Source of the DNA: Nocardia tengchongensis
Lineage (GTDB): Bacteria; Actinomycetota; Actinomycetes; Mycobacteriales; Mycobacteriaceae
Assembly (NCBI RefSeq): GCF_018362975.1
Contig: NZ_CP074371.1
Coordinates: 3,906,001-3,970,000 of the forward strand
Length of the DNA stretch: 64,000 bases
Direction of reading: 5' to 3'
Each line of letters begins with the position of its first letter. Positions within the stretch are counted from its first letter, which is position 1. The translations under genes and the position numbers were made by a program. The notes beneath the pieces are model-generated. The model saw only the letters and a program-made list of their open reading frames with translations, searched no databases and was not told the DNA's origin. Positions 1-64,000 of the stretch are shown here, piece by piece.

Positions 1-2
1 CC

Positions 3-503
3 AACCACGACATCGGGCAGCTGGAGCTCGCCGAGTCCATCGCCCACGTCGACGCCATCCAGCCCCAGTTCTCGCTGATCAAGCGCGCCGCGGCGGGCGA
101 ATTGGCCTGGGCGGCAGCCCATCACACCGGCGGCATCGTCTACCAGCCGCAGCACTCCGGCCTGCTCACCGGCGCGTTCTCCGCCGAACGCGTCGCGAAC
201 CTGCCCGATGACGACTGGCGCAAGGGCTTCCCGGAGTTCACCACCGAACTCGACCGCAACCTCGCCCTGGTGGAGGCGCTGCGCCCGATCGCCGCGGCCC
301 ACCGCACCACCGTCGGCGCGCTCGCCATCGCCTGGACCCTGACCTGGCCCGGCGTCACCGGCGCCATCGTCGGCGCCCGCACCCCCGAACAGGTCGACGG
401 CTGGATCGACGCCGCCACACTGGAATTGACCCCGGCCGACCTGGACGCCATCGCCGCCGCCGTGCGCACGACAGGCGCCGGCGAAGGCCCGATCACCCAC
501 TGA
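3..503 (+). CDS. Aldo/keto reductase, C-terminal part
   Basis: The gene is cut by the left edge of the window; the frame is open from base 3. The visible 166 residues carry the barrel-strand pattern of NAD(P)H-dependent aldo/keto reductases, including VDAIQPQFSLIKR followed by the Q-x-x-GLLTG segment. The C-terminal half has the cofactor-binding pattern AIAWTLTWPGVTGAIVGART, typical of the YajO/Tas-like branch. Substrate cannot be told. A small monooxygenase-like gene follows after 17 bases, so the two are probably co-transcribed. Confidence 0.9.
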   Translation, partial: NHDIGQLELAESIAHVDAIQPQFSLIKRAAAGELAWAAAHHTGGIVYQPQHSGLLTGAFSAERVANLPDDDWRKGFPEFTTELDRNLALVEALRPIAAAHRTTVGALAIAWTLTWPGVTGAIVGARTPEQVDGWIDAATLELTPADLDAIAAAVRTTGAGEGPITH

Positions 504-520
504 ACGCTGAGGAGAACACC

Positions 521-808
521 ATGACCTTGCACGTCGTCGCCGAGCTGCGCGCCGCGGCCGGACACGAGGACCGCCTCCGCACCGCCCTGGAGGCGATGAT
601 CGAACCGTCCCTCGCCGAACCCGGCTGCCTGTCGTATCAGCCCTTCACCAACCCCAACGACCCCGCCCACATGGTCGTCGTCGAGGAATGGCACGACGCC
701 GACGCCCTCGAGCAGCACTTCACCACCGACCACTTCCGGCACGTGGCGAGCGTCCTGGAAGGCATCGCCGCCGAACCCATGATCATCCGCCGACTCGTCG
801 CCGAATAG
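521..808 (+). CDS. Antibiotic biosynthesis monooxygenase (ABM) domain protein
   Basis: A 95-residue single-domain protein of the YgiN/ABM ferredoxin-like fold. Visible features are the N-terminal strand (TLHVVAELRAAAGHEDR), the G-C-L-x-Y segment and VVVEEWHDADALEQHFTT, where family members place the active-site histidine region. Family members oxidise quinols or other aromatic compounds, or only bind them; the substrate here is unknown. The start ATG has GAGGAG upstream. It sits 17 bases after the aldo/keto reductase, which suggests a small redox operon. Confidence 0.85.
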   Translation: MTLHVVAELRAAAGHEDRLRTALEAMIEPSLAEPGCLSYQPFTNPNDPAHMVVVEEWHDADALEQHFTTDHFRHVASVLEGIAAEPMIIRRLVAE

Positions 809-825
809 CCTCGGCCGCCGACCCG

Positions 826-857
826 CGCGCCCCCGCGATCTCCACCGCGGGGGCGCG
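826..857 (+). terminator. Probable transcription terminator
   Basis: A perfect 12-bp GC-only inverted repeat (826-837 and 846-857) with an 8-base loop, just downstream of the ABM gene and followed by TTCGG. It probably ends the aldo/keto reductase/ABM unit. From here to 1042 no gene is apparent. Confidence 0.6.
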
Positions 858-1042
858 TTCGGGTGCGGGTACGGGCGGCCGGGCGCGCTCCGGCCCCGAT
901 GCCGCGCGGGACCCTTCCGCCGCCCGCACCCTGGGCCGCGATCGTGCGCCGACCGTGGTCCCCTGCGTCCCGTGCCCGCCGGTTGGGCGGTGGCCGAGAA
1001 CACAGGGTGCCGGAGGCGGGCAACGCAGGTACTGTCGGGCGC

Positions 1043-1339
1043 ATGGTCACGCGGATTCGATCGACGGCGCTGCTGGTGTGCGCGCTCGTGGTCTCCGCGT
1101 GGGCGGTGCTGTATCTGGGTGCCGCACATCCTGATTCGCTGATCGTGCTCGGCGCGGTGGCGCTGGTCGCGGTGACGGCGGCCGTGCTGTCGGCGCGCGG
1201 GCCGTTGCTGGTCGTCGCCGGGCACGCGGGTCCGCCGGAATCGGCGGCGCGACGGCGGCGGGGTGCGTTCCTGCGGCAGAGCAATCCGGACGCGGCGGGG
1301 CGGCCGCGGCCGCGAGCGCCGGGAGTCCTCGCGGCCTGA
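1043..1339 (+). CDS. DUF6412-like small membrane protein
   Basis: 98 residues with two hydrophobic segments (about residues 7-26 and 33-58) and a basic tail. The C-terminal pattern R-x-AFLRQSNPDAAGRPRPRAPG resembles the conserved tail of actinobacterial DUF6412 proteins, which are encoded next to a YidC/Oxa1 gene, as here. The function is unknown; a role as partner or substrate of the insertase is inferred from this pairing only. The ATG at 1043 is preferred over an upstream in-frame start because the hydrophobic segment begins right after it. Confidence 0.6.
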   Translation: MVTRIRSTALLVCALVVSAWAVLYLGAAHPDSLIVLGAVALVAVTAAVLSARGPLLVVAGHAGPPESAARRRRGAFLRQSNPDAAGRPRPRAPGVLAA

Positions 1340-1438
1340 CAGCGTCTTCCATCTTCGCCCTCGCTGTCGGGTTCTTCGCCATCCCGAATTCCCTTCGCCC
1401 GCACGCGTGTGCGGGCGCATGCGCAGCGAGGTGCTCCC

Positions 1439-2209
1439 GTGCTCGATTTCATCTATTACCCCGTGTCCGCCGTCCTGTGGCTGTGGCACACCGCCTTCGC
1501 GTCGGTGCTCGGCGCCACCAGTGGCCTGGCCTGGGTGCTGGCCATCGTGTTCCTGGTGCTCACCTTGCGGGCGCTGCTGATCAAGCCGTTCATGGCGCAG
1601 CTGCGGTTCTCCCGCGCGCTGGCCGAGATGCAGCCGCAGATCCAGGAGATCAAGCGCAAACACGCGGGCGACCGCGAGAAGCAGGCCCAGGCCATGCAGG
1701 AGTTGCAGAAGGAGTCCGGGGTCAACGTGCTGACCGGGTTCCTGCCGATCATCGGCCAGACGCTGGTGTTCATCGGCCTCTACCACGTGCTGCGGTCCTT
1801 CCAGGCCGGTCACACCGAGAACTACGTGTTCGGCGCGGGCCAGGTCCAGTCCTTCCTGGACGCGAAGCTGTTCGGCGCGCCGCTGGCGGCCACGCTCTCG
1901 GGCGCCGGGTCGTCCTTCGGAACCATTGCCGCGGTGGCGATTCCGCTCATGGTGATCGCCGCGGTGGCCACCCACTTCACCGCCCGCGCCGCGGTGGCCC
2001 GGCAGCCCGCGCCGGCCGAGGGTGCGGCGGGCTCGCAGGCGCGCATCATGAACACGCTCTCGCAGTGGGTGTTCCCGGCCGGCGTGCTGATGTTCGGACC
2101 GGTCATGCCGATCGCGATCCTGCTGTACTTCGTCACCCAGAATGCCTGGACATTTGCCCAGCAACACGTGGTGGCGACCCGCTTCAGCGGGGACCCGGTC
2201 GCGAAGTAG
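1439..2209 (+). CDS. YidC/Oxa1 family membrane protein insertase
   Basis: A 256-residue insertase of the short Gram-positive/actinobacterial type. It inserts proteins into the cytoplasmic membrane, alone or with SecYEG. The N-terminus begins with LDFIYYPVSAVLWLWH, the first membrane helix of actinobacterial YidC proteins. A basic cytoplasmic hairpin (QIQEIKRKHAGDREKQAQ, about residues 62-79) and several further hydrophobic segments follow. GTG at 1439 is chosen over ATG at 1409: it has AGG 7 bases upstream and matches the family N-terminus. With the DUF6412-like gene it forms a two-gene unit and is likely a specialised paralogue of the housekeeping YidC. Confidence 0.85.
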   Translation: MLDFIYYPVSAVLWLWHTAFASVLGATSGLAWVLAIVFLVLTLRALLIKPFMAQLRFSRALAEMQPQIQEIKRKHAGDREKQAQAMQELQKESGVNVLTGFLPIIGQTLVFIGLYHVLRSFQAGHTENYVFGAGQVQSFLDAKLFGAPLAATLSGAGSSFGTIAAVAIPLMVIAAVATHFTARAAVARQPAPAEGAAGSQARIMNTLSQWVFPAGVLMFGPVMPIAILLYFVTQNAWTFAQQHVVATRFSGDPVAK

Positions 2210-2260
2210 CGGGGCGTTCGATCGCCCATGGGCGGTGCGCGGAATAAGCGGTGGCGGTGA

Positions 2261-5426
<3,166 letters not shown>

Positions 5427-5430
<4 letters not shown>

Positions 5431-6065
5431 CCAAGAAGATCGCCCTGCTCGACTACGGTTCGGGCAACCTGCACTCCGCGAGCCGCGCCCTGGCCCGCAC
5501 CGGCGCCGAGGTCGTCATCACCGCCGACGCCGAGATCGCGCTGAACGCGGACGGTCTCGTGGTCCCCGGCGTCGGCGCCTACGCCGCCTGCATGGCGGGC
5601 CTGCTCGCCGTCCGCGGTGACCGCATCATCGGCAAGCGCCTCTCGGGCGGCCGCCCGATCCTTGGCATCTGCGTCGGCATGCAGATCCTGTTCGAACGCG
5701 GCGTCGAGTTCGGCGTCGAGACCGACGGCTGCGGCGAATGGCCCGGCACCGTCGAGCGGCTCGACGCCCCCGTCCTCCCGCACATGGGCTGGAACACGGT
5801 CAAAGCGCCCGCGGACAGCGTCCTGTTCGCCGGCATGGACGCCGACACCCGCTTCTACTTCGTGCACTCCTACGCCGCCCAGCACTGGGACTGGACCGAC
5901 GACGGCGGCGGCCATCTCGCCCCCGCGAAACTGACCTGGGCCGAACACGGCGTCCCGTTCCTGGCCGCGGTCGAGAACGGCCCACTCTCCGCCACCCAGT
6001 TCCACCCCGAGAAGTCCGGTGACGCCGGAGCCCAATTGCTGCGCAACTGGGTCGACTCGATCTGA
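5427..6065 (+). CDS. hisH: Imidazole glycerol phosphate synthase, glutaminase subunit
   Basis: The class I glutamine amidotransferase subunit that hydrolyses glutamine and passes ammonia to HisF. The 212-residue protein shows the nucleophile Cys82 in LGICVGMQ, the triad His193-x-Glu195 in [10 protein letters not shown], and the N-terminal [12 protein letters not shown] at 5427 overlaps the hisB stop. A strong terminator follows at once, so hisH ends the first histidine transcription unit, while its partner hisF lies 2.7 kb downstream. Confidence 0.97.
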
Positions 6066-6081
6066 CCGGGAACTGAACCAC

Positions 6082-6110
6082 CGAAACCCCCGCTGTAGGC
6101 GGGGGTTTCG
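6082..6110 (+). terminator. Intrinsic terminator after hisH
   Basis: A perfect 12-bp inverted repeat (6082-6093 and 6099-6110) with a 5-base loop, followed by CTTTT. Its position 16 bases after the hisH stop makes it a convincing end for the hisDCBH transcript. Confidence 0.85.
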
Positions 6111-6140
6111 CTTTTCGCCCCGATGGGTCGAACGTGGCCA

Positions 6141-6170
6141 TTGCCACCACGCCCAGCAGAGCGCCATAAT
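6141..6170 (+). promoter_or_regulatory. Promoter of the toxin-antitoxin pair
   Basis: TTGCCA at 6141-6146 and CATAAT at 6165-6170, with an 18-base spacer, form a SigA-like promoter. The -10 ends 7 bases before the antitoxin ATG, so the transcript is probably leaderless, which is common in this group. It gives the toxin-antitoxin pair its own start inside the histidine region. Confidence 0.55.
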
Positions 6171-6177
6171 TCTGTAC

Positions 6178-6465
6178 ATGACTACTTGCTTGCCGCTCGC
6201 CGAGGTTCGTGACCGTCTATCGCCGCTGGTCAGTTCCGTCCAGACCACGCATGAACGGGTGGTCATCACCAAGAACGGCCACCCGGCCGCTGTCCTCATC
6301 GCCTACGAGGATCTCGAATCCTTGCAGGAGACAGTGGAGATCCTTGCCGATCCCGGGATCGTCGACGAGATCCGTGCGGCTCTGGCCGAGCCGGAGCGCT
6401 TCACCCTCGAGGACATTCGGAGGGACCTCGAGGCTCGCGGCGGGTCCGAGGACGGTGACAGATGA
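6178..6465 (+). CDS. Antitoxin, Phd/YefM family
   Basis: 95 residues beginning TTCLPLAEVRDRLSPLVSS, the N-terminal DNA-binding pattern of Phd/YefM antitoxins, followed by VVITKNGHPAAVLIAYEDLE. The acidic C-terminus is the expected toxin-binding tail. Such proteins neutralise the toxin and repress their own operon. The stop overlaps the toxin start by 4 bases (ATGA). ATG at 6178 is chosen because it lies right behind a good promoter; upstream frame sequence runs through the terminator. Confidence 0.9.
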   Translation: MTTCLPLAEVRDRLSPLVSSVQTTHERVVITKNGHPAAVLIAYEDLESLQETVEILADPGIVDEIRAALAEPERFTLEDIRRDLEARGGSEDGDR

Positions 6466-6728
6466 CCTATGCGGTCGAATTCACCCCAACCGCACGGCGC
6501 GAGATCGCCAAGCTGCCGGAGCGGATCGCCTGGGCGGTGCTCGAATTCTGTTCGGGTCCGCTCGCCGAGAACCCGCATCGAGTGGGAAAACCACTGATCG
6601 GTGACCTCGCGGGTCTGCACTCGGCCCGTCGCGGCGAATACCGGGTCATCTACGCCATCTACGACGAGAGGGTTGTCGTGGAAGTCGCGACGGTGCGTCA
6701 TCGCGGCACCGCCTACCGGCCGAGGTGA
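6462..6728 (+). CDS. Toxin, RelE/ParE superfamily
   Basis: 88 residues with the compact RelE fold pattern: VEFTPTARREIAKLP at the N-terminus, GLHSARRGEYRVIYAI in the middle and a basic end VVVEVATVRHRGTAYR. RelE-type toxins cleave mRNA on the ribosome; the exact activity here is not established. It is translationally coupled to the Phd/YefM antitoxin. The conserved basic and aromatic residues look intact, so the pair is probably functional. Confidence 0.9.
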   Translation: MTYAVEFTPTARREIAKLPERIAWAVLEFCSGPLAENPHRVGKPLIGDLAGLHSARRGEYRVIYAIYDERVVVEVATVRHRGTAYRPR

Positions 6729-6742
6729 AGCGGAGGACATCG

Positions 6743-7192
6743 ATGGACCCCGCGCCCGAAGGAGTGTCAGGCCGGTTGCGCGCCCTCCCGACCCGGCTGC
6801 TCGGGCGGGCCGCGATAGTTGCCAATCGCTGCACCGAAAAAGCCTTGGAGCCAACGGGTTCCCGGCGCCATCACTACGCGCTGCTGGCCACTCTCGACGA
6901 GAACGGCCCCCTCAGTCAGGCCGAGGCAGGCCGGCGCACCGGGATAGACCGTAGCGACGTCGTCGCGGCGGTCAACGATCTCGCCGGACGCGGCCTGCTC
7001 ACCCGAGCTCCGGATCCGAGCGACCGCCGCCGGAACACCCTCGAGCTCACACCTGCGGGCCGCGCCCACTTGGCCGATCTCGACACCCGTCTGGAAGCGG
7101 CGCAACGCGAACTGCTTCCAGGCTTCACGACCGCCGAGCGCGCCAGTGTCGTTCTACTACTGAACCGCATCCTGGAGCAGCACGCCCCATAG
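6743..7192 (+). CDS. MarR family transcriptional regulator
   Basis: A 149-residue winged-helix regulator. The DNA-binding part is visible as GPLSQAEAGRRTGIDRSDVV (recognition helix region) followed by the wing TRAPDPSDRRRNTLELTPAG. MarR proteins bind palindromes as dimers and usually respond to small phenolic or oxidant ligands; the ligand is not known. ATG at 6743 has GGAGG 6 bases upstream and is preferred to GTG at 6725, which would overlap the toxin stop. With the toxin-antitoxin pair it makes up the insertion between hisH and priA. Confidence 0.85.
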   Translation: MDPAPEGVSGRLRALPTRLLGRAAIVANRCTEKALEPTGSRRHHYALLATLDENGPLSQAEAGRRTGIDRSDVVAAVNDLAGRGLLTRAPDPSDRRRNTLELTPAGRAHLADLDTRLEAAQRELLPGFTTAERASVVLLLNRILEQHAP

Positions 7193-7247
7193 TGGCGCGG
7201 CGTTCGGACCGGGCGAGGCCGACGACGGCGCGATGATCGGTAACCAC

Positions 7248-7253
7248 TAGGAT
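7248..7253 (+). promoter_or_regulatory. Probable -10 element for priA
   Basis: TAGGAT ends 6 bases before the GTG start of priA. This spacing is typical of leaderless mycobacterial-type transcripts. No clear -35 is seen. It would give the second histidine run its own promoter. Confidence 0.4.
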
Positions 7254-7259
7254 GCTTGC

Positions 7260-7991
7260 GTGAGTCTTGTGCTGCTACCTGCCGTCGATGTCGCCAATGG
7301 TGAAGCTGTGCGCCTGGTTCAGGGGGAGGCGGGCAGCGAAACCAGTTATGGTTCGCCGCGCGACGCCGCCCTGGCCTGGCAGCAGGCCGGTGCCGAATGG
7401 GTGCATCTGGTGGATCTGGACGCCGCGTTCGGCAAGGGCAGCAATCGCGACATCATCGCCGGGGTCATCGGCGAGCTCGACGTGAAGGTCGAGCTGTCGG
7501 GCGGAATCCGCGACGACGAGTCGCTCAAGGCGGCGCTGGCCACCGGCTGCGCCCGGGTGAACATCGGGACCGCGGCCATCGAGAATCCGGAATGGTGCGC
7601 CCGCGCCATCGGCGAATACGGCGACAAGGTCGCGGTCGGCCTGGACGTGAAGCTCATCGACGGCGAGTGGCGGCTGCGCGGACGCGGCTGGGTCACCGAC
7701 GGTGGCGACCTCTGGGAGGTGCTCGAGCGGCTCGAACGCGACGGCTGCTCGCGCTACGTGGTCACCGACGTCTCCAAGGACGGCACGCTGACCGGACCGA
7801 ACCTGGAGCTGCTGAGTCAGGTCGCGAACGCGGCCGAGGCCCCGGTCATCGCCTCGGGCGGCATCTCGGTGCTCGAGGACCTGACCGCCATCGCGACGCT
7901 GGTGGACGAGGGCGTCGAAGGCGCGATCATCGGCAAGGCCCTCTACGCGGGCCGGTTCACCCTGCCCGAAGCCCTGGCCGCGGTCCGCTAG
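7260..7991 (+). CDS. priA: Bifunctional HisA/TrpF isomerase PriA
   Basis: A (beta/alpha)8 barrel of 243 residues. In Actinobacteria this protein isomerises both ProFAR (histidine pathway) and phosphoribosyl anthranilate (tryptophan pathway). Visible are [19 protein letters not shown] with the catalytic Asp near residue 9, [32 protein letters not shown] and [14 protein letters not shown] with the second catalytic Asp. No trpF is seen among the trp genes here, which supports the dual role. GTG at 7260 is followed by the family-typical N-terminus. Confidence 0.96.
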
Positions 7992-7995
7992 CGCC

Positions 7996-8814
7996 GTGGC
8001 CGCCGAACTCGCCGAACTGCTCGGCATCGCCTGCGCGGTGCTCGACTCCGCCGCACCGCGTTTCGTCGAGGGCATCGGGGCACCGAGCGCGGTCGAGAAG
8101 GGGCGCAACGACTTCGCCACCGAACTCGACCTCGAGCTCGAGCGCACCATCTCCCAGCGGTTGAGCGAGCGCACCGGAATCCCAGTGCACGGCGAGGAAT
8201 TCGGCGGGCCACAGCTGACTTCGGGCACCGCCTGGGTGCTCGACCCGATCGACGGCACCTTCAACTATTCGGCGGGCAGCCCCATGTGCGGGATGCTGCT
8301 GTCGCTGGTGCGTGACGGCGTCCCCGTCATCGGCCTGACCTGGCTGCCGATCCTGGGCCAGCGCTACGCGGCCGTCGACGGCGGGCCGCTGCTGCTCAAC
8401 GGCACGCCGCTGCCGAGCCTGGCCCCGGCCAAACTGGCCACCGCCATGATCGGGTTCGGCAGCTTCAATATCGATGGGGCGGGCCGGATTCCGGGCATCT
8501 TCCGCTTCAACCTGCTGGGCGCGCTGAGCCGGCTCTCGGGCCGGCAGCGCATGTACGGCTCGACCGGCATCGACCTGGCCTACACCGCGTCCGGAATTCT
8601 GGGCGGGGCCGTGGTGTTCGGACATCACCCGTGGGACAACGCGGCCGGCGTGGCGCTGGTCCGTGCCGCGGGCGGCGTGGTCACCGACCTGCTGGGGCAG
8701 CCGTGGACTATCGAGTCCGGTTCGGTGCTGGCCGCCGCGCCCGGCGTGCACGAGGAACTACTGGAACTGATCGCCGACACCGCCGATCGGGTCCGAGGAG
8801 AGGCAGAACAATGA
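7996..8814 (+). CDS. impA: Inositol monophosphatase family phosphatase
   Basis: A 272-residue member of the Mg-dependent Li-sensitive phosphatase superfamily. Metal-binding motifs are visible as [19 protein letters not shown] and HPWDNAAG. It lies between priA and hisF with an ATGA overlap to hisF, the position of impA (Rv1604) in M. tuberculosis. Family members there dephosphorylate inositol phosphate; because HisB lacks a phosphatase domain, a histidinol-phosphate phosphatase role is also possible. That assignment is inference. Confidence 0.9.
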
Positions 8815-9584
8815 CACTCGCAGTGCGCGTGATTCCGTGCCTGGACGTCGACGCCGGGCGCGTGGTCAAGGGCGTCAACTTCGAAAACCTCAGGGACGCG
8901 GGCGATCCCGTCGAGCTGGCGGCCACCTACGACGCCCAGGGCGCGGACGAGCTGACCTTCCTCGACGTCACCGCCTCCACCGGCGACCGCGGCACCATGA
9001 TCGACGTGGTGACCCGCACCGCCGAGCAGATCTTCATCCCGCTGACCGTCGGCGGCGGCGTGCGCACCGTCGAGGACGTGGACCGGCTGCTGCGCGCGGG
9101 CGCGGACAAGGTGTCGGTGAACACCGCCGCCATCGCCCGCCCCGAGGTGCTGCGCGAGATGTCGGAGCGCTTCGGCTCACAGTGCATCGTGCTGTCGGTC
9201 GACGCCCGCACCGTGCCCGAGGGCCAGGACCCGACCCCGTCCGGCTGGGAGGTCACCACCCACGGCGGCAAGCGCGGCACCGGCATCGACGCCGTCGAAT
9301 GGGCCGTGCGCGGAGCCGAATTGGGCGTCGGCGAGATCCTGCTCAACTCCATGGACGCCGACGGCACCAAGGCCGGTTTCGACCTGCGCATGATCCGCGC
9401 GGTGCGGGCCGCGGTGTCGGTGCCGGTGATCGCCTCCGGCGGCGCGGGCAAGGTGGAGGACTTCGCCCCGGCCGTGCAGTCCGGCGCGGACGCCGTGCTG
9501 GCCGCCAGTGTGTTCCACTTCGGCGATCTCACCATCGGCCAGGTCAAGGACGCCATGCGCACGGAAGGAATCACGGTTCGATGA
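8811..9584 (+). CDS. hisF: Imidazole glycerol phosphate synthase, cyclase subunit
   Basis: A 257-residue (beta/alpha)8 barrel that uses ammonia from HisH to form imidazole glycerol phosphate and AICAR. Visible are [18 protein letters not shown] with the catalytic Asp, [33 protein letters not shown] and [19 protein letters not shown] at 8811 overlaps the impA stop, and the gene's own stop overlaps hisI (ATGA). Confidence 0.97.
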
Positions 9585-9931
9585 GCGCCCTGGATCCCGC
9601 GATCGCCGCCCGCCTCAAGCGCAACGCCGACGGCCTGTTCGCCGCCATCGCGCAGGAGAAGAGCACCGGCGACGTGCTGATGATGGCCTGGATGGACGAC
9701 GAGGCGCTGGCCCGCACCCTGGAGACCCGCAAGGGCACCTACTACTCGCGGTCGCGGCAGCAGTACTGGGTCAAGGGCGAGACCTCCGGCCACACCCAGT
9801 ACGTGCACGAGGTGCGCCTGGACTGCGACGGTGACACCGTGCTGCTGGTCGTGGACCAGGAGGGCGCGGCCTGCCACACCGGCACTCACACCTGCTTCGA
9901 CACCGACGTGCTGCTGTCCGGCAAGGACTGA
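9581..9931 (+). CDS. hisI: Phosphoribosyl-AMP cyclohydrolase
   Basis: A 116-residue stand-alone cyclohydrolase (third histidine step), without the fused HisE domain of E. coli. Visible are [38 protein letters not shown] and the Zn/Mg-binding stretch [15 protein letters not shown] with CHTGTHTCF. It ends the second histidine run; its stop is only 3 bases from the stop of a convergent MarR gene, and no terminator hairpin is evident between them. Confidence 0.96.
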
Positions 9932-9934
9932 GCC

Positions 9935-10450
9935 TCAGTCGGATTCGGGTTCCAGACCCAGATGCGAGCTGGGCCGCCCGGAGCGGCCGAGCCCGCGGGT
10001 CATGCCTTTATCGAGCTGCGCGACCAGCGTCTGACCGAGTTCGAGCAATTCCTCGGTCTGCGCGGCGTCGAGGCCGTCGAACACCAGGCCGCGCACGCAG
10101 TCCAGATAGCCGGGTGCGGCGTCGGTGACCTTGCGATATCCGGCGTCGGTCAGCACCGCCTGCGCGCCGCGGCGACCGGTCAGCGCGACGCGTTGCGCCC
10201 AGCCGAGCCGTTCGAGTTTGGAGATCACGTGCGAGAGTCGTGATAGCGATGCGTTTGCCTTTTGCGCAAGCTCGCTGAGCTGCAACCGGTGATCCGGTTC
10301 TTCGGAGAGCAACGTCATCACGAAGTATTCGAAATGGGTAATCCCGGACTCGCGTTGCAGTTGGGTATCCAATGCGGCGGGGAGTCGGGTGGTGAGCGCG
10401 ATCAAGGTACGCCAAGCTCGCTGTTCCATGGGGTTCATCGACTTGTTCAC
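9935..10450 (-). CDS. MarR family transcriptional regulator
   Basis: A 171-residue winged-helix protein. The core is visible as MEQRAWRTLIALTTRLPAAL, the helix-turn-helix LQLSELAQKANASLSRLSHV and the wing region WAQRVALTGRRGAQAVLTDA. GTG at 10450 with AGAGGG 8 bases upstream is chosen; ATG at 10438 is the alternative, and a longer upstream reading to 10552 has no supporting homology. It lies downstream of a reverse-strand membrane protein and bcp, so it may belong to the same unit. Ligand and targets are unknown. Confidence 0.85.
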   Translation of the reverse strand: MNKSMNPMEQRAWRTLIALTTRLPAALDTQLQRESGITHFEYFVMTLLSEEPDHRLQLSELAQKANASLSRLSHVISKLERLGWAQRVALTGRRGAQAVLTDAGYRKVTDAAPGYLDCVRGLVFDGLDAAQTEELLELGQTLVAQLDKGMTRGLGRSGRPSSHLGLEPESD

Positions 10451-10617
10451 CGTGCTCGCCCTCTCGTAGCAGCCGAGTGACGGGTGGTGCCGGACGGTCC
10501 GATCGCCTGTGTGCGGCATTGAATCGGTCACTCGCACGTCAAAGTTTGCCACGATTTCGCTCGTCCGTCACGGCGTTGCCGAATGACGTGACATCGATCA
10601 CGCATGTAGGGCCGGAA

Positions 10618-11211
10618 TCAGTTCGTGCCGACTTCGGGGGCGTTTTCCGGGGATTCCGGTGACACGCGCGGCTTTTCCGGTTCGTTTCGCTGCTGGTCGG
10701 CGCGGTGACGGCGGAAGCGCCTGCGTACCAAGAGAAATGCCACCAGCAGGAACAGCAGGGCGGCAATGATCGCGCCCGCCAGGCAGGCGCCGCGGAATCC
10801 CGGCGCGTCGACGTCGAGAATGCGTTCCCCGGCGTGTGCGGCATTCGAGTTGCCCCACACGATGGTCAGCGTCATCAAATTCGGGATGGCGAGGACGACC
10901 GCCAGTACGGCCGCGCCGCCGGCGATAAACCTACCGCCCCGTTTGCGCCAGCTGAGGCCCACCGCCAGGAACAGGAAAAGCGGTATCGCGGTGCACAGCA
11001 GGCCCATTATCAGGCCGTACCAGATGCCCTTCGCGAAACTCGACCCGACCATTTCCGCGAGCCGCTGCGCCCACCATCGCGGAATGAATGCGGCCAGGAT
11101 CAGATACGACAGCCACAACACCGCCACGGCCACCAGGGTGGCGATGATGCGATTGCGCCAGGTGACGAAGGTTGAAGACTTTCGCTCCTGCTCGGTGCCG
11201 GCCGTAGTCAT
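10618..11211 (-). CDS. Four-helix membrane protein of unknown function
   Basis: 197 residues with four clear hydrophobic segments (about residues 21-40, 60-82, 92-112 and 144-164), short basic loops and a polar C-terminal tail rich in Arg, Glu and Pro. I do not recognise the family. ATG at 11211 is chosen because the residues before it are Pro/Arg-rich and out of character. It follows bcp on the same strand after 84 bases. Confidence 0.7.
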   Translation of the reverse strand: MTTAGTEQERKSSTFVTWRNRIIATLVAVAVLWLSYLILAAFIPRWWAQRLAEMVGSSFAKGIWYGLIMGLLCTAIPLFLFLAVGLSWRKRGGRFIAGGAAVLAVVLAIPNLMTLTIVWGNSNAAHAGERILDVDAPGFRGACLAGAIIAALLFLLVAFLLVRRRFRRHRADQQRNEPEKPRVSPESPENAPEVGTN

Positions 11212-11295
11212 GCGCCCAGCGTATGTCCGAATTGTCGGCGGACGAAGCACCGACGCGGCGGGGCCGCCCGTCCGGGACCGAGCCGGAGCCGCCGG

Positions 11296-11751
11296 TCAGC
11301 GCTCGCGCAGGAACTTCAGCGCCTCGTCGGCGTGCACGTTGGCGCGCATCTCGCTGTTGATGACCTTGACCACGGTCCGATCCGGGTCGATCACGAAGGT
11401 GGTCCGCTTGACCGGCACCAGCGCGCCGAGCAGTCCGCGCTTCACGCCGAACTCGGCGGCGACCTTCGCGCCCGGATCCGAGAGCACCGGGTACCCCAGC
11501 CCCTGCTTCTCGGCGAACCCCGACTGCACCTCGACCGAATCGGCGCTGATGCCCACGCAGCTCGCGCCGGCGGCCTTGAATTCCGTTGCCAGATCCCGGA
11601 AGTGGCACGCCTCGGCGGTGCACACCGGCGTGTTGGCCGCGGGATAGAAGAACAACACCACCGGGCCGTCCGCGAGCAGCGACTCGAGCGAACGCGGGGT
11701 GCCGGACTGATCCGGGAGTTCGAAATTGGGTGCGAGCTGACCGAGCTTCAT
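11296..11751 (-). CDS. bcp: Thioredoxin-dependent thiol peroxidase (BCP/PrxQ type)
   Basis: A 151-residue peroxiredoxin that reduces hydrogen peroxide and organic hydroperoxides. The peroxidatic Cys44 sits in FYPAANTPVCTAEACHFRD, with Cys49 five residues on as in resolving-Cys PrxQ proteins; the TxxC core and RTTFVIDPDRTV strand are present. It matches bcpB (Rv1608c) in its place between hisI and trpE. The reducing partner would be a thioredoxin such as the gene at 51.5 kb. The 192 bases upstream (11752-11943) hold no gene. Confidence 0.93.
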   Translation of the reverse strand: MKLGQLAPNFELPDQSGTPRSLESLLADGPVVLFFYPAANTPVCTAEACHFRDLATEFKAAGASCVGISADSVEVQSGFAEKQGLGYPVLSDPGAKVAAEFGVKRGLLGALVPVKRTTFVIDPDRTVVKVINSEMRANVHADEALKFLRER

Positions 11752-11943
11752 GCTCGTACCCTACCCCTTATTCATCGTGCACGAGCTATCTGGGGCGGCC
11801 ACGACGGTCCCGCTGGAATCCCTTGCCGGACATCAGGCTTGGCGGGTGCCCTCCGCCGGCCTGCTCGGCTCCAGCTCTGCCTGGGGGTCCAGGGTCAGCC
11901 CCCGGAGCCCCAACCACCCCCGACAAGCGGTGTCCGTGCTCGG

Positions 11944-12249
11944 TCACACCCCGATGAGGGCGGCGACCTCCGGGTTCTTGATATCCATCACGTCGAGGAT
12001 GCCGTGCGCCCGCAGGAACGGCTCGAGCTCCTTGATCCGGTCGGTGTGCTCGGCGTACTCGTCGGGGAAATTGCGCTGATCCAGCGACTCCAGCGCCTTC
12101 ACGTAGGTGACGAACGAGGCGATGGCGGAGTACTTCCCGCCGGGGTTCATATTCATCATCCGAGGCAGCTGGCCGGGGTGAATGCCCGGAGCCAGCTGCG
12201 GAGCTGCGTGCCGTGGAACCTCCGGAGCCACCGGTTGCGAGGGGTACAT
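11944..12249 (-). CDS. Hypothetical protein
   Basis: 101 residues that I cannot assign to a family. The first 30 are Pro-rich ([19 protein letters not shown]); the rest is a soluble helical domain with [19 protein letters not shown] and a predicted amphipathic end. ATG at 12249 has GAGAGGAG about 10 bases upstream, and the upstream continuation of the frame is Arg/Ser-rich. It is divergent from trpE, so the 151 bases between them hold both promoters. Confidence 0.55.
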
Positions 12250-12308
12250 CTTTGTTGAACTCCTCTCGAGAATGGGGGATACCGCGGGCGACCGCCGCGA
12301 GTGCAGTG

Positions 12309-12377
12309 ATGACCGCTTCAGGTATTCGCCGCAGCCGCCCGGTCGGCTGGGCGGGGAGCGCGATTTAGATCCCGCCC
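12309..12377 (+). promoter_or_regulatory. Possible trpE leader peptide and hairpin
   Basis: A 19-codon frame (ATG 12309 to TAG 12368) contains one Trp codon at position 14, and a 7-bp GC hairpin (12349-12355 with 12371-12377) begins at that Trp codon, 24 bases before trpE. This resembles a minimal attenuator layout, but a single Trp codon and no U-run make it weak. Confidence 0.2.
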
Positions 12378-12400
12378 GGTGGGCCTGGAATGATGGGGCA

Positions 12401-13954
12401 ATGCACGGCGCCCACGGTTTGCCAATCGACACCACCACCTCCCGGGAACAGTTCCGGTCGCTCGCGGCCGACCACCGCGTGGTCCCGGTGATCCGAAAGG
12501 TGCTGGCGGACTCCGAGACTCCGCTGTCCGCCTACCGCAAACTGGCCGCCGACCGGCCCGGCACCTTCCTGCTGGAGTCGGCCGAGAACGGCCGCTCGTG
12601 GTCGCGATGGTCGTTCATCGGCGCGGGCAGCCCCAGCGCGCTGACCGTGGTCGACGACCAGGCGGCCTGGATCGGCCAGACCCCCGCCGACGCCCCCGTC
12701 GGCGGCGACCCGCTCGCCGCGCTGCGCGAATCGCTGCGGGTGCTGCGCACCGAACGCCTGCCCGGACTGCCGCCGCTGACCGGCGGCCTGGTCGGCTACC
12801 TCGGCTACGACACCGTGCGCCGGCTCGAGCGGCTGCCCAGCCACGCCACCGATGACCTGCAGGTCCCCGAGATGGTCCTGATGCTGGCCACCGACCTGGC
12901 CGCCTTCGACCACCATGAGGGCGCGATCACCCTGATCGCCAACGCCGTCAACTGGAACGGCACCGACGAGCGCGTCGACGCGGCCTACGACGACGCCGTC
13001 GCCCGCCTGGACCGCATGACCGAAGCGCTCGCCGCCCCGGCCGAGTCCACCGTCTCGGTCTTCGACCGCCCCGAACCCGACTACCGCCGCCAGCGCACCT
13101 CCGAGGAATTCGGTGCGGGCGTGCGCCGGCTGGTCAAGGAGATCGAGGCGGGCGAGGCGTTCCAGGTGGTGCTCTCGCAGCGCTTCGAGATGGACTACCA
13201 CGGCACCCCGCTCGACCTGTACCGCATGCTGCGCGCCTCGAACCCGAGCCCGTACATGTACCTGATGCACATTCCCGACGCCGCCGGCGACACCGCCTTC
13301 TCCATCGTCGGCTCCAGTCCGGAATCGCTGGTGACGGTGAAGGACGGCGTGGCCACCACGCACCCGATCGCGGGCACCCGCTGGCGCGGCACCACCGAGG
13401 AGGACGATCTCCTGTTGGAGAAGGGCCTGCTCGAGGACGAGAAGGAGAACGCCGAGCACCTCATGCTCGTCGACCTGGGCCGCAACGACCTGGGCCGGGT
13501 CTGTGAGCCGGGCACCGTCCGCGTCACCGAGTACCGGCACGTCGAGCGCTACTCGCACGTCATGCACCTGGTCTCCACGGTCTCGGGACGGCTGCGGGCC
13601 GGGAAGGTGGCGCTCGACGCGGTCCAGGCCTGCTTCCCGGCCGGGACCCTCTCGGGCGCGCCCAAGGTGCGGGCCATGGAGTTGATCGAGGAGCTCGAGC
13701 CCACCCGCCGCGGCGTCTACGCGGGCGTGGTCGGCTACCTGGACTTCGCCGGCGACGCCGACACCGCGATCGCCATCCGCACCGCGCTGCTCAAGGACGG
13801 CACCGCCTACGTCCAGGCCGGCGCGGGCATCGTCGCCGACTCCGACCCGGAGTACGAGGACGTGGAATCGCGCAACAAGGCGATGGCGGTGCTCAAGGCG
13901 GTCGCCGCCGCCGAGACCGTGCGCGCCTACCGGCCGAACGGCGCGGATCGATGA
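12401..13954 (+). CDS. trpE: Anthranilate synthase component I
   Basis: A 517-residue chorismate-using enzyme; it forms anthranilate from chorismate with ammonia from the TrpG/PabA subunit, which is not in this window. Visible are the N-terminal tryptophan-site region ([18 protein letters not shown]), [36 protein letters not shown] and the catalytic [17 protein letters not shown]. The length is normal. Its stop overlaps the next gene (ATGA). It occupies the place of Rv1609. Confidence 0.97.
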
Positions 13955-14760
13955 GCGATTCGGAGCCCGATACACCGGACACCCCCGGTTCGTCGGAAAC
14001 CGCCGCTTCGTCGGGCACCCCCGCCACGTCGGAAACCGCTGCGGCACAGCCGAAGCGGCCGCGGCCGTTCGCGGCCGTGGCCCTGCTGGCCCTCGCCGCG
14101 GCCCTGCTGTGGGCGTCCTCGCGGATGACCTGGGTGACCCTCGAGGTGACCAGCGAGCTCGGCCCGCCGCGCACCGCCCACCTCAACGGCAGCACCTGGT
14201 TCGGCGCGCTGACCCCGCTGGCCCTGGTGCTGCTGGCCACCATCGCCGCGGTGTTCGCCACCCACGGCTGGTGGCGGCGCGGAGTGGGCGTGGTGGTGGC
14301 GGTGCTCGCCGCGGTGGCCGCGGTGCCCGCCTACGCCCTGCTGGTCAACCAGGGCAAGACCGGTGACCGGGCCGCCCGGCTCGCCGAGCTGCGGGGCTGG
14401 GAGCACCCCGGAACGGTCACCACGTCGTCGCTGCCGGCCGTACTCACCCTGGTGGGGGCGCTGGCCGCGTTCGCCGCGGGACTGCTGCTGGTGCGGATGC
14501 CCCGCGAGACCGGCGGAATGTCGGGAAAGTACGACAGCCCGGCCGTACGGAAGTCCGCGGCGGCCGAACAGGTTGCCCAACATCACGTCGGTCAGGGGTC
14601 CGCGGAATCCGGGTCACAGCCCGCCGCCGGGGAGCCGTTGTCGGGCCGGGTGCTGTGGGACGCCCTCGACGAGGGCCTGGATCCGACCGACGACGGAACC
14701 AATCACTCTGCCGCGCACGACGATCCGGATACCGGGGGCACGCGCGACAACAACCACTGA
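13951..14760 (+). CDS. Trp-biosynthesis associated membrane protein (TIGR02234 type)
   Basis: 269 residues: a Ser/Thr/Pro/Ala-rich start, then four hydrophobic segments (about residues 33-52, 80-101, 108-131 and 156-182) and an acidic, charged C-terminal tail. The family is found in actinobacterial trp operons between trpE and trpC (Rv1610 in M. tuberculosis); its function is unknown. ATG at 13951 overlaps the trpE stop, so it is translationally coupled. The tail beyond residue 190 looks disordered and is the least conserved part. Confidence 0.85.
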
Positions 14761-14857
14761 GCTGGGTCGGGACGCGACATCGTCGCCGCTTCCTGCCCCG
14801 CCGTCAAGACCGGGAACATAGCCATTTACTCTTTATCAGCAGCGGTGAGACAGCGCC

Positions 14858-14892
14858 TGGGGGGATTCTCAGGCAGCAAGTCCGTCTCCCCA
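14858..14892 (+). promoter_or_regulatory. Hairpin upstream of trpC
   Basis: An 8-bp stem (14858-14865 with 14885-14892, one G-U pair) encloses a 19-base loop and ends 17 bases before the trpC ATG. The 149-base gap here contrasts with the tight overlaps elsewhere in the trp unit. It could be a leader element or a weak terminator. Confidence 0.25.
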
Positions 14893-14909
14893 GAAAGGAT
14901 TCGAGCCAG

Positions 14910-15728
14910 ATGACGGTACTCGACTCGATTCTCGACGGGGTCCGTGCGGACGTGGCCGCGCGGGAAGCCCTTCTGGATTTCCAGGCGGTGAAAGCGGCCG
15001 CCGCGGCGGCGCGCTCCCCGCGTGACGCCAAGGCCGCCCTGCACGCCGAGGGCATCGGCGTGATCGCCGAGGTGAAGCGGGCCAGCCCCTCCAAGGGTGC
15101 GCTCGCCGACATCCCGAACCCCGCCGACCTGGCCCGCGCCTACGAGGACGGCGGCGCCCGCATCATCAGCGTGCTCACCGAGCAGCGCCGCTTCGGCGGT
15201 TCGCTGGCCGACCTGGACGCGGTCCGCGCGGCGGTCGACATCCCGGTTCTGCGCAAGGACTTCATCGTCGGCCCGTACCAGATCCACGAGGCCCGCGCGC
15301 ACGGCGCGGACGTGATCCTGCTGATCGTGGCCGCGCTCGAGCAGGACGTGCTGTCCGCGCTCATCGACCGCACCGAATCGCTCGGCATGACCGCGCTGGT
15401 CGAGGTGCACACCGAGGAAGAGGCGGACCGCGCCCTCGAGGCCGGCGCCAGCGTGATCGGCGTCAACGCCCGCAACCTCAAGACCCTCGAGGTGGACCGG
15501 GATGTGTTCGCGCGCATCGCCCCCGGCCTGCCCAGCGAAGTGATCCGCGTGGCCGAGTCCGGCATTCGCGGCACCGCCGACCTGCTGGCCTACGCCGGCG
15601 CGGGCGCGGACGCCGTGCTCGTCGGCGAGGGCCTGGTGACCAGCGGCGACCCGCGCGCCGCGGTGGCCGAGCTGGTGACCGCCGGAACCCACCCGTCCTG
15701 CCCGAAACCGGTTCGCCGGGGACGGTGA
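14910..15728 (+). CDS. trpC: Indole-3-glycerol phosphate synthase
   Basis: A 272-residue (beta/alpha)8 barrel, monofunctional as in other Actinobacteria. It closes the indole ring from CdRP with loss of CO2. Visible are [17 protein letters not shown] with the catalytic Lys, [60 protein letters not shown] and [14 protein letters not shown] at 14910 begins the family-typical N-terminus [18 protein letters not shown]. It runs into trpB with no gap. Confidence 0.96.
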
Positions 15729-15736
15729 AAGTAGCG

Positions 15737-17023
15737 ATGACACAGACCGAAAAGCTGTCCGGCAAGAACACTCTCGGCCTCCCGCAGGCCAGTGACGGTG
15801 TCGCGCACAAGAGTCACGAACCCGATCTGGGCGGCCACTTCGGCGTCTACGGCGGACGCCACGTGCCCGAGGCGCTGATGGCCGTGATCGAAGAGGTCAC
15901 CGCCGAATACGACAAGTGCCGGGTGGACCCGAACTTCCTCGACGAGCTGGATAGGCTGCAGCGCGACTACACCGGGCGTCCCTCGCCGGTGTTCGAGTGC
16001 AAGAACCTGGCCCAGCACGCGGGTGGCGCACGCATCTTCCTCAAGCGGGAAGACCTGAACCACACCGGTTCTCACAAGATCAACAATGTGCTCGGTCAGG
16101 TGCTCCTGGCCAAGCGCATGAACAAGACCCGCGTGATCGCCGAGACCGGCGCGGGTCAGCACGGCGTCGCCACCGCCACCGCGTGCGCGCTGCTGGGCAT
16201 CGAATGCGTCATCTACATGGGCGCGGTCGACACCGTGCGCCAGCAGCTGAACGTGGCCCGCATGCGCCTGCTCGGCGCCGAAGTCATCAGTGTGACAACG
16301 GGTTCGCAGACGCTCAAGGACGCCATCAACGAGGCGCTGCGCGACTGGGTCACCAATGCCGAGCAGACCTACTACTGCTTCGGCACCGCCGCCGGACCGC
16401 ACCCGTTCCCGCTCATGGTGCGCGACTTCCAGCGCATCATCGGCATCGAGGCGCGCCAGCAGATCCAGGCCCACACCGGCCGGCTGCCCGACGCGGTAAC
16501 CGCCTGTGTCGGTGGCGGTTCCAACGCCATCGGCATCTTCCACGCCTTCCTCGACGATCCGGCCGTGCGCCTGATCGGCTACGAGGCAGCCGGCGACGGC
16601 GTCGAGACCGGCCGCCACGCCGCCACCTTCACCGGTGGTACCCCGGGCGCGTTCCAGGGCGCGTACTCGTACCTGCTGCAGGACGAGGACGGGCAGACCA
16701 TCGACTCGCATTCGATCTCCGCGGGTCTGGACTACCCGGGCGTCGGCCCGGAGCACGCCTACCTCAAGGACATCGGTCGCGCCGAGTACTACCCGGTCAC
16801 CGACACCGAGGCCATGGACGCGCTGCTGCTGCTGAGCCGCGCCGAGGGCATCATCCCGGCCATCGAGTCCGCGCACGCCGTGGCGGGCGCGCTCAAGCTG
16901 GGGCAGGAACTGGGTCCGGACAAGATCATCGTCGTGAACCTGTCCGGCCGCGGCGACAAGGACATGGACACCGCCGCCCAGTGGTTCGGGCTGTTCGACG
17001 CGCCCGAGGGGGACGACAAGTGA
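15737..17023 (+). CDS. trpB: Tryptophan synthase beta chain
   Basis: The PLP enzyme that joins indole and serine to make tryptophan. Visible are [34 protein letters not shown] with the PLP lysine (about residue 114), [22 protein letters not shown] and [14 protein letters not shown]. The product is 428 residues from ATG 15737; GTG at 15725, overlapping the trpC stop, is an equally possible start that adds 4 residues. The stop overlaps trpA (GTGA). It forms the alpha2beta2 complex with TrpA. Confidence 0.96.
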
Positions 17024-17819
17024 GCCAGCAGTCCCGTCTCGCCAACACCTTCGCGGCCTGCCGCGAGGAGAACCGCGCCGCGCTCATCGGCTACCTGCCC
17101 GCCGGCTACCCGGACGTGCAGGGCTCCATCGACGCGTGCAAGGCGATGGTCGAATCCGGTTGTGACATCATCGAAGTCGGCGTCGCCTACTCCGATCCGG
17201 TGATGGACGGCCCCACCATCCAGCGCGCCGCCGAGCAGGCGCTCGCCGGTGGCGTCCGGGTGCGCGACGTGTTCAAGGTCGTGGAGGCCATCTCCCAGGC
17301 CGGCGGCAAGGCCGTGGTCATGACCTACTGGAATCCGGTGCTGAAGTACGCGTGGACACCTTCTCCCGCGATCTCGCGGCGGCGGGCGGCCTCGGCCTGA
17401 TCACCCCCAACCTGATTCCCGAGGAAGCCGACGACTGGTTCGTGGCGTCCTCCACCCACAATCTGGACCGCATCTTCCTGGTCGCGCCGTCCTCCACCGA
17501 GGAGCGACTGGTCAAGACCCTGGAATCGTCCAAGGGCTTCGTGTACGCGGCCTCCACCATGGGTGTCACCGGCGCGCGTGACGCGGTGTCGTCCATGGCG
17601 CCGGCGCTGTGCGCCCGCATCCGCGCGCACTCCGATATCCCGATCGGTGTCGGCCTGGGTGTGCGCAGCGGCGCGCAGGCGGCCGAAATCGCCTCCTACG
17701 CCGACGGCGTCATCGTGGGCTCGGCCCTGGTGTCGGCGGCCGCGCAGGGCCTGGACGCGATCCGGACACTGACCGAGGAGCTGGCGCAGGGCGTCCGCTC
17801 GGCGGCGGTTTCCTCCTAG
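17020..17819 (+). CDS. trpA: Tryptophan synthase alpha chain, frameshifted in this sequence
   Basis: Cleaves indole-3-glycerol phosphate and channels indole to TrpB. From GTG 17020 the frame reads a normal TrpA up to TYWNPVLKY (17349), with the catalytic pattern [17 protein letters not shown]. The conserved continuation [17 protein letters not shown] lies in the next frame and runs to 17819. One base is missing at 17350-17351, where the consensus Y-G-V-D would need an extra G. Both halves are otherwise perfectly conserved, so this is more likely a sequence error than a dead gene (see the finding on one-base deletions). Confidence 0.92.
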
Positions 17820-17833
17820 ACGACCGAACCTCG

Positions 17834-17865
17834 AAGGGTGCGTACCGAATTCGGTACGCACCCTT
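17834..17865 (+). terminator. Terminator of the trp unit
   Basis: A perfect 32-base palindrome 14 bases after the trpA stop, with arms of 14 bp around a central AATT, followed by TCGCTTT. It is the strongest hairpin in the region and should end the trp transcript. Confidence 0.85.
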
Positions 17866-17890
17866 TCGCTTTGACCGCGGATCGCTCAAA

Positions 17891-18006
17891 GGTTCGCGGC
17901 CCGTCCCGTTCTGGACTGAGTGGAGCGGGGGAGCGAAGCGGAGGAGCGGAGGGAGGGAAGAACGAGACCTCCAGGGCCGCGAACCCGCCCGGAGCGAAGC
18001 GGAGGG
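17891..18006. repeat. Intergenic repeat unit with inverted and direct repeats
   Basis: A perfect 12-bp inverted repeat (17891-17902 and 17974-17985) encloses a purine-rich stretch. The 13-mer GAGCGAAGCGGAG occurs twice on the same strand, near 17934 and near 17992. It looks like a small intergenic repeat element of the kind scattered in nocardial genomes. It lies between the trp terminator and lgt. Confidence 0.45.
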
Positions 18007-18035
18007 CAGATCAAACACTGCTACGGTGGGGACTC

Positions 18036-19229
18036 GTGACCATACGAGCCCTTGCCGAGAGCACCGGCGCCGATGTCCTGGCCTACATTCCCAGCCCGCC
18101 GCGCGGGGTGTGGTACATCGGGCCGTTCCCGCTGCGCGCCTACGCGATCTGCATCATCGTCGGCATCGTCGTGGCCATCTGGCTGGGCGAGAAGCGCTGG
18201 GTGGCCCGTGGCGGCCAGTCCGGCGCCGTGCTCGACATCGCCATGTTCGCGGTGCCGCTGGGCCTGATCGGCGGGCGGCTCTATCACGTGGCCACCGACT
18301 GGGAGAAGTACTTCGGCGCGCACCGCAAGCCCGACGCCCACTGGTGGGCCATCTGGCAGGGCGGGCTCGGCATCTGGGGCGCGGTGGCGCTGGGCGCGGT
18401 CGGCGCCTGGATCGGCTGCCGCCACTACCGAATCCCATTGCCCGCCTTCGGTGACGCCATCGCGCCCGGCGTGCTGCTGGCGCAGGCCATCGGACGCCTG
18501 GGCAACTACTTCAACCAGGAACTCTTCGGGCGCGAGACCACCGTGCCGTGGGGCCTGGAGATCTTCGACCGCTTCGACACCAACGGCGCACCCGACGCGA
18601 TGAACGGCGTCTCCAACGGGGTGGTGGTGCACGTCGTGCAGCCGACCTTCCTCTACGAGATGGTGTGGAACCTGCTCGGCGTCGCCGTCCTGCTGTACGT
18701 GGACCGCAAGTTCCGCATCGGCCACGGCCGCCTGTTCGCGCTCTACGTCGCCGTCTACTGCTTCGGCCGCTTCTTCGTGGAATTGCTGCGCAGCGACGAC
18801 GCCACCCACATCGCGGGCATCCGCATCAACTCCTTCACCTCGGCGATCGTATTCCTCTGCGCCGTGGCCTATTTCCTGTTCGCCACCAAGGGACGCGAGA
18901 CGGCCGCGCAGGTGCGCGCGGGCGCGGAGCGCCCCTGGCCGTGGCAGTTCGCCGCCCTGCGGGCCTACGGCGCGACCGGCGGCGACGACGTCGCGGCGGC
19001 GGAGCCGAAGACGCCGGACGAGGCGGTCGAACCGGAGACCGCGGAAACCGAAACCGAAACCGCGGAGCCGGACGACGCTGCGGAGAAGTCCGCCGCCGCC
19101 GAGGCGGCCGAGACCGCAGACGAGTCGGATACCGCTGAAAAGTCCGGCACCCCTGAGAAGGTCGAGCAGACAGTGGCCGCGAAGAAGTCCGACTCCGCCG
19201 ACAAGACGGACACTTCGGGCGATTCCTGA
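18036..19229 (+). CDS. lgt: Prolipoprotein diacylglyceryl transferase with long acidic tail
   Basis: A polytopic membrane enzyme that attaches diacylglycerol to the lipobox Cys of prolipoproteins. The Lgt signature is visible as AIGRLGNYFNQELFGRETTV, with the N-terminal helix VWYIGPFPLRAYAICII and the late GRFFVELLR. The protein has 397 residues. The last ~90 are Ala/Glu/Thr/Lys-rich and probably disordered, a feature of mycobacterial and nocardial Lgt. GTG at 18036 is chosen (GGTGGGGA just upstream). Several predicted lipoproteins in this window (20.1, 26.1, 42.2 and 53.8 kb) would be its substrates. Confidence 0.95.
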   Translation: MTIRALAESTGADVLAYIPSPPRGVWYIGPFPLRAYAICIIVGIVVAIWLGEKRWVARGGQSGAVLDIAMFAVPLGLIGGRLYHVATDWEKYFGAHRKPDAHWWAIWQGGLGIWGAVALGAVGAWIGCRHYRIPLPAFGDAIAPGVLLAQAIGRLGNYFNQELFGRETTVPWGLEIFDRFDTNGAPDAMNGVSNGVVVHVVQPTFLYEMVWNLLGVAVLLYVDRKFRIGHGRLFALYVAVYCFGRFFVELLRSDDATHIAGIRINSFTSAIVFLCAVAYFLFATKGRETAAQVRAGAERPWPWQFAALRAYGATGGDDVAAAEPKTPDEAVEPETAETETETAEPDDAAEKSAAAEAAETADESDTAEKSGTPEKVEQTVAAKKSDSADKTDTSGDS

Positions 19230-19396
19230 TCTTCGCGCGCACGCTCAGCGCCATGTAGCGGTCGAATCCGCCTCGCCCGGCAACGAATCCGCGACTTCGC
19301 GCGATAATTCCTGGGAACCCGCCGGCCCCTCGCCGCGCGGTTCACCAGTGTGCGGCCGTTCCAACGGGGGGCGGTCCGCGATGCAGGAGGACGCGA

Positions 19397-19912
19397 GTGA
19401 CCGACCCCTTCCAGAAACAGCCGCCGCAGGACGGCCCGCAGTACGGCGCGCCGGGCACCGGACCGCAGTACGGGCAGCAGCAGCCCTATCCGGACCCGCA
19501 GCAATTCGGCGCGCCCGGACCACAGTTCGGTCAGCCCGATCCGCAGTTCGGCCAGCCCGGCCAGCAGTTCGCGCAGCCGGGCCAGCCTTACGCCCAGCCC
19601 GGTCAGCCCTACGGTCAGCCCGCGCAGTTCGGCGCGCCCGGCCCGTACGGCCCCTACGGCGGGGACCCGGAGGCCCCGTACGGCCGGGACGCGTTCGGAG
19701 TTCCGTTGTCGGACAAGAGCAAGCTGACCGCTGGCCTGCTGCAGCTGCTCGCCGGTGGTTTCGGTATCGGCCGTTTCTACCTGGGCTACACCACGATCGG
19801 CGTCCTGCAGCTGGTCACCTGTGGCGGTTGCGGCATCTGGGCCCTGATCGACGGCATCCTGATCCTCACCGGCAAGGTGCCCGACCTCCAGGGCCGCCCG
19901 CTGCGCGACTGA
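19397..19912 (+). CDS. TM2 domain-containing protein
   Basis: 171 residues in two parts. Residues 1-95 are Gln/Pro/Gly/Tyr-rich repeats (units such as PQFGQPG and QPYGQPG), probably disordered. Residues 103-160 form a TM2 domain: KLTAGLLQLLAGGFGIGRFY, then a second helix ending in WALIDGILIL. The function of bacterial TM2 proteins is unknown. GTG at 19397 has AGGAGG 6 bases upstream. A terminator hairpin follows. Confidence 0.85.
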   Translation: MTDPFQKQPPQDGPQYGAPGTGPQYGQQQPYPDPQQFGAPGPQFGQPDPQFGQPGQQFAQPGQPYAQPGQPYGQPAQFGAPGPYGPYGGDPEAPYGRDAFGVPLSDKSKLTAGLLQLLAGGFGIGRFYLGYTTIGVLQLVTCGGCGIWALIDGILILTGKVPDLQGRPLRD

Positions 19913-19932
19913 GCGCGACACTCCCGCTCGCG

Positions 19933-19962
19933 GCGGCCGCCACTCGACCGGGTGGCGGCCGC
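19933..19962 (+). terminator. Terminator after the TM2 gene
   Basis: A perfect 11-bp GC-rich inverted repeat (19933-19943 and 19952-19962) with an 8-base loop, 20 bases after the stop codon. Confidence 0.65.
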
Positions 19963-20106
19963 TCGCGGCTTATCATCGGGCCGGAGCCGGATCAAGATTT
20001 TCGCGCGAGCTGATGGTTGCCGTGCCACCCAGTTGGTTCGCGGCGTACTCTTTGTCGGTTGTTCGCCGCGTGTTCCCACCGAACCCGCCCGAAGAGAGGT
20101 CCCGTC

Positions 20107-20861
20107 GTGCGCCACAAGCTAGCCGCCGTTCTGCTCTCCGTCGTCGCTGCCGCCGGGCTCGTCGCCTGTAGCTCGAGCAAGGACGACGCGAATGTCCTGA
20201 AGGTCGGTACCGAAGGCAACTACTCGCCCTTCACCTACCAGGACAACGGCAGCCTCACCGGCTACGACGTCGACGTGATCAAGGCCGTCGGCGACAAGAT
20301 CGGCAAGAAGGTGGAGTTCACCACCGCCCCTGGGACTCGCTGTTCGCCGCCCTGGAATCCAAGCGCGTGGACCTCATCGCCAACCAGGTCACCGTCAAAC
20401 CCGAACGCGAGCAGAAGTATTCGCTGTCGCAGCCCTACACCGTCTCCGAGGGCGTCATCGTCACCAAGACCGGCAACGCCGGCATCCACGCCCTGACCGA
20501 CCTGTCCGGCAAGACCTGCGCCCAGTCCGAGACCAGCAACTGGGCCGGCGTCGCCAAGGACGCGGGCTGCAAGGTCGAGGCCATCCCCGGCTTCGTCGAG
20601 GCGGTGCAGCTACTCAAGACCGGCCGCGCCGACGCCACCGTCAACGACACCCTCGCCGTCAACGCCTACACCAAGGCCCAGGGCGCGGGCACCGTGCAGA
20701 TCGCCGGCAAGACCGGTGAGACCTCCAAGCAGGCCTTCGCCGCCCGCAAGGACTCGCAGGCGCTGACCGACCAGGTGAACAAGGCCCTCGACGAGCTGCG
20801 CGCCGACGGCACGCTGGCCAAGATCTCCGAGAAGTACTTCGGCACCGACGTCAGCAAGTAA
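20107..20861 (+). CDS. Amino-acid ABC transporter substrate-binding lipoprotein, frameshifted in this sequence
   Basis: A periplasmic-type binding protein (SBP_bac_3). A signal peptide ends in a lipobox ([12 protein letters not shown]). [19 protein letters not shown] and [20 protein letters not shown] follow in the first frame. After KVEFTTAP the conserved W-D-S-L-F-A-A-L-E lies one frame over and continues to 20861 with [19 protein letters not shown]. One C is missing in the run at 20327-20330. The rest is undamaged, so a consensus error is likely. The next gene is its permease; no ATPase gene follows. The pattern is closest to cystine or polar amino-acid systems. Confidence 0.88.
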
Positions 20862-20881
20862 GCGGCGCGGGGCATTTCGAC

Positions 20882-21550
20882 ATGGATGACGCGACCTGGG
20901 CACTGATCCGGCACAACCTGGTGCCGATGCTCGAGGCCACGGTGAACAAGACACTGCCGCTGACCGCGATCAGTTTCGCGATCGGCCTGGTGATCGCGTT
21001 GTTCGTGGCGCTGGCCCGGATGTCGAGCGTGTGGCCGCTGTCGGCGCTCGCGCGGATCTACATCTCGATCATTCGCGGCACGCCGCTGCTGGTGCAGCTG
21101 TTCATCATCTTCTTCGGCCTGCCGGCGTTCGACATCGTGCTGGAGCCGTTCCCGGCCGCGATCATCGCGTTCAGCCTCAATGTGGGCGGCTACGCGGCGG
21201 AAATCATTCGGGCCGCGATCCTTTCGGTCGCGCACGGGCAGTGGGAGGCGTCCTACTCGGTCGGCATGAACTACGCCCAGGCGCTGCGGCTGGTGATCCT
21301 GCCGCAGGCCTCCCGCATCGCGGTCCCGCCACTGTCCAACACCCTGATCTCCTTGGTGAAGGACACCTCCCTCGCGTCGACCATCCTGGTCACCGAGCTG
21401 CTGCGCACCGCCCAGATGGCCGCCGCGCCCACCTTCGATTTTTTCGCCCTCTACGGCGTGGCCGCGATCTATTACTGGGTTGTCTGCCTGATCCTCGGAT
21501 TTTTCCAAACCCACCTGGAGACCCGTCTGGCCAGGCACGTCGCTCGCTGA
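20882..21550 (+). CDS. Amino-acid ABC transporter permease
   Basis: A 222-residue permease of the His/Glu/Gln/Arg group with about five membrane segments. The cytoplasmic coupling loop EAA motif is visible as [20 protein letters not shown] with [31 protein letters not shown] is the usual N-terminal half signature. It follows its binding-protein gene after 20 bases. No ATP-binding subunit is encoded nearby; the ATPase may be shared or encoded elsewhere. The specificity resembles L-cystine permeases (TcyB-like), but this is not certain. Confidence 0.92.
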
Positions 21551-21643
21551 GCAGGCGATAGCTGAACGGCTGCTTACGAGTTTCGTATATGTGTGTGCCG
21601 GGGTCGGCATGAGCCTTACCACAGGTCTAGGGTTGAACGCGTG

Positions 21644-23065
21644 ATGCGACGAACGAAGATTGTGTGCACCCTCGGGCCTGCAGTGTCATCCGAGGACCGG
21701 ATTCGTGAGCTCGTCGAAAGTGGCATGGACGTTGCGCGCCTGAACTTCAGCCACGGCGAGCACTCCGATCATGCCGAGAACTACAAGAAGGTGCGTGCGG
21801 CCAGCGATACCGCCGGTCGCGCGGTCGGCATCCTCGCCGACCTGCAGGGCCCCAAGATCCGGCTGGGCCGGTTCGAGGGCGACGGCAAGACGGTGTGGAA
21901 CACCGGCGAGGAAGTCCGGATCACCGTCGACGACATCATCGGCACTCACGACCGGGTTTCCACCACCTACAAGCACCTGGCCAAGGACGCCAAGCCCGGC
22001 GACCGTCTGCTCGTGGACGACGGCAAGGTCGGGCTGACCGTTGTGGGCGTCGAGGACAACGACGTCATCTGCAAGGTCACCGAAGGCGGACCCGTCTCCA
22101 ACAACAAGGGCGTCTCGCTGCCCGGCATGGACGTCTCCGTGCCCGCGCTGTCCGAGAAGGACATCGACGACCTGGAATTCGCCCTGCAGCTGGGCGTGGA
22201 CTTCATCGCGCTGTCCTTCGTGCGCTCGCCCTCCGACGTGGAGCTGGTGCACGACATCATGGACCGTGTGGGCCGCCGCGTGCCGGTCATCGGCAAGCTC
22301 GAAAAGCCCGAAGCCATCGACAATCTGGAAGCCATCGTGCTGGCCTTCGACGCCATCATGGTGGCCCGCGGCGACCTGGGCGTCGAGCTGCCGCTCGAGC
22401 AGGTGCCGCTGGTGCAGAAGCGCGCGGTGCAGATGGCGCGCGAGAACGCCAAGCCGGTCATCGTGGCCACCCAGATGCTGGAATCCATGATCACCAACTC
22501 GCGCCCGACCCGCGCCGAGGCCTCCGACGTCGCCAACGCGGTGCTCGACGGCGCCGACGCGGTCATGCTCTCGGGTGAGACCTCGGTCGGTGACTACCCG
22601 ATCGAGGCCGTGCGCACCATGGCCCGCATCGTGCACGCGGTGGAGTCGGAGTCCTCGACCCGGGTGCCGCCGCTGACCCACGTGCCGCGGACCAAGCGCG
22701 GTGTCATCTCCTACGCAGCCCGCGACATCGGCGAGCGCCTCAATGCCAAAGCGCTGGTGGCGTTCACGCAGTCCGGTGACACGGTGCGCCGCCTGGCCCG
22801 GCTGCACACCCCGCTGCCGCTGCTCGCCTTCACCCCGCAGTCCGCGATTCGCAGTCAGCTGGCCTTGACGTGGGGCGTGGAAACGTTCATCGTTCCTCCG
22901 GTGGGCACGACCGACGAGATGATCCACCAGGTGGACAACGCGTTGCTCTCGATCGGGCGGTACAGCAAGGGTGATCTGGTGGTCATCGTGGCCGGCTCGC
23001 CGCCGGGTACTGTCGGGTCCACCAACCTGATCCACGTGCATCGCATCGGCGAGGAGGACCACTAA
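21644..23065 (+). CDS. pyk: Pyruvate kinase
   Basis: Makes pyruvate and ATP from phosphoenolpyruvate and ADP. The 473-residue length is standard. Visible are RRTKIVCTLGPAVSSEDRI, DVARLNFSHGEHSDH, ILADLQGPKIRLGRF, ARGDLGVELPLEQVP with the metal-binding Glu/Asp region, TQMLESMI and DGADAVMLSGETSVGDYP. ATG 21644 directly follows GTG 21641, and either may start. TAGGGT at 21628-21633 is a plausible -10 for a leaderless transcript. It corresponds to Rv1617. Confidence 0.97.
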   Translation: MRRTKIVCTLGPAVSSEDRIRELVESGMDVARLNFSHGEHSDHAENYKKVRAASDTAGRAVGILADLQGPKIRLGRFEGDGKTVWNTGEEVRITVDDIIGTHDRVSTTYKHLAKDAKPGDRLLVDDGKVGLTVVGVEDNDVICKVTEGGPVSNNKGVSLPGMDVSVPALSEKDIDDLEFALQLGVDFIALSFVRSPSDVELVHDIMDRVGRRVPVIGKLEKPEAIDNLEAIVLAFDAIMVARGDLGVELPLEQVPLVQKRAVQMARENAKPVIVATQMLESMITNSRPTRAEASDVANAVLDGADAVMLSGETSVGDYPIEAVRTMARIVHAVESESSTRVPPLTHVPRTKRGVISYAARDIGERLNAKALVAFTQSGDTVRRLARLHTPLPLLAFTPQSAIRSQLALTWGVETFIVPPVGTTDEMIHQVDNALLSIGRYSKGDLVVIVAGSPPGTVGSTNLIHVHRIGEEDH

Positions 23066-23066
23066 T

Positions 23067-23987
23067 TTGAGTGCGTCGCTGGACGAGACGTCTGCGGACG
23101 TCGTCGCGGACCCCGAGGGGACCGGTTCCGACGATCTGAAGGTGTTGCTGCGCCTGCTCGATCTGGAAGAGAACGGCCCCGACATCTTCGTCGGACATCA
23201 TCCCGAGAAGGTGTGGAGCCGCACGTTCGGCGGCCAGCTGGTCGCGCAGGCGATCATCGCCGCGGGCCGGACGGTGGGGCCGGAACGGCCGATCCACGCG
23301 ATCAACGCGCACTTCGTGCGTGGTGGCGACCCGAAGCAGCCGATCGAATACCACGTCGATCGGCATCGGGACGGCCGTTCCATCGCCAACCGCACGGTCA
23401 CCGCGTACCAGGACGGGCAGGAGCTGTTCGTCATGCTCGCGGCCTTCCAGGACTGGGGCAAGGGGCTCGAGCACGGCACGCCCCTGCCCGACGTGCCGGG
23501 GCCGGAAGGTCTTCCGCGCGTGGAGGAGTCGTTCACGGGCATGGAGGACAAGCTCCAGATGTTCGTGGACGCACCGCATCCCATCGAGATGCGCTACACC
23601 AACGACCCGGCCTGGATCCTCAAGGGCAAGGGTGAGAGTCTGAATCACAACCGGGTCTGGATGCGCACCGACGGCGAACTGCCCGACGATCCGCTGATTC
23701 ACGTTGCGGTGCTGGCGTATTCGTCCGACACCACGGTGCTGGACTCGATCATCACCACGCACGGGCTGTCGTGGGGCTGGGACCGCATCATCGCGGCCAC
23801 GGTGAACCACTCCATCTGGTTCCACCGGCCCTTTCGCTTCGACGACTGGTCGCTGTACGCGACGGAGTCGCCGGTGGCGGCGGGCTCGCGCGGGCTGGCC
23901 CGCGGGCATTTCTACGCGCAGAACGGCGACCTGCTGGCGACGACCGTCCAGGAAGGCGTGATCCGCCACTTCCCGGCGCGCCGCTGA
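23067..23987 (+). CDS. tesB: Acyl-CoA thioesterase II
   Basis: A 306-residue double-hotdog thioesterase that hydrolyses acyl-CoAs. Visible are RTFGGQLVAQAIIAAGRTVG and HAINAHFVRGGDPKQPIEYH in the first hotdog, and TTHGLSWGWDRIIAATVNHS with HRPFRFDDWSLYATESP in the second. It starts with TTG at 23067, one base after the pyk stop, with GAGGAGGA about 8 bases upstream; no better start is available. It matches tesB1 (Rv1618), also next to pyk. Confidence 0.94.
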   Translation: MSASLDETSADVVADPEGTGSDDLKVLLRLLDLEENGPDIFVGHHPEKVWSRTFGGQLVAQAIIAAGRTVGPERPIHAINAHFVRGGDPKQPIEYHVDRHRDGRSIANRTVTAYQDGQELFVMLAAFQDWGKGLEHGTPLPDVPGPEGLPRVEESFTGMEDKLQMFVDAPHPIEMRYTNDPAWILKGKGESLNHNRVWMRTDGELPDDPLIHVAVLAYSSDTTVLDSIITTHGLSWGWDRIIAATVNHSIWFHRPFRFDDWSLYATESPVAAGSRGLARGHFYAQNGDLLATTVQEGVIRHFPARR

Positions 23988-24050
23988 TACTCGGACGCCA
24001 GGGATCGGGCCGTGCCCTGTGGGGCGCGGCCGATGTGTGTCCCGGGGGTT

Positions 24051-24067
24051 TCAGGGGGAACCCCTGA
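24051..24067. terminator. Short hairpin between convergent genes
   Basis: A perfect 7-bp inverted repeat with a 3-base loop between the convergent tesB gene and the reverse-strand gene at 24080. It may act as a terminator in either direction. Confidence 0.35.
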
Positions 24068-24079
24068 GAGCCCTGAGAG

Positions 24080-24481
24080 TTAGATCAACTCGCGGTTTTC
24101 TTCCAGCTCGAAGTTCTCGCGCTGGAGGGCGTGCACGATGTAGGGGATCGGGTCGCCCGCGGAGAGCTCCAGCACCAGGCGCTGCTCCAGTTTGGCAATG
24201 CCCGCTTTGGTGAGCTGGCGGGATTCCCCGACCAGGCTGAGCGCGATCTCGTAGGTGTGGCGCTCGCCCGGGTCGGCGGCGGGATGATCCAGCCGCCATT
24301 GGGTTTCGAGCACCGTGTGGGCGGGGTCGTCGCACTCCACCGGGAGGGTGAAGCGCCACGCGAAGATATCTCGATCGGCGACGTATTCATCGACCACCCG
24401 GCACACCGTCTCGGTGACGCGGTGCAGGGTTTGAGGTGTCACGTAAACATGGAGCGAAACATCCGAAATTCGCTTCGGCAT
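24080..24481 (-). CDS. Hypothetical protein
   Basis: 133 residues, soluble, with no family that I recognise. It begins MPKRISDVSLHVYVTPQTLH and has alternating strand and helix character (RFTLPVECDDPAHTVLETQW, ending in RENFELEENRELI). ATG 24481 is chosen over the frame start at 24511 because codon use and the alternating pattern begin there. It has no operon partner: the phosphatase gene upstream on the same strand is 159 bases away. Confidence 0.55.
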   Translation of the reverse strand: MPKRISDVSLHVYVTPQTLHRVTETVCRVVDEYVADRDIFAWRFTLPVECDDPAHTVLETQWRLDHPAADPGERHTYEIALSLVGESRQLTKAGIAKLEQRLVLELSAGDPIPYIVHALQRENFELEENRELI

Positions 24482-24640
24482 GTCCTTGGTCCTGTTCTTG
24501 TGTCGAACCACCGGCAGTGGCGTTCGGCGGAACGGATAGGTGTTCCGCGCGAGAGTGTAATCCCTTACCGGACCATCGCGGCAGCAAGGCGTATTGACAC
24601 GCGCGATTCCGAACCGACCGGTGTGTGCTGGGATCGCCTG

Positions 24641-25330
24641 CTATCCGGCGGATTCCGCCACCCGGCGGGCCGGTTGCGCTGCCGGGCGGGGTGATTGCGC
24701 CGACCTGGGTGTTTCGGGGCGTCTGGCCGGTTCGCCCCGTCCGCCATCGATCACCAGCAGCGGCGGCTGCCCGTCCGCGGCGCTGCGCGGCCGCAGGGTG
24801 GCCTGCGGATGCTGATGGGCATGCAACGCCAGCAGCAACGGCACCAGCGCCTCGGCGATCTTGTCGCCGACATCGCAATACTGTTGCGGCGACAGGCCGA
24901 CCGGGTCGGCGATGTTCTCCCGGCCGACATAGGCGAGATCGTCACGGGCGGCATGCAACCCGACCACGGTGCGCGCGCCGCTCACCTTCGCGATCCGGTA
25001 CGCCTCGAGCAGAGTGAAGGTGCGAGGGAGGGCGGCGGGCACGAGATCGCGCACCTGGTCGCGAATCTTGTCGGTCATGGTGAGCACCAGATCGGCGCGA
25101 TGCACCATCTCCGCCTTGAGCCGGCGCGCCTTGAAATTGGCGGCGTCACCGCCCAGTCCGGTAATCGTCTGTGCGGCCAGGGGTTCCACCGGGAATCCGA
25201 CCAGGGCGCGCACGCCGGCGCTCTCGGCGGTCAGCTCTTGTAGCCCGTGGTCGGCGGCCACCGCCAAAGTCAGACGTTCGGCGATGACGGATCGGCAAAC
25301 ATTTCCGCTGCAGACGAACAGGACGTGCAT
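24641..25330 (-). CDS. Low-molecular-weight protein-tyrosine phosphatase family protein
   Basis: The N-terminus carries the P-loop VLFVCSGNVCRSVIAERL, i.e. C-x5-R-S with Cys7 and Arg13. The general-acid region is visible as ENIADPVGL near residue 140. The family dephosphorylates tyrosine or, in some members, other substrates such as arsenate. At 229 residues it is longer than the usual ~155-190 because of a Pro/Arg/Ala-rich tail. It is monocistronic and divergent from nothing obvious. Confidence 0.88.
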   Translation of the reverse strand: MHVLFVCSGNVCRSVIAERLTLAVAADHGLQELTAESAGVRALVGFPVEPLAAQTITGLGGDAANFKARRLKAEMVHRADLVLTMTDKIRDQVRDLVPAALPRTFTLLEAYRIAKVSGARTVVGLHAARDDLAYVGRENIADPVGLSPQQYCDVGDKIAEALVPLLLALHAHQHPQATLRPRSAADGQPPLLVIDGGRGEPARRPETPRSAQSPRPAAQPARRVAESAG

Positions 25331-25514
25331 GCCGATAACCTATGCCCGCCGTTGTCGTTTCGAAACAGTCCTGTGACCGAATCACACGTTTCAACCGCAT
25401 TGTTCATACGGTGGTTCGGTGTCGCTCACTTACCGTTGATTCTCGTTCACCGGTGCGTCCCGCGGGCGAAGATCAGCATGCCTTTTCACGCACCCTGAAT
25501 CAATAGCTCGACCG

Positions 25515-26027
25515 TTATTTGTCGGTCGTACCGTACAACGTGGATTCCGTTACCACGGGCGCGATTTCGGAGGCGGCGCCCCGGGTGCGCCGCGCGGTGG
25601 AGAATAACCGCCCGCGGGCCGGAACGATCGGGGCGAAGCGCGCCATCCCGGTGGTGGCGGACATGTCGTCGTACACGGAATCTATTCCGCCCCTGGCGAA
25701 ATAGGCCTCGTGCCAGAATCCGGTGCCGCCGGAGTCGCGCAGGAACCGCTGCCACCAGTCGCGATGCGGCTCCGAACGGGTCCACCGTTCCAGGCTCTCC
25801 AGGTCGCGCCAATACTGCCGCGCCCCCCAATGCGGCGGCCACAGCGACCACACCACATCCTCGTGCGACAAGAGCCCGTCCGGCCGATCGTGGTGCGACT
25901 TGTACAGCCGTGGTCCGAGCCCCAGCAGCCGCAGCATTCCGCGCGGCTTGCGGACCCGCATTCCGAGCAAGATCACGACCAGGTCCGGGTAGTCGGACAG
26001 GTCCGCGGTCATTCTCTCCACCGGCAT
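25515..26027 (-). CDS. DUF4188 family protein (dimeric alpha-beta barrel type)
   Basis: 170 residues. The pattern DYPDLVVILLGMRVRKPRG at the start, QYWRDLESLERWTRSEPHRD in the middle and GTGFWHEAYFARGG towards the end matches the DUF4188 family, some members of which are annotated as monooxygenase- or phenylacetaldoxime-dehydratase-like. The activity is unknown. ATG 26027 has GGAGG about 6 bases upstream. Confidence 0.75.
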   Translation of the reverse strand: MPVERMTADLSDYPDLVVILLGMRVRKPRGMLRLLGLGPRLYKSHHDRPDGLLSHEDVVWSLWPPHWGARQYWRDLESLERWTRSEPHRDWWQRFLRDSGGTGFWHEAYFARGGIDSVYDDMSATTGMARFAPIVPARGRLFSTARRTRGAASEIAPVVTESTLYGTTDK

Positions 26028-26114
26028 TCGTGGCCTCCGCACTTTCTCGCTGCTTTGTGCGGGTCTACGTCGCCCCCGTGCGCTCGGTTCGACCGCGGCC
26101 CGTGACCGCAGAGT

Positions 26115-26606
26115 TTACGACGTACTCAGGCGCAGAACCGCCGAGCTGCCCTGGACTGCAACTATCTTCACGGTGAGCCCGTTGAGGAAAATGGTGCCGC
26201 CGACTCCGGTCGATCCCGACACCGGCAGTCCGAACACGGTGGTGGACGCGGTCGTCGACAGCGCGCTGATCTCGCCGATCTTCACACTGCCGCCGATCCG
26301 CGAGAATCCCGGCACCGGAATCGTGGTCGGCCCGTCCACCCGGATCTCACAGTTGCCCTTCGAGCAGGCGCTCAGATCGGTCCCGTTCGCCGCGGCCGGC
26401 AATCCACCTTGCACCTTGGTCGTCTCCTTGGCCGCGCTCGTCGGCGCCGTCGTAGCCCGGGCGGTGGTCGCCGCCCCCGTTCCCGTCGTCTCCGGCATCG
26501 CGTGCCCATCGGTCTGCGACCCGCAGCCCGCGCTCAGTGCCGCGATCAGCACCCCCACCCCGAGGCCCCACCCGCCTCTCACCATCGAGGTAACCGGGTT
26601 TCGCAT
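26115..26606 (-). CDS. Predicted secreted lipoprotein
   Basis: 163 residues. A positively charged start is followed by a hydrophobic stretch and a lipobox (IAALSAGCGSQTDG) that Lgt would modify. A Thr/Ala-rich linker (about residues 35-65) leads to a small domain with two cysteines (SACSKGNCEIRVDG) and beta-rich sequence. No family recognised. ATG 26606 has GGAGG 4 bases upstream; the upstream part of the frame lacks signal character. Confidence 0.7.
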   Translation of the reverse strand: MRNPVTSMVRGGWGLGVGVLIAALSAGCGSQTDGHAMPETTGTGAATTARATTAPTSAAKETTKVQGGLPAAANGTDLSACSKGNCEIRVDGPTTIPVPGFSRIGGSVKIGEISALSTTASTTVFGLPVSGSTGVGGTIFLNGLTVKIVAVQGSSAVLRLSTS

Positions 26607-26693
26607 ACTGCCTCCATACTGCTTTCCGAACAAGAGCACCCCGATCATGCGCGACACCCCGCCCGCCGGGCAGCGGTTCTCACAAGATCACCG

Positions 26694-27704
26694 TCAACGG
26701 CCGTCGGCATGGGCGCGCAGGGCGCCGACCACCGTCTCCGGATCCGGCATACCGGCGATTTCCGCCGCGATCGCCCGGGCCGCGTCGCGATGGTCGTTGC
26801 CGCGGCGCGGCAGCAGCCGCGCGGCGGCGTCGGCGATGGCGCCCGGATCGACGTCGCCCGCCCGGAGCTGGATCGCCGCGCCCGCCGCCTCGAGGGCGTC
26901 GGCGTTAGCGAACTGGTCAGCCCCTTGGGGCAGGAGTAGTTGGGGGACGCCGGAATTCAGGGCGGCGAGGGTGGTGCCGCTACCACCGTGGTGGACGACG
27001 ACGTCCGCGTGGGGCAGTAGTCGGGTCTGCGGGACCCAGGCGTGGAGGCTGACATTCTCGGGTTGTGGGCCCAGCTCGGTCGGGTTCAGCCGGCCCGCGG
27101 CGACGACGATGTGGGCGTCGAGGCGGGCGAGGCCCGCGATGGCGGTGGTGAGCAGTTCCGGGGTGCCGAAGACCGTCCCGAGCGTGAGGTAGATCAGCGG
27201 CCGGGAGTTAGGGAGTTCAGGCAGGCCGTCCGCTGCGAAGGAATCGGGGTAGGGGATCGGGCGCAGCGGGATCCGGTCCGCGGCGAGAAAGTCCTTGTCC
27301 TGCAGGGCCGGCGGGCAGATATCCAGATGTGGCAGACCCGCGACCTCGGGGATCCGCAGCGGCGATTCCAGCCCGATCCCGTCGGGAAACATGCGGCCGA
27401 AGCCGTGCCACAGACCGGGAATCCCGGCCCGCCGCGCCGCGATCGCCGCGCCGGGAACACCCCACTCGTGGATCACCAGATCCGGTCGCAGTCGTTCGAG
27501 ATCGCCGGCCAGATCCTCCGGGTAGATCTCTGAGAAGCAGTCCGCCGGCCGGAACGGCCGCAGCCCGTGCGCGGCCAGCGCCGGATGCACGGATTCCCCG
27601 GCGGCGAAATGCACCGCGCATCCGGCCCGGCGCGCCGCGATCGCCAGCGGAACCAGCGGATAGGCGTGTCCGACCGTCGCGAGGCTGGCAAACAACAGGC
27701 GCAT
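26694..27704 (-). CDS. Glycosyltransferase, GT1 family (macrolide/UGT type)
   Basis: 336 residues with the GT-B layout. The N-terminal domain starts RLLFASLATVGHAYPLVPLA. The C-terminal donor-binding region is visible as DVVVHHGGSGTTLAALNSGV followed by QLLLPQGADQFANADAL, the usual His-Gly-Gly and Asp-Gln nucleotide-sugar contacts. It would transfer a sugar to a small hydrophobic acceptor; neither is known. It is divergent from an NAD-dependent epimerase, a type of enzyme that often makes nucleotide sugars, so the two may work together. That link is inference. Confidence 0.88.
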   Translation of the reverse strand: MRLLFASLATVGHAYPLVPLAIAARRAGCAVHFAAGESVHPALAAHGLRPFRPADCFSEIYPEDLAGDLERLRPDLVIHEWGVPGAAIAARRAGIPGLWHGFGRMFPDGIGLESPLRIPEVAGLPHLDICPPALQDKDFLAADRIPLRPIPYPDSFAADGLPELPNSRPLIYLTLGTVFGTPELLTTAIAGLARLDAHIVVAAGRLNPTELGPQPENVSLHAWVPQTRLLPHADVVVHHGGSGTTLAALNSGVPQLLLPQGADQFANADALEAAGAAIQLRAGDVDPGAIADAAARLLPRRGNDHRDAARAIAAEIAGMPDPETVVGALRAHADGR

Positions 27705-27720
27705 CCCAACACCCTAAACC

Positions 27721-27737
27721 GTCAACCCGAGGTTGAC
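27721..27737. promoter_or_regulatory. Operator-like palindrome between divergent genes
   Basis: A perfect 7-bp inverted repeat, GTCAAC C with GGTTGAC, spaced by 3 bases, 17 bases upstream of the glycosyltransferase start and in front of the divergent epimerase. It could bind a dimeric regulator controlling both genes. Confidence 0.35.
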
Positions 27738-27833
27738 CATGCTGGAACGGCTTGCCACACAGGGCGTCTCGTACGAGCCCCGCAGCCGTCGATCGGTCGA
27801 AAGCCGAGCCGTGCGCGATGCCATGATGAGCGT

Positions 27834-28777
27834 GTGCGAGTACTTGTCACCGGAGCCAACGGCTACCTCGGTCGTGCCGTAATCGCAGCGCTTCACGCGG
27901 CGGGCCACGAGCCGATCGCCATGGTCCGTTCCCACGCCCCGGTGATTCCAGGTGCTACCGAAGTACGGATAGCCGACCTACTCGACGCCGATGCCCTCTC
28001 AGGCGCGGTGCGAGATGTCGACGCGGTCTGCCACCTCGCCGGCCTGACCCGAGCCCGAGAATCCCTCACCGAACCCCTCCGCTATTTCCGCGGCAACGCC
28101 ACCGCAACAGCCGCCCTGCTCGAGGCCATGGCGGAAGCCGAGGTCGGCACCATCGTCTTCGCGTCCACCGCAGCCATATACGGAACCCCCGACCGCCAGC
28201 CGATGACCGAAGACCTCCCCGACGCCCCACCCCACCCTTACGCCCGCAGCAAACTCGCCGCCGAACTAGCCATCGAAGCCACCGCCCAGTGCGGTCACCT
28301 CTCCGCCGCGATCCTGCGCCTGTCCAACATCGCCGGCGGATTCGACCTCGATCCGACTCGCTTGATCCCGCGCGCCCTGGCGGCAGCATCAACCAATTCA
28401 CCTCTACGGTGAACGGCGACGGTTCAACCACCCGCGACTACCTCCACATCACCGACGCAGCCCAAGCCTTCGCGGCCTGCCTCGCCCACCCACCCCACCC
28501 CGGCGCCGCCACCCGCTACAACGTCGGCAGCGGCCACGGCACCACCGTCCTGGAGGTCGCCGCCGCGGTAGAACGAGTGACCGGTCTGTCCCTCACCCTC
28601 GACCACCGCCCCCCGGCCCCGGAACCGCCCATTCTGATCGTCGACCCGTCCAAGGTGGTTGCCGAAACGGGCTGGAAGCCGGTCCATTCCACGATCGATC
28701 AGATCGTTGGGGACACCTGGCGGGCCGACACAGAATCTCCACTCGGCGTCCGCCCGATCCGCACATCCGGTTCCTAG
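27834..28777 (+). CDS. NAD-dependent epimerase/dehydratase, frameshifted in this sequence
   Basis: An extended short-chain dehydrogenase. GTG 27834 starts RVLVTGANGYLGRAVIAAL, the GxxGxxG nucleotide site. FASTAAIYGTPD and YARSKLAAELA carry the Ser/Tyr-x3-Lys catalytic set. The first frame ends at 28412, but the conserved VNGDGSTTRDYLHITDAAQA lies one frame over and runs to 28777. One base is missing near 28403-28405. Both parts are well conserved, so this is probably a sequence error. The product would be about 314 residues. The substrate is likely a nucleotide sugar, given the divergent glycosyltransferase. Confidence 0.85.
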
Positions 28778-28821
28778 AGTCGGTTCGGGAACGGCCCAGT
28801 AGTCGAGATCGGAAGGCTCGT

Positions 28822-29549
28822 ATGCGCGACTCTGCTGAATTCACCCGGTGGACCACGGAATTCGAGGCGAAGGCGCGGGCACGGGCCCGAGCGGGCGATC
28901 CCGACGATGCCGGCGGGGCGACCCTGCATCCGGACCTCGTGCGCAGCATTCAGCGCTTCCAGGTGGGTGAGTCGGGCGACGGTGCCCATCTCATCGCCAA
29001 GGCCGACGCGGCGGGCGATCCGGTCTACGCGGCGGCAGTGCGGCTGTTCGTCGCCGAGGAGCGCAACCACGCGCGCCTGCTGCTGAACCTCCTGCACGCC
29101 GCAGGGGAGAAACCGATCTCCGGTCATTGGACCGACGCGATCTTCGTCCGGCTGCGCCGGGGGCTGGGCCTGCGCCTGGAACTCATGGTGCTGTCCGTCG
29201 CCGAGGTCATCGCCGTTCCCTACTACCGGGCCCTGCGTGACGGCGCCCGTGACCCCCTCACCACCCGCACGGCCGCCCTCATCCTGGCCGACGAGCAACG
29301 CCACATCCCCTTCCACACCCACCGCCTGCGCCTGGCCTTCGCCCCCACCCCGCCCGTCCTCCGCCCTCTCATCCGCGCAACCTGGTGGGCCATCCTGCAC
29401 GCCGCCATCCTGGTCGTCCTCCTCGATCACGGCCCGCCCTACGCCAACTGGGAAGTACCCGAACAGAATTCGTCCGCACCGCCCGCGCCCATTTCATCCC
29501 GATCTGCGCGACGGCCCTCCCCCCGCATCGCGTGCTGCTCAGTCGGTGA
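28822..29549 (+). CDS. Ferritin-like domain protein, frameshifted in this sequence
   Basis: A helical protein with two E/D-x2-H iron-ligand motifs, FVAEERNHARLLL and LADEQRHIPFHTHR, typical of ferritin-like di-iron oxidoreductases. ATG 28822 follows GGAAGG. The frame is good to VVLLDHG; the natural C-terminus (TEFVRTARAHFIPICATAL, ending at TGA 29547-29549) lies in the next frame, requiring one missing C near 29436-29440. Without this correction the frame would run on as an artificial fusion antisense to the P450 gene. Corrected length is ~242 residues. Its end overlaps the convergent P450 gene by 11 bases. The substrate is unknown. Confidence 0.8.
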
Positions 29550-30810
29550 TGTGGTCGAAGTCGATGAGCAGGTGTTCGGGGCCGCGGAAGATTTGGCTTC
29601 GCCGATACGGTGGCGGGTCGGCGACCAGGCGGGGTGTGGCGACGCGGCGGAGGAAGGTTTCCAGCGCGAGGTTGACTTCGAGTCGTGCGAGCGGACCGCC
29701 CAGGCAGGTGTGGATGCCGCTGCCCCAGCCGAAGTGTTCGTTGTCGGGGCGGTGGAGGTCGAAGCGGTTCGGGTTGGCGAAGCGGTTCGGGTCGCGGTTG
29801 GCGGCGGCGTAGACCAGGTGCACCGCAGCCCCTTTCGGGATGACGGTGCCGGCGATGTCGATATCGGCGGTGGCGCTGCGGCTGGGGAAGAACTGCACGG
29901 CCGCCTGCAGCCGCTGGACCTCCTCGATCGCGCGCGGGAGCAGCTCCGGTCGGCTGCGTACCTGGTCGTAGGACCCGGGGTTGCGCAGCAGCGTCATCAC
30001 ACAGTTGGTGATGGTGTTGACCGTCGAGTCATGACCGGCGACGAGCAGCAGCACGGCATTGGACAACACCTGTTCGGCGGGCATCGGACCGTCGGGGCCT
30101 TGGTCGTGAATCAGTTCGGACAGCAGGCCCTGCCCGCGCTCGCGTCGGAGTTGCTCGATCAGGTCGGCCAGATAGCGCACGAGTGCGTCACGGCTTGCGC
30201 GGGACTTCTCGGCGCGGGCCTTACCCTGCTCGGTGGTCGCGTCCGGGCCCAGATCGATGCCGGCCACCATGTCGCGGATCCAGGCATGGAACCGGGGTTC
30301 GTCTGCGAGTGGGACCCCGAGGATCTTGCAGATCACCATCACCGGCACGGGGTAGGCGTAATCGTCGACCACGTCCAGCCGGGTCCTGCCGCTGGGCTCG
30401 ATGCGGTCGAGCAGCTGGTTGCACAACCGCACGATGTCGGGCTCCATGCCGGGGATGACGTCGGGTGAATGCGGTGAGCTGAAGTGGCGCATCACCTGTC
30501 GGCGCGCCCGATCGTGCTCGGGAGGATCGGAGACGATGATGCTCGGCCGGCGACCGTAGACCTGCATGTCCTCGGCGCCGGGCTCCGAATCGGTGCCCGA
30601 CGTCAGGGCGGCTCCCAGCGGGCTGCGGCTGATATCGGAGCTGATCCGGGGGTCGTGCGCCAGCGTCAGCAGTTCTTGATAGCCGGTCACGACATACAGG
30701 TTGTCGGCCACTCGCGCGACGGGGGTCCGGCGCAGTTGGTCGAAGAACGGGTACGGGTCGGCGCGGTGTTCGTATTTCATCGCCTCCGCCCAGGCGCTCG
30801 CCGCAGTCAT
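29539..30810 (-). CDS. Cytochrome P450
   Basis: A 423-residue bacterial class I P450. Visible are the I-helix oxygen-binding motif LLVAGHDSTVNTI, the K-helix E-x-x-R in AIEEVQRLQ and the heme-ligand loop HFGWGSGIHTCLGGPLARLE with the axial Cys. ATG 30810 overlaps the stop of the reductase gene (ATGA), placing it third in a ferredoxin-reductase-P450 operon. The open frame extends upstream antisense to the reductase gene, but homology starts at 30810. The substrate is unknown; the layout resembles CYP systems that act on terpenoids or steroids. Confidence 0.94.
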   Translation of the reverse strand: MTAASAWAEAMKYEHRADPYPFFDQLRRTPVARVADNLYVVTGYQELLTLAHDPRISSDISRSPLGAALTSGTDSEPGAEDMQVYGRRPSIIVSDPPEHDRARRQVMRHFSSPHSPDVIPGMEPDIVRLCNQLLDRIEPSGRTRLDVVDDYAYPVPVMVICKILGVPLADEPRFHAWIRDMVAGIDLGPDATTEQGKARAEKSRASRDALVRYLADLIEQLRRERGQGLLSELIHDQGPDGPMPAEQVLSNAVLLLVAGHDSTVNTITNCVMTLLRNPGSYDQVRSRPELLPRAIEEVQRLQAAVQFFPSRSATADIDIAGTVIPKGAAVHLVYAAANRDPNRFANPNRFDLHRPDNEHFGWGSGIHTCLGGPLARLEVNLALETFLRRVATPRLVADPPPYRRSQIFRGPEHLLIDFDHITD

Positions 30811-32216
30811 GCCGGCTCCCTGGCCCAGTGGAACTCGGCGCCTCGTGAGGTGGGGTCGTGACCGGTCAGCACCACATCGGGCATCTCGGTCGGCACTCGT
30901 GGATCGGGGAAGCGCGCCGGCATCGGTGCCGGGTCGGACGCTCGGTCGTAGCCCGGCGGCGGTGGCGGGAACGGTGCCGAGCGCTCGATCATCGCCGCGT
31001 AGTACGGCAGCCACTTGCCATGATTGAACGTCACCGCTCCGACGATGCGGCCCCGGTGGCCGTAAGCCGCGGCGAAGCGATAGTCCTCGGGAGACCCCTG
31101 GGTGAACACGATCTCGTCGCCGAACGAGCACACCCCCACGCCCTTGATGTTCACCCCGAATTGGCCCGACCAGAACGAGGGCAGCGGCAAGTGCGGTCGC
31201 CGCTCGGTCTCCAGATTGATCATGTTGTTCGCGGCGACCTGCGCCCCGCACACCGCGTTGTCCCAGTGCTCCATCGAGATGAACTGATACTCGTACAGCA
31301 CGTGTGGCTGACGCGCGACATCCCCGGCCACGAAGACGTTGTCGGTCACCACCCCGTTGATGTCGAACGCGCGACAGCCCGCGTCGCAGCCGACTCCCCA
31401 GAAACCGGCGGCCAGCCCGGCGCCCGCCAGCCACTCGACGTTGCGGATCGACCCCAACGACGCCACCACCACATCGACATCGAGGGTGGTCCCATCCGAG
31501 AGCCGGGCCCGGCGCACATGCCCGCCGGCATCGCCGTCGAGGGCTTCCACCGATACGCCGGTACGCAGGTCGACGCCGGCGTCGCGCTGCATCCGGGCGG
31601 CGATGTCGCCGATCACCCCGCCCAGCGGCCCCACCAGCGGCCCGCCTCCGCGCTCGGCGACGGTCACCGGCAACCCCAGCTCACAGCACACCGAAGCCAT
31701 CTCCGAGCCGACGAACCCCGAGCCGACGACGAGAACCCGCTTCGGGCCGGCCCGCAGTGCCGCCTGCAGCCGGGCCGCGTCATCGCAGGTGCGCACCGTG
31801 AACACCCCCTGCAGGGCGGCCTCGGCCGGGTTGAACCACGGCCGTGCGCGAACGCCGGTGGCGATGAGCAGCCGGTCGTAGGGCACCGCGTCTCCGGTGG
31901 CCAGCAAGACCTGTTTGTTCACCCGGTCCAAACCGGTCGCGGCCACACCCAGCCGCCACTGCGCGTCGATGTCCCGCATCCGGGGAAGCTTGGTGTGATC
32001 GGCGCGAACCCAGCCCTTCAGGACCTGCTTGGACAGCGGCGGGCGGTCGTAGGGTTCGTGCGTCTCGTCACCGATGAGGGTCAAAGGCCCACAGAAGCCC
32101 TTGTCTCGCAAAGCTTCCGCGGCACGAAGTCCGGCCAGCGACGCACCCACGATCACGATCCGGCCCTCGGCCCGAAACATCCTGACCAGGTCCGCGGCCA
32201 ACGACGCGGTGCTCAT
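30807..32216 (-). CDS. FAD-dependent ferredoxin reductase
   Basis: A 469-residue two-dinucleotide-fold flavoprotein of the putidaredoxin/rhodocoxin reductase type. Visible are the FAD motif IVIVGASLAGLRAAEALR, PYDRPPLSKQVL, the NAD motif VLVVGSGFVGSEMASV and the second FAD-binding segment GVVTDNVFVAGDVAR. It passes electrons from NAD(P)H to the small ferredoxin encoded just upstream. It overlaps both neighbours by 4 bases (ATGA). The C-terminal ~50 residues are Pro-rich and extend beyond typical members. Confidence 0.92.
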   Translation of the reverse strand: MSTASLAADLVRMFRAEGRIVIVGASLAGLRAAEALRDKGFCGPLTLIGDETHEPYDRPPLSKQVLKGWVRADHTKLPRMRDIDAQWRLGVAATGLDRVNKQVLLATGDAVPYDRLLIATGVRARPWFNPAEAALQGVFTVRTCDDAARLQAALRAGPKRVLVVGSGFVGSEMASVCCELGLPVTVAERGGGPLVGPLGGVIGDIAARMQRDAGVDLRTGVSVEALDGDAGGHVRRARLSDGTTLDVDVVVASLGSIRNVEWLAGAGLAAGFWGVGCDAGCRAFDINGVVTDNVFVAGDVARQPHVLYEYQFISMEHWDNAVCGAQVAANNMINLETERRPHLPLPSFWSGQFGVNIKGVGVCSFGDEIVFTQGSPEDYRFAAAYGHRGRIVGAVTFNHGKWLPYYAAMIERSAPFPPPPPGYDRASDPAPMPARFPDPRVPTEMPDVVLTGHDPTSRGAEFHWAREPA

Positions 32217-32431
32217 TCCTCGGGCTCCGGCCCGTCGGGGGTATGGGTCTCCACCATGATCGCCTGCACCGGGCACGCCGCCGCCGCCCGCAACACCCGC
32301 TGACGCTGGGCGTCATCAGGGTTGGGGTCATACGCCAGCGCCTCCTCGCCCAGCATTTCGAGCACATCCGGCGCCAGCGGAACACACTGCGCATACCCCT
32401 GACACCGATTCAGATCAACCACGATGCGCAT
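32213..32431 (-). CDS. [3Fe-4S] ferredoxin of a P450 system
   Basis: 72 residues. The cluster ligands are Cys10 and Cys16 in RCQGYAQCVPLAPDVLE and the Cys of ACPVQAI near residue 53, giving the C-x5-C...C-P pattern of actinobacterial P450 ferredoxins that hold a 3Fe-4S cluster. The ALAYDPNPDD region and the acidic C-terminus are also typical. It is the first gene of the operon with the reductase and P450, making the set a self-sufficient electron chain. Confidence 0.92.
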   Translation of the reverse strand: MRIVVDLNRCQGYAQCVPLAPDVLEMLGEEALAYDPNPDDAQRQRVLRAAAACPVQAIMVETHTPDGPEPEE

Positions 32432-32501
32432 ACCCTCAGCTCCTCACCCGAACTGTGTCCCGATGTGGTAACCCCGCTGATCGCTCGATCCGGACCCAAG
32501 C

Positions 32502-32673
32502 CTAGTCCTCGCCACCTTCCCCTATCCAGTCCTCCTCATCTCCGACGACTCCGAAGAAAGGGCGCGTTCGGGACCGGGTGCGGTAGATCGAATCTGGCTG
32601 ATGTGCCCCTTGGTGATGCCGAGTCGATCGGCAATCTCTGTGTAGCTCCAGCCGTTTCGGTGGGATTTCTCGA
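32502..32673 (-). pseudogene. Remnant of a helix-turn-helix protein
   Basis: The reverse strand reads GWSYTEIADRLGITKGHISQ, a clear helix-turn-helix, then IRSTAPGPERA. The usual family ending FFGVVGDEEDWIGEGGED is in a neighbouring frame and stops at 32502. The 5' part is missing: it is replaced at ~32675 by the end of an integrase remnant on the other strand. Both a truncation and a frameshift are therefore present. Between the ferredoxin start and 32501 nothing is recognised. Confidence 0.6.
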
Positions 32674-32678
32674 GAGGG

Positions 32679-32836
32679 GTGGTCCCGCATGGCCTTCGGC
32701 ATGCCGCTGCCTCATCGGCCATCAGCGCTGGGGCGAATATCAAAGTCGTGCAACGGATGCTGGGCGCAAGACGGCGAAGTCGGCCCTCGACCTCTACGGA
32801 CATCTCTTCCTGGGCGGGCTGCCGTGGACCGCATAG
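32679..32836 (+). pseudogene. 3' remnant of a tyrosine integrase
   Basis: VPHGLRHAAASSAISAGANI followed by KVVQRMLG matches the C-terminal catalytic part (H-x-x-R-H box) of the intact integrase at 39760-40968. The tyrosine-box end SALDLYGHLF follows one frame over and stops at 32836. The N-terminal ~300 residues are gone. It is diverged in sequence from the intact copy, so it comes from a related but older element. It is followed by the same terminator-like palindrome and the same att repeat as the intact gene. Confidence 0.8.
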
Positions 32837-32840
32837 AAAA

Positions 32841-32872
32841 AGGGCGGTTCCGGTGATCACCGAAACCGCCCT
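32841..32872. terminator. Terminator-like palindrome beside the left att site
   Basis: A 32-base palindrome with a single mismatch, nearly identical to the one at 40972-41005 that follows the intact integrase. It lies 7 bases from the left att repeat. Confidence 0.6.
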
Positions 32873-32878
32873 CTACCC

Positions 32879-32933
32879 TGGTGCCGAGTGTGGGAATCGA
32901 ACCCACACGCCCTTCCGGGCAACGGTTTTTGAG
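32879..32933. repeat. Left attachment site (attL), tRNA-Leu 3' fragment
   Basis: 55 bases identical to 41011-41065. On the reverse strand it reads the tRNA-Leu sequence from the anticodon loop CTCAAAA through the variable arm, T arm and acceptor end to CCA. Identity stops at 32933/41065, next to the anticodon loop, a common crossover point for tRNA-integrating tyrosine recombinases. Confidence 0.92.
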
Positions 32934-32975
32934 GTTGACCTTCTCGATGTTTGGGGATTTGGGGTGAGCGCTGGC

Positions 32976-33118
32976 AACGCACGAATCGGTGTTCTGACCG
33001 GCCAATTCGTGCGTTGGACTGTATCGAGCGCGTTGGTTGGGTTGAGGGCTGTTGCGTACCGACCACGTACCGGTGGATGGGCCTGCGACCTCTTGGTCCC
33101 GAACTACCAAACGGTACG
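32976..33118. promoter_or_regulatory. Possible integrase arm sites at the left end
   Basis: Inside the left end lies a perfect 11-bp inverted repeat (32976-32986 with 33005-33015). After it comes TGCGTACC at 33053-33060, then CGTACC at 33066-33071 and its inverse GGTACG at 33113-33118. TGCGTACC also occurs twice, 11 bases apart, at the right end (40944 and 40955). The shared motif at both ends is what arm-type integrase sites would look like. Confidence 0.4.
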
Positions 33119-33259
33119 TTTTGTCCGATGTTGGCGGCTGTCGACGGTGTTGTGACTCGGTCTCTACCAGTGATTCTCAGTGTTGGTGAGGTTGATCCGC
33201 GGGGGCGAAGCTTGCTCGCGCTGCGGACCGTGGCCACTTCGAACAGCGCGTCACGCGGC

Positions 33260-33370
33260 ATGTGCGTACGCATCCGCTGGGAAATCCGCGACGACATCCA
33301 CGAAGCCTTCCTCAGCCTGGCCTGCAGCATCATCTGCTGGCGCAGACTGACCAAACTCCCACTTTGTTAG
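33260..33370 (+). pseudogene. C-terminal fragment of an IS5-family transposase
   Basis: RIRWEIRDDIHEAFLSLACS followed by IICWRRL matches the C-terminus of actinobacterial IS5-type transposases, where a basic R-W-E-R-R-D-D segment precedes a hydrophobic end. Only ~36 residues remain and no catalytic domain is present upstream. It is a dead IS fragment inside the element. Confidence 0.65.
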
Positions 33371-33500
33371 GAGTTCTAAGTGCCCTACGCCCCGAATATT
33401 GGGGGCTCGAAGACTCCGTCTCGATCATGAAAGTGTTCATTTCACATTTGGGGGGCGCGGTCCGGTGGAGGCCGATCGCGGCATCGAAAGGAAATGTATC

Positions 33501-33704
33501 GTGCGGGTTCTCATGACCGCCGCCGCCGCGGCGGCAGTCTTCTCTGCGGGCATCGGCCCGGCCACGGCGGCCCAGCTGCCGCCGACGGACGCCGCGGTCG
33601 CACCGGTGACGCAGACCGTTAGTACCGGTTCGGCCGGCATAGACCTGCCGATCTGCGCCGTGCTGCTCAGTTTCTGTGGCCTGAACCCGCGGCCAATCGG
33701 CTAG
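33501..33704 (+). CDS. Small secreted peptide with one cysteine pair
   Basis: 67 residues. GTG 33501 (AAGGAAA about 9 bases upstream) starts a short basic N-terminus and an Ala-rich hydrophobic core (TAAAAAAVFSAGIGPATAAQ), a clear signal peptide with cleavage probably after ATA. The mature part is about 45 residues with a cysteine pair in LPICAVLLSFCGLNP. No family recognised. It is carried by the mobile element and could be a small exported factor; no immunity or processing gene is adjacent. Confidence 0.5.
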   Translation: MRVLMTAAAAAAVFSAGIGPATAAQLPPTDAAVAPVTQTVSTGSAGIDLPICAVLLSFCGLNPRPIG

Positions 33705-33880
33705 GAATAGTGTCGATTTCCGCGCGGCTACCCAACTGTTCGGCGACGACCAGGACGGACAGCCTTGTTCCCTAATGAACACTCCTCGCGTGCGTACGCG
33801 CGAGACGCGTTGGGACAAAGGGTCGGTATGCATGAAGCCAGCGACACCGGCCCGTCCCCGGACATCCGACAGCCCGAACA

Positions 33881-33995
33881 CTTAAGAGGTGACTCGATTC
33901 CCTCTTATGCGGGTAGTTCAATGCTCCGGCCCCCTGCTTAAGAGGTGAAGCTGCTCCCCTCTTACGAGGTGATACGCCTTCCCTCGTAAGAGGGG
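33881..33995. repeat. Iteron-like direct repeats plus inverted repeat
   Basis: CTTAAGAGGTGA occurs at 33881 and 33937, and as CTTACGAGGTGA at 33961. A perfect 14-bp inverted repeat overlaps the third copy (33956-33969 with 33982-33995, 12-base spacer). The sequence is more AT-rich than its surroundings. The layout fits an operator cluster or a replication/transfer origin of the element. Together with the next three entries it fills the 766-base gene-free stretch 33705-34470. Confidence 0.6.
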
Positions 33996-34005
33996 ATCCC
34001 TTCGT

Positions 34006-34147
34006 TGTGGTCCTCCTCGGTTCGTGCCCCGCAATGCATCGTGACGTTCGCTCGCAACCCTTCCCTTTGTGGTCTTGCTCCCGACGCAACCGAACTGCCA
34101 ACGCAATATCCGCGCCCAACTGCCCCTCGTTGTGGTCCCCTGTGGTC
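34006..34147. repeat. Four copies of TGTGGTC
   Basis: TGTGGTC, mostly within TTGTGGTCC, occurs at 34006, 34068, 34131 and 34141, i.e. at intervals of 62, 63 and 10 bases. No gene is convincing here. The regular spacing suggests protein-binding sites. Confidence 0.4.
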
Positions 34148-34177
34148 CTTCTTGAAACTCTCACTCTCCCAATCTCA

Positions 34178-34326
34178 ATCGCTCCCGCCCATGCCCTCTG
34201 AACCCAAAACTGGCTCTTGTCTCTCGTGCTCCTGACTACCTTCAGCGAAGCGGGAGGTAGTCAGGAGCACGAGAGACAAGAGCCCTGCGCCGAAGGTGCA
34301 GATCAGAGGGCATGGGCAGGAGCGAT
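34178..34326. repeat. Very long hairpin, two stacked stems
   Basis: Inner stem: a perfect 30-bp inverted repeat (34212-34241 with 34255-34284) around a 13-base loop. Outer stem: 24 bp with one mismatch (34178-34201 with 34303-34326). The two are separated by an asymmetric internal loop of 10 and 18 bases. Together they make a 149-base structure with ~53 paired positions, far longer than a terminator. It lies in the gene-free part of the element. Confidence 0.85.
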
Positions 34327-34352
34327 CGACCGGACCAGGACCGGAAAAAGTT

Positions 34353-34412
34353 GTCCCGGCACTATCCAGGCAGTGTCCCGGCACTATCCCGGCACTCTTC
34401 CGGCAGTTATGG
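34353..34412. repeat. Tandem CCGGCACT iterons
   Basis: GTCCCGGCACTATCC occurs at 34353-34367 and 34375-34389 (22-base period). It is followed directly by degenerate copies at 34388-34401 and 34400-34412. They sit between the long hairpin and the end of the reverse-strand HTH-TPR gene. Iterons of this type often bind a replication or partition protein. Confidence 0.5.
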
Positions 34413-34470
34413 ACAGAAAAAGGGCCGTCGGTGAGTTCCGGGGAACCCGCCGACGGCCCACTGCCGATAC

Positions 34471-35826
34471 TTAAGCGACGAGACCGAGCATGTTGCTCGC
34501 ATCCTGGTTGAATTCCTGAACCTGAGGAATCGTCGCGAAGGGCTTCAGCTTTCGCTGAAGATCCGTTACGGCCTCAAGGCACCGGGAGGAGTTCACAGTG
34601 GTGGTCAGCCGGATGACGATCCTCCCGCGCTCCGCAGCTGCTTCGATCTCGTTGCGCTGGATGTGGGCGGCCGCTACTGCCGCCTGGCTGAGACCGCCTC
34701 GCCGTGCGCGGCGTTGCTGAAGGCAATCCTCGATCGACATACCGGCAAACCGATCGATCTCATTGGGCTGGTTCAGATCTCTGAAGACGTTGGCTGCTTC
34801 GCCGAAGAAGTAAGCGCGGTCAATGAAGCGGGCCCATTCGGGTTCCGACTCGTGGTCGACGCTATCGAAGACCCGCTCGGCCCGTCCAATTGCTTTGGTC
34901 GCAGCGGTGGCGTCCCCGAGCCTGGCCAAGGCCCGCGCCTCCAAGATGCCGAGGTCGGCGTAGCAGGCGGGAGAAGCCTCCGGGCCGATGCCATGGAGTC
35001 CGGCTCGGGCAAGGGCGACAGCTTCGTGCGAGTAGCCCAGGAGGTTGGCTTGGTCTGCCATGCCGGCGAGCACGTGCGCACCGAGTACCGGGTTCTCGGC
35101 GGCCTGCGACAGGCGGAGCGCCTGGATGAGATACCGCTGGGCGAGGCCGTGCTCTCCATCGTCGTAGGCCATCCAACCGATGAGGTACGCCTGTTCGGCG
35201 GCGGCGTCATACAGGGCCTTCTGAACGTCGGGCTCGTGTTCGCGCCGGATCAATGGGATGACGGTCGAGTTCATGTAGCTGATGAGTGCGGTGCGGGCGT
35301 GCCCGCCGCCGCGCATGACGTCCATTTCCTGGAAGAGGCTGAACATGTTGCGGATTCCCGCGACCTGGTTCATGCCGATCGCACGCGCACCGCGGTCTGA
35401 GACGGTCTCCTCGAAGGTCGCCAGCAGCCAGTCACGACTCGGGGCGGCCAGGGCCGCCAGGATGAAAGGGGCGCTGAACTGTCCGCTCGTGTAGGCGGTA
35501 CCCAGGTCCCGGATCGTCTCCACGGACGACTCCGGGTCATGGGGATATTGAAGGCCACGCGATGCCACGGACTCGAATCCTTCCATCCCAATATCAGCCG
35601 GGCGGACGCGCCGGCTGAGTCGCTCGGAGAGCACTCGACAGATCAGCGTAGGCGTGATCCCTCGCGGTTTCTGCCCCTTGTTCACCCAGCGATGGATTGC
35701 GGTGTAGTCGTACCGTAGGGCCTGGCCCTCGTCGGCGCCCAGCTCGTTGATGCGCTTCGCGAGCCCGGCCCAGGAGATTCCTGCCTCGGTGATCAGCTCA
35801 GCCAGTTCGGAGTTTCGTTCGGTCAC
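34471..35826 (-). CDS. HTH-TPR transcriptional regulator
   Basis: 451 residues. The N-terminus (ISWAGLAKRINELGADEGQA to RYDYTAIHRWVNKGQKP, about residues 17-58) is a Cro/XRE-like DNA-binding domain. The remainder is helical with TPR-like repeats (AEQAYLIGWMAYDDGEHGLA, LAGMADQANLLGYSHEAVAL). This architecture is common among regulators on actinomycete plasmids and integrative elements. GTG 35826 is chosen (GAGGG 7 bases upstream). It probably controls element genes; ligand or peptide partner unknown. Confidence 0.8.
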   Translation of the reverse strand: MTERNSELAELITEAGISWAGLAKRINELGADEGQALRYDYTAIHRWVNKGQKPRGITPTLICRVLSERLSRRVRPADIGMEGFESVASRGLQYPHDPESSVETIRDLGTAYTSGQFSAPFILAALAAPSRDWLLATFEETVSDRGARAIGMNQVAGIRNMFSLFQEMDVMRGGGHARTALISYMNSTVIPLIRREHEPDVQKALYDAAAEQAYLIGWMAYDDGEHGLAQRYLIQALRLSQAAENPVLGAHVLAGMADQANLLGYSHEAVALARAGLHGIGPEASPACYADLGILEARALARLGDATAATKAIGRAERVFDSVDHESEPEWARFIDRAYFFGEAANVFRDLNQPNEIDRFAGMSIEDCLQQRRARRGGLSQAAVAAAHIQRNEIEAAAERGRIVIRLTTTVNSSRCLEAVTDLQRKLKPFATIPQVQEFNQDASNMLGLVA

Positions 35827-35900
35827 CCGGCCCACCCTCTTTCAACCGAATCTCAGATCCTCGGCTGATGATACGCCCGCGGCTTCGGCCGCAGCCGAAA

Positions 35901-36035
35901 CTGATTGAGGCGGGTTGACACTGCTGTAGTCGCACATAGTGCATTGGATAGTGCTGTCGCACATGGGCTTTCACATGGTGCGCGCACGACGGCGCTGGAG
36001 CTTTCCTGGATGTATGAGTTGGAAGCTGATTGAGG
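35901..36035. promoter_or_regulatory. CTGATTGAGG repeats upstream of the HTH-TPR gene
   Basis: CTGATTGAGG occurs at 35901-35910 and 36026-36035 in the 226-base gap between the two reverse-strand regulator genes. The related CTGATTGACC is at 36450. A 6-bp hairpin lies at 35884-35899. Likely binding sites for one of the element's regulators. Confidence 0.4.
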
Positions 36036-36052
36036 TGGTTGGCGCGGTGGAT

Positions 36053-36391
36053 CTATTGCCGCCGTGGGCCTTTCGCTGCCGATCCCTCGATCAACTCGTA
36101 CAGCTCGGAGACCTGGCTCTCCAGGAGTTTGACACGGGCTTCGAGGTCTGCCTTCTGGCTCGCGTTTGCGGTGCGTACGAAGGTTCCGACGCCTTGCTGA
36201 GACTCGATCAGGCCCAGATCGCGAAGCACATCGAGAGCCCTGTCCACGGTATTCAGGGCGACGTCGTAGTGCGTCATCAGCTCGGCCTTGGTCGGCAGCT
36301 GACTCCCAACTGCGTACGTGCCAGCAATGATCTTGTCGCGGAGATCGTTTGCAATCACCTGGTACTTCGGTGTGCTGGCGGACTCGGTCAT
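36053..36391 (-). CDS. GntR-family regulator, KorSA-like
   Basis: 112 residues. The winged-helix domain (residues ~8-70) is visible as YQVIANDLRDKIIAGTYAVG, LPTKAELMTHYDVALNTVDR and the ending GVGTFV, the GntR pattern. A short coiled-coil tail (ADLEARVKLLESQVSELYEL) replaces the usual ligand domain. KorSA-type GntR proteins repress transfer and excision genes in actinomycete integrative elements. ATG 36391 is preceded, on its own strand, by TATCAT 6 bases upstream, so the mRNA is probably leaderless. Confidence 0.85.
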   Translation of the reverse strand: MTESASTPKYQVIANDLRDKIIAGTYAVGSQLPTKAELMTHYDVALNTVDRALDVLRDLGLIESQQGVGTFVRTANASQKADLEARVKLLESQVSELYELIEGSAAKGPRRQ

Positions 36392-36397
36392 GTGTCA

Positions 36398-36425
36398 ATG
36401 ATAGGAGGTGACTCAGGAGTGACTC
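36398..36425 (-). promoter_or_regulatory. Promoter and operator of the GntR gene
   Basis: On the reverse strand TATCAT (36398-36403) is the -10, 6 bases from the ATG. GTGACTC, read on the + strand, occurs at 36408-36414 and 36419-36425, 11 bases apart, inside the promoter spacer. This placement suits autorepression. GTGACTCG also occurs at 33152, 33889 and 37342 in the element. Confidence 0.5.
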
Positions 36426-36449
36426 GATCCAACCGTTCTCCCCGCATAA

Positions 36450-36470
36450 CTGATTGACCTATGATTGACT
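36450..36470. repeat. Tandem TGATTGAC repeats in the divergent regulatory region
   Basis: TGATTGAC occurs at 36451-36458 and 36462-36469, one helical turn apart, between the GntR gene and the rightward operon that begins at 36607. Probably an operator. Confidence 0.45.
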
Positions 36471-36507
36471 AGTTGAGTAGCGCTGAGAGGTGCTGCGACA
36501 GAAGAAA

Positions 36508-36538
36508 ACTCCCCGACAGTGTCGAGCTGTCGGGGAGT
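36508..36538 (+). terminator. Leader hairpin before the rightward operon
   Basis: A perfect 12-bp inverted repeat (36508-36519 and 36527-36538) with a 7-base loop, 69 bases upstream of the first rightward gene. It is either a terminator for transcription entering from outside or an attenuator of the operon. No U-run follows. Confidence 0.5.
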
Positions 36539-36606
36539 CAGCGCCAAAGCGGTTCCAGCCGCTTCAGCAATTCACTCACTTCCAGGACGAGAGAGGCCCC
36601 TGAAGC

Positions 36607-36927
36607 ATGTCCAGTGTAGAACGATCGCAGCCCGATTCTGAGGGCTGGTACGTCGCGGAGGGCGTCGTCGAGCGGCTCGCGGCCGGACGAATCGAGTACC
36701 ACCGACCGGGCGAGTCGATCGCCGATTTCGAGGCCGGCATCGACGCGCGGATCGCGGCGATCCTGAACCGGTCCAACCAGAACAAGCTGTCCGTGGAACG
36801 CGCTATCGGCGACGGCGGTCGGCTGCCGCGATCGACGGGGATGGCCGATCCCGGACCACAACGGACGGGGGAGAGTCCGGCTGAGGTGTCACCGTACGTC
36901 TGTGTGGATCGGCGGCGGTCGCGGTGA
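36607..36927 (+). CDS. Hypothetical protein, first gene of the element's rightward operon
   Basis: 106 residues with no recognised family. The N-terminal half (EGWYVAEGVVERLAAGRIEY, then ESIADFEAGIDARIAAIL) looks like a small helical domain; the C-terminal part is polar and probably disordered. Its TGA overlaps the next gene's GTG, so the two are coupled. The product is probably specific to this class of element. Confidence 0.55.
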   Translation: MSSVERSQPDSEGWYVAEGVVERLAAGRIEYHRPGESIADFEAGIDARIAAILNRSNQNKLSVERAIGDGGRLPRSTGMADPGPQRTGESPAEVSPYVCVDRRRSR

Positions 36928-37529
36928 AGGTCAATGGCACGGAGATCAGCGGCGGGACCGAGTTGAAAGCGCTTCTACGGAAGCATCATTGGCAGACTCA
37001 CGGCACGTTCCTGCGTGAGTACGACAAAGTCGCTGCCAAGGTCGAGCCGTCCATGGTGGGTCATGGCCCGCAGAAGGCGCAGTTCTACCGGTGGTTGACC
37101 GGTGAAATCAAGGGCCTGCCGCACCCGGATCATTGCCGGGTCCTGGAGGCCATGCTGCCGGGCCAAACCGCCGATCAACTGTTCACGCCCGCGGTCGGGA
37201 TTGAGTCGGAGTCCGACCGCCTGTCGGCAGGTGAGTCACGTAACTCAGGTGATCCAGATGGATCACCTGATGCTGCGGCTCGTGAGCGGGCGCTTGGGGC
37301 GTTGCGGGTTTCGGCCTGGATCGGTGAGTCAAATGGCTCACGTGACTCGGTGGTCGGTTCTGGGGCGGCGCGGTCGCGGTCGCAGCGGGAAGCGACCGCG
37401 GCGATCGATGATCGGGTTCGTTCGCTCATGTCCTGGGTCGGAGATACCGCTCCGGTTAAGGAGCGCGACCTGCGGTCCGAGTCGGCTATGCCCGTGCGGC
37501 CCGCCGTGGACCGGCGGAGGGACCGATGA
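36924..37529 (+). CDS. HTH-domain protein of actinomycete integrative elements
   Basis: 201 residues. Residues ~8-90 contain TELKALLRKHHWQTHGTFLR, AQFYRWLTGEIKGLPHPDH and CRVLEAMLPGQTADQLF, a DNA-binding domain often found in proteins of Streptomyces plasmids and integrative elements. The rest is polar and low in structure, and its codons contain several palindromes (see 37232-37595). GTG 36924 overlaps the upstream stop, and its own stop overlaps the next small frame. Probably a regulator of element genes. Confidence 0.65.
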   Translation: MKVNGTEISGGTELKALLRKHHWQTHGTFLREYDKVAAKVEPSMVGHGPQKAQFYRWLTGEIKGLPHPDHCRVLEAMLPGQTADQLFTPAVGIESESDRLSAGESRNSGDPDGSPDAAARERALGALRVSAWIGESNGSRDSVVGSGAARSRSQREATAAIDDRVRSLMSWVGDTAPVKERDLRSESAMPVRPAVDRRRDR

Positions 37530-37595
37530 CCGGCGATCAGCGGGTCGCCCGCCTCGAATCCAGCGCCCGGCAGGTGGTCCAGAATGAACCACCTG
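37232..37595. repeat. Cluster of palindromes inside coding sequence
   Basis: Four dyads: 37232-37247 (5-bp arms TGAGT/ACTCA), 37245-37270 (perfect 11-bp arms, 4-base spacer), 37326-37348 (GAGTCA/TGACTC) and 37571-37595 (8-bp arms CAGGTGGT/ACCACCTG). The second and fourth share the core CAGGTGrTCCAGA. They lie within the last half of the HTH gene and in the small frame after it. Confidence 0.5.
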
Positions 37596-37630
37596 ACCCG
37601 GTGGTCGGTACGTGCCGAGGTGATGCGTGA
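37526..37630 (+). CDS. Possible 34-residue peptide
   Basis: ATG 37526 overlaps the HTH gene stop (ATGA), and TGA 37628-37630 overlaps the ATG of the next gene, so the frame exactly bridges the two with coupled starts. It contains one of the palindromes. The peptide has no recognisable features; it may exist only to couple translation. Confidence 0.3.
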   Translation: MTGDQRVARLESSARQVVQNEPPDPVVGTCRGDA

Positions 37631-38667
37631 TGGCGGGCGCTGGCGGGAGCCGGCGCGTCCGTCCGGTCGCCGATGACTCGATCATCCTGGGCCTGCGGTC
37701 GGATGGGCGCGGCTACCGTGAGATCGCCGACCTACTCGGCGTCCCGGCCCGTCGGGTTGAGCAAGCCCTGGGTGAGGTTGCGGCGTTGCGCGCCGGCGGC
37801 CTGAGCCACAGCGAGATCGGCCGCCGCGTCGGCCTGGCCCGTACCACCGTGCAGGAATTGTTGCGGGACAAGCGGTCTCAGCGTTCGACCCTGAGAAAGT
37901 CAGCCGCGGTGACCGCGTTGGCCGAGCAAGGCGCGATGCAGCTCGATGTGTTGGGCTGGTTCCTGGACCTGAATCGCAATCACACCTACGCCCTGGTCAA
38001 GGATCTACGGGAGCAACACCTCGTGCGGGATCTGGAGAAGATCGCGGCGGGTGAGAAGTGGGTGATGCTCACCCGGGGCAACGACTCGCGCATTCTCGGG
38101 TTTCCGGTGCGGGAGTTCCGGCCCTCGGTGGGGCGCGCCGAGCATCATCGTGCGGTCGCCCAGGCCCGGATCATGCTCGTCGGCGACGACCTCGAACGGT
38201 GGATTCCCGAGCGGGTCCTGTGGCGTCGGGCGGAGGTGTCCGCGCACGAATCTGGTTCCAAATACAAGGAATTTAGTACGGGCCGCAATCCGCGTGGCGG
38301 TGTCGTCCATATCCATGACGGCCGATTCTTCGCTGACGTGGACGGCCTGTGCGGGTGGTGGGCGCTGGAGGTCGAACTGACCCGCAAGTCCGACAAGGCG
38401 ATGGATGTCGCCCTCCAGGGCGCGCTGCGGGCGGTCGGTACCGCTGCCCCGGAGAAGGTCGTGGGCCTGCTGTACCTGTGCCGCTCCGCGGTGGTCATGG
38501 ACGGCGTCCGCGCCGCCGCTAAACGGCTCCCGCCCGAACTGCGCAACCGCCAGGAGTTGGTGCTGTGCTTCGCCGACTTCGACGACGAATGGGGCGACTT
38601 CCTGACCGAACGCATGGCGAAACGCCAGCGCCGCAACAAAACTCGAACTTCCAAGGATGCGTCATGA
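37630..38667 (+). CDS. Winged-helix protein with two extra N-terminal HTHs, replication-relaxation-like
   Basis: 345 residues. Two helix-turn-helix units open the protein: GYREIADLLGVPARRVEQAL (about 29-48) and GLSHSEIGRRVGLARTTVQE (about 56-75). A winged-helix region follows (QLDVLGWFLDLNRNHTYALV ... GEKWVMLTRG), then a strand-rich domain with FFADVDGLCGWWALEVELTR. The winged helix plus nuclease-like layout resembles the replication-relaxation (Replic_Relax) family, but I cannot confirm a catalytic site. The next gene is a shorter paralogue. ATG 37630 is chosen; GTG 37627 is possible. Confidence 0.6.
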   Translation: MAGAGGSRRVRPVADDSIILGLRSDGRGYREIADLLGVPARRVEQALGEVAALRAGGLSHSEIGRRVGLARTTVQELLRDKRSQRSTLRKSAAVTALAEQGAMQLDVLGWFLDLNRNHTYALVKDLREQHLVRDLEKIAAGEKWVMLTRGNDSRILGFPVREFRPSVGRAEHHRAVAQARIMLVGDDLERWIPERVLWRRAEVSAHESGSKYKEFSTGRNPRGGVVHIHDGRFFADVDGLCGWWALEVELTRKSDKAMDVALQGALRAVGTAAPEKVVGLLYLCRSAVVMDGVRAAAKRLPPELRNRQELVLCFADFDDEWGDFLTERMAKRQRRNKTRTSKDAS

Positions 38668-39389
38668 TTAACACAGAAGACCTCACCGTCCGCGAGGTGC
38701 GTGCCGTGGGCGCCCTGGCCGAAATGCGCGCCCTGCAACTCGATGTCCTCGGCGATCACCTTCGGCTGGGCAAGTCGCAAACCTATGTGGTGGTGCGCAA
38801 GCTGGCCTCCGCTGGCCTGATCCACCACCCGCTGCTGTCGGTGCAGGCGGGCGCGAAATGGGTGGTGCCCACCCCGGCCGCGGTGGCGTGGATGTTGGGC
38901 TGGCGGGCCGGGGATTGGCGGCCCACCCCGCTCTCGGCCGAGCATTGCCGCGCGGTCGCTCAAACCCGTGTCGCATTGGGTGCGTACGCGTCGCACGCGT
39001 GGATGTCGGAGCGGGTCATGCGACACCAGACACCCGGGCCCGGCCGGTATCCCTACGACGGGCGGCTGATTCTCCCGGACTGGCAGTGCGTGGCGGTCAA
39101 GGTCGATACCACCCGGTATCTGACCCCTGAGGACTTCACGCACCGCCTGCACACCATCTACTACCAGGCGCGACACGACCAGTGCGTGAAAGTCCTCTAC
39201 GTGTGCGGCGGCTACATCCGCCCCGAGTCCGCGACCGAGATCGCGACACAGGTGTCGCGCTACGGGGCTGACCTGGACTTTATGGCCGTGAGCCTGGATG
39301 CGCTGCTCGCCCAGCATCGCGGGATGCGACAGTCCGACGGTGGTCTGGTGCTCGCGATGCGACACCGCGCGACAGGCGGTCCGCACTGA
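38664..39389 (+). CDS. Winged-helix paralogue of the preceding protein
   Basis: 241 residues. Aligns with the preceding protein from its winged-helix region onward: ALAEMRALQLDVLGDHLRLG against ALAEQGAMQLDVLGWFLDLN, then TYVVVRKLASAGLIHHPLLS and ERVM. It lacks the two N-terminal HTH units. The second half has GRLILPDWQCVAVKVDTTRY in the place of the partner's nuclease-like strand, with the Glu of E-V-E replaced by Val-Lys-Val, so any catalytic role may be lost here. ATG overlaps the upstream stop (ATGA). The two may form a heterodimer. Confidence 0.6.
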   Translation: MINTEDLTVREVRAVGALAEMRALQLDVLGDHLRLGKSQTYVVVRKLASAGLIHHPLLSVQAGAKWVVPTPAAVAWMLGWRAGDWRPTPLSAEHCRAVAQTRVALGAYASHAWMSERVMRHQTPGPGRYPYDGRLILPDWQCVAVKVDTTRYLTPEDFTHRLHTIYYQARHDQCVKVLYVCGGYIRPESATEIATQVSRYGADLDFMAVSLDALLAQHRGMRQSDGGLVLAMRHRATGGPH

Positions 39390-39502
39390 TGCGACACCAC
39401 CGCGACAGCCGAAGCGACACCCAACGCACCGATCGTGCGCACCGCAACAGCCAATGCGACACGCGACAGACCGATGGTGCGCACCGCGACACCGTGCGCA
39501 CC
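39243..39502. repeat. Dense GCGACA and GTGCGCACC repeat array before xis
   Basis: GCGACA occurs ten times between 39243 and 39491; eight of these fall in 39359-39491. GTGCGCACC occurs at 39435, 39477 and 39494. A perfect 8-bp dyad CGCGACAC/GTGTCGCG lies at 39242-39259. The array spans the end of the upstream gene and most of the 167-base gap before xis. It may be a transfer locus or an excision-control region. Confidence 0.55.
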
Positions 39503-39556
39503 ACACGTGACGCCTTCCACACCATCGCCGAGACCGGCACTGCTCAAGGAGATTTC

Positions 39557-39757
39557 ATGAATGACGACCGCTACCTCCAGGCAAAAGACTGCGAAGCACT
39601 CACCGGCATTCCCGCGGCCACATGGCGGTACTGGGCGTGGGCAGGCAATGGACCGGAGAACTTCAAACTCGGCAACCGTCGGGTCTGGCGCGAGAGCGTA
39701 ATCCGGGCATGGATCGCCGAGCAGGAAGCCGCGACCAAGCGCGGCGGAGCGGCTTAA
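39557..39757 (+). CDS. xis: Excisionase-like DNA-binding protein
   Basis: 66 residues with a MerR/AlpA-type helix-turn-helix: YLQAKDCEALTGIPAATWRY then WAGNGPENFKLGNRRVWRES, ending in a helix that contains VIRAWIAEQE. Such proteins direct the integrase towards excision. ATG 39557 has AAGGAG 5 bases upstream; a longer in-frame reading to 39389 runs through the repeat array and is rejected. It ends 2 bases before the integrase start. Confidence 0.8.
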   Translation: MNDDRYLQAKDCEALTGIPAATWRYWAWAGNGPENFKLGNRRVWRESVIRAWIAEQEAATKRGGAA

Positions 39758-39759
39758 CC

Positions 39760-40968
39760 GTGTCCGGAAGTCGGAATCCGCGCGCCGGAGTTGAAGACCT
39801 CTGGCACAAGACCGTGGTCGAGATTGACCCCGCGACCGGGCGGAAGACGCGAAAGAAGGTCCAGTCTGAGAGGTTCGGGCGCGGGAAGCGTTGGCGAGCA
39901 CGGTACGTCGATCCGAATGGCAACGAACGGGGACCGTCGTTCGATACGAAGAAGGCCGCTCAGAAGTTTCTCGACAGCGATGTCACAACCAAGGTGGTCA
40001 CCGGCACATGGGTAGACCCTGATCGCAGCGGGGTTCACTTCTCGATCGTCGCTGAGAAGTGGTTCTCGTCCAAGTCGTTCCGCAAGCCCAAGACGGTGGC
40101 GGGCTACCGCTCGCTGCTCGACGGCATCGTCATACCGCGGTGGGGGGAGGTCCCGTTACGAGACATCGAATTCGAGGACATCCAAGATTGGATTGTGGAG
40201 CTGTCACAGTCGGGCAGCAGCAGATTCGAGGGTCGAGGGCTGTCGGCATCGCGGGTGATTCAGTCATATCAGGTGCTCAACCAGGTTTTGCGCTATGCGA
40301 TCAAGGCCAAGCGGCTGGCGACAAACCCGGCCAACGAGGTTGATCTCCCTGCGCTGGTAAGTGGCGAGCGTCGGTACCTCACCCACCTCGAAGTGATGCG
40401 CCTCGCGATGGCCGCCGGCCGATTCCGTCCGCTCGTGTTGACCCTGGCCTACACCGGGATTCGTTTCGGCGAAGCCATCGCGCTGCGGGCGTACTCGGTT
40501 AATCCCGAGACGCAGCGGATCACCGTGGCCCGTTCGGCGACGCCCGTTACCGGGCGGGGGTACGTGGAGACTGGCACAAAAAACCACACCACCCGTGCGG
40601 TGCCGATCCCTGCCACCCTGGCGAACGAACTCCGGGTGTTGCTCGAAGACCTCGAGGTCGATGCCCTGATCTTCCCCAGCCGCAAGGGTGGGTTCCTGAC
40701 GTCCACGGAGTTCCGCTGGGTCTTCGACCAGGCAGCCCAGGAAGTCGGTCTAAAGGGTGTCGTGCCGCATGGCCTGCGGCACACGGCCGCGTCGTTAGCG
40801 ATCAGTGCCGGGGCGAATATCAAAGTGGTGCAGCGGATGTTGGGGCACAAGACGGCGATGTTGACCCTGGACCTGTACGGGCACCTGTTCCCCGACGATT
40901 TGGACGCTGTGGCTGCGGGCATGGAGTCGGGCGCTCAAGCTGCTGCGTACCAGCTGCGTACCGGATAG
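39760..40968 (+). CDS. int: Site-specific tyrosine integrase
   Basis: 402 residues. The N-terminal part (KRWRARYVDPNGNERGPSFD) is the AP2-like arm-binding domain, followed by a core-binding SAM-like domain (about residues 85-190) and the catalytic domain. Catalytic residues are visible: Arg in YTGIRFGEA, the H-x-x-R-H box in HGLRHTAAS, and the Tyr in TLDLYGHLF. It recombines the tRNA-Leu att sites at 32879 and 41011. GTG 39760 is chosen as the start, although its ribosome-binding site is weak; coupling to xis may help. It ends 42 bases from attR. Confidence 0.95.
   Translation: MSGSRNPRAGVEDLWHKTVVEIDPATGRKTRKKVQSERFGRGKRWRARYVDPNGNERGPSFDTKKAAQKFLDSDVTTKVVTGTWVDPDRSGVHFSIVAEKWFSSKSFRKPKTVAGYRSLLDGIVIPRWGEVPLRDIEFEDIQDWIVELSQSGSSRFEGRGLSASRVIQSYQVLNQVLRYAIKAKRLATNPANEVDLPALVSGERRYLTHLEVMRLAMAAGRFRPLVLTLAYTGIRFGEAIALRAYSVNPETQRITVARSATPVTGRGYVETGTKNHTTRAVPIPATLANELRVLLEDLEVDALIFPSRKGGFLTSTEFRWVFDQAAQEVGLKGVVPHGLRHTAASLAISAGANIKVVQRMLGHKTAMLTLDLYGHLFPDDLDAVAAGMESGAQAAAYQLRTG
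40944..40962. promoter_or_regulatory. Possible integrase arm sites at the right end
   Basis: TGCGTACC occurs at 40944-40951 and 40955-40962, an 11-base direct repeat inside the last codons of int. The same octamer is found at 33053 near the left end. Confidence 0.4.
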
Positions 40969-40971
40969 CAG

Positions 40972-41005
40972 AAGGGCGGTCCCGGTGATCACCGAAACCG
41001 CCCTT
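40972..41005. terminator. Bidirectional terminator between int and tRNA-Leu
   Basis: A 34-base near-perfect palindrome 3 bases after the integrase stop and 5 bases before the tRNA 3' end. It can end int in one direction and the tRNA transcript in the other. A near copy is at 32841-32872. Confidence 0.75.
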
Positions 41006-41010
41006 TATCT

Positions 41011-41065
41011 TGGTGCCGAGTGTGGGAATCGAACCCACACGCCCTTCCGGGCAACGGTTTTTGAG
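41011..41065. repeat. Right attachment site (attR) within tRNA-Leu
   Basis: The right copy of the 55-bp direct repeat, covering the 3' end of the intact tRNA-Leu gene up to the anticodon loop. Confidence 0.92.
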
Positions 41066-41097
41066 ACCGTCGCGTCTGCCAATTCCGCCAACTCGGC
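41011..41097 (-). tRNA. tRNA-Leu (CAA)
   Basis: An 87-base type II tRNA including encoded CCA. The acceptor stem is GCCGAGT with ACTCGGC (41091-41097 with 41015-41021). The anticodon loop CTCAAAA gives anticodon CAA, which reads UUG. The variable arm TGCCCGGAAGGGCG and the T arm are intact. The 3' part from the anticodon loop on is supplied by the integrated element and is identical to the displaced fragment at 32879-32933. Confidence 0.95.
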
Positions 41098-41321
41098 GCA
41101 CCGCGAGGGAAATGATAGCGGGTGGTGGTGCGAACCAGCTAATCGAGGGGGTCGGGGGATGACACCGTTGTGATACTGGTCAGTTTGCGCTGGGTACGTG
41201 GGTTGTAGGGGCGGGTGAACGGTACTCTTTGGGTGACTCGGGTGCGTGCTGGTCCTGTGAGGGTGGCGCAAGACGAGGTGGCATCGGGTATCGGTATTTC
41301 GGAAGCGACAGGGGTTCATCT

Positions 41322-41945
41322 ATGGGAACGACAGCAGGGGGCGGTTCGAAGAAGGACGCTGCGGCGTCTGCCCCCAAGCGGGTGGTGGTTGCCGAGGACG
41401 AGGCGCTCATCCGGATGGACCTGGTGGAGATGCTCTCCGAGGAGGGCTATCACGTGGTGGGTGAGGCGGGTGACGGTCAGCAGGCCGTCGACCTCGCCGA
41501 GGAGCTGCGTCCTGATCTGGTGATCATGGACGTGAAGATGCCGCGCCGGGACGGTATCGACGCGGCCGCCGAGATCGCGTCGAAACGCGTTGCGCCGGTG
41601 GTCATCCTGACCGCCTTCAGTCAGCGTGACCTGGTCGAGCGGGCACGCGACGCGGGGGCGATGGCGTACCTGGTGAAGCCGTTCACCAAGTCGGATCTGG
41701 TGCCGGCCATCGAATTGGCCGCATCGCGATTCCATGAGATCGCCGCGCTCGAGAGCGAGGTCGCGAATCTGACCGACCGGCTCGAGACCCGCAAGCTGGT
41801 CGAGCGTGCCAAGGGTGTGCTCATGCAGACCCAGGGGCTCTCGGAGCCGCAGGCGTTCAAGTGGATTCAGCGCACCGCGATGGATCGTCGCACCACTATG
41901 AAGGCGGTCGCCGAAGTCGTGCTGGAGAACCTCGCACCGAAGTAA
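41322..41945 (+). CDS. pdtaR: ANTAR-domain response regulator
   Basis: 207 residues. An N-terminal receiver domain (RVVVAEDEALIRMDLVEML, the phospho-acceptor Asp in LVIMDVKMPRRDG, and VKPFTKSDL) is joined by a coiled coil to a C-terminal ANTAR domain (LVERAKGVLMQTQGLSEPQA then FKWIQRTAMDRRTTM). ANTAR domains bind paired-hairpin RNA and prevent transcription termination. It matches Rv1626 (PdtaR), whose sensor kinase PdtaS is encoded elsewhere in M. tuberculosis and is not in this window. ATG 41322 with AGGGG upstream is chosen. Confidence 0.95.
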   Translation: MGTTAGGGSKKDAAASAPKRVVVAEDEALIRMDLVEMLSEEGYHVVGEAGDGQQAVDLAEELRPDLVIMDVKMPRRDGIDAAAEIASKRVAPVVILTAFSQRDLVERARDAGAMAYLVKPFTKSDLVPAIELAASRFHEIAALESEVANLTDRLETRKLVERAKGVLMQTQGLSEPQAFKWIQRTAMDRRTTMKAVAEVVLENLAPK

Positions 41946-42162
41946 GACGCATTTGCCGGGTTGTCGCCCTGTTGTTGCCACTAATGCACTGGAGAAATTA
42001 ACAGTGCGGTAACAGCAGGGCGTTCCGCGTTAGTTGCGATGTCACATGGATGATTCGAATGTGATGCGGAGCTAACCTGGCCGGACTATGTTTCTGTGCG
42101 GGCCGATCGATGGGGCGGCCCTCCTCGGTCACCCCGGGGGCGCACAGAACATGAGGTGAATC

Positions 42163-43407
42163 GTGCTTGGTTCAATGACGCGCACGTCGACCATGCGGCA
42201 CAGTCGCACGGTCCGGATGCTTGTCGTCGGGGCCGCGGCCGTGCTCGCACTGGGCAGTGCCGGCTGCAGCAGCAAGTCCGACGACAGTTCCGGGGGTGGG
42301 GGCTCGGCGCTGTCGATCCAGCCGCTGGTGCAGATCGGCCCGGACGGCAAGGAAGTGCCCAAGACCGAGGCGACCGCCGCGGCCGATCCGGCCGGTGACG
42401 GCAAGGCCACCTGCGCCCCGCAGGTGATCGGCATGGTGGGCCCGCTGACCGGCGGCAACGCCGCGCTCGGGATCAATGTCCTGGACGGCGTGAAGCTGGC
42501 GCTGGACAAGCACAACAAGGCCAACCCGAACTGCCAGGTCTCGGTCAAGCAGTTCGACACCGAGGGCAAGCCGCAGAACGCGACGGCCGTCGTCCCGACC
42601 GTCGTCAGCGACGCGTCGATCGTGGGCCTGGTCGGTCCGACCTTCTCCGGTGAGACCAAGGCGACCGGTCAGATCATCAGCGAGGCGGGCCTGCCGGCTC
42701 TGACCGCCTCGGCCACCAACGCGACGCTGTCGAAGAACGGCTGGAAGACCTTCTTCCGCGGCCTCAACAATGACGACGATCAGGGCGCCGCGGTCGGCAA
42801 GTACCTGGTCAACACGAAGAACTTCAAGAAGGTCTGCGTCGTCGCCGACAACACCGATTACGGTACGGGCCTGGCCAAGTCGGTCTCCGAGGCGCTCGGC
42901 GCCGCCAACGACACCAGCTGCGCGATCGGTGTGAAGGAAGGCGACAAGGACTTCTCCGCCGCGGTGTCGAAGCTGTCGGCCGCCAAGCCGGACGCCATCT
43001 TCTACTCCGGCTACTACGCCGAGTCCGCCCCGTTCGTGCAGCAGCTGCGCACCGCGGGCGTGACCACGCCGTTCGTGTCCGCCGACGGTTCCAACGACCC
43101 GGAGTTCGTGCGCCAGGCCGGAACCGCGTCCAAGGACGCCCTGCTGTCGTGCCCCTGTGGCCCGGCGCCGGACAAGTTCGCCAGCGACTACAAGGCGCTC
43201 AACGGCCAGGCGCCCGGCGTCTACTCGGTCGAGGCCTACGACCTGACCACCATCCTGCTCAAGGGCATCGACGCCGGGAAGGTCACGCGTCCCGACCTGC
43301 TCGAGTACGTGCGCACCTACAAGGGCACGGGCCTGTCGAAGCCGTTCGAGTTCGGTCCCACCGGCGAGCTCTCGGCCGCGCGCATCTGGATCTATCAGGT
43401 CAAGTAG
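42163..43407 (+). CDS. Branched-chain amino-acid ABC transporter substrate-binding lipoprotein
   Basis: 414 residues. Signal peptide with lipobox LALGSAGCSSKSD, a Gly/Ser-rich linker, then a Leu/Ile/Val-type periplasmic binding fold (VIGMVGPLTGGNAALGINVL, IVGLVGPTFSGETKAT, KVCVVADNTDYGTGLAKSV). GTG 42163 has GAGG 6 bases upstream; ATG 42175 is the alternative. It is first in a five-gene operon with two permeases and two ATPases. A strong hairpin after the stop probably lets this gene be expressed more than the rest. Confidence 0.93.
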   Translation: MLGSMTRTSTMRHSRTVRMLVVGAAAVLALGSAGCSSKSDDSSGGGGSALSIQPLVQIGPDGKEVPKTEATAAADPAGDGKATCAPQVIGMVGPLTGGNAALGINVLDGVKLALDKHNKANPNCQVSVKQFDTEGKPQNATAVVPTVVSDASIVGLVGPTFSGETKATGQIISEAGLPALTASATNATLSKNGWKTFFRGLNNDDDQGAAVGKYLVNTKNFKKVCVVADNTDYGTGLAKSVSEALGAANDTSCAIGVKEGDKDFSAAVSKLSAAKPDAIFYSGYYAESAPFVQQLRTAGVTTPFVSADGSNDPEFVRQAGTASKDALLSCPCGPAPDKFASDYKALNGQAPGVYSVEAYDLTTILLKGIDAGKVTRPDLLEYVRTYKGTGLSKPFEFGPTGELSAARIWIYQVK

Positions 43408-43418
43408 TTCACGGATTC

Positions 43419-43461
43419 GACTCAGCGTGTGTGCGCCGACAGTGCGCGCACACGCTGAGTC
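43419..43461 (+). promoter_or_regulatory. Intra-operon hairpin after the binding-protein gene
   Basis: An 18-bp stem with one mismatch (43419-43436 with 43444-43461) and a 7-base loop, between the binding-protein gene and livH. Such hairpins usually act as partial terminators or mRNA stabilisers, giving excess binding protein. Confidence 0.6.
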
Positions 43462-43481
43462 CTCCCTGGCGAAAGTAGCGA

Positions 43482-44522
43482 ATGAGTTCTTCCGCAACCG
43501 TCGGCGCGGACCTGCTGGCCAAGTCGATCGACTTCAACGGATCCGGGGTGGTCCACAGCTTCTGGGAGCTGACCGTCAACGGCCTGACCTATGGCGCGAT
43601 CTACGCGCTGGTCGCCGTCGGGTACACCCTCGTATACGGCGTGCTGCGCCTGATCAATTTCGCCCATTCGGAAATATTCATGCTGGGCATGTTCGGTACC
43701 TATGTGGGCCTGGAATTACTGGGCTTCACCGGCCGGGCCGACGCGTATCACCAAGGCGTGGTGCTGACGGTCTGTTATCTCGGTGTCGCCATGCTGATCG
43801 GTATGGCGGTCTCCGGCGTCGCCGCGGTGGGGTTGGAAAGGGTCGCATACCGGCCGCTGCGTAAACGCGGCGCGAAGCCGCTCGCATTTCTGATCACCGC
43901 GATCGGAATGTCATTCGTGATCCAGGAATTCGTGCACTACGCCTTGCCGAAACTGACCGGCAACAAACTGGGTGGCACGAATGCGCAGACCAATATCCGG
44001 TTGGTCGAGCCGACCACCCAGTTCACCATCGGCGGCGCGCGGATCGACAATGTGTCCATCGTGATCGTCGTCGCGGCCGTGCTGCTGGCGGTGGGCACCG
44101 AAATGTTCATCAACAGAAGCAAATTCGGCCGCAGCATTCGCGCGGTCGCCCAGGACCCGGACACCGCGACGCTCATGGGCGTATCGCGGGAGCGGGTCAT
44201 CATGCTCACCTTCCTGATCGGCGGCCTGCTGGCCGGCGCCGCCGCCCTGCTGTACACGCTGCTGCGGCCGGCCGGGACGATCGTGTTCAACGGCGGATTC
44301 CTGCTCGGCATCAAGGCGTTCAGCGCCGCGGTGCTCGGCGGTATCGGCAATCTGCGCGGCGCGCTGCTGGGCGGTCTGCTGCTCGGCGTGATCGAGCAGT
44401 ACGGGCAGATGTTCTTCGGCAACCAATGGAAGGACGTCGTCGCCTACGCCCTGCTGGTGCTGGTGCTGATGTTCCGCCCGACCGGCATTCTCGGCGAGTC
44501 GCTCGGGAGGGCCCGCGCATGA
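43482..44522 (+). CDS. livH: Branched-chain amino-acid ABC transporter permease LivH
   Basis: A 346-residue polytopic permease with about eight hydrophobic segments. Visible are YGAIYALVAVGYTLVYGVLR LINFAHSE-type N-terminal sequence and the cytoplasmic loop FGRSIRAVAQDPDTATLMGV that contacts the ATPase, with a C-terminal GGIGNLRGALLGGLLLG. It pairs with LivM to form the membrane channel. Its stop overlaps livM (ATGA). Confidence 0.94.
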   Translation: MSSSATVGADLLAKSIDFNGSGVVHSFWELTVNGLTYGAIYALVAVGYTLVYGVLRLINFAHSEIFMLGMFGTYVGLELLGFTGRADAYHQGVVLTVCYLGVAMLIGMAVSGVAAVGLERVAYRPLRKRGAKPLAFLITAIGMSFVIQEFVHYALPKLTGNKLGGTNAQTNIRLVEPTTQFTIGGARIDNVSIVIVVAAVLLAVGTEMFINRSKFGRSIRAVAQDPDTATLMGVSRERVIMLTFLIGGLLAGAAALLYTLLRPAGTIVFNGGFLLGIKAFSAAVLGGIGNLRGALLGGLLLGVIEQYGQMFFGNQWKDVVAYALLVLVLMFRPTGILGESLGRARA

Positions 44523-45736
44523 GTCACACCACGCAACCCGCACCGACCCGGCCGATGCGCGGCGTCGGCGACGCCATCCGCTCCCGCTGGGACGGCTTGT
44601 CGCGGCCCGCGCAGTGGGGGATCGGCGTGCCCGCCATCATCCTGATCGCGCTGCTGCCGCTGTTCCCGCCGCCGCTGATCGACACCCCCGCGGTGAACTT
44701 CGGCGTCGTCATGGCCCAGTTCGCCATGTACGCGCTGATCGCCATCGGCCTCAATGTGGTTGTCGGCCAGGCGGGCCTGCTCGACCTGGGGTATGTCGGC
44801 TTCTTCGCGGTCGGCGCGTACACCGTCGGCTTGATGACGAGTCCGAACAGTCCCTGGAACCAGGCCGACGGCTGGCTGAACACGCCGTGGTCGTGGTTCA
44901 TCTGCGTGCCGTTCGCGATCGCCGCGACGGCGCTGTCCGGGCTCATCCTGGGCACCCCGACCCTGCGGCTGCGCGGCGACTACCTCGCCATCGTCACCCT
45001 CGGATTCGGTGAGATCGTGCGGCTGATGGCCGACAATCTGGGCGACATCACCAACGGCAGCCTCGGGCTGTCGCGGATCGCGCACCCGAATGTCGGTGAA
45101 TCGCAGCAACATCCGGAGGGCTACTTCTCCTCCGGCAACCTGGGCGACAAGCACTCCATGAATCTGCTCGACCGCGCCGGCAGCGGCACCTGGTGGTTCT
45201 GGCTGGGCCTGGTCTTCGTGATCCTGGTGCTGCTGTTCGTCGGCAACCTGGAGCGCAGCCGGGTCGGCCGGGCCTGGGTGGCGATCCGCGAGGACGAGGA
45301 CGTCGCCGAGATGATGGGCGTGCCGACCTTCAAGTTCAAGCTGTGGGCCTTCACCATCGGCGCGGCCATCGGCGGGCTGTCCGGCACGCTCTACGCCGGT
45401 CAGGTGTCGTACGTGAGCCCCGGCGAATTCGACATCATCAAGTCGATGCTGTTCCTGTGCGCGGTGGTGATCGGCGGCTCGGGCAACAAGCTGGGCGTGA
45501 TCGTGGGCGCGTTCCTGATCGCGTATCTGCCGTGGCGGTTCCAGTCGGTGCAGATCGGCGACCAATCCCTGGGCGACTACAAGTATTTGATGTTCGGTCT
45601 CGCGCTGGTGGTGATGATGATCTTCAGGCCGCAGGGCTTGTTCCCGGTCCGGCAGAAACTGCTGGCCTACGGCAGGCAGATCGCGCGAGCGGTTCGTCGT
45701 CCCGTGGCCGGCGCGACGGCGGGAGCCGACCAGTGA
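44519..45736 (+). CDS. livM: Branched-chain amino-acid ABC transporter permease LivM
   Basis: A 405-residue permease. Visible are MYALIAIGLNVVVGQAGLLD and GYVGFFAVGAYTVGLM, LRLRGDYLAIVTLGFGEIVR, the coupling loop VGRAWVAIREDEDVAEMMGV and VIGGSGNKLGVIVG. The N-terminal ~45 residues are polar. ATG 44519 overlaps the livH stop, and the livG GTG overlaps its own stop, so the permease and ATPase genes are coupled. Confidence 0.94.
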   Translation: MSHTTQPAPTRPMRGVGDAIRSRWDGLSRPAQWGIGVPAIILIALLPLFPPPLIDTPAVNFGVVMAQFAMYALIAIGLNVVVGQAGLLDLGYVGFFAVGAYTVGLMTSPNSPWNQADGWLNTPWSWFICVPFAIAATALSGLILGTPTLRLRGDYLAIVTLGFGEIVRLMADNLGDITNGSLGLSRIAHPNVGESQQHPEGYFSSGNLGDKHSMNLLDRAGSGTWWFWLGLVFVILVLLFVGNLERSRVGRAWVAIREDEDVAEMMGVPTFKFKLWAFTIGAAIGGLSGTLYAGQVSYVSPGEFDIIKSMLFLCAVVIGGSGNKLGVIVGAFLIAYLPWRFQSVQIGDQSLGDYKYLMFGLALVVMMIFRPQGLFPVRQKLLAYGRQIARAVRRPVAGATAGADQ

Positions 45737-46695
45737 CCGGGCCCGGCGACGCGCTGTTCGACAACGAAGACCTCTCGGCCGGATACTCCCCGCCGCCCGC
45801 CGAACCGAGCGCGGGCATGCTGGACGTGACCGAGGTGCTGCCGGTCTACAAGGACCCCGGGGCGGTCGCGGAAGCCGTTGCCCCGCAACGTGACATCGAC
45901 ACCGCCGTCGGCGCGCCGCTGCTGCGGACCGAGGGCCTGACCGTCAAGTTCGGCGGTCTCACCGCGCTCGAGGACGTCACCTTCGACATCCTGCGCGGCG
46001 AGATCCTGGGCCTCATCGGGCCCAACGGCGCGGGCAAGACCACCTGCTTCAACGCCATCACCGGGGTGTACAAGCCGTCGGCGGGCACCGTGTACTTCGA
46101 CGGCAAGCCGCTGACCAAGTCCAAGCGCAACGAGATCACGCGTCTGGGCATCGCCCGCACCTTCCAGAACATTCGCCTGTTCAACGAGATGACGGCGCTG
46201 GAGAACGTGGTCGTCGGCACCGACGCCCGGCACAAGACCTCGATTCCGGGCGCGGTGTTCCGGACGCCCCGGCATCGGCGCGAGGAGCGCGACGCGGTCG
46301 AAAGAGGCATGGCGCTGCTGGAATTCGTCGGTATCGGCGCCAAGGCGGTGGAGAAGGCGCGCAATCTCTCCTACGGTGATCAGCGCCGCCTGGAGATCGC
46401 TCGCGCGCTGGCCACCGAACCGAAACTGCTGTGCCTGGACGAGCCCGCGGCCGGTTTCAACCCGAGCGAGAAGTCCGCGCTCATGGACCTGATCCGCAAG
46501 ATCCGCGACGACGGTTTCACCGTGTTGCTGATCGAGCACGACATGCGTCTGGTCATGGGCGTCACCGATCGTGTGGTGGTGCTCGAGTTCGGCCGCAAGA
46601 TCGCCGACGGCCTGCCCGCCGCGATTCGTGAGGATCCCAAGGTGATCGCCGCCTATCTCGGCGTGCCCGACGAGGAAGGCGGTGACGGTCAGTGA
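45733..46695 (+). CDS. livG: Branched-chain amino-acid ABC transporter ATPase LivG
   Basis: 320 residues. Walker A is LIGPNGAGKTTC; the signature motif is the LSYGDQRRLEIARAL form; Walker B is LLCLDEPAAGFNPSE; the H-loop is LLIEHDMRLV. The first ~60 residues before the ATPase domain are an unusual acidic, Pro-rich extension not seen in typical ~255-residue LivG. GTG 45733 overlaps the livM stop. It forms the ATPase pair with LivF. Confidence 0.94.
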   Translation: MTGPGDALFDNEDLSAGYSPPPAEPSAGMLDVTEVLPVYKDPGAVAEAVAPQRDIDTAVGAPLLRTEGLTVKFGGLTALEDVTFDILRGEILGLIGPNGAGKTTCFNAITGVYKPSAGTVYFDGKPLTKSKRNEITRLGIARTFQNIRLFNEMTALENVVVGTDARHKTSIPGAVFRTPRHRREERDAVERGMALLEFVGIGAKAVEKARNLSYGDQRRLEIARALATEPKLLCLDEPAAGFNPSEKSALMDLIRKIRDDGFTVLLIEHDMRLVMGVTDRVVVLEFGRKIADGLPAAIREDPKVIAAYLGVPDEEGGDGQ

Positions 46696-47438
46696 CCTCC
46701 CCGACCCCCGCCACCGCCGACGCCCTGCTCCGGGTCGAGGACATGGTGGTCAATTACGGCCGGATCCAAGCCCTGCACGGCATTTCGCTGTCGGTGGCCC
46801 AGGGTGAGCTGGTGACCTTGCTGGGCGCTAACGGCGCGGGCAAGACCACCACCATGCGTGCCCTGTCGGGCCTGCTGCCGCTGACTCGGGGCCGCGTCTT
46901 CTTCGAGGGCCGCGACATCACCCGTATGAAGGCGCACGAACGCGTCGGCAAGGGACTGATCCAAGCTCCCGAGGGCCGCGGCGTGTTCCCAGGCATGACG
47001 GTCCAGGAAAATCTCGACATGGGTTGCTACGGACGCCCTTTCAAGACGAAGGCCGAATACAACCAGACCCTCGAATGGGTCTTCGGCCTGTTCCCGAGGG
47101 TGGAGGAACGTCGCAAACAGGTCGGCGGCACCCTCTCCGGCGGCGAACAGCAGATGGTCGCGATCGCCCGCTCCCTGATGGCCCGCCCCAAGCTGCTGCT
47201 GCTCGACGAGCCGTCGATGGGCTTGGCCCCCATGGTTATCCAGCAGATCTTCCGGATCATCGCCGACATCAACGCCCAGGGCACCACGGTCCTGCTGGTC
47301 GAACAGAACGCCCAGCAGGCCCTGACCCGCAGCGACCGCGCCTACATCCTGGAAACGGGCGAGGTGACCAAGACCGGCGAGGGCCGAGCGCTGCTCAACG
47401 ACCCCGCCGTCAAGTCCGCCTACCTAGGCGTCGGCTGA
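46692..47438 (+). CDS. livF: Branched-chain amino-acid ABC transporter ATPase LivF
   Basis: 248 residues, the standard length. Walker A LLGANGAGKTTTMRAL, Q-loop region LIQAPEGRGVFPGMTVQENL, signature TLSGGEQQMVAIARSLMARP, Walker B LLLLDEPSMGLAP and H-loop LLVEQNAQQAL are all visible. GTG 46692 overlaps the livG stop. It is the last gene of the operon, followed by a strong terminator. Confidence 0.95.
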   Translation: MTSPTPATADALLRVEDMVVNYGRIQALHGISLSVAQGELVTLLGANGAGKTTTMRALSGLLPLTRGRVFFEGRDITRMKAHERVGKGLIQAPEGRGVFPGMTVQENLDMGCYGRPFKTKAEYNQTLEWVFGLFPRVEERRKQVGGTLSGGEQQMVAIARSLMARPKLLLLDEPSMGLAPMVIQQIFRIIADINAQGTTVLLVEQNAQQALTRSDRAYILETGEVTKTGEGRALLNDPAVKSAYLGVG

Positions 47439-47458
47439 CCCCCACCTCCCGAAAAGCA

Positions 47459-47492
47459 TTCGGGCCGGTCACCTTCCGGTGACCGGCCCGAA
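47459..47492. terminator. Terminator after livF, also facing tRNA-Trp
   Basis: A perfect 15-bp inverted repeat (47459-47473 with 47478-47492) with a 4-base loop between livF and the convergent tRNA-Trp. It can terminate both transcripts. Confidence 0.85.
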
Positions 47493-47500
47493 CCTTCAAG

Positions 47501-47573
47501 CAGGGGCGACAGGAATCGAACCTGCAACCTGCCGCTTTGGAGACGGCTGCTCTGCCAATTGAGCTACACCCCT
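47501..47573 (-). tRNA. tRNA-Trp (CCA)
   Basis: 73 bases on the reverse strand, starting AGGGGTG and ending GCCCCT plus discriminator G. The D arm (TAGCTCAATTGGCAGAGCA), an anticodon loop with CCA (CTCCAAA) and a T arm with GGTTCGATTCC are present. CCA is not encoded. Confidence 0.93.
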
Positions 47574-47681
47574 TGGCGGGGGCTACGGTACCAGGTCCCC
47601 CGGCCCGGGTGAAATCGGTTTCGCTGACCTGGGGCGACCGGCCGAGTATGCCCGCTGCCCACGGATGTCGGGGGTGATACC

Positions 47682-47687
47682 TAGACT
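47682..47687 (+). promoter_or_regulatory. Probable -10 element for polA
   Basis: TAGACT ends 7 bases before GTG 47695, the leaderless spacing. It supports GTG 47695 as the polA start. Confidence 0.45.
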
Positions 47688-47694
47688 CTCTCGG

Positions 47695-50430
47695 GTGACC
47701 CCTGCCTCTACTGATCAGCGTCCTGCTGTCGCGCCTACGTCCGTGTCCGGGGAACAGCCGACCCTGCTGTTGCTGGATGGGCATTCGCTGGCCTATCGCG
47801 CGTTCTACGCGCTGCCGGCGGAGAACTTCAAGACGCAGAGCGGGCAGACCACCAATGCCGTGTACGGGTTCACGGCGATGCTGATCAATCTGCTGCGGGA
47901 CGAGAAGCCTTCGCATGTGGCGGCGGCGTTCGACGTGAGCCGCAAGACCTTCCGGACCGAGGCGTTCCCGGAGTACAAGGCGAATCGGGCGACCACGCCC
48001 GACGAGTTCAAGGGGCAGGTGGAGACCACCCAGGAAGTGCTGGGGGCGCTGGGTATTCCGGTGATGGCCATCGAGGGGTACGAGGCGGACGATCTGATCG
48101 CCACGCTCACCGTTCAGGCCGTCGACCAGGGCTTCCGGGTCCTCATCGTGACCGGCGACCGGGACTCGCTGCAGCTGGTCAACGACAGCGTCACCGTGCT
48201 GTACCCGAAGAAGGGCGTCTCCGAGCTGACCCGGTTCACCCCGGCGGCCGTCGAGGAGAAGTACGGGCTCACCCCGGCGCAGTATCCGGACTTCGCGGCG
48301 CTGCGCGGCGACCCGAGCGACAATCTGCCGGGCATTCCGGGCGTGGGGGAGAAGACCGCCACCAAGTGGATCCGCGAGTACGGGGACCTGGCCACCCTGG
48401 TCGACCAGGTGGACAAGGTGAAGGGCAAGGTCGGAGACGCGTTGCGCGCCAACCTGTCCAGTGTCGTGCTCAATCGGCAGCTCACCGAGATGGTGAAGAC
48501 CGTGCCGCTGCCCTACGCGCCCGACCAGCTGGCCGTGCAGCCGTGGGATCGGGACCAGATCCACCGCCTGTTCGACGAGCTCGAGTTCCGGGTCCTGCGC
48601 GACCGGCTCTTCGACACCCTGGCCCCGGTGGAGCCCGAGGCCGAATCCGGTTTCGAGATCAGCGGCAGCGCGCTGTCCGCGGGCACCGTCGCCGCGTGGC
48701 TCGCCGAGCACGCCGGAACCGGTGTGCGGCACGGGGTCTCGGTGGTCGGCAACGGATCGCCGGTGCAGGGCGACACCCAGGCCGTCGCGCTGGCCGCCGC
48801 CGACGGCGAGGGCGCCTACATCGACGTCCACACCCTGACCCCCGAGGACGAGAAGGCGCTCGGGGAATGGCTCGCCGACCCGGAGATCCCGAAGGCGTTG
48901 CACGAGGCCAAGAACGCCATGCACGCCCTGCGCGGGCGCGGCTGGCAGCTGGGCGGGCTCAGCAGCGACACCGCGCTGGCCGCCTACCTTATCCTGCCGG
49001 GCCAGCGCACCTTCAACCTCGAAGACCTGTCCCTGCGCTACCTGAGCCGGGAACTGCGCGTGGACAACGGCGGCGAGACCCAGCTGTCGCTGCTCGACGA
49101 CGAGGACGAAGTCGACGCCGAGGCCGCCAACGCCCAGATGCTGCGTGCCCGCGCGGTTTTCGACCTCGCCGACGCCTTCGACGCCGAGCTCGAGCGCATC
49201 GAGTCGACCGCGCTGCTGCACGACATGGAACTGCCGCTGCTGGGCGTGCTGGCCGACCTGGAGGCCGCGGGCATCGCCGTCGACTCCGATCAGCTCGAGC
49301 AGCTGCAGCGCGAGTTCGCCGAGCGCGTCGCCGAGGCCGCCGACAACGCCTACGGCGTCATCGGCAAGCAGATCAACCTGGGCTCGCCCAAGCAGCTGCA
49401 GGTGGTGCTGTTCGACGAGCTCGACATGCCGAAGACCAAGCGCACCAAGACCGGCTACACCACCGACGCCGACGCGCTCGAGAGCCTCTACGAGAAGACC
49501 CAGCACCCCTTCCTGCAGCACCTGCTCGAGCACCGCGACGCCACCCGCCTCAAGGTGACCGTGGACGGCCTGCTCAAGTCGGTCGCCGACGACGGCCGCA
49601 TCCACACCACCTTCAACCAGACGGTGGCGGCCACCGGCCGGCTGTCCTCGACCGAGCCGAACCTGCAGAACATCCCGATCCGCACCGACATGGGCCGCCG
49701 CATCCGCGACACCTTCGTCGTCGGCCCGGGCTTCGAGTCGCTGATGACCGCGGACTACAGCCAGATCGAAATGCGGATCATGGCCCACCTGTCCAAGGAC
49801 GAGGGCCTGATCGAGGCCTTCAACTCCGGCGAGGACCTGCACAACTTCGTCGCCTCCAAGGCCTTCGACATCCCGATCTCCGAGGTGGATCCGGAGCTGC
49901 GCCGCCGCATCAAGGCCATGTCCTACGGCCTGGCCTACGGACTGTCCGCCTACGGCCTGTCACAGCAGTTGAAGATCAGCGCCGACGAGGCCAAGGTCCA
50001 GATGGACATCTACTTCAACCGTTTCGGCGCCATCCGCGACTACCTGCACGACGCCGTCGATCAGGCCCGCAAGGTCGGCTACACCGAGACCCTCTTCGGC
50101 CGCCGCCGCTATCTGCCGGATCTGGATTCCAGCAACCGGCAGCGCCGCGAGGCCGCCGAGCGGATGGCGCTCAACGCCCCGATCCAGGGCACGGCCGCCG
50201 ACATCATCAAGGTCGCCATGATCGATACCCAGAAGGCCATCCGTGCGGCCGGTCTGAAATCCCGCATGCTGCTGCAGATCCACGACGAACTCGTCTTCGA
50301 GGTCGCGGCGGGGGAGCGGGAGCAGCTGGAATCGCTTGCGCGCGAGCACATGTCCAATGCCATCGAGCTGTCGGTGCCCCTCGAGGTGTCGGTGGGTGTG
50401 GGCCGCAGCTGGGATTCGGCCGCGCACTAG
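47695..50430 (+). CDS. polA: DNA polymerase I
   Basis: 911 residues in three domains. The N-terminal 5'-nuclease (about 1-300) shows LLLDGHSLAYRAFYALPAEN, AFDVSRKTFRTE, GYEADDLIATL and VTGDRDSLQL. A degenerate 3'-exonuclease-like region follows. The polymerase domain (about 500-911) shows AATGRLSSTEPNLQNIPIR, MTADYSQIEMRIMAHLS with motif A Asp, the finger helix RRRIKAMSYGLAYGLSAYGL and motif C LLQIHDELVFE. The proofreading residues of E. coli Pol I are not evident, as in mycobacteria. It corresponds to Rv1629. Confidence 0.97.
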   Translation: MTPASTDQRPAVAPTSVSGEQPTLLLLDGHSLAYRAFYALPAENFKTQSGQTTNAVYGFTAMLINLLRDEKPSHVAAAFDVSRKTFRTEAFPEYKANRATTPDEFKGQVETTQEVLGALGIPVMAIEGYEADDLIATLTVQAVDQGFRVLIVTGDRDSLQLVNDSVTVLYPKKGVSELTRFTPAAVEEKYGLTPAQYPDFAALRGDPSDNLPGIPGVGEKTATKWIREYGDLATLVDQVDKVKGKVGDALRANLSSVVLNRQLTEMVKTVPLPYAPDQLAVQPWDRDQIHRLFDELEFRVLRDRLFDTLAPVEPEAESGFEISGSALSAGTVAAWLAEHAGTGVRHGVSVVGNGSPVQGDTQAVALAAADGEGAYIDVHTLTPEDEKALGEWLADPEIPKALHEAKNAMHALRGRGWQLGGLSSDTALAAYLILPGQRTFNLEDLSLRYLSRELRVDNGGETQLSLLDDEDEVDAEAANAQMLRARAVFDLADAFDAELERIESTALLHDMELPLLGVLADLEAAGIAVDSDQLEQLQREFAERVAEAADNAYGVIGKQINLGSPKQLQVVLFDELDMPKTKRTKTGYTTDADALESLYEKTQHPFLQHLLEHRDATRLKVTVDGLLKSVADDGRIHTTFNQTVAATGRLSSTEPNLQNIPIRTDMGRRIRDTFVVGPGFESLMTADYSQIEMRIMAHLSKDEGLIEAFNSGEDLHNFVASKAFDIPISEVDPELRRRIKAMSYGLAYGLSAYGLSQQLKISADEAKVQMDIYFNRFGAIRDYLHDAVDQARKVGYTETLFGRRRYLPDLDSSNRQRREAAERMALNAPIQGTAADIIKVAMIDTQKAIRAAGLKSRMLLQIHDELVFEVAAGEREQLESLAREHMSNAIELSVPLEVSVGVGRSWDSAAH

Positions 50431-50463
50431 GAAACTCGACACGCGACCGTGAGTCGCGCGACA

Positions 50464-50504
50464 CGCTGACCGCCCGCACCGGGATTCGGTGCGGGCGGTC
50501 AGCG
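50464..50504 (+). terminator. Terminator of polA
   Basis: A perfect 18-bp GC-rich inverted repeat (50464-50481 with 50487-50504) with a 5-base loop, 34 bases after the polA stop, followed by TTCG. Between here and the next convincing gene at 50970 there is only one doubtful small frame. Confidence 0.85.
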
Positions 50505-50734
50505 TTCGAGGGGCCGGGTGCGAGCCCCGGCGCGCGCACCCGCCATCGGCTGTACGGGTTGCCGGAATTGCCGCGACCTGGGGAAGTTCACGTATCGGAT
50601 GTTTGCCGGGCCCACAGTGTTTGCCGGAGCACGGGCCGGAGGCGGTGTGGCGCCCGTCGCATCGGCGGTGACCTGCGACGAAGTTACTCGTGGGTCGATC
50701 ACGAATGTGGTTGCCATCGCGCGGACCTCCCCCT

Positions 50735-50878
50735 ATGCTCGACCCCGTGCCGAATCCCGCCAACAGCCGCAGCGCAGCGCTCGATGTCGCAGACCGCGAC
50801 CGCGCAGCGCTTATTTCGCTCACCGCGAATGTGGCCGGCGATCGCGTACTCGTAGTTCTCCGCCGTAGCGGGGTCTGA
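50735..50878 (+). CDS. Doubtful 47-residue frame
   Basis: ATG 50735 (or GTG 50747) opens a short frame with a plausible amphipathic middle (ALDVADRDRAALISLTANVA) and a basic end. There is no clear ribosome-binding site and no known family. The 465-base stretch 50505-50969 is otherwise empty, so this may be a real small gene or chance. Confidence 0.3.
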   Translation: MLDPVPNPANSRSAALDVADRDRAALISLTANVAGDRVLVVLRRSGV

Positions 50879-50969
50879 TTCGGACCGGCCCCTCGCTGCG
50901 GCCGATAGAACTTTCTTTTGCTGGTCCCCTCTGTCAATTCTTCGGAAGAAGTCGGGAAGACCTAGTTCA

Positions 50970-51401
50970 ATGACCATCACTCTGGATACCGCCATGTTCA
51001 TTGCCGCTGCCCCCGCGAGCCTGCGGGCCGAATGCGCCGGCTTGACCCCCGCCGAGTTCCACGACCGCTACTGCGACCCGATGGGCCCGGTGAAGCTCAG
51101 CGACTGGACCCCGATCGGCGACCGCGCCGGGACGGCCACCCTGGAAATCGCCTCTCACCTGCGCACCGTCGTGGCGACGGGCAGCCCGGTGGCCGCGCTC
51201 ACCTCGGCGCTCTACGACGAGGGCTACCCGGTGGAGATCCTGGCCTTCCACCAGCGCAGCACCCCGGAGGGCACCGCCACCTTCGTGCAGTGCGAGTTCA
51301 ACGGCCGTCGTGGCTGGGGCGCCGCCCTCGCCGACGACGCCGCCGAGTCGACCATCCGCGCCATGATCGCCGGCATCAATCACCTCGGCTCGCACTTCTG
51401 A
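50970..51401 (+). CDS. Stand-alone LeuA regulatory (allosteric) domain-like protein
   Basis: 143 residues. The C-terminal part TVVATGSPVAALTSALYDEG, VEILAFHQRSTPEG, FVQCEFNGRRGWGAALADDA and IRAMIAGINHLG follows the pattern of the LeuA dimerisation/allosteric domain that binds leucine in 2-isopropylmalate synthase, but without a catalytic barrel. It may act as a ligand sensor or as a regulatory partner of a synthase; both are inference. ATG 50970 has GGAAG about 8 bases upstream. Monocistronic, with its own terminator. Confidence 0.65.
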   Translation: MTITLDTAMFIAAAPASLRAECAGLTPAEFHDRYCDPMGPVKLSDWTPIGDRAGTATLEIASHLRTVVATGSPVAALTSALYDEGYPVEILAFHQRSTPEGTATFVQCEFNGRRGWGAALADDAAESTIRAMIAGINHLGSHF

Positions 51402-51419
51402 GCCGCTGCTGAAAAGCGA

Positions 51420-51451
51420 AGCGCCGCAGCTCCTTCGGGAGTTGCGGCGCT
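51420..51451. terminator. Terminator between convergent genes
   Basis: A 14-15-bp stem with one G-U pair (51420-51433 with 51437-51451) and a 3-base TTC loop between the LeuA-domain gene and the convergent thioredoxin gene. Confidence 0.75.
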
Positions 51452-51471
51452 GATGCTGCGGCGGTGCGAGC

Positions 51472-51839
51472 CTACTTGGCCTGCTCCTGCTCGGCGAGCT
51501 GCTTGCGGACCTCGTCCATGTCGAGGGCCTTCACCTGGGTGACCAGATCCTCGAGCGCGGCCGGGGGCAGCGCGCCCGGCTGGGCGAAGACGAGCACGCC
51601 TTCGCGGAAGGCCATGATGGTCGGGATGGAGCGGATGTTGGCCGCGGCGGCCAGGCCCTGCTGATCCTCGGTGTCGACCTTGGCGTGCACCACGTCGGGG
51701 TGCGTCTCGGAGGACTTCTCGAAGGTGGGGGCGAAGCTGCGGCACGGGCCGCACCAGGAGGCCAGAAGTCGACGAGAACCACGTCGTTGCCGGTGACTAC
51801 CTCGTCGAAGTTCTGTTCGGTCAGGGTCTGGGTGGCCAT
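51472..51839 (-). CDS. trxA: Thioredoxin, frameshifted in this sequence
   Basis: ATG 51839 starts ATQTLTEQNFDEVVTGNDVV and reads LVDFW, after which the active site W-A-S-W-C-G-P-C lies one frame over: one base is missing at 51762-51763 (CC on the + strand where CCC is needed). The rest, VDTEDQQGLAAAANIRSIPT and MAFREGVLVFAQPGALP with the cis-Pro, continues to the stop at 51472. Corrected length is 122 residues. AGAGGA precedes the start. A disulfide reductase that would serve peroxiredoxins such as the bcp product at 11.3 kb. Probably a sequence error rather than a dead gene. Confidence 0.88.
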
Positions 51840-51901
51840 GGTGTCCTCTCGTGATCGATGTCCCCGGTCCAACGCCGGGCCCTGCGGTTATCTTCCCCGG
51901 G

Positions 51902-52423
51902 CTACGGGGCGGGCCGGTGTCCCGCGGTCACGGACCATTCGACGCGCCGGGCACCATCCCATCGCCGGATGTCCTCCACGGTAACCCGCAGGTCCTTGTC
52001 GGTTGCCACCGCGCCCAGCGCGGCGTCGAACTGGCCGGGCCGCAACCGCCGGGCCAGGGTGACGTGCGGCGTCCAGCTGTCGGGGCGCACGTTGCCCGGG
52101 ATGCCCGGGCATTCGGAGACCACCCGGAAGAGCCTGTGCTGCAAGGAGATCAGCGGTGCGGACGGCACCACCGCCCGCACCAGCACGGGGGCGTGCGTGC
52201 CGAAGACGAGCAGTCCGCCGAGGCGGACCTGGAACGGCCGGAAGTCCTGCTGCGCCAAGGCTTTGTCCAGTCGCGGCCAGATCTCCTCGGCCACCGCCAT
52301 GGTGATGTGCGGCCGGTATCCGGGTCCGGGCGTGTGCAGCCCGAGTTCGCTCAGCGCCGCCCACTGCCGCCGCACCTCGGCTTCGGACGTCGCGTCCAGC
52401 ACCAGCTCCACCGATTGCACCAT
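51902..52423 (-). CDS. 2'-5' RNA ligase family protein (2H phosphoesterase)
   Basis: 173 residues with the two H-x-T motifs that define the 2H superfamily: YRPHITMAVAEEIW and SWTPHVTLARRLRPGQ. Members hydrolyse 2',3'-cyclic phosphates or ligate 2'-5' RNA ends; the substrate here is unknown. Transcribed away from the dehydrogenase at 52517 and towards thioredoxin. Confidence 0.88.
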   Translation of the reverse strand: MVQSVELVLDATSEAEVRRQWAALSELGLHTPGPGYRPHITMAVAEEIWPRLDKALAQQDFRPFQVRLGGLLVFGTHAPVLVRAVVPSAPLISLQHRLFRVVSECPGIPGNVRPDSWTPHVTLARRLRPGQFDAALGAVATDKDLRVTVEDIRRWDGARRVEWSVTAGHRPAP

Positions 52424-52516
52424 CGTCTGTCGAATTTACCCGCCCAGGTCTCGAAACAGGCGTGGCCGTGTGTGCCGGGGCGCGGCCGTGGCGGGGGTTG
52501 CGCGAGGATGGCAGCC

Positions 52517-53602
52517 ATGAGCGAGAGCGACACTCGAACCCGGCTGGGTCTGCTGGAGGGCGACGGCATCGGCCCCGAAATCGTCCGCGCCACCCGGGAT
52601 GTGGTGGACGAGGCGTTCGCGACCACGGGCCTGCCGCCGGTGGAGTGGGTGGTGTTGCCGCTGGGCCACGCGGGGATCGAGCAGTACGGCAGTCCGGTGC
52701 CCGAGCAGACCCTCGCCGGTCTGGCCGAACTCGACGCCTGGATCATGGGCCCGCACGACAGCGCCTCCTACGCCCCCGAACATCGGGCCGGGCTGCCGCC
52801 GGCGGGCGCGGTCCGCAAGCGTTTCGGCCTCTACGCCAATATCCGGCCCGCCCGCACCGTCGAGGGGGTGCGGTCGCTCGCCACGGACATGGATCTGCTG
52901 ATCCTGCGCGAGAACACCGAGGGCCTCTACGCCGACCGCAATATGGCCGCCGGCTCCGGCGAGTTCCAGCCCTCGCGCGATGTCGCGCTGTCGGTCGGCG
53001 TGTTCACCCGGGCCGCGATCGAGCGGATCGCGCACCTGGGGTTCGAGATCGCCGGTGAACGCTCCAAGAAGCTGACCGTGGTGCACAAGGCCAATGTGTT
53101 GCCCATGACCATGGGCATGTTCCGCGACATCTGTTACGAGGTGGCCGCGCAGTACCCGGAGATCGAGGTGAACGACGAGCACGTGGACGCGGCGGCCGCG
53201 CATCTGGTCCGCGCGCCGGGGGACTACGACGTGATCGTCACCGAGAATCTCTTCGGCGACATCCTGTCCGATCTGGCGGGTGAACTGAGTGGTTCGCTGG
53301 GCATGGCCGCCTCGGTGAACTGCTCCGATACCCAGATCATGGCGCAGGCCGTGCACGGGGCGGCCCCGACGCTGGCCGGGCGCAATCGCGCGAACCCGGT
53401 GGCGCTGTTCAACTCCGCCGCGGCGATGCTGCACTGGATGAGCCGCACCCATCACTACAGCGCGTTGCGCCGGGTCGGAGACCGCATCGAACACGCGGTT
53501 GCTGATACGTTGCGAGCTGGTGTTGCAACGTCCGATTTGGGTGGGCTAGCCTCTACCTCCGAATTCACCGAGCAGGTGCGCGCACGGCTGCACCGCTGGT
53601 GA
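52517..53602 (+). CDS. Isocitrate/isopropylmalate dehydrogenase family protein
   Basis: 361 residues. LGLLEGDGIGPEIVRATRDV, LILRENTEGLYADRN, VVHKANVLPMTMGMFRDICY and VIVTENLFGDILSDLAGEL carry the conserved NAD- and metal-binding residues of beta-decarboxylating dehydrogenases. It is not a typical LeuB: the loop around MGPHDSASYAPEHRAGLPPA differs, and the RENTEGLY motif is closer to homoisocitrate/tartrate-type enzymes. The substrate is open. ATG 52517 has GAGG 9 bases upstream. Confidence 0.85.
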   Translation: MSESDTRTRLGLLEGDGIGPEIVRATRDVVDEAFATTGLPPVEWVVLPLGHAGIEQYGSPVPEQTLAGLAELDAWIMGPHDSASYAPEHRAGLPPAGAVRKRFGLYANIRPARTVEGVRSLATDMDLLILRENTEGLYADRNMAAGSGEFQPSRDVALSVGVFTRAAIERIAHLGFEIAGERSKKLTVVHKANVLPMTMGMFRDICYEVAAQYPEIEVNDEHVDAAAAHLVRAPGDYDVIVTENLFGDILSDLAGELSGSLGMAASVNCSDTQIMAQAVHGAAPTLAGRNRANPVALFNSAAAMLHWMSRTHHYSALRRVGDRIEHAVADTLRAGVATSDLGGLASTSEFTEQVRARLHRW

Positions 53603-53754
53603 GCGCGCACTTCCGGGCCGGGCGTGTTCGGCCACGCGCAGGCGTGTCGCCGATTAATGTTCGGTTACCGGCCGACGCGGACGGTGTCACTCGCTTACAT
53701 TTCAAACGGCGAGCGACGCACGGATGTCGCGCACCCGAACTGTGGAGGACTGCT

Positions 53755-54660
53755 GTGTCTGTTCGTAATTCATTTCGCGGGCGTGCCCTGCGGGCCGTCG
53801 TCGTCGTCGCCGGTGGCGCCCTCGCGCTGACCGCGTGTACCAGTAATTCGGAGTCCAACGGTCCGGAGGTGGCCAAGGTCGACGTCACCAAGGTCGACAC
53901 CATCGCCGCCAAGGTGCCCGGCGACATCAAGTCCTCCGGCAAGCTGACCGTCGGCGTCAACGTGCCCTATCAGCCGAACGAGTACCGGGATCCGAGCAGC
54001 GGCAAGATCGTCGGCTTCGACGTCGACCTGATGGACGCGGTCGCCAAGGTGCTGGGCCTGTCGGCCGACTACAAGGAAGCCGACTTCGAGAAGATCATCC
54101 CCTCCATCGAGGCCGGCACCTACAACCTCGGCATGTCCTCCTTCACCGACAACAAGGAGCGCGAGGCCACCGCCGACTTCGTCGACTACTTCTCCGCGGG
54201 CAGCCAGTGGGCCCAGCAGAAGGGCAAGAACGTCGACCCGGACAACGCCTGCGGCAAGCGGGTCGCGGTGCAGCGCACCACCGTTCAGGACACCGACGAA
54301 ATCCCGGCCAAGTCCAAGGCCTGCGTCGCCGCCGGCAAGCCGGAGATCCAGAAGGTCGCCTACGACGAGCAGTCCGCCGCCGCCAACGCCCTGGTGCAGG
54401 GCCAGGTCGACGCCATGTCCGCCGACTCCCCGGTGACCGCGTACGCCATCAAGCAGGCCGGCGACAAGATCGAGCCCGCGGGCAAGATCTTCGACTCGGC
54501 GCCCTACGGCTGGCCGGTCAAGAAGGGCTCCACGCTGGCGCCGGTGCTGCAGGAAGCCGTGCAGTACCTGATGGACAACGGCCAGTACAAGAAGATCGCC
54601 GAGAACTGGGGCGTCCAGGAGGGCGCGATCACCAAGTCCGTCATCAACGGAGCCAGCTGA
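53755..54660 (+). CDS. Glutamate-type ABC transporter substrate-binding lipoprotein
   Basis: 301 residues. Signal peptide with lipobox (GGALALTACTSNSES), then an SBP_bac_3 fold (LTVGVNVPYQPNEYRDPSSG, IVGFDVDLMDAVAKVLGL, GTYNLGMSSFTDNKEREATA). GTG 53755 has GGAGG 6 bases upstream. It is followed directly by its permease and ATPase genes, making a complete polar amino-acid uptake operon, unlike the set at 20.1-21.5 kb. Confidence 0.93.
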   Translation: MSVRNSFRGRALRAVVVVAGGALALTACTSNSESNGPEVAKVDVTKVDTIAAKVPGDIKSSGKLTVGVNVPYQPNEYRDPSSGKIVGFDVDLMDAVAKVLGLSADYKEADFEKIIPSIEAGTYNLGMSSFTDNKEREATADFVDYFSAGSQWAQQKGKNVDPDNACGKRVAVQRTTVQDTDEIPAKSKACVAAGKPEIQKVAYDEQSAAANALVQGQVDAMSADSPVTAYAIKQAGDKIEPAGKIFDSAPYGWPVKKGSTLAPVLQEAVQYLMDNGQYKKIAENWGVQEGAITKSVINGAS

Positions 54661-54665
54661 CCTCT

Positions 54666-55604
54666 ATGTCGCAGGACAAGAACCACCTCTCGATGCCGGT
54701 CGAGAGCGCCGAGCCCGAGCCGATCAAGGCGATTCCGCTGCGACGGCCGGGCCGGTGGATCGCCGCCGCGATCATCCTGATCGCCCTGGCCCTGTTCGTG
54801 TGGGGCGCCAAGACCAACGACGCCTACCACTGGAACACCTACTTCAAGTACCTCGGTGACAAGCGAATCGCCCAGGGCGCGCTGGTGACTCTGGAACTGA
54901 CCGTGCTGGCCATGCTGATCGGCGTGGCGCTGGGCGTGCTGCTGGCGGTCATGCGCCTGTCGCCGAATCCGGTGCTGCGCTCGGTGGCGTGGGCGTACCT
55001 GTGGATCTTCCGCGGGACGCCGGTCTATGTGCAGCTGGTGTTCTGGGGCCTGTTCCCGTCGCTGTACAAGACCATCACCGTGGGCGTGCCGTTCGGGCCG
55101 TCGTTCGCGAGCTTCGATGTGCAGCACTGGTCGGCGCCGTTCTTCTTCGCCATGATCGGCCTGGGTCTCAACGAGGCCGCCTACATGGCCGAAATCGTGC
55201 GCGCCGGAATCAATTCCGTGGGCGAGGGGCAGCGCGAGGCGTCGGTGGCGCTGGGCATGTCGTGGTCGCAGACCATGACCCGCACGGTGCTGCCACAGGC
55301 CATGCGCGTGATCATCCCGCCGACCGGCAACGAGCTCATCTCCATGCTGAAGACCACCTCGCTGGTGACGGCCATCCCGCTCACCACCGACCTCTACGGC
55401 CGGGCCCGCGACATCTACAGCGTGAACTTCCAGCCCATCCCGCTGCTGCTGGTCGCCGCCACCTGGTATCTGGCCGTCACCAGCGTGCTCATGATCGGCC
55501 AGTACTACCTGGAGCGGTACTACTCCCGGGGTTCGTCGCGGCAGCTGACCGCGAAACAGTTGCGCGCCTTGGCCCACGCGCAGGTCGCCGGCGGAACGGG
55601 ATAG
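54666..55604 (+). CDS. Polar amino-acid ABC transporter permease
   Basis: 312 residues. A polar N-terminal ~30 residues, then membrane segments (about five to six). Visible are QGALVTLELTVLAMLIGVAL, AWAYLWIFRGTPVYVQLVFW, AAYMAEIVRAGINSVGEGQR and the coupling EAA loop EASVALGMSWSQTMTRTVLP. It lies 5 bases after the binding-protein gene and ends at the ATPase gene. Confidence 0.93.
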   Translation: MSQDKNHLSMPVESAEPEPIKAIPLRRPGRWIAAAIILIALALFVWGAKTNDAYHWNTYFKYLGDKRIAQGALVTLELTVLAMLIGVALGVLLAVMRLSPNPVLRSVAWAYLWIFRGTPVYVQLVFWGLFPSLYKTITVGVPFGPSFASFDVQHWSAPFFFAMIGLGLNEAAYMAEIVRAGINSVGEGQREASVALGMSWSQTMTRTVLPQAMRVIIPPTGNELISMLKTTSLVTAIPLTTDLYGRARDIYSVNFQPIPLLLVAATWYLAVTSVLMIGQYYLERYYSRGSSRQLTAKQLRALAHAQVAGGTG

Positions 55605-55616
55605 GTGAACGCTGAT

Positions 55617-56447
<831 letters not shown>

Positions 56448-56454
56448 GCGCATA

Positions 56455-56498
56455 ACACGATCGGGGAGCTCCCCCTGCCGGGAGCTCCCCGATCGTGT
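56455..56498. terminator. Bidirectional terminator
   Basis: A perfect 19-bp inverted repeat (56455-56473 with 56480-56498) with a 6-base loop between the ABC operon and the convergent hydrolase gene, whose stop codon it touches. Confidence 0.88.
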
Positions 56499-57337
56499 CA
56501 TTTCCGGAGGAACTCCAGGATCGGTGCGGTCTGGCCGAGGATGGCGTGGCCGACTCCGGGCAGCACCCGGGTGGTCGCGTCCGGCATGGAATCGCTTGCC
56601 CGGCGGGCGGTGTCGGCGGATTTGAACATGACGTCGTCCGCGCCGACGATCACCAGGACCGGCATCGTCACGGTGCTCAGCTGGGCGTCGGTGAAGACGG
56701 GCAGCTTGCCGGTGCGCGGATTGAAGTGGGTGAACGTCAGGGCCACGTCGTCGAGGATCTCGGCGTGGTCGGTGAGGTTCAGGCCGGTGACGATGGCCGC
56801 CGAGCGGCGCAGGTCGTGGTTGCTGAACAGGTGGTCGAGCAGGTTCTTGAAGATCCAGCCGAACTTCTGCTTGCCGATACCGCCGGGGCACAGCAGGGCG
56901 AGCTTGGTGACCTTGTCCGGGCGGCGGACCGCGTAGTCCAGGGCGGTCCAGCCGCCCAGCGACATGCCGACGAAGCTCGCGGCCGAGAGGTCGAGTCCGG
57001 CCAGGACATCGTCGAGCCACAGCGCGACGGCCTCGGTCCCCAGCTCCGGCCGGGCTTCGGCGCTGCCGCCGGGCTCGCCGACCATGTCGACCGCGTACAC
57101 GCGGAAATCCGTTGCCCAGGAAGCGATGCCGCCGAGCCAGGTGGACGAGTTGGATCCCGAACCGTGCAACAGGACCACCGGCGGTGCGTCCTTGGGGCCG
57201 GAGGCGAGCACGAAGGTGTCGCCCTCGCGGGTCGGCACGTGCAGTTGTTCGACCGCGACGGGCCAGCGGCGCAGCAGTTCCTGGTAGCGGGCCGCGATGG
57301 CGGCGCGTCCGGCCTCGGACTTGTAGATCGCGCTCAC
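56498..57337 (-). CDS. Alpha/beta hydrolase
   Basis: 279 residues. The oxyanion region is VVLLHGSGSNSSTWLGGI; the nucleophile elbow is SFVGMSLGGWTALDYAV with the Ser; the acid is in VLVIVGADDVMFK; the His is in LPGVGHAILGQ. Ester or related hydrolysis is likely, substrate unknown. GTG 57337 overlaps the stop of the upstream HTH gene (GTGA), so the two are one operon. Confidence 0.9.
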   Translation of the reverse strand: MSAIYKSEAGRAAIAARYQELLRRWPVAVEQLHVPTREGDTFVLASGPKDAPPVVLLHGSGSNSSTWLGGIASWATDFRVYAVDMVGEPGGSAEARPELGTEAVALWLDDVLAGLDLSAASFVGMSLGGWTALDYAVRRPDKVTKLALLCPGGIGKQKFGWIFKNLLDHLFSNHDLRRSAAIVTGLNLTDHAEILDDVALTFTHFNPRTGKLPVFTDAQLSTVTMPVLVIVGADDVMFKSADTARRASDSMPDATTRVLPGVGHAILGQTAPILEFLRK

Positions 57338-57759
57338 GACGCGAGAACTCCTTCCATGTATTCGAGCAGCCGGGCGGTGTCGCCCAGGCCGCCCACGAGA
57401 ATGACCTTCAGACGGGCACGTTCCCGGTCGTAGAAGGTCTGCACCCGCAGCGGCTGCCCCTGCCCGGTCCCGGTGCCCGCCGCCGCGGTCAGCAGCGTGC
57501 CGACCCGGTCGGCGATCGCCGGATCGGCGGCGTCGACCTCGATGATGCTGGAGACCTCCGAATACCGTTGCCGGGCAACCGATCCGCCCTCGGGAGCGGG
57601 CAGGCCGGTGAAGGCTTCCAGATCGGCCCGGGTGATGCGGTACTGCTTGCCGATGCGGGTGGCCGGCAGCTTCCCGTCCCGCACGTACCCGCGGACGGTG
57701 CGCACGTGCAGGCCGAGCCGTTCGGCGACTTCTTCGACGGAGTAGAGACGATCGGTCAC
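57334..57759 (-). CDS. Excisionase-family (MerR-like) HTH regulator
   Basis: 141 residues. The N-terminal HTH is visible as YSVEEVAERLGLHVRTVRGY and VRDGKLPATRIGKQYRITRA (about residues 6-46), the BldC/excisionase pattern. A C-terminal ~90-residue domain follows with beta character (IIEVDAADPAIADRVGTLL, LKVILVGGLGDTARLLEYME), probably ligand-binding or dimerising. GTG 57759 is chosen; the upstream extension of the frame lacks homology. It likely controls its own operon with the hydrolase. Confidence 0.8.
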   Translation of the reverse strand: MTDRLYSVEEVAERLGLHVRTVRGYVRDGKLPATRIGKQYRITRADLEAFTGLPAPEGGSVARQRYSEVSSIIEVDAADPAIADRVGTLLTAAAGTGTGQGQPLRVQTFYDRERARLKVILVGGLGDTARLLEYMEGVLAS

Positions 57760-57896
57760 GAAAACTACCGTAACCGTCCCTATCTGAGGTTTCAATAGGG
57801 AAGTTTGGGGAAATTGTGTGATAGCGCGTACGGGGAGCCGTCTAGCCAACTACGGTTTGTAGTAGTTATTCGGTCGCACCGTTGGGAGTCGGCGAC

Positions 57897-58352
57897 ATGG
57901 GGATGACAGCGGCAGCAGAACGTCCGGTCGCGCGGGCGCGATGGAGCTTCCTGCAGTGGGCGGTGCTGGTGGTCGGGGCCGTGCACATCGTCTGGGCGAT
58001 CGCGGGCTGGATCGCCGAACCCAGCTTCGCGCTGGGGGAACATGCCCCGGCCACACCGGTTCTCGGCATGGACTACAACGGCTGGCACGGGCTCGCGGGC
58101 CTGTTGCTGTTCACGCCCGCGCTGCTCGCCGCCCGGCGCAAGCGCTGGGCCGCCTGGTACTGCGTGATCGCCGCTGTCGGAGGCGGATTCGTGGTCGGCG
58201 TCTGGGCGCTGTTCGCGCACCACGTCGTGATATTCAGCTTCCCGCATCACCGCAGCGACGCCGTCGAACACATCGTGACCGGCGTCGTGCTGCTGGCGCT
58301 GGTCGGCGTTCAGGCCGTCCGCGACCGCGGCCTGCGAGCCGTGTTCGCCTGA
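57897..58352 (+). CDS. Small four-helix membrane protein
   Basis: 151 residues with four hydrophobic segments (about residues 20-40, 63-78, 86-108 and 122-140) and conserved-looking motifs such as GMDYNGWHGLAGLLL and FPHHRSDAVEHIVTG. I do not recognise the family with confidence. ATG 57897 has GGGAG about 8 bases upstream. Its end overlaps the convergent LysR gene by 43 bases. Confidence 0.7.
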   Translation: MGMTAAAERPVARARWSFLQWAVLVVGAVHIVWAIAGWIAEPSFALGEHAPATPVLGMDYNGWHGLAGLLLFTPALLAARRKRWAAWYCVIAAVGGGFVVGVWALFAHHVVIFSFPHHRSDAVEHIVTGVVLLALVGVQAVRDRGLRAVFA

Positions 58353-59251
58353 CTCGGATGCTTCCAGCTCGCGAGGGCGATGCGGAGTTGGCCGAGCAGG
58401 ACTTTCGCGGCCGGGCTCGTCGGGCGCTCGGCGCTCCACGCCAGGACCAGGCGACCGCGCATTTCCGGGTCGATCTCGAGGGTGCGGATGCCGAGCCGGG
58501 CCGCCTCCTCCGGCGGGATCCGCGGAATGACGGCCACGCCCAGGTCGTGCGCGGCCAGCCGGATCAGGAACGAGGGGGCGGCGGCCTCGAAGGCCACCTC
58601 GGGAGTCAGTCCCGCCGCGGCGCACGAGGTTTCGAGTAGTCCGCGCAGTCCGGTGCCCCGCGGCAGGCAGACCAGGGGGTGAGTGCACAACTCCGCCAGG
58701 GTGATTCGATCGCCGAAGCCCTCGGCGCCGGTCGCGACGGCGGCGACGATCGGGCTGTCGTAGACGGTCTCGGAGTGGACGTCGGCGTCCAGATCGCCGG
58801 AGATGCTGAGCAGGCCGATATCCAGTTCGCCGCGGCGCAGGGCGGCGTACATGGTCTCGGAATCGTCCTCGGTGAGGGAGATGCCGATCTGCGGGTGATC
58901 GCGATGGAAGTCGGCCAGCACCCGGGCCAGGTCGATCTCCTCACCGGCCGCGCCGGAGATCATCCCGACCCGTACGTGCCCGCGCAGCAGTCCGGTGAAT
59001 TCGTCGACCGTGTGGGTGATGCGCTCGACCTGCTCCAGGGCCGCCCGGGCGATCGGCAGCACCGCCGCGCCGACCGGGGTGAGGGTGACCGAACGACTCG
59101 ATCGGTCCAGAAGCGGTTGCCCCAGTTCGCGTTCCAGCTGCTTGATCTGCGCGCTCAGCCCGGGCTGTGCCAGGTGCAGACGCGCGGCGGCCCGGGTGAA
59201 GTTGGCCTCGTCGGCGACCGTGACGAAGTACCGCAGCTGACGCAGTTCCAT
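58310..59251 (-). CDS. LysR-type transcriptional regulator
   Basis: 313 residues. The N-terminal winged HTH (RQLRYFVTVADEANFTRAAA, LHLAQPGLSAQIKQLERELG) is followed by a two-lobed effector domain. LysR proteins usually regulate the divergent neighbour, here the flavin oxidoreductase at 59322, from the 70-base gap between them, which is AT-rich compared with the surroundings. The inducer is unknown; the last ~20 residues are basic and overlap the convergent gene. Confidence 0.92.
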   Translation of the reverse strand: MELRQLRYFVTVADEANFTRAAARLHLAQPGLSAQIKQLERELGQPLLDRSSRSVTLTPVGAAVLPIARAALEQVERITHTVDEFTGLLRGHVRVGMISGAAGEEIDLARVLADFHRDHPQIGISLTEDDSETMYAALRRGELDIGLLSISGDLDADVHSETVYDSPIVAAVATGAEGFGDRITLAELCTHPLVCLPRGTGLRGLLETSCAAAGLTPEVAFEAAAPSFLIRLAAHDLGVAVIPRIPPEEAARLGIRTLEIDPEMRGRLVLAWSAERPTSPAAKVLLGQLRIALASWKHPSQANTARRPRSRTA

Positions 59252-59321
59252 AACTGATGATTATAGCTACGAGAAAATCTATCTGTTGGAGTTCTTGTTC
59301 GGGCGCGCGCAGAGTGAAGTC

Positions 59322-60686
59322 ATGACGAAGACAGCGATCACCGAACTGCCCACCACCACCGGCCCGGTCTTCCAGCCCGGCGACACCGGCTACGACGCCG
59401 AGATCGCCGGATTCCAGACCGCCTACACCCACCGGCCCGCCGTGATCGTCGCCGCGGCCCACGCCGAGGACGTCCGCGCCGCCGTGGAATACGCGGCGCG
59501 CCACGGCCTTCCGATCGCGGTGCAGGCCACCGGCCACGGCCTCTCGGTCGCCACCGACGGCGGGGTGCTCATCACCACCCGGAAGATGACCGACATCCGC
59601 GTCGACGCGGCGGCGCGTACCGCTCGCATCGGAGCGGGCGTGCAGGCCGGGGCGCTGATCGAAGCGGCCGCCGCGCACGGCCTCGCACCGCTGAACGGCT
59701 CCTCGCTGTCGGTCGGCGTGGTCGGATACATCCTCGGCGGCGGCGTCGGCATCCTGGCCCGCGAATACGGTTACGCCGCAGAGCATGTGCGGACCATCGA
59801 GATCGTCACCGCCGACGGCCGGCTGCGGACGCTCACCCCGGGCGACGAGCTGTTCGGCGCGGTGCTGGGCACCGGCGGCAACTTCGGCGTCGTCACCGCG
59901 CTGGAACTGGACCTGCTGCCCGTCACCCAGGTGTACGGCGGCCAGTTGCAGTTCGACACCGCGCTGGTGGCCCCGGCGCTGGAGGCGTGGCGGCTGTGGA
60001 CCCAGGACGTGCCCGAGACCGTCACCTCGGCCATCACCATGCTGACCTTCCCCGACCTCCCGCAACTGCCCGAGCACCTGCGCGGCCGCTACGTGGCGAC
60101 CATCAACATCGCCTTCACCGGCAGTGCGGAAGAGGGCGAGCGGCTGGTCGCGCCGCTGCGTGCGGTCGGGGCGCGCATGACCGACGACCTGCGGATGATG
60201 CCGTACACCGAAAGCCATGCCATCTACCGGGATCCGGACCACCCGCACGCCTACACCGCCACCAACGCGCTGCTCTCCGAACTGCCCGCCGACGCCACCG
60301 ACGCCTTCCTGGAGGTGACCGGCCCGGACGCCGCGCTGCCGACGGTGGCCGGATTCCGGCACCTGGGTGGCGCGCTGAGCCGCCCGGGCCCGCACGGCAT
60401 CTCGATGGATCACCGCGACGCGCAGTACATCGCGCGGATGCTGGCCATGCCGCAGCCGGGCAATGCCGAGCAGGTGCGCGATCAGCTGGCGCTGGTGCGA
60501 AAGACGTTGCAGCCCTGGACCGTCGGCCACAACCTCAATTTCCTCTACGGCAGCGGCGACCAGGCCGACGAGGCGCAGACCCGCGCCGGGTACAGCGCCG
60601 CCGGCTATGACCGGCTGGCCGCGCTCAAGGCGCAGTACGACCCGGCCAACCTGTTCCGCAACAACCGCAATATCCGGCCTCGCTGA
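59322..60686 (+). CDS. FAD-binding (BBE-type) oxidoreductase
   Basis: 454 residues. An FAD_binding_4 domain opens with PAVIVAAAHAEDVRAAVEYA, the possible covalent-FAD His lies in QATGHGLSVATDGGVLI, and GSSLSVGVVGYILGGGVGIL follows. A substrate domain leads to the C-terminal BBE motif YDPANLFRNNRNIRP. Family members oxidise sugars or aromatic and polyketide products. ATG 59322 is chosen over an upstream in-frame ATG at 59286. Probably regulated by the divergent LysR. Confidence 0.9.
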   Translation: MTKTAITELPTTTGPVFQPGDTGYDAEIAGFQTAYTHRPAVIVAAAHAEDVRAAVEYAARHGLPIAVQATGHGLSVATDGGVLITTRKMTDIRVDAAARTARIGAGVQAGALIEAAAAHGLAPLNGSSLSVGVVGYILGGGVGILAREYGYAAEHVRTIEIVTADGRLRTLTPGDELFGAVLGTGGNFGVVTALELDLLPVTQVYGGQLQFDTALVAPALEAWRLWTQDVPETVTSAITMLTFPDLPQLPEHLRGRYVATINIAFTGSAEEGERLVAPLRAVGARMTDDLRMMPYTESHAIYRDPDHPHAYTATNALLSELPADATDAFLEVTGPDAALPTVAGFRHLGGALSRPGPHGISMDHRDAQYIARMLAMPQPGNAEQVRDQLALVRKTLQPWTVGHNLNFLYGSGDQADEAQTRAGYSAAGYDRLAALKAQYDPANLFRNNRNIRPR

Positions 60687-60717
60687 ACTCGCACTGGTCA
60701 ACCGGGACGGCTCGCGC

Positions 60718-60741
60718 TATCGTAGTGATATCACTTCGATA
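60718..60741. promoter_or_regulatory. 24-bp palindromic operator before the SPFH gene
   Basis: A 24-base palindrome with one mismatch per arm pair, centred on AGTGATATCACT, immediately upstream of the ribosome-binding site of the SPFH gene. The two-gene operon ends with a ribbon-helix-helix-like protein that is a natural candidate to bind it. Confidence 0.6.
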
Positions 60742-60754
60742 CTAGGAGAGTGTC

Positions 60755-61630
60755 ATGGAGTTGCGTCGAGCATTCCGGTTGAACGGCTTCCTCATGCTGG
60801 GGGTGTTCGTCCTGCTGATCATCGGAATCGTGGTTGAGTCGCACGCGCTGAGCACCGGCGCGGACGGGGCCGCGCGGACGGTCATCGGCGTCGCGATGGC
60901 GGCCACCATCCTGGCGGCGGTGCTGGCGGCCAGCGGATTCATCACGGTGAATCCCAACCAGGCCAAGGTGATCCAGTTCTTCGGCCGCTACATCGGATCG
61001 GTCAACGAGGCCGGATTCCACTGGGTGACCCCGCTGTCCAGCCGGCGCGGGATCTCGCTGCGGATCCGCAACTTCGAGACCCAGAAGCTGAAGGTCAACG
61101 ACCTCGACGGCAACCCGGTCGAGATCGCCGCCGTCGTCGTCTACCAGGTGGTCGACAGCTACAAGGCCGCCTTCGCGGTCGACGACTACGAGGACTTCGT
61201 GCGCACCCAGTCCGAGACCGCGGTCCGGCACCTGGCCACCACCCACCCCTACCAGACCGATGACTCGAGCACCTCCAGCCTGCGCGACGGCGCCGAGGTC
61301 GCCGGGGAACTCACCACCGAACTGCGCGCCCGCACCGAACTGGCCGGCATCGAGATCATCGAGGCCCGCATCACCCACCTCGCCTACGCGCCGGAGATCG
61401 CCCAGGCCATGCTGGTTCGCCAGCAGGCCGCCCAGGTGGTCGCCGCCCGCAGCCGCATCGTCGAAGGCGCGGTCGGTATGGTCGGCATGGCCCTGGACCG
61501 ACTCGCGGAACAGGGCGTGGTCGATCTGGATGAGGAGCGCAAGGCGGCAATGGTGTCCAACCTGCTGGTCGTGCTGTGCGGAGACCGCTCCGCCGCACCC
61601 GTGGTCAACGCCGGCACCCTCTACGCCTGA
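60755..61630 (+). CDS. SPFH/band 7 domain membrane protein
   Basis: 291 residues. Two N-terminal hydrophobic segments (about residues 9-28 and 42-65) anchor the protein, then an SPFH domain: [40 protein letters not shown] and [21 protein letters not shown] helical part with [20 protein letters not shown] follows. SPFH proteins oligomerise at membranes and scaffold microdomains or proteases. ATG 60755 has AGGAGAG upstream. Its TGA overlaps the next ATG, coupling it to the small DNA-binding gene. Confidence 0.9.
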
Positions 61631-61794
61631 TGTCCGCCGCCAAGCGTGAGCCGAAACGCGTCCTGCTGCGCCTGGATCCGGCCGTCCACGACGCCATCGC
61701 CAAATGGGCGGCCGACGACCTGCGCAGCATCAACGCCCAGATCGAATACGCGCTCCGGCTGGCGTTGAAACAGGTTGGGCGCGAACCGAAGTAA
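61630..61794 (+). CDS. Small ribbon-helix-helix (Arc-like) protein
   Basis: 54 residues: basic start (AAKREPKRVLLRLDPAVHDA) giving the DNA-contacting strand R-V-L-L-R-L, then two helices (IAKWAADDLRSINAQIEYAL). This is the size and pattern of Arc/CopG-type repressors that bind palindromes as dimers. TGATG overlap with the SPFH gene. Probably represses its own operon at 60718-60741. Confidence 0.75.
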   Translation: MSAAKREPKRVLLRLDPAVHDAIAKWAADDLRSINAQIEYALRLALKQVGREPK

Positions 61795-61904
61795 TCACGA
61801 CACCAGGTCGGCGCTGTCGATCAGGAACCCCCGCCGAGCCGGACCAGCTGCGCCCGCCGCAACTCGGTTCCGGCTCGGCCGTCGTCGTAGCGCAGGGCAG
61901 GGGC

Positions 61905-62777
61905 TCAGTTCGCTTTTTGGGTGACGAAAATGGCCGTGCCGGGGAAGATCTCGCCGCGGAGCGGGCTCCACTGGCCCCATTCGCGGTCGAGCCATTCCGG
62001 CCAGTCGGGTTCGATGATGTCCACCAGGGTGAGGCCGGCGGCGACGATCTCGCGGACGCGGTCGCCGATGGTGCGGTGGTGCTCGACGTAGGTGGGTTCG
62101 CCGTCGGGGCCCACCTCCACGTACGGGGTGCGGTCGAAATAGGGGATGGTGGCGCGCAGGCCGGCGGGGCCGGGGTCGTCGGGGAAGATCCAGCGCATGG
62201 GGTGGTTGACGGAGAAGACCCAGCGGCCGCCCGGGCGCAGCACGCGGTGGACTTCACGCATCACCCGCGCGGAATCGGCGACGAAGGGGACGCCGCCGAA
62301 CGCCGAGCAGGCCAGATCGAAGGACGCGTCGGCGAAGGGCAAATCCTCGGCGCCGGCCTGGACCAGGGGGACTCGCGGACCACCCGCGGCCATCGCGGCC
62401 AGACCGCGGTCCAGCATCGAGCGCGAGATGTCCAGCCCGACCGGGTGCGCACCGTGCGAAGCCAGCCAACGCGAGCACGGGGCCGAGCCGCAGCCGATCT
62501 CCAGGATCCGCTTTCCTTCTATATCACCGAGCAGATGCCAGTCACCCTCGTGCAATCCCTCCGGGCACCACACGAACTCACCGGCGGGGGAGTCCACGCC
62601 CAGGAAGTCGGCGTGCGTGTCGTGGTAGGCCGCCGCGTCGGCGTCCCACCATTTGCGGCTGGCGCGCGCACTGGATTGCGAATCGACCTTGGCGCGGGTC
62701 ACTCCCACCGTGCCGAGCAGGGCGTTGGCCTCGGCGTGCCGGGCGTCGTCGGGGGTGGCAGAGTGATCTTCGGACAT
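61905..62777 (-). CDS. Class I SAM-dependent methyltransferase
   Basis: 290 residues. Motif I is RILEIGCGSAPCSRWLASHG; the acidic residue ending motif II is in GLDISRSMLDRGL; motif III/IV region is LPFADASFDLACSAFGGVPF. The N-terminal ~90 residues include KWWDADAAAYHDTHADFLG. The substrate is unknown. The gene is divergent from rpsA, with a 293-base gap. Confidence 0.92.
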   Translation of the reverse strand: MSEDHSATPDDARHAEANALLGTVGVTRAKVDSQSSARASRKWWDADAAAYHDTHADFLGVDSPAGEFVWCPEGLHEGDWHLLGDIEGKRILEIGCGSAPCSRWLASHGAHPVGLDISRSMLDRGLAAMAAGGPRVPLVQAGAEDLPFADASFDLACSAFGGVPFVADSARVMREVHRVLRPGGRWVFSVNHPMRWIFPDDPGPAGLRATIPYFDRTPYVEVGPDGEPTYVEHHRTIGDRVREIVAAGLTLVDIIEPDWPEWLDREWGQWSPLRGEIFPGTAIFVTQKAN

Positions 62778-62814
62778 GGGCTCACCCTAGCGAGGGTTGC
62801 GATGGGACCCATGT

Positions 62815-62844
62815 TTGCTTGGTACAACACCCGTCGCGTACGCT
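62815..62844 (+). promoter_or_regulatory. Candidate rpsA promoter
   Basis: TTGCTT (62815-62820) and TACGCT (62839-62844) with an 18-base spacer. This would give an rpsA leader of more than 200 bases, which could hold control elements such as the binding site for autogenous regulation. Other promoters are possible. Confidence 0.35.
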
Positions 62845-63070
62845 GTTTTCCGCGAGTGTCTTCTGTACCCGGTTTCTCGAGACCGCGTAGAGCAGACAAT
62901 CGTGCTGTGAGTCCGCAAGCTGTCTTTGGAAGTTACAGCAGGGCAGCGTTGTGCACCGTCGCAGCGCGTGCTGTGCATGACAACGTTAGTTCCAACGCCT
63001 GCTGTTCGCAGCAATACCGAAAGTCCACATGTCCACTACCGACCACAATCCGTCCGGAGCCTCCCAACAC

Positions 63071-64000
63071 ATGCCCACCACTGTCACCTCGCCGCAGGTT
63101 GCCGTCAACGACATCGGCACTGCCGAGGACTTCCTCGCCGCCATCGACAAGACCATCAAGTACTTCAACGACGGAGATATCGTCGAAGGCACGATCGTCA
63201 AGGTCGATCGCGATGAGGTCCTTCTCGACATCGGTTACAAGACCGAAGGCGTGATCCCGTCTCGCGAACTGTCCATCAAGCACGATGTCGACCCCAATGA
63301 GGTCGTTTCCGTGGGCGATGAGGTCGAGGCCCTCGTTCTCACCAAGGAGGACAAGGAAGGCCGCCTGATCCTGTCGAAGAAGCGCGCTCAGTACGAGCGG
63401 GCTTGGGGCACGATCGAGGAGCTCAAGGAGAAGGACGAGGCCGTCAAGGGCACCGTCATCGAGGTCGTCAAGGGCGGCCTGATCCTGGACATCGGTCTGC
63501 GCGGCTTCCTCCCGGCTTCGCTGGTCGAGATGCGTCGCGTCCGCGACCTCCAGCCGTACGTCGGCAAGGAGATCGAGGCCAAGATCATCGAGCTCGACAA
63601 GAACCGCAACAACGTGGTCCTGTCGCGTCGCGCCTGGCTCGAGCAGACCAGTCCGAGGTCCGCAGCGAGTTCCTGCACCAGCTGCAGAAGGGCCAGGTCC
63701 GCAAGGGCGTCGTGTCCTCCATCGTCAACTTCGGTGCCTTCGTGGACCTGGGTGGCGTCGACGGCCTGGTGCACGTCTCCGAGCTGTCCTGGAAGCACAT
63801 CGACCACCCGTCCGAGGTTGTCGAGGTCGGCAACGAGGTCACCGTCGAGGTTCTCGACGTCGATCTCGACCGCGAGCGTGTCTCCCTGTCGCTCAAGGCG
63901 ACCCAGGAAGACCCGTGGCGTCAGTTCGCCCGCACCCACGCGATCGGCCAGATCGTCCCGGGTAAGGTCACCAAGCTGGTTCCGTTCGGTGCGTTCGTGC
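63071..64000 (+). CDS. rpsA: 30S ribosomal protein S1, 5' part, frameshifted in this sequence
   Basis: S1 helps the ribosome bind mRNA and is essential. ATG 63071 gives the family N-terminus PTTVTSPQVAVNDIG; ATG 63029 in the same frame is an alternative. S1 repeats are visible: GDIVEGTIVKVDRDEVLLDI, then VKGTVIEVVKGGLILDIGL. After SRRAWLEQT the conserved Q-S-E-V-R lies one frame over (one C missing at 63648-63649), and repeats 3 and 4 (VVSSIVNFGAFVDLGGVDGL, then IVPGKVTKLVPFGAFV) continue to the window edge. The gene is cut at 64000. In an essential gene this must be a sequence error or an extraordinary event. Confidence 0.93.
   Translation, partial: MPTTVTSPQVAVNDIGTAEDFLAAIDKTIKYFNDGDIVEGTIVKVDRDEVLLDIGYKTEGVIPSRELSIKHDVDPNEVVSVGDEVEALVLTKEDKEGRLILSKKRAQYERAWGTIEELKEKDEAVKGTVIEVVKGGLILDIGLRGFLPASLVEMRRVRDLQPYVGKEIEAKIIELDKNRNNVVLSRRAWLEQTSPRSAASSCTSCRRARSARASCPPSSTSVPSWTWVASTAWCTSPSCPGSTSTTRPRLSRSATRSPSRFSTSISTASVSPCRSRRPRKTRGVSSPAPTRSARSSRVRSPSWFRSVRSC

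Follow-up and report, generated by a model that had tools for sequence, protein, structure and literature searches.

We are inclined to regard an 8.1-kb element of Nocardia tengchongensis, located in a stretch of 64,000 nucleotides (the window), as a helper-dependent mobilisable element (IME) which possesses its own divergent candidate relaxosome and uses the ATPase of longer relatives. It seems to be a pared-down relative of larger Nocardia elements, one that has kept the integration and DNA-recognition parts, and its movement probably relies on the DNA pump of such a larger relative.

The element is bracketed by two 55-bp direct repeats on the + strand, at 32879-32933 (left att copy) and 41011-41065 (right att copy), which were identical when compared within the window and are spaced by 8132 bp. 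The right copy lies within an intact tRNA-Leu(CAA) gene recognised by ARAGORN (41011-41097, - strand), and the left one corresponds to the 3' part of the tRNA-Leu gene; the repeat identity and the tRNA call confirm the limits proposed in the initial annotation. When compared with the organism's own 8.0-Mb single-contig genome, the left att region matched only two places, with short inverted matches inside them, and the left 55-bp copy was found to be part of a longer 113-nt repeat (91%). Sequence comparison also revealed, to the left of the element, the 3'-end relic of a second, related integrase (32676-32860, + strand), which aligns with the int gene of the element in two ungapped pieces at 80-82% identity. 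The relic is the trace of an earlier occupant of the tRNA-Leu site. An IS5 fragment was observed on the same side of the element.

Two regulator genes are carried on the - strand, encoding an NsdA-family TPR regulator of 454 aa (34471-35835; NF053720, 6.7e-115; PHROG 10886, 6.1e-122) and a GntR-type regulator of 112 aa (36053-36391; PF00392, 8.2e-17). On the + strand are found the gene of a 201-aa protein (36924-37529) located 5' of wh1, then wh1 itself (37627-38667), its paralogue wh2 (38664-39389), with a 4-nt overlap between its start and the stop of wh1, xis (39557-39757; 66 aa, AlpA/HTH_17-like; PHROG 66, 9.1e-9) and the gene of a tyrosine integrase (39709-40968; PF00589, 1.4e-20), the start of which is approximate (open frame from 39622). 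The int, xis, wh1 and wh2 genes are all open frames. These family matches agree with the int, xis, KorSA-like (GntR) and HTH-TPR assignments made at the outset. The 201-aa protein matched no family in Pfam, NCBIfam or PHROGs; its relatives, detected by tblastn (cluster 24), are likewise encoded 5' of wh1 in several of the compact elements. By tblastn, the xis copies of other elements are 74-85% identical.

Translocase, relaxase and Rep families all stayed below their curated cut-offs in Pfam (20 frames) and NCBIfam (8 main frames), and PHROGs gave no match of these kinds in the element. The initial statement that neither a TraB/FtsK translocase nor a Rep protein is encoded thus withstood the profile search for such domains. 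Below threshold, wh2 matched the NCBIfam MobC replication-relaxation model with an E value of 0.2, and the GntR protein scored 18.3 bits against Phage_rep_org_N (cut-off 23.3), which is read as a winged-helix cross-match. The element therefore presents the integration module (int, att repeats) without a complete transfer apparatus that characterizes an IME. A classical AICE of the pSAM2 type was ruled out, as no FtsK/SpoIIIE-type Tra and no RepSA, RepAM or Prim-Pol exceeded the cut-off in the Pfam (20 frames), NCBIfam and PHROGs searches. A plasmid origin was also ruled out, given that wh1 and the ATPase of the longer elements had zero matches among 72,556 plasmid records. The small size and the int/xis layout would suit a phage satellite that depends on a helper phage for packaging, but we give this reading hardly any credence: no packaging or capsid gene was detected with Pfam, NCBIfam or PHROGs, the relatives have a transfer-type ATPase, and wh1 had no significant match (best E 0.4) among 50,697 phage records, on which ground the candidate was rejected.

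Profiles, alignments and structure models indicate that wh1 and wh2 each combine a winged helix with a PD-(D/E)XK-like domain and are related to Replic_Relax (PF13814, MOBC relaxase / nicking initiator), wh1 also containing HTH repeats. They had been described as two novel winged-helix paralogues; the paralogy stands, but this label is too narrow in view of the apparent PD-(D/E)XK-like domain and the Replic_Relax/MOBC kinship. In wh1, residues D231, E248, E250 and K254 are invariant and the D...ExE acidic motif is unchanged in 45/45 rows of alignment A1, composed of the window sequence, 42 of 83 homologues, L031 and L050. In wh2 of the window, a Lys replaces the first Glu of ExE; the wh2 alignment (A3) comprises 12 rows, with L051, L057 and L063 left out.

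The kinship with PF13814 was most apparent for the wh2 profile, which aligned with it over 200 columns (5.3e-5, probability 66.8) when 40 column-shuffled controls gave at most 2.5; the PF13814 alignment (A2) covers 10 of 20 loci. The corresponding comparison was not significant for wh1 (E 0.14), and the merged wh1 and wh2 profile remained below wh2 alone (probability 19.5, E 0.0012). With hmmscan, no PF13814 match was obtained for wh1 and wh2 of the window and eight further wh2 proteins; for the Pfam scan of 45 wh1 members, the families listed are the 25 commonest. In the structure search, the wh1 model matched gp146 of phage G (7.4e-7), the one protein checked among the five best viral structure rows, which carries PF13814 at 4.1e-25 and belongs to the PHROG "replication initiation by nicking". 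Every row of the Foldseek searches against the PDB had an E value above 0.001 for both proteins; the best rows of the wh2 model include PD-(D/E)XK nucleases (E 0.0045-0.016), and those of the whole wh1 model begin with low-TM methyltransferases. Further structure searches listed winged-helix regulators, one domain filling the lists; nuclease folds were absent among the matches listed, which does not speak against such a domain. When compared with solved structures, the wh1 profile retrieved HTH proteins and a repeat protein of engineered appearance.

A strand-biased repeat array, made of GCGACA[CG] and TGCGCACC units, lies in the 3' half of wh2 and the spacer between wh2 and xis (39018-39493, + strand); from repeat counts and shuffles, it is a candidate oriT, clt or origin. 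Eleven copies of GCGACA are present in the 450 bp before xis, a number reached by 0/300 shuffles. Across the whole window, GCGACASS is found 40 times for 30 expected, a mild excess reached by 5/100 shuffles; its signal is one of clustering, not of window-wide frequency. GTGASTCR sites in the window (12) are as numerous as by chance (11.4), and the array of the L060 element was not significant in the shuffle test. The arrays of compact elements appear to combine two interleaved repeat types and longer elements tend to have one, in a comparison made without L042, L065, L069 and L070 and over an interval of 4.6 kb in longer versus 1.1 kb in compact elements. The link between two repeats and two paralogues had a p value of 3e-5 with a wide repeat definition and 0.03 with a strict one; it was noticed afterwards and varies with how the repeats are defined. 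The recognition-helix residues of wh1 and wh2 displayed no pattern explaining the repeat types.

As xis-int immediately follows the array in the window and winged-helix domains dominate the structural matches, the array could be a regulator-binding cluster for xis-int, the wh pair being transcription factors devoid of nuclease function. We consider this improbable, since longer elements (L037, for example) have their dense repeats close to the distal end of the operon, with wh1 between them and int, and since the acidic motif is conserved in all 45 wh1 rows.

The search for the paralogue pair in other Nocardia genomes, suggested by the initial annotation, turned up related elements. Nine compact elements from seven Nocardia genomes have wh1, wh2 and the int end in common, one of them (L051) with a partial wh2, and all nine are flanked by direct repeats. 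In 31 longer loci, wh1 or a relative occurs together with a TrwB/HerA-like ATPase; the ATPase cluster is present in 31/41 loci overall and in 0/9 compact loci. These longer elements carry ATPase and primase-like genes, both absent from the 8.1-kb element, and some share xis and int besides wh1. One of them, L068, is inserted in the same tRNA-Leu(CAA), with an int 82% and a xis 85% identical. The proposal of a satellite borrowing from a larger element has thereby become the best reading, in which the mobilisation itself is presumed. The ATPase matched TrwB in 13/19 and FtsK in 1/19 members of alignment A4 (19 of the 31, longer or cut gene calls being excluded), so that the likeness to pSAM2 and TraB noted earlier is a loose one; its profile gave only weak rows against solved structures, HerA first (E 0.51). 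A strong ATPase copy is found in 6/7 genomes with compact elements, G080 being the exception, versus 29/148 overall (p 2e-4, with kinship ignored and cut-offs chosen afterwards). In the longer element at 1.77 Mb of the same genome, wh1 is split over two frames. A wh2 scan of the genome contigs returned two loci, on the contigs of L033 and L050, and a wh2-like fragment was noticed at G017:C5:33952-34329.

The missing tra and rep genes, together with the IS5 fragment and the int relic on the left side, might designate a decayed, immobile remnant of a longer element. This is very unlikely, as the same gene set occurs at nine places with matching att repeats, wh2 is conserved in compact elements though missing from longer ones, and the frames of int, xis, wh1 and wh2 are uninterrupted here.

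The other idea of the initial annotation, a replicating element using the paralogue pair as an undescribed initiator, is still alive because the PD-(D/E)XK-like Replic_Relax/MOBC fold includes nicking initiators. The pair would then mainly initiate replication, the circle replicating from wh1 nicks with the array as origin, and transfer would be secondary or absent. The nicking family of gp146, the best verified structural relative, the repeat arrays typical of origins and the lack of another Rep candidate in the element (Pfam, NCBIfam, PHROGs) are in its favour. We nevertheless judge it rather unlikely. The coupling-type ATPase beside wh1 or a relative in 31 loci indicates a transfer role; many longer elements have their own Toprim protein beside wh1 (22/40 loci fetched), and wh1 is therefore not obviously their sole replication gene; finally, wh1 and the ATPase are unmatched in plasmid records.

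The helper-dependent reading can be set beside known systems. In 2011, Frankia elements devoid of tra and rep were called remnant or mobilizable. Such actinomycete integrative elements share this lack with ours, and one of the group, Feul5809, has a KorSA-like GntR regulator; the account of the group on which we draw mentions neither a relaxosome pair nor a repeat array, whereas conserved wh1/wh2 defines a recurrent compact family here. Two streptococcal IMEs possess a MobC (PF13814) relaxase and a VirD4 coupling protein, and in this resemble the longer Nocardia elements, where a candidate nuclease-type relaxase adjoins a coupling protein (PMC5357655). In the compact element, by contrast, a coupling protein is missing and a second relaxase-like paralogue is present; both proteins are below the PF13814 cut-off, and the integrase is of the tyrosine rather than the serine type. 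MOBC relaxases (CloDF13 MobC, pAD1 TraX) have a PD-(D/E)XK-like domain, as wh1/wh2 probably do, and the oriT of pAD1 has five direct repeats to which TraX binds (PMC12857230); here, the sequences fall outside PF13814 and there are two paralogues, one motif-altered. The array, a cluster of short repeats near transfer genes as in clt loci, resembles in repeat length (7-9 bp) and sequence the clt of the Streptomyces plasmids pWTY27 (TGACACC x4) and pJV1 (CCGCACA[CG][CG] x9), although the pWTY27 clt sits at, and is bound by, its TraA translocase (PMC3583192), and the 8.1-kb element encodes no translocase. Defective Streptomyces AICEs might likewise be rescued by a co-resident helper, but they retain traB (PMC9513070), which is absent here.

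Building on this anatomy and homology, we infer the following course of repeat binding, nicking and mobilisation. While the GntR and NsdA-type regulators would hold the element silent, Xis and Int would excise a circle, and the wh1/wh2 pair would then bind the repeat array. wh1 may nick or mark the circle in the manner of a MOBC-type relaxase or a nicking initiator, with wh2 as a DNA-binding partner without catalysis. The complex would dock on the TrwB/HerA-like ATPase that a longer element in the same cell supplies, and this ATPase would move the DNA. More tentatively, and with less than even confidence, we propose that these mobile elements form a system of two tiers, with Nocardia at its centre. 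Its longer elements would combine one Replic_Relax-like protein with a coupling-type ATPase; its compact satellites would carry a second, motif-altered copy instead of the ATPase, the pair reading the two-repeat array and hijacking the larger element's pump.

In the literature consulted, there is hardly any description of actinomycete satellites mobilised by simple, ATPase-driven transfer systems; for Actinobacteria, an IME review of 2017 lists a single canonical IME. Here, a candidate relaxosome, its presumed target array and a likely helper ATPase are all named, and helper dependence is therefore directly testable. Furthermore, a likely role is provided for proteins of many Nocardia islands which are currently labelled hypothetical.

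The element is delimited by identical 55-bp repeats at 32879-32933 and 41011-41065, spaced by 8132 bp, and, as proposed in the initial annotation, the right copy lies inside an intact tRNA-Leu gene; it forms the 3' portion of this gene, a tRNA-Leu(CAA). The window corresponds to G000:C1:3906001-3970000, and its homologues place the source genome in Nocardia. When the left att region was compared with its own 8.0-Mb single-contig genome, two places were matched, the two att copies only. The genes expected from that annotation were all found between the repeats, namely int, xis, a GntR (KorSA-like) regulator, an HTH-TPR regulator of the NsdA family and two paralogues, wh1 (37627-38667, + strand) and wh2 (38664-39389, + strand). 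The claim that neither a TraB/FtsK translocase nor a Rep protein is encoded also held: translocase, relaxase and Rep families all remained below cut-off in a Pfam scan of 20 frames and an NCBIfam scan of the 8 main frames, and a PHROGs search gave zero matches to any of the three. A weak match was recorded between wh2 and NCBIfam MobC (E 0.2).

The gene-poor left side of the element contains a remnant (33267-33391) that resembles transposase genes of the IS5 family from Streptomyces plasmids (about 91% over 125 nt). A stretch without recognisable gene (34212-34284 and 34352-34406) combines a 35-nt near-perfect inverted repeat with short direct repeats of TGTCCCGGCACTATCC, possibly a terminator or a second cis site. 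Palindromic TCAGGTGATCCAGATGGATCACCTGA and GTGAGTCA units lie within the 201-aa gene (37230-37349), and comparable ones precede the GntR gene (36408-36426); counted across the whole window, units of this type were not above chance.

The left att copy belongs to a 113-nt repeat (91%), and a piece of the 3' end of another integrase lies ahead of it (32676-32860). The tRNA-Leu(CAA) region was present in 147/148 Nocardia genomes, and among the 30 loci inspected an integrase related to that of the element was found at most 1.5 kb from the tRNA gene in 10, our own included. This site is an integration hot spot. Sequence homologous to window 24.8-27.7 kb flanks the tRNA gene in 8 inspected loci (e.g. 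L095, from genome G080), while in genome G066 (locus L106) the flank is homologous to 28.9-29.5 kb; compared with G066, too, the block at about 29.5-32.9 kb is additional. By eye, this block contains P450, ferredoxin reductase and ferredoxin-like ORFs and ends at the integrase relic. Absent beside the tRNA gene in G066, it is perhaps the cargo of an earlier element.

Relatives of wh1 occur in 67/150 genomes of the genus, the nearest homologue (99% identical) being labelled N. tengchongensis. Named wh1 and wh2 homologues are all from Nocardia, except for one wh2 match labelled Streptomyces gardneri. In a family-level sample the wh1 profile matched 14/201 genomes: 5 of the own genus, 2 of other genera (E at most 1e-27) and a further 7 through weak matches in the HTH part.

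Two architectures were distinguished in a set of 41 loci, the window and 40 that were fetched. In 31/41, an ATPase of about 670 aa accompanies wh1 or a shorter relative (L066). A Toprim protein was found in 22/40 fetched loci, and a member of the cluster containing the DUF2637 protein of L068 in 21/40. Nine of the 41 lack the ATPase and carry wh2 and the int end; one (L069) has a cut wh1 only. In L051 wh2 is partial, and in L031 and L060 no xis could be recognised from sequence. The nine compact elements, of 6.0-12.0 kb, are spread over 7 genomes; all nine are bracketed by direct repeats of 21-55 bp, and six are sited at tRNA genes (Leu, Pro twice, Ala, Arg, Phe). Since the gene set recurs in nine places, it is unlikely that the element is a dead remnant. 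The longer element L068 is integrated at this tRNA-Leu(CAA) too; its int shares 82% identity, and its xis 85%, with those of the window. In the window, L031, L033, L050 and L060, the wh2 start overlaps the wh1 stop by 4 nt, and the ATPase start does likewise in L068 and L053; wh2 therefore occupies the slot of the ATPase. Of 19 ATPase members, 13 matched TrwB, 3 HerA (DUF87) and 1 FtsK. A more distant class of loci in other Nocardia genomes (e.g. G103:C11 and G119:C1) encodes a wh1-like protein of shorter length together with an ATPase related to this one at about 300-390 bits.

The two paralogues are homologous (hhalign 4e-43). Against a profile of 10 Nocardia proteins of PF13814 (Replic_Relax), wh2 matched over 200 columns (5.3e-5, probability 66.8), the controls giving at most 2.5 for 40 column-shuffled profiles and 0.1 when reversed. 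With the same profile wh1 was not significant (0.14), the score of merged wh1 and wh2 dropped (probability 19.5, 0.0012), and by hmmscan PF13814 was matched by neither. The predicted wh1 model (pLDDT 89.7) had 7 matches among viral structures with E no higher than 0.001; ranked second was gp146 of Bacillus phage G (7.4e-7), which itself matches PF13814 at 4.1e-25 and the PHROG 'replication initiation by nicking'. For the predicted wh2 model (pLDDT 84.5), the best PDB rows include Can2, EcoT38I and EcoO109I (E 0.0045-0.016), which are PD-(D/E)XK nucleases. Residues H230, D231, E248-V-E250 and K254 of wh1 are invariant in 45/45 rows. In the wh2 alignment the Asp is retained in 12/12, but the first Glu has given way to Lys in 11 rows and to Leu in the remaining one; it is also Leu in the wh2 of L063. 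We class the pair as Replic_Relax/MOBC-like rather than as members of that family. The sole PF13814 match in the source genome (G000) is a fragment with an internal stop (G000:C1:3207989-3208201). In the sections consulted, PF13814 is described as the MobC relaxase domain (PMC5357655), and MOBC relaxases as PD-(D/E)XK-related, the MOBC protein TraX of pAD1 binding five direct repeats at oriT (PMC12857230).

In the 450 bp ahead of xis, GCGACA is present in 11 copies on a single strand, a count reached by 0/300 dinucleotide shuffles; of the 40 GCGACASS sites in the 64-kb window, 10 start within 39020-39486, 9 of them on the + strand. When CGACA and GCACC were counted, the strongest forward-biased stretch of the locus followed closely on wh1 and lay ahead of the xis-int end or at it in 9/9 compact loci; in L060 the bias is weak and the k-mers are not significant. 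With a wide unit definition, 20/28 longer loci had 7 or more units within a 300-bp stretch of the region 5.0-9.6 kb downstream of wh1. Compact elements tend to carry both unit types and longer elements one, a post hoc and definition-dependent contrast (p 3e-5 wide, 0.03 strict). The units resemble the clt repeats of pWTY27 and pJV1, as far as these are described in the sections consulted of PMC3583192.

A strong ATPase copy (at least 900 bits) was found in 6/7 genomes with compact elements, G080 being the one without, versus 29/148 overall (p 2e-4; at 600 bits, p 7e-4; both ignoring relatedness). The source genome has ATPase loci at G000:C1:1774998-1777013 and 3446197-3448182. A longer element of the family, with wh1 split over two frames and an open ATPase frame, lies at G000:C1:1774998-1778073. 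In the literature covered, mostly outside the subscription journals, no title or abstract opening describes this Nocardia family; for defective AICEs keeping traB, mobilisation by helpers is discussed as possible in the portion consulted of PMC9513070. The array, the family, its conserved motif, the kinship in fold and the integration module are supported by direct observation, and helper-dependent mobilisation is the reading favoured from them. Its main rival is that a nicking initiator replicates the circle, and the two may hold side by side. In the favoured reading, wh1 would nick or mark the excised circle at the array, with wh2 as its putative non-catalytic partner, and the pair would pass the circle to the ATPase of a helper element.
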